From Prevotellaceae bacterium (lineage in GTDB: Bacteria > Bacteroidota > Bacteroidia > Bacteroidales > UBA932), in contig JAIRLF010000256.1 in NCBI GenBank assembly GCA_031259655.1, forward strand, positions 1 through 10,840: DNA of 10,840 nt. The letters are read 5' to 3'. The notes below the pieces were generated by a model, which did no database searches, was not told where the DNA came from, and worked only from the letters and a program-made list of their open reading frames with translations. Shown in pieces: positions 1 to 10,840 of this stretch. How positions within the stretch are numbered: position 1 is the stretch's first letter; every line of letters starts with the position of its first letter. The translations under genes were made by a program, and so were the position numbers.

Positions 1-517
1 GATTTTTATTTTATGGATAATCAACTTCTTTCGTTTTGTACGCCTCGTTTTTATCTGTGCAAATCCACATCATCTGCGTCATCTGCGTGCTTTTGAGACG
101 CCCCCATATCAATAGAAAATGTGCATCCCTCCTCCCTATTCCCCGAAGGCGAAGCGGAAAGCAGAGCTTGGCGAGGCCAACCGGAACGAACCGAAGCTCG
201 GCGAAGCCAAACGGAGGCCGGTGCAACCCATCGCAAAATCATACCGCATCATGTATATTTCTCATATTATGACCAAGGATAGTATATAATACTGCGTAAT
301 TGCAAAATCACTGAAAAACCTGTGTTTTCCAAGCACATAAAATGAAAAAAGTCTTTTTTACAGATGAAACTAATTGATTATAAGTAATTTAAACCATTAT
401 CCTTGTGGAATATCCAAGGGGGATTTATAGAGAGACGACTATATCACCTTGGTTTACATCCATTTGGCTTATGCAAAAAACGACTTTTTGTATCGCTGTT
501 CTTTGTTTATCGGAGAT
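1..517. other. Left intergenic region, no gene
   Basis: I see no credible gene here. Short open frames exist on both strands but have no recognisable protein pattern, and they coincide with repeated DNA. Positions 51-91 hold a run of near-repeats built on ATCTGTG/ATCTGCG (CATCTGCG occurs twice, 9 bases apart), a style of intergenic filler common in Bacteroidota. Positions 164-215 hold a GC-rich direct repeat listed separately. An imperfect dyad, CCTTG..GG with CC.AAGG arms, lies at 401-419; read on the minus strand it lies downstream of the lipoprotein stop at 518 and could be a weak 3'-end structure, but it has no clear T-tract. Confidence 0.6.
164..215. repeat. Two-copy GC-rich direct repeat
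   Basis: Copy A at 164-185 and copy B at 194-215 match at 18 of 22 positions and start 30 bases apart. The shared core is AGCTyGGCGArGCCAA followed by CGGA. Copy A contains the small dyad TTGGC-GAG-GCCAA. The flanks (145-160 and 216-222) carry related GGCGAAGCGG and GGAGGCCGG words, so this may be the edge of a larger degenerate repeat. It is much richer in G and C than the surrounding AT-rich DNA. The open frames across it are best explained as repeat translations. Confidence 0.6.
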
Positions 518-2110
518 TTAATCGAAAATATCCATCGTTTTTGTGAACGCATTGGCGGGAACTTCGGAACTTACATCTGTAACTGTCATAGCCACTCCGT
601 TGCAGGTTTCCTCTTTCATCAACAGGCCGCTCCATTCGGCGTATTTTATATAGCAATCGCCTGCGGAGAACTTTATGACCGTACATAGCTTTCCGGCAAT
701 CGTTTCGTCGGGAAGCTTTTCCATACCCGGCTGCAGGTAAAGCTCGTTCCTGAAAAAGAAAGTATTGAAAATAAAGTCGGCGCCGGAAGACTCCAGATCG
801 AACCACGATGTGCCCGAACTCATGAAATAAGAACGCGAAATGTCGTCGTAAACTATCACCTTGTGATTTTCGGTTTCATACTGTTCGTCCCAGCGAATCC
901 GTTTGCCGTTGTTGTCGAAAGTGATGATGTGGAAGAGGTCGCCTATCACGTAAGTGACAGAGCCTTTGTCCAAATCGTCTATAGGGAGTTCTCCCGGTTC
1001 TTGCGTCAGGCAAGGCAGACTGATATCATGGTCAAATGATGTTCCACTCGTTTTAGCTTCCATATAGTACGATGCTTCGGGCGAATAGTTGCCGTAATCA
1101 CTGCTTCTCACCGTTACCGTCACAGAGGTTTCGGAGGGCACAACCAAGCGGTATTCGCCTTTGCTGTTAGTGGGGAAGGCCATTTGACCGGCAGTCACTC
1201 TCACGTATGGGACAGGAGCGCCGTTACAATCCGTAACTGTGCCACGAATCACGACACAGCCTGCCGGCACGTCCAGATTGTACCACGAAAAATGAGTCAC
1301 CGTTCCGATATACTCATCATTGTCTGTCAAAGTAGCCGCGCCCTCTTCTATCCAGATGCCGCGCTCCTCGTCGAACGACCATAGCGGTATTGTGTTAGGC
1401 GGGTTGTTCGTCATACTCGCCGGAATCGGGAAAGTAAGTCCGGCCGTAGCGCCGTTTTTCAGTTGCAAAGCCTTACCGGTGGCGTCGGTTAACAATATTT
1501 CGGTCATTCCGTACGAAATCAACTGCGTTTCGCTATTGTTCGCGCGCATGCCGACGAGGTCGCCTCCGGGCATCAACTCCGTAAAATGAATGTTGTCAGG
1601 GTCGAGATAAAGCAGGTCGGCATTTACCAAGCCCGTGTACGCCAAACCGTCGGAACGGACAAGCGACGAGGCGGAAATATCGACTTTCAAGCCGCCGGCA
1701 GACAGGGTTTTGTCTTTGACGGCGTCGAAAATGGTTGTCGAACTGTTGCTGCTGTTATTTTTGGCTTGCATGACTGCGTCGATATGTATTTCGTCAACTT
1801 TTACGCCCGAACGCACGAGATCGAAATAGCCCTGTTTCTCGAAGCGTATCACGATGCGGTCATTTACCGTCCCCGCCTGCTCGAAACCGAAAGTCCCGTC
1901 GTCGTCGGTGGTGGTTGATACATCTCCCGAAACAATGCGTACTCCGCCAAGAGGCGTTCCCGAAATATTCCGCACCGTACCGGTGAGGATGATGCTCTGC
2001 ATTTTGACTTCCACAGGCTTGGAATCGGGGGAAGTATTCTCTTTCTTGCAGGATACAAACCCTGACATTAGAAATGCTGTTGTTACAGCTATTTTGATAA
2101 ATTTATTCAT
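518..2110 (-). CDS. Lipoprotein with two carboxypeptidase-regulatory-like domains
   Basis: A 530-residue predicted lipoprotein. Residues 1-20 form a short basic and hydrophobic signal ending in FVS-C21, a usable SPII lipobox. After the cysteine comes KKEN and a polar linker. Residues about 41-116 form a CarboxypepD_reg-like beta-sandwich (LTGTVRN..GTPLGGVRI.......D.DGTF). Residues about 125-283 resemble the central region of large secreted FAM171/CILP-like proteins (SAGGLKVDI, LWSFDEERGIWIEEG, HFSWYNLD). Residues about 286-368 are a second regulatory-like sandwich (VIRGTVTDCNGAPVPYVRV). Residues about 385-530 are beta-rich with IAGKLCTVIKF and a WSGLLMKEE stretch, reminiscent of LolA/DUF4412-type lipoprotein folds; this last assignment is tentative. 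The likely role is a cell-envelope, possibly surface, protein of unknown ligand. Start ATG at 2110 is supported by the signal peptide and by a promoter about 40 bases upstream. It is visibly more GC-rich than the other genes here. Confidence 0.85.
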   Translation of the reverse strand: MNKFIKIAVTTAFLMSGFVSCKKENTSPDSKPVEVKMQSIILTGTVRNISGTPLGGVRIVSGDVSTTTDDDGTFGFEQAGTVNDRIVIRFEKQGYFDLVRSGVKVDEIHIDAVMQAKNNSSNSSTTIFDAVKDKTLSAGGLKVDISASSLVRSDGLAYTGLVNADLLYLDPDNIHFTELMPGGDLVGMRANNSETQLISYGMTEILLTDATGKALQLKNGATAGLTFPIPASMTNNPPNTIPLWSFDEERGIWIEEGAATLTDNDEYIGTVTHFSWYNLDVPAGCVVIRGTVTDCNGAPVPYVRVTAGQMAFPTNSKGEYRLVVPSETSVTVTVRSSDYGNYSPEASYYMEAKTSGTSFDHDISLPCLTQEPGELPIDDLDKGSVTYVIGDLFHIITFDNNGKRIRWDEQYETENHKVIVYDDISRSYFMSSGTSWFDLESSGADFIFNTFFFRNELYLQPGMEKLPDETIAGKLCTVIKFSAGDCYIKYAEWSGLLMKEETCNGVAMTVTDVSSEVPANAFTKTMDIFD

Positions 2111-2151
2111 TTACTTACTTTTTATCTATCAATCATCTGTTTTCCCAAGCG

Positions 2152-2181
2152 CAAAATTACATGAAAATTTAGAATTTCCAA
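2152..2181 (-). promoter_or_regulatory. Bacteroidota-type promoter for the lipoprotein gene
   Basis: On the minus strand a TTG at 2181-2179 (-33 type) is followed after 19 bases by TAATTTTG at 2159-2152, an exact fit to the TAnnTTTG -7 consensus of Bacteroidota. Transcription would start near 2145, giving a leader of about 35 bases before the ATG at 2110. This promoter lies downstream of the terminator hairpin at 2241-2268, so the lipoprotein gene is probably its own unit. Confidence 0.7.
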
Positions 2182-2232
2182 TTGTCGTCTTTAGGCGCGT
2201 TTTCCGATTTCGCACCGAAATCAAAAGCGGAA

Positions 2233-2268
2233 TGAAAAAGTAAGAGAGGCTGGCGTCAGCCTCTCTTA
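2233..2268 (-). terminator. Rho-independent terminator after the cysteine hydrolase gene
   Basis: A perfect 12-bp stem (arms 2241-2252 and 2257-2268) closes a 4-base loop. On the minus strand the loop is ACGC and the inner stem GAGAGGCTG. A T-rich stretch (TTACTTTTTC) follows in the minus direction at 2242-2233. It lies about 40 bases past the cysteine hydrolase stop at 2308 and directly after a heptad tract, separating that gene from the lipoprotein gene. The core GGCTGACGCC is repeated behind the ATPase gene at 10433-10442. Confidence 0.75.
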
Positions 2269-2299
2269 ACTCTTAACTTTTAGTTCTTAACTCTTTAAT
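2265..2299 (-). repeat. Five-heptad tract in the cysteine hydrolase 3' region
   Basis: Read on the minus strand, this is five consecutive 7-base units: ATTAAAG, AGTTAAG, AACTAAA, AGTTAAG, AGTTAAG. It begins 8 bases past the stop codon at 2308 and its last unit overlaps the outer part of the terminator stem. An equivalent five-heptad, 35-base tract lies at 10395-10429 behind the ATPase gene, in the same orientation relative to its gene and followed by the same hairpin core. Confidence 0.75.
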
Positions 2300-2307
2300 T
2301 TGCCTTT

Positions 2308-2865
2308 TCAATTGCCGGTTGAAAAGGAGTTTGTTATTAGAGCATCGACAGTCGTGATTTCTGCGCCATAGACCTCTTTCAGGTATTTGATACCGATGTT
2401 ATAGTCCTCTTCCGTAAAAGAGTCGGTAGCATCCTTTGGCACAACGATATTGAATCCCCAGCAATATGCGTCGGCAGACGTATGCCGGACGCACATGTGC
2501 GTATGGAGACCGGTCATAATAACCGTATCTACGCCAAGTTCTTTAAGCAGCAGATGGAGGTCGGTTTGAAAGAATCCGCTGTACCTTCGTTTTGGTACAA
2601 TAAAATCAGTCTCTACCGGCTTCAGTTCGTCGATAACTTCAGCTCCATACGTACCTTTAATCGCATGGTCGCCCCAGAGTTTCAGTTCGGCGTCGACGCC
2701 TTTGATGTGACAATCGTTTGCATAAACGACATATACACCATTTTCACGAGCAGCATACACTAATTTTTGAACAGCCGGAACAATCGCTTTTGCACGGTCG
2801 CAACCAATCGCTCCGGTAACAAAGTCGTTTAGTATATCTACTACAATTACAGCTTTTTTACCCAT
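2308..2865 (-). CDS. Isochorismatase-family cysteine hydrolase, nicotinamidase-like
   Basis: A 185-residue cytoplasmic hydrolase of the isochorismatase/nicotinamidase superfamily, a normal length for the compact forms. The catalytic triad reads as D10 (VVDILNDF), K92 (VPKRRYSGF) and nucleophile C125 (TGLHTHMCVRHT). The nicotinamidase-style metal site also appears present: D51 and H53 (NDCH) and H67 within WGDHAIKGTYGAEV, which resembles the W.xHC..GT.GAE motif of PncA proteins. That pattern favours an amidase such as nicotinamidase (nicotinamide to nicotinate plus ammonia, NAD salvage) over an isochorismatase, which lacks the metal site. The residue after the cis-peptide position differs from classic PncA (GLHTHMCV rather than G.ATD.CV), so the substrate is uncertain. 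It lies 47 bases after the M16 gene, is probably co-transcribed, and is followed by a heptad tract and terminator. ATG at 2865 fits the family start. Confidence 0.88.
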   Translation of the reverse strand: MGKKAVIVVDILNDFVTGAIGCDRAKAIVPAVQKLVYAARENGVYVVYANDCHIKGVDAELKLWGDHAIKGTYGAEVIDELKPVETDFIVPKRRYSGFFQTDLHLLLKELGVDTVIMTGLHTHMCVRHTSADAYCWGFNIVVPKDATDSFTEEDYNIGIKYLKEVYGAEITTVDALITNSFSTGN

Positions 2866-2912
2866 TCTAATTTAAATTTGATTTATTTTATAAAACATTA
2901 ATTTCATATTAA

Positions 2913-5828
2913 TTAATACCCAAAAATCTCCTCCTGCGTTAATTCCCGGACTTTTCCCAGACTGTTCAGGAATTTCATATCCATCTCTTTTGTATCGCCT
3001 AATATACAATAAGTATAAGCTCTGTTTTTCACATATTTTTCCTGAAATGCTTTCACATTTGCCAGAGTCATATCTTTCACTTTTTCGTAAACATCTTTCC
3101 GCGAATCGTAATCATAGCCGAACTCTATAGCGCCAAGATAGTTCCACAGTATATCGTCTCGCAATATTCTGCCTGTACGGATATCGGAGAGGATACCTTC
3201 TTTAGCCAGTCCGAAAGCTTTTTCCGATTCGGGCATATTGTTCAGTATATCGATAAATGCAGCGTTAGCGTCAGCAAGTTTGTCGGTTTGTGTAGCAATC
3301 ATCGTAGCCATATAGTACGACCTTTCGGGTTTGCCCGGCTTCGAATACGAAGCGCCGGCGCTGTACGCAAGTCCGCGGGCTTCGCGCATCTCCTGAAACA
3401 CAATACTGTTCATTCCTCCTCCGAAATAACTGTTATACAGTTGACGGTCGGGTTCGATAGCCTTGTTGTAGCCCGTTTCGCCTTTCGAGAGCATCGAGAA
3501 ATAAATTTGTTTTGCATCATAATGAGCCAGATATATCGTGTTTTCGTTTGTTTCCTGCTCTACGAATTTGATAGCTTCCGGCACAGGCTGCAGTTTGTCG
3601 GCGACAGCATGTTTTTGATTTATGATTTCCACAATCCGGTCTGCTGTCAGCGGTCCGTAGTAAAGTATCCTGTGTTCGTAGTTTTTAAGCGATTTAATCT
3701 TGTCAACCAGAACTTGAGGGTCGAGCGATTTCAATTCTTCTGCCGAAGGGATATTCGTGACGGACGATTTTGGTCCCCATTGCCCGTAACTCCTTAATCG
3801 CGAAAAGTTAGCTCCCTGATTAGCTTTTGCATTGACTCTTGATTTCAGGATATCGGACGCCATATTTTCCCATGCATTAGCGTCAACCGCAGCATCGGCG
3901 AGACGTTCTTCCAAAAGTTCGAGAGCTTTTTCGAAATTATCGCTTAAACCGCTGATTGAGGCATAGACACGGTCGTTCGAAGCCGAAACGCTGAAAGAGC
4001 ATGCCATTTTGTAGAACTCGCTTTTGATTTCCTCTGCCGAATGTTTCGACGTCCCCAGATAATCCAGATAATTGAATGCCGTTCCGAGCAATTTGTCGCT
4101 GTTGTTACCCATTTCGAAAACATAGTTAATCGAAAACAACGGATTAGTCGTATTTTGTTTGTAAAGGATTTCGACATTGCTTTTAGCTTTCAACTTCGAC
4201 ATATCTTTATTATAATCAACAAAAACAGGTTCGATAGATGTTGTTTCGCGGGTTTTATACTCGACAAGGAAAGCGCTTTCGTTGTCTCTGTTTGTCGGAA
4301 TCGGGGTAATCTGCGGCTTGTCCAGTTTCTTTTGTTCGGGCATACCCTGCTTTTTGTAAACAGCAACATAGTTGTCGTTGAAATATTTGTTACAGAAATC
4401 AATAACATCCTGTTTTGTCAGTTTCGACAGGAAATCAACCACGCCGACCTGTTCCGCCCAATCAATTTGATTAATAAACGTGTTCAACAATAAATAAGCG
4501 GCATAGCCGGATTCCTGCTGTTGATAATATTTCGACAGTTTGAGATTGTTGATAACAGCGGGCAACAGCCAGTCTTCAAATTCGCCTTTTTTTAGCAGTT
4601 CAATTTGTCCTAACAGCAAATTGCGCACCTCATCCAGCGACTGTCCTTCTTTCGGGGTTCCCATCAGGACAAAAATACTGTAGTCCGACAGGGAGTTGGC
4701 TGAACTTCCTCCGCTCAGGATTTTTTGTTTCTGAACCAGATTCAGGTCGATAAGCCCTGCGTCGCCGTTTGTCAGAAGATAATCAATAAATTCGAGGATT
4801 GTGGCGTCTTTGCTGCTCGCTCCCGGCAGACGGTATGCAAGCATTATATTTTCTGCCTCAAGACCAACAACTTCCTTGATAATCGGCGCGGTTATCGGCT
4901 GTTCGGGCGTTATTTTCAGTTTGGGAACTTCTTTGCTTGCAAGTTTACCGAAATATTTGTCGATTACTGCGATAGTTTTGTCGGGGTCTAAATCGCCCAC
5001 CATACATATTGCCATATTATTAGGCACATAGTAAGTGTCGAAATAATTTTTTATATTCGTTATCGACGGGTTTTTCAGATGGTCTTGCGTTCCGAGTATT
5101 GTCTGTTTCCCGTAAGGATGATTCGGGAACAGAGCCGCCAGAATAGTGTCGAACACTTTTCTCGAATCTCGTGTAAGGCTCATGTTATACTCTTCGTACA
5201 CAGTTTCCAGTTCGGTATGGAACAGTCGAAGAACCGGATTAGTGAAACGGTCGGCTTCGACTTCCAGCCAGTCTTCTATCCTGTTCGCCGGGATATTTTC
5301 GACGTATGCAGTAACATCGTAAGACGTGAAAGCGTTTGTGCCTTGCGAACCGATGCTGTTCATCAGTTTGTCGTATTCGTTGGGAATAGCGAGTTTTGCG
5401 GCTTCCTGCGAAACGCTGTCAATTTGAGCATACAGGGCTTTACGTTTGTCGTCGTCGGCTGTTTTCCTGTAAACCTCAAACAGTTCTTCGATTTTGTCGA
5501 GCAAAGGTTTTTCTGCTGCATAATCCGATGTCCCGAATTTTTGAGTACCTTTAAACATAAGGTGTTCAAAATAATGAGCCAATCCGGTTGTTTCAGCCGG
5601 ATCGTTTTTGCCGCCGACGCGGACACCGATATACGTTTGTATTCTCGGTCTGTCGCTGTTCACCGACAAATAAACTTTTAACCCGTTGTCCAGGGTATAT
5701 ATCCGCGCATTCAGCGGGTCACCTGCAACTGTTTCGTACTTGTACTTCGTCGCATTGTTCGTACAAGCGCCAAGCAACATTAATATTGTCGCTAATAATG
5801 AAGATAATACTACTAAAAACTTTCTCAT
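2913..5828 (-). CDS. M16 (insulinase-family) zinc metallopeptidase lipoprotein
   Basis: A 971-residue, two-lobed M16 peptidase, close to the usual size of single-chain pitrilysin-type enzymes. Residues 1-21 are a signal ending LLGA-C22, an SPII lipobox, so the protein is probably membrane-anchored and periplasmic or surface-exposed. The N-terminal lobe (about 38-500) carries the inverted zinc motif H85-Y-F-E88-H89 in GLAHYFEHLMFKGT. The third ligand is probably E213 in ELETVYEEYN, with E206 as the supporting acid, placed by alignment to pitrilysin's E..xx.V..E pattern. About 50 charged residues (roughly 103-155) are inserted between these elements compared with pitrilysin. The second lobe (about 530-950) lacks HxxEH, as is normal, and keeps the M16_C signature FGGGMNSIVFQEMREARGLAY near 802-822. 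The likely job is degradation or processing of peptides in the envelope; the substrate is unknown. The gap to the upstream regulator is only 20 bases, with no promoter seen. Confidence 0.95.
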   Translation of the reverse strand: MRKFLVVLSSLLATILMLLGACTNNATKYKYETVAGDPLNARIYTLDNGLKVYLSVNSDRPRIQTYIGVRVGGKNDPAETTGLAHYFEHLMFKGTQKFGTSDYAAEKPLLDKIEELFEVYRKTADDDKRKALYAQIDSVSQEAAKLAIPNEYDKLMNSIGSQGTNAFTSYDVTAYVENIPANRIEDWLEVEADRFTNPVLRLFHTELETVYEEYNMSLTRDSRKVFDTILAALFPNHPYGKQTILGTQDHLKNPSITNIKNYFDTYYVPNNMAICMVGDLDPDKTIAVIDKYFGKLASKEVPKLKITPEQPITAPIIKEVVGLEAENIMLAYRLPGASSKDATILEFIDYLLTNGDAGLIDLNLVQKQKILSGGSSANSLSDYSIFVLMGTPKEGQSLDEVRNLLLGQIELLKKGEFEDWLLPAVINNLKLSKYYQQQESGYAAYLLLNTFINQIDWAEQVGVVDFLSKLTKQDVIDFCNKYFNDNYVAVYKKQGMPEQKKLDKPQITPIPTNRDNESAFLVEYKTRETTSIEPVFVDYNKDMSKLKAKSNVEILYKQNTTNPLFSINYVFEMGNNSDKLLGTAFNYLDYLGTSKHSAEEIKSEFYKMACSFSVSASNDRVYASISGLSDNFEKALELLEERLADAAVDANAWENMASDILKSRVNAKANQGANFSRLRSYGQWGPKSSVTNIPSAEELKSLDPQVLVDKIKSLKNYEHRILYYGPLTADRIVEIINQKHAVADKLQPVPEAIKFVEQETNENTIYLAHYDAKQIYFSMLSKGETGYNKAIEPDRQLYNSYFGGGMNSIVFQEMREARGLAYSAGASYSKPGKPERSYYMATMIATQTDKLADANAAFIDILNNMPESEKAFGLAKEGILSDIRTGRILRDDILWNYLGAIEFGYDYDSRKDVYEKVKDMTLANVKAFQEKYVKNRAYTYCILGDTKEMDMKFLNSLGKVRELTQEEIFGY

Positions 5829-5848
5829 AATTATATCGTTTAATAATT

Positions 5849-6469
5849 TTATTGCTTAATACGTAATTTGAGTTTTTGCACATTGCTTTTTATGTCAATT
5901 TCCGACCTGTCGAGTTTTGCTGTCAGAAAAGATAGCGGCGCTTTGATATTTTGTTTTAAAAAATCAATCTCTGCCTGCGACATTTTTTTGCAGTTTTTGA
6001 TTTTTTTAACCGCCATTGCGTTGCGTTCGTGTTTAGTCAGGATTTCCAACCGGCAGTTCAACAAATTTGCAATCTGAGCAACGACCTCGCTGCCGGTCGA
6101 ACGTTTTGCCGATTCTATCAGCGACATGTTACAGCAGGCTACGCCAAGCATATTGGCGAATGTGCGCTGTCGAAGATTTTTTTCGATTCTGATGTTTTTC
6201 AACTGAGTCAAAATCCGTTCTCTTTCGCTTGTCCATTCTCCGTCTTCCACTCGAAGTTTGCCGTCTTCGACAATTTCCAGTGTAGAACCCAAAACTTGAG
6301 CGATTTTAGCCAGAGTGTCGATGCCTACAGAATGACGCCCTGCTTCCATGCGAGTAATGCTCGCCGAAGAAATATTGGTCAACTTTGCGAGTTTCAGTTT
6401 GGTATATCTCTTCATTAACCTCAATTCTTCGATTCTTTTTCCAATTCTTATCCGACTATTCTCTTCCAT
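5849..6469 (-). CDS. Tandem XRE-type DNA-binding protein
   Basis: A 206-residue predicted transcriptional regulator with three potential DNA-binding parts. Residues about 8-66 are a well-formed XRE/Cro-type HTH (RIGKRIEELRL......KLAKLTNISSASITRMEAGRH...DTLAKIAQVLG). After a charged linker, residues about 86-145 are a second, more diverged XRE domain (LKNIRIEKNLRQRTFANMLGVACCNMSLIESAKRS...VAQIANLLN), with two cysteines at 112-113 near its recognition helix. Residues about 162-203 (MSQAEIDFLKQN..APLSFLTAKLDRSEIDIKSNVQKLKLR) resemble a small homeodomain/SANT-like helical unit; that assignment is inference. It lies 59 bases after thrS and 20 before the M16 gene. No clear TAnnTTTG box precedes it, so it is probably read from the thrS promoter. 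No partner toxin or M78 peptidase is next to it. The regulated target is unknown. ATG at 6469 is the first in frame and leads directly into the HTH. Confidence 0.85.
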   Translation of the reverse strand: MEENSRIRIGKRIEELRLMKRYTKLKLAKLTNISSASITRMEAGRHSVGIDTLAKIAQVLGSTLEIVEDGKLRVEDGEWTSERERILTQLKNIRIEKNLRQRTFANMLGVACCNMSLIESAKRSTGSEVVAQIANLLNCRLEILTKHERNAMAVKKIKNCKKMSQAEIDFLKQNIKAPLSFLTAKLDRSEIDIKSNVQKLKLRIKQ

Positions 6470-6528
6470 AACTCAATAATTTTATTATCAAACGAAAAAT
6501 TATATCCTTATGTTCATATTTTTTTACT

Positions 6529-8472
6529 TTATTGTATTGATGTCAATTCGTGTTTTACTTCATTTTTAATTAAATCAACAAACTCGTCAAGGGTAAATAC
6601 TCCTTTATCTCCTTCGCCCTGACGTCGTACGGCAAGTGTTCCTGCCTGTTCTTCTTTTTCTCCGACTATTAACAAATAGGGTATCCGTTTCAGTTCATTT
6701 TCACGGATTCTTTTTCCGATAGTTTCGTTTTTGTCGTCAACCGTGCAACGTATTTCTTTTTCGTCGAGCAGTTCTCCGAGTTTACGCGCATATTCGTTAT
6801 ATTTCTCGCTTACAGGCAAAACAACTGCCTGTTCGGGAATGAGCCAAAGCGGAAATTTCCCTCCTGTATGTTCAATCAATACAGCGACAAAACGTTCCAT
6901 CGAACCGAACGGCGCCCGGTGAATCATTACGGGTCTGTGACGTTTATCGTCGGCGCCGACATATTCGAGTTCAAAACGCTCGGGAAGATTATAATCCACC
7001 TGTATCGTTCCTAACTGCCATTTGCGACCGATAGCGTCTTTGACCATGAAGTCGAGTTTTGGACCGTAGAAAGCGGCTTCGCCTTTTTCGACAACTGTTT
7101 TCAGTCCTTTTTCTGCAGCGGCTTCGATTATTGCGCTTTCGGCTTTTTCCCAATTTTCGTCCGAGCCGATGTATTTTTCTTTGTTGTTGGGGTCGCGTAA
7201 AGATACCTGCGCAGTGTAATCTCCGAATTTCAGTATTTTGAAGATATACAAAACGATGTCAATCACTTTGCAAAATTCTTCTTTCAACTGGTCGGAGCGG
7301 CAGAAGATGTGGGCGTCGTCCTGAGTGAATCCTCTGACTCGCGTTAATCCGTGCAGTTCACCGCTTTGCTCATATCTGTAGACTGTGCCAAATTCTGCTA
7401 AACGCAGTGGGAGGTCTTTGTATGAGCGTGGTTTTGTCTTGTATATTTCGCAATGGTGGGGACAATTCATCGGTTTCAAAAGAAATTCTTCGCCTTCTTG
7501 CGGGGTTTTAATCGGTTGAAACGAATCCGCTCCGTATTTGGCGTAGTGTCCCGAAGTAACATACAGCTCTTTCTGCCCGATGTGCGGAGTGATAACTTGC
7601 AGATATCCGCCTTTTTTTTGCAGATTTCGCAGAAAAACCTCCAGCCGTTCGCGCAGAGCGGCGCCTTTCGGTAACCACAAAGGCAATCCTTGACCGACTT
7701 TTTGAGAGAAAGCAAACAGTTCCAGTTCTTTGCCTACTTTGCGATGGTCGCGTTTTTTTGCTTCCTCAAGCATTGCAAGGTATTCGTCCAAAAGTTTTTT
7801 CTTTGGGAAAGTGATGCCATAAATACGTGTGAGCATTTTGTTTTTTTCGTTACCCCGCCAGTATGCGCCTGCGATTGCAGTGAGTTTGATTGCTTTAATC
7901 GGTTCTGTGCTTGGCAAATGCGGACCACGACACAGGTCGGTGAAATTTCCGTTGGTGTAGAACGTTATTGTCCCGTCTTGCAAATCGTTAATCAGTTCAA
8001 CTTTATATTCGTCGCCTTTTTCGGTGTATGTTTTCCATGCTTCGGGTTTGCTTACGTCGCGACGGAGGTATTGTTGTTTTTCGCGGGCAAATTCCAGCAT
8101 TTTGTCTTCGATTTTCTTCAAATCCGCCTCTGTGATAATGTGTTCTCCAAGGTCAACATCGTAATAAAATCCATTTTCGATGCTTGGACCTATTCCAAAT
8201 TTCACTCCCGGAAAAATGGCGTCCAAGGCTTCTGCCATAAGATGCGACGAAGAGTGCCAAAATGTTCGTTTGCCTTCAGCATCTTCCCATTTATAGAGTT
8301 TAATTTCAGCATCTTCGTCTATCGGACGGGTAAGGTCTCGCGTCTGACCGTTTATTCCTATCGAAAGAACTTCGCTTGCAAGTCGCGGACTGATGCTTTG
8401 CGCTATTTCCAGTCCGGTTATTCCTTTATTATACTCTCTAACAGTCCCATCGGGAAATGTAATTTTAATCAT
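6529..8472 (-). CDS. thrS: Threonyl-tRNA synthetase
   Basis: Charges tRNA-Thr with threonine in the cytoplasm; 647 residues, full length for the bacterial enzyme. Domains in order (647-residue numbering): TGS about 1-60 ([11 protein letters not shown]); editing/SAD domain with H73-SSS-H77 and C181-RGP-H185, the mischarged Ser-tRNA hydrolysis site; class II catalytic core with motif 2 ([18 protein letters not shown]) and motif 3 ([11 protein letters not shown]); anticodon-binding domain from about 545 to the end. The predicted zinc ligands are C337 (MNCPHH), H388 (DDAH) and H518 (MIHR). The frame opens earlier, with an ATG at 8502, but I chose ATG 8472: it puts MIKITFPDG at the N terminus as expected, and the upstream ATG lies inside the -7 promoter box. 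The downstream neighbour is an XRE gene instead of infC. No threonine-rich leader or T-box is visible in the roughly 20-base leader. Confidence 0.98.
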
Positions 8473-8499
8473 ACTAACAATTTTCGTGTATTCAACGTG

Positions 8500-8533
8500 C
8501 AAAAGTAGTAAAATTATTGATTAGACTATCAAA
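8500..8533 (-). promoter_or_regulatory. Promoter for thrS
   Basis: On the minus strand TACTTTTG at 8507-8500 matches the TAnnTTTG -7 consensus exactly. A TTTG at 8533-8530 is the best -33 candidate, with a 22-base spacer, slightly long. Transcription would start near 8493, leaving a leader of about 20 bases to the ATG at 8472. This rules out the longer in-frame start at 8502 and probably drives the whole thrS-XRE-M16-hydrolase run. Confidence 0.7.
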
Positions 8534-8811
8534 AAAAAATAATATTTCTATATATCAAAAAGTTAATAGTCTTCCATACGCGGTTTCCATGACTGATGGA
8601 TGGTTATTTTTAGCCGAAAATTTCATTCAATCAACAAAAGGAGGCAATAACTATGTTCCGCAGAGACGATATTTTAAGGGAAAAATAGAATACAATCTCT
8701 GTGAAATGTAAAGTGTCATTTCCGCAGGAACTTTTTGTTTATGTTGTCCTGTTACCGTATATTGAAGGTGGCGTTATAACTTGTTAATTTCCCATTCCTT
8801 AGGCAAAAAAT
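8534..8811. other. Intergenic stretch between thrS promoter and repeat array
   Basis: I recognise no gene in these 278 bases. A 64-codon plus-strand frame (8517-8711) starts next to the thrS -33 region and has no family pattern. Inside it, in another frame, is a perfect AGGAGG (8639-8644) eight bases before an ATG at 8653 that opens only 11 codons (MFRRDDILREK, stop at 8688). A Shine-Dalgarno this strong is unusual in Bacteroidota, so this could be the broken head of a transferred gene, or chance. A further short frame (8711-8785, SFPQELFVYVVLLPY) is also unrecognised. Confidence 0.45.
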
Positions 8812-9107
8812 ACTCCATGTTTTTGTCTATTTGGACAAAAAAGCCTCCATATTTTTATCCGTTTGGATAAAAAAGCCTCCATATTTTTGTCGGTTTTTGT
8901 TCGTTTTTGTTCGTTCTGCCAAAAAACACTCCATATTTTTGTCCGTTTGGATAAAAAAGCCTCCATATTTTTGTCGGTTTTTGTTCGTTTTTGTTCGTTC
9001 TGCCAAAAAACACTCCATATTTTTGTCCATTTGGATAAAAAAACCTCCATATTTTTGTCCGTTTGGATAAAAAAGCCTCCATATTTTTGTCCGTTTAGAC
9101 AAAAATA
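8812..9107. repeat. Eight-unit tandem palindromic repeat array
   Basis: Eight contiguous units: 8812-8843, 8844-8875, 8876-8927, 8928-8959, 8960-9011, 9012-9043, 9044-9075 and 9076-9107. Six are 32 bp and begin with (A/C)CTCCATATTTTT or close. Units 3 and 5 are 52 bp and carry a 20-bp longer middle containing two GTTTTTGTTC words; units 2+3 and 4+5 together form an 84-bp higher-order duplication. Each 32-bp unit is an imperfect palindrome: TTTTTGTCC, loop GTTT, then GGATAAAAA. The arms change together: G-C at the key pair in units 1 and 8 (GTC/GAC), A-T in unit 2 (ATCC/GGAT), G-T in units 4, 6 and 7. The array ends 13 bases before the -7 box of the ATPase gene. It has no spacers, so it is not CRISPR. 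Open frames run through it on both strands because few stop codons occur in the unit. Confidence 0.95.
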
Positions 9108-9128
9108 TCGGAATAATTTGTACCTTTG
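9094..9128 (+). promoter_or_regulatory. Promoter for the ATPase gene, overlapping repeat unit 8
   Basis: TACCTTTG at 9121-9128 is an exact TAnnTTTG -7 box. The -33 position falls on TTTAG (9094-9098), the centre of the last palindromic repeat unit; other units have TTTGG here, a better -33 match. Transcription would start near 9135, about 13 bases before the ATG at 9148. The repeat array therefore sits where an operator or activator site would be expected. Confidence 0.65.
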
Positions 9129-9147
9129 CCGCGAAATTATTATCATT

Positions 9148-10383
9148 ATGATTAAGAGAAAAAGATATTTGGACAAGATTGAAAACGGGTTTAACCACCT
9201 GCCTATTATAGTTTTAATAGGAGCGCGACAAGTGGGTAAAACTTCGTTAATGAACGATTTTATTACAGGCAAAATTTCGCTGTCGCTTAACGGACAAAAT
9301 ACGGAGATTGCGGAACTGTTCCAGAAATTTTCTGTTATCGAACAATATTTGCAAGTACATCTGAATACGAAATTAGACGGTTTTTTGCTTATTGACGAAT
9401 TTCAATATATCGACGGCATTTCCGTTATGCTAAAATTGTTGACGGACAAATATTCAAAACTGAAAATTCTTTGTTCGGGCAGTTCTTCCTTAGATATTTT
9501 GCAAAAAACGGAAGAATCATTGGCTGGCAGAGTGCGTATTATTGAGGTTTCTTCGCTTTCGTTTGAAGAATATCTGTCGTTTAATAACGAAAAATTGTTG
9601 AAATTATACGAAAAATTTGACAAAAATACTGAAAGTTCGGCTCTTACTTTACCCATTGAGCAACTTTTTGAAGAATATCTGATTTATGGCGGATTTCCAC
9701 GTGCTGCTCTAACAAAAAATAAAGAGGAAAAAAGTGAAATCCTGAATGATATTTACCAAACTTATCTTCTTAAAGATGTGCGAAATTATATCAATAACGA
9801 GCAGACTGTCGGATTTAATAAGATACTGCGATTGCTTGCTTCGCAGATTGGCAATATGGTAAATATAAACGAATTAAGCAAGGAAAGCGGTATTAGTTAC
9901 AAGCAATGTGAGGAATTTCTTTATCTACTTGAACAAATGTACATTATCAAACTGATTGAGCCATATTTTGTAAATAAACGCAAAGTGATTTCTAAAATGA
10001 AAAAAGTGTATTTTTGTGATTTGGGTTTACGAAACATGATCGAACGAAATTTTAATGCGATTGACTTCCGAATCGACAACGGCGCTATTGTCGAAAACTT
10101 CGTGATGCTCGAACTTTGGAGAAATAAAACGGCAGGCGGCGAATTGCAGTTTTATCGTACTACGGACGGTACGGAAGTAGATTTTGTGTTGTCGCAAACA
10201 ACACAAAAAATAGCAGTGGAATGTAAATTAAAAAGAATGGATAACCCCGTTAATCTACAAGGATTTAATAATTTTTGTAATGCCGAAAAAATTACCAATC
10301 GCTATATCGTTAATCGCAGTCTTAATACAACACATAACGGAACAAAATTTTTGCAAATGTTTTTAGCATCGAAAATAAACTAA
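9148..10383 (+). CDS. AAA_14-type ATPase with C-terminal DUF4143 domain
   Basis: A 411-residue P-loop ATPase of the AAA_14 plus DUF4143 architecture, at typical length. Walker A is G25-ARQVGKT32, Walker B is FLLIDE84, followed by the sensor-like ILCSGSSSLDI (107-117) and the family segment SLAGRVRIIEVSSLSFEEYL (124-143). YLIYGGFP (177-184) precedes a helical, possibly winged-helix part (about 222-272). The C-terminal domain ends in a PD-(D/E)xK-like pattern: EVDFVL with D345, then AVECK with E358 and K360, so a nuclease-like fold is plausible. The biological role of this widespread family is unsettled. The frame is open back to 8863 through the repeat array, but ATG 9148 is the right start: it follows the promoter and gives the family-like MIKRKRYLDKI. 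Codon use is AT-rich. The gene stands alone between the repeat array and a heptad/hairpin terminator, next to IS debris, which suggests an accessory, transferred gene. Confidence 0.92.
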   Translation: MIKRKRYLDKIENGFNHLPIIVLIGARQVGKTSLMNDFITGKISLSLNGQNTEIAELFQKFSVIEQYLQVHLNTKLDGFLLIDEFQYIDGISVMLKLLTDKYSKLKILCSGSSSLDILQKTEESLAGRVRIIEVSSLSFEEYLSFNNEKLLKLYEKFDKNTESSALTLPIEQLFEEYLIYGGFPRAALTKNKEEKSEILNDIYQTYLLKDVRNYINNEQTVGFNKILRLLASQIGNMVNINELSKESGISYKQCEEFLYLLEQMYIIKLIEPYFVNKRKVISKMKKVYFCDLGLRNMIERNFNAIDFRIDNGAIVENFVMLELWRNKTAGGELQFYRTTDGTEVDFVLSQTTQKIAVECKLKRMDNPVNLQGFNNFCNAEKITNRYIVNRSLNTTHNGTKFLQMFLASKIN

Positions 10384-10394
10384 TGCCCTGTCAG

Positions 10395-10429
10395 AACTAA
10401 AAACTAAAAACTAAAAGTTAAGAACTAAA
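10395..10429 (+). repeat. Five-heptad tract in the ATPase 3' region
   Basis: Five consecutive 7-base units: AACTAAA three times, AGTTAAG, AACTAAA, starting 11 bases after the ATPase stop. It matches in length, unit pattern and orientation the tract at 2299-2265 behind the cysteine hydrolase gene, and like that one it leads into a GGCTGACGCC hairpin. Confidence 0.75.
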
Positions 10430-10431
10430 AG

Positions 10432-10451
10432 TGGCTGACGCCGGCTGTTTT
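10432..10451 (+). terminator. Probable weak terminator after the ATPase gene
   Basis: A short hairpin with an ACGC loop (10438-10441), arms TGGCTG (10432-10437) and CGGCTG (10442-10447), pairs only with several G-U wobbles and is followed by TTTT at 10448-10451. It shares its core and loop with the strong terminator at 2241-2268 and looks like a decayed copy of it. Confidence 0.5.
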
Positions 10452-10565
10452 GTACTATATTGGTATAATCAAAATCTGTGCGATAGAAATAATACGGGCG
10501 GAACATCAAAGGAATTTGATTTGTAGAAGATTCTATCTTCGAGTTTTTGTTCACGGATTTTTCGC

Positions 10566-10595
10566 AATCTGCGGATAATTTTTTGTCCGCAGATT
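10566..10595. repeat. Perfect 10-bp inverted repeat
   Basis: Arms AATCTGCGGA (10566-10575) and TCCGCAGATT (10586-10595) enclose a 10-base T-rich loop (10576-10585). The ATCTGCGG word recalls the ATCTGCG words at 70-90 at the other end of the window, so both may belong to one dispersed intergenic repeat family. No gene ends immediately before it on either strand, so a terminator role is not obvious. Confidence 0.7.
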
Positions 10596-10636
10596 ATCTT
10601 CGTGTTAATTATATACGCAAAAAAAGTTTCATATTC

Positions 10637-10651
10637 GACGCCTTCGGCGTC
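10637..10651. repeat. Short GC-rich dyad
   Basis: A perfect 6-bp inverted repeat, GACGCC-TTC-GGCGTC, in otherwise AT-rich DNA. It is REP-like in size and composition. It lies between the ATPase gene and the transposase remnant, about 70 bases past the latter's frame end, and could be part of either boundary. Confidence 0.6.
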
Positions 10652-10721
10652 ATCTGCTACCCAATAATGAGACAATCAAATTGCGCCATATTCAAACATA
10701 ATAAAAGGTTTTTAAAACTTG

Positions 10722-10839
10722 TTATATTTCACTTCCTCCGCTGTCTGCCGTTATCAATAATTTACTCGCTTCAGGGTATATTTCTTTACCCATCTGTTGC
10801 CACCATTATCGTATTTACTGCAAACTGCGCTGTATCACT
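10722..10839 (-). pseudogene. ISAzo13-like transposase fragment, frameshifted and truncated
   Basis: Read on the minus strand from the window edge, 10839-10807 encodes SDTAQFAVNTI. After a shift of frame at 10806, 10805-10722 encodes WWQQMGKEIYP, then EASKLLITADSGGS and a stop two codons later. Together these match the conserved core of ISAzo13-family transposases (DDE_Tnp_ISAZ013), in which DTA.FA...I..WW...G...YP.A..LLI..D.GGSN precedes the RLWK segment, and include a catalytic aspartate (the D of TADSGGS). Compared with the family, about two residues are missing between TI and WW, consistent with a small deletion causing the frameshift, and everything after GGS is lost. The element continues past the right edge. 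It is dead as it stands and marks past IS activity beside the ATPase gene. The match is from memory of the family, not a search. Confidence 0.82.
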
Positions 10840-10840
10840 G

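Follow-up and report, generated by a model that had tools for sequence, protein, structure and literature searches.

A tandem dyad array upstream of an AAA_14/DUF4143 ATPase gene as a candidate private operator whose spacing follows the protein subfamily

Introduction

Why is the promoter of a single ATPase gene preceded by eight copies of a palindromic repeat, and what reads them? The question is raised by a locus in the window, the stretch of 10,840 nucleotides from a Prevotellaceae bacterium analysed here. A sequence-only reading of this DNA had proposed that the dyads are selected, either as RNA hairpins or as a dimer-binding DNA site. The protein encoded next to them is of the PDC-S01 type, described in PMC12988326 as an ATPase fused to a member of the PD-(D/E)XK superfamily; by the same account only three defences are more common in prokaryotes than PDC-S01, and validation of most PDCs is pending (PMC12988326). 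The words promoter, operator and autoregul are absent from the main text of that paper, and such arrays are not described in the accessible parts of PMC12988326 or PMC13356809. Subfamily-tuned arrays as a frequent trait of PDC-S01-type ATPases were not found in a literature search whose reach stopped short of most subscription papers and preprints.

Results

An array of eight units ends over the predicted -33 region

The features of the locus are collected in Table 1. A repeat search of the window resolved positions 8820..9105 (+) into eight units with successive spacings of 32, 32, 52, 32, 52, 32 and 32 bp. Together with Tandem Repeats Finder, which reported an 84-bp period at 8836-9064 (2.7 copies, 95% matches, score 416) and a 32-bp period at 8804-8891 and at 9005-9105, this confirms the earlier count of six units of 32 bp and two of 52 bp. 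The 32-bp unit consists of the dyad TTTTTRTCC-nTTT-GGAYAAAAA followed by a 10-bp spacer, and each 52-bp unit holds two additional 10-bp half-sites, TTTTTGTTCG, 10 bp apart, which account for the 20 bp of added length. The arms read as had been claimed: units 1 and 8 have GTC/GAC, unit 2 has ATCC/GGAT, and units 4, 6 and 7 have GTCC/GGAT. At the ninth stem position, unit 1 has a U-G pair and unit 8 has no pair. The array was found once in the 2.37-Mb draft genome (408 contigs, the window being contig C20), in which further matches extended over just 16-27 bases (E 0.13-0.86). A plasmid search with the array and a search of viral contigs with patterns from the ATPase protein gave no match; the locus may still be mobile.

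The octamer TACCTTTG presumably represents the Bacteroidota -7 element TAnnTTTG, and the start codon of the ATPase gene is the ATG at 9148. Transcription would thus start near 9135, and the entire array would lie upstream of it. The overlap of unit 8 with the -33 region, reported before, holds: the last unit covers the predicted -33. On the other side the array is flanked by a threonyl-tRNA synthetase gene that points away from it.

A protein-coding reading of the array, based on a stop-free frame of 526 codons shared with the ATPase, was considered and rejected. We infer this because neither 32 nor 52 is divisible by three, because most listed homologues are ~390-430 aa long and the orthologs align from the same start, and because the predicted promoter sits between the array and the ATPase gene. 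The array leaves long frames open on both strands (8799-9272 minus, 8863-10383 plus), so that automatic annotation could yield false proteins or extend the ATPase too far. Elsewhere in the window, a direct repeat with a 14-bp unit (2.9 copies, 10393-10432) closely follows the stop codon of the ATPase gene, and the region 5849-6469 (minus strand) encodes a protein of 206 aa whose N-terminal domain is HTH_3 and in which a second HTH-like stretch was noticed by eye.

Table 1. Features of the array, promoter and ATPase gene (window coordinates).
Feature	Position	Strand	Basis or remark
Array unit starts	8820, 8852, 8884, 8936, 8968, 9020, 9052, 9084	+	repeat search
Partial flanking unit	from 8804	+	repeat search
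Unit 3, 52 bp	8884..8935	+	extra direct half-sites TTTTTGTTCG at 8894, 8904
Unit 5, 52 bp	8968..9019	+	extra direct half-sites TTTTTGTTCG at 8978, 8988
Unit 8 dyad, over predicted -33 region	9084..9105	+	-33 placed from -7 box
TACCTTTG, candidate -7 element	9121..9128	+	read directly from sequence
AAA_14/DUF4143 ATPase gene, 411 aa, PADLOC PDC-S01	9148..10383	+	profile matches
Winged-helix part, residues 217-289, proposed array reader	9796..10014	+	model secondary structure
PD-(D/E)XK-like part, residues 292-411	10021..10380	+	conserved residues, model

The gene encodes an ATPase with a winged helix and a PD-(D/E)XK-like part

The protein belongs to the AAA_14/DUF4143 family, with 87.2 bits against PF13173 (cut-off 27) and 121.1 bits against PF13635 (cut-off 28.1), and was matched by seven PDC-S01 models of PADLOC, the best with E 6.8e-88 over residues 1-375. 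The structural model (pLDDT 90.4) has 2qen and 2fna as its best solved Foldseek matches, followed in third place by Orc1/Cdc6 on origin DNA, and has an AAA plus winged-helix (Orc/STAND-like) fold; its fold relatives include STAND-type ATPases. The first two matches are the archaeal-type AAA+ ATPases PABY2304 (2qen) and SSO1545 (2fna), whose aligned range ends near residue 300. In PDB sequence searches 2qen alone appeared, among weak hits (E 0.3 and 0.042). The Foldseek rows, obtained with the whole-protein model, cover mainly residues 1-327; none is on the DUF4143 part alone, an absence that says nothing on the novelty of that fold. In the model the C-terminal part is an alpha-beta structure, and E316, D345, E358 and K360, which are invariant in 33 sequences, occur in the order expected of PD-(D/E)XK.

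Arrays recur upstream of DUF4143 genes in three samples

The link between arrays and such ATPases was analysed in three sets of genomes. For each gene, the best internal repeat at lags of 15-110 in the 250 bp upstream was scored against 60 dinucleotide shuffles, which were redrawn between analyses, with slight variation in z values. Gene starts were set at the Met closest to 28 residues before the Walker A motif, and controls were longest-ORF calls that reached 150 aa and had no less than 120 bp of free upstream DNA. Set 1 comprised the genome of the window and 20 relatives and yielded 122 rows (two of them weak), of which two without a locus, 17 without a start and two with less than 250 bp were dropped, so that 101 were tested. 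Set 2 was drawn from 60 genomes of the phylum; two of its 54 rows belonged to the window's genome and were removed, and 46 of the other 52 were tested. Set 3 comprised 50 genomes obtained by a scan with the unit pattern, none labelled Bacteroidota and one labelled only 'bacterium', with Treponema, Fibrobacter, Bacilli, Actinomycetota, Lachnospiraceae and Rhodothermales among the labels; it gave 101 rows, 91 with a locus and 77 tested. Archaea were barely sampled: one genome was archaeal-labelled (L024), and it gave no match at E 1e-15.

At z>=4, a repeat was present upstream of 62/101 DUF4143 genes versus 38/242 controls in set 1, of 13/46 versus 9/176 in set 2, where all 13 lags were 22, 23, 32 or 33, and of 29/77 versus 13/147 in set 3. 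When the three sets were pooled and a lag of 22, 23, 32 or 33 was demanded in addition, 76/224 upstream regions qualified against 15/565 controls, an odds ratio of 18.8 for which p-values are guides only, since the tested genes are related. Downstream regions passed the same thresholds in 10 of 252 cases. For eight of the 15 matching controls the upstream region is also that of a divergent DUF4143 gene, two are themselves P-loop proteins by the GK[ST] motif, and one is divergent to one of these two. At least one such array was present in 31 of the 62 genomes that had a tested gene. The outcome that would have spoken against a link, namely none at all, was thus absent from all three samples. 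The expectation that arrays precede such ATPases more often than other genes was borne out for the array layout and failed for the TTTTTGTCC sequence: other DUF4143 genes with repeats mostly carry one that differs from it.

It is the layout and not the sequence that recurs. A 16-base unit pattern run over the genome contigs gave at least 114 stretches, each with a single match among the matches listed, and near-matches to the dyad among 123 loci were confined to the window's own (L001, L003), L002 and, once each, L088 and L120.

The array is not general in the family, as a repeat at z>=4 was absent upstream of 120 of the 224 tested DUF4143 genes, including all 26 with the motif FPV..TGPRQ. Within the window's genome, other DUF4143 genes seemed to carry repeats of their own, and the paralogues on contigs C228 and C374 had no array. 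On contig C273 of this genome, among the rows without a start, repeats were seen by eye only.

Several further repeats were observed in these sets. Some controls carry microsatellite-like repeats. Strong upstream repeats were found at three control P-loop ATPases, L210 (G019:C36), L155 (G107:C38) and L363 (G552:C1, minus strand), with lags of 33, 51 and 32, respectively, and the pattern may therefore reach beyond DUF4143. In the window's own genome, an array with a unit of ~54 bp (z 61) lies upstream of a P-loop ATPase starting near 4710 of L209 (contig C72), which has a weak DUF4143 match only; there the half ACTCGCC returns inverted, as GGCGAGT, closely after a TAACTTTG box.

The period of the array follows the protein subfamily

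Lags were then compared with protein relationship on FastTree trees, which came with long-branch warnings. On the pooled tree of 224 proteins, the classes 22-23 and 32-33 required 8 changes, against a mean of 22.6 and a minimum of 18 in 300 shuffles, and exact 32 versus 33 required 9 (shuffled mean 18.6, minimum 12). The distinction between 22 and 23 stayed within the shuffles (2 changes, mean 4.5, minimum 2), and among genes with z<4 the period classes were not clearly beyond them (11 changes, mean 14.9, minimum 10). Of 29 genes in sets 1 and 2 that lack a significant array, 14 shared the lag of their nearest array-bearing relative to within 1 bp, where ~1 was expected.

The same relation is seen when genes are grouped by Walker A signature. 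The best lag was 23 or 46 in all 14 genes with GPKxCGK, from 13 genomes (11 at z>=4), and 23 and 21 in two tree relatives outside the signature (G100:C196 and G102:C337, respectively); it was 22 in 7/7 genes with EPRxFxQ, three of them at z>=4. Lags of 32, 33 or 64 occurred in all 17 array-bearing genes of the K..G[AP]R[RQ].GK group (31 genes in total), which sits near the window's gene on the tree (support 85), and lags of 32, 33 or 66 in 21 of the 22 array-bearing genes of the RKP..RGARQVGK group (38 in total). Arrays were present in 11/33 genes of the RR[CS]GKS group, with mixed lags, and in 0/26 of the FPV..TGPRQ group. None of these patterns fits 67 genes, including the window's own, whose best lag is 84 (32 + 52).

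Two groups deserve mention for other reasons. The array-free FPV..TGPRQ genes form a natural comparison group for array function. Genes of the VITGxRRCGKS group (G055:C104, G104:C12, G069:C212, G578:C1 and others) have long inverted repeats between promoter and start codon, with mixed lags, perhaps representing another control layout.

Spacing seems to outlast unit sequence, and arrays are mostly private

Upstream of the ortholog from the same family (71% identity; L002, L125) are four units of ~32 bp whose dyad is related to that of the window, and the repeats are shorter in 13 orthologs from the order, at 47-61% identity. With lags restricted to 15-60, the best direct one was 31-33 in 11/14 orthologs, although several repeats are short and not all are strong individually. 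As unit sequence differs among them, spacing seems to outlast sequence.

This is in line with the comparison of units between genomes. A unit match at z>=3 was obtained for 22% of 99 pairs with at least 45% protein identity (15% on the opposite strand, the outcome to be expected of palindromes) and for 5% of 191 pairs at 35-45% identity (7% on the opposite strand). Below 35% identity it was obtained for 3% of 418 and 3% of 1145 pairs, and among 400 drawn pairs without a blastp hit for 2%. Units met across phyla include TTTACTCA..TGAGTAA, shared by Bacteroidota and the Rhodothermales genome, and a dyad resembling GGATT..AATCC, which occurs both in Bacteroidota and in Fibrobacter. Within genomes the arrays are largely private, as 31/36 had no repeated 13-mer elsewhere in the 3 to 373 kb examined of the same genome. 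Among 61 genes from nine groups, the units of most stop close to the -33 region or cover it, and those of some relatives are placed after the -7 box and before the ATG, or at the ATG itself.

Discussion

The reading that we judge rather likely from these comparisons of sequence is that the array is a private operator: the ATPase would bind its own array and control its own promoter. A private promoter repeat whose spacing tracks the protein of that very gene across phyla is best explained by the protein binding it, and units that cover the -33 region or, in other genes, the start codon speak for autorepression. The AAA initiators DnaA and RepA likewise control their own genes. Three steps are thereby inferred: the protein itself as binder, the winged helix as reader and repression as effect. 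Binding would probably occur through the winged helix at residues 217-289 of the model, with one protein assembly per unit, so that protein geometry would set the unit spacing, at 32 bp here and at 22-23 or 33 bp in other subfamilies. Sites filled up to and over the -33 region would limit the ATPase's own transcription. Orthologs have a minimal operator of one or two units, which in the window would have been lengthened to eight. The lag classes 22-23 and 32-33 are roughly one turn of the helix apart, and the 52-bp units are longer by 20 bp; both suggest that the units face one side of the DNA.

Sites upstream of the -33 region fit activation equally well. The ATPase might bind the array and activate its own promoter in the manner of STAND regulators of the MalT type, and both the STAND-type fold relatives and the end of most arrays just upstream of or over -33 agree with this. 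We nevertheless hold activation to be unlikely, since some members of the same subfamilies have their units downstream of the -7 box, before or at the ATG, where activation is improbable.

It is also unlikely that the arrays are read by another host factor and that their link with subfamilies reflects shared descent of gene and promoter. Unit sequence is indeed common mainly to close relatives, and gene and promoter travel together. The period, however, persists among orthologs with different unit sequences and holds across phyla within a subfamily, and the privacy of 31/36 arrays in the DNA examined implies that a common host factor would need many specificities.

Eight units exceed the need of a simple operator, and the PD-(D/E)XK motif of this defence candidate looks intact. 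The array might therefore serve mainly as a platform on which the ATPase-nuclease is assembled or held, through docking, self-marking or silencing of the nuclease, with transcription as a side effect. The ortholog arrays of one or two units and their promoter positions fit plain regulation, and we regard such a platform as improbable. More speculatively, PDC-S01 could in many subfamilies consist of an ATPase-nuclease and its own cis array that docks a harmless assembly, the spacing reporting how the assembly is built and loss or titration of binding during infection releasing both expression and activity; this too we would call a long shot.

That the array works as RNA hairpins is very improbable. 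Single units do fold as hairpins (seven sequences), as any dyad would, and the presence of a dyad is not evidence of RNA function. The paired changes of the arms, which had been put forward as a sign of selection on pairing, do not exceed chance: when the six 22-base dyads (five distinct rows) were shuffled 500 times, 343 shuffles paired at least as well, so that the covariation expected of a structured RNA element is missing. Seven of the nine stem pairs never vary, one varies one-sidedly or is unpaired, and one, at columns 6/17, differs in both arms, in just one unit. The G-U pairs that had been taken to favour RNA fit an R (G or A) chosen independently in each half-site. Arm pairing in homologous arrays is mixed, with an inverted repeat at z>=3 in 7/14 orthologs versus 5/60 controls. 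Moreover, the array lies upstream of the predicted transcription start, repeats of one period occur upstream of the promoter in some relatives and between promoter and ATG in others, and an Rfam search gave no match at the gathering threshold. Of the earlier interpretation, support is retained for a repeat that behaves as a DNA site under selection, linked to AAA_14/DUF4143 genes, and is lacking for the hairpin.

A neutral satellite, that is, unselected repeat expansion in an AT-rich promoter, would suit the microsatellite-like repeats of some controls and the varying array length among relatives, but is hardly credible given subfamily-specific lags, the upstream bias and a period conserved while sequence changes.

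If the private-operator reading is right, an array that follows the subfamily provides a ready DNA ligand for many PDC-S01 genes. It opens to direct test whether binding is sequence-specific, what the stoichiometry is (at 22, 23, 32 or 33 bp per unit) and whether the genes are autoregulated, and orphan winged-helix ATPases would be matchable to their sites from sequence alone.

Proteins that bind repeats in front of their own genes are of a known kind. The window's protein matches PDC-S01, a single-gene phage-defence candidate of PADLOC, to which the promoter array is an addition. Defence operons are known to be governed by separate dedicated repressors such as CapW, BrxR and the controller proteins of restriction systems; the present locus resembles these in placing a defence gene under a local operator and differs in that the proposed reader is the ATPase itself rather than a separate protein. 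Archaeal Orc1/Cdc6 with its ORB sites, DnaA and the iteron-binding RepA bind short repeats near their own gene and thereby affect its expression. The likeness lies in short repeats close to the gene of an AAA plus winged-helix (or related) protein, binding being the step that we propose here. Unlike these initiators, the window's system has no sign of a replication role, and it combines many paralogues per genome, each with a different array, with an extra PD-(D/E)XK part.
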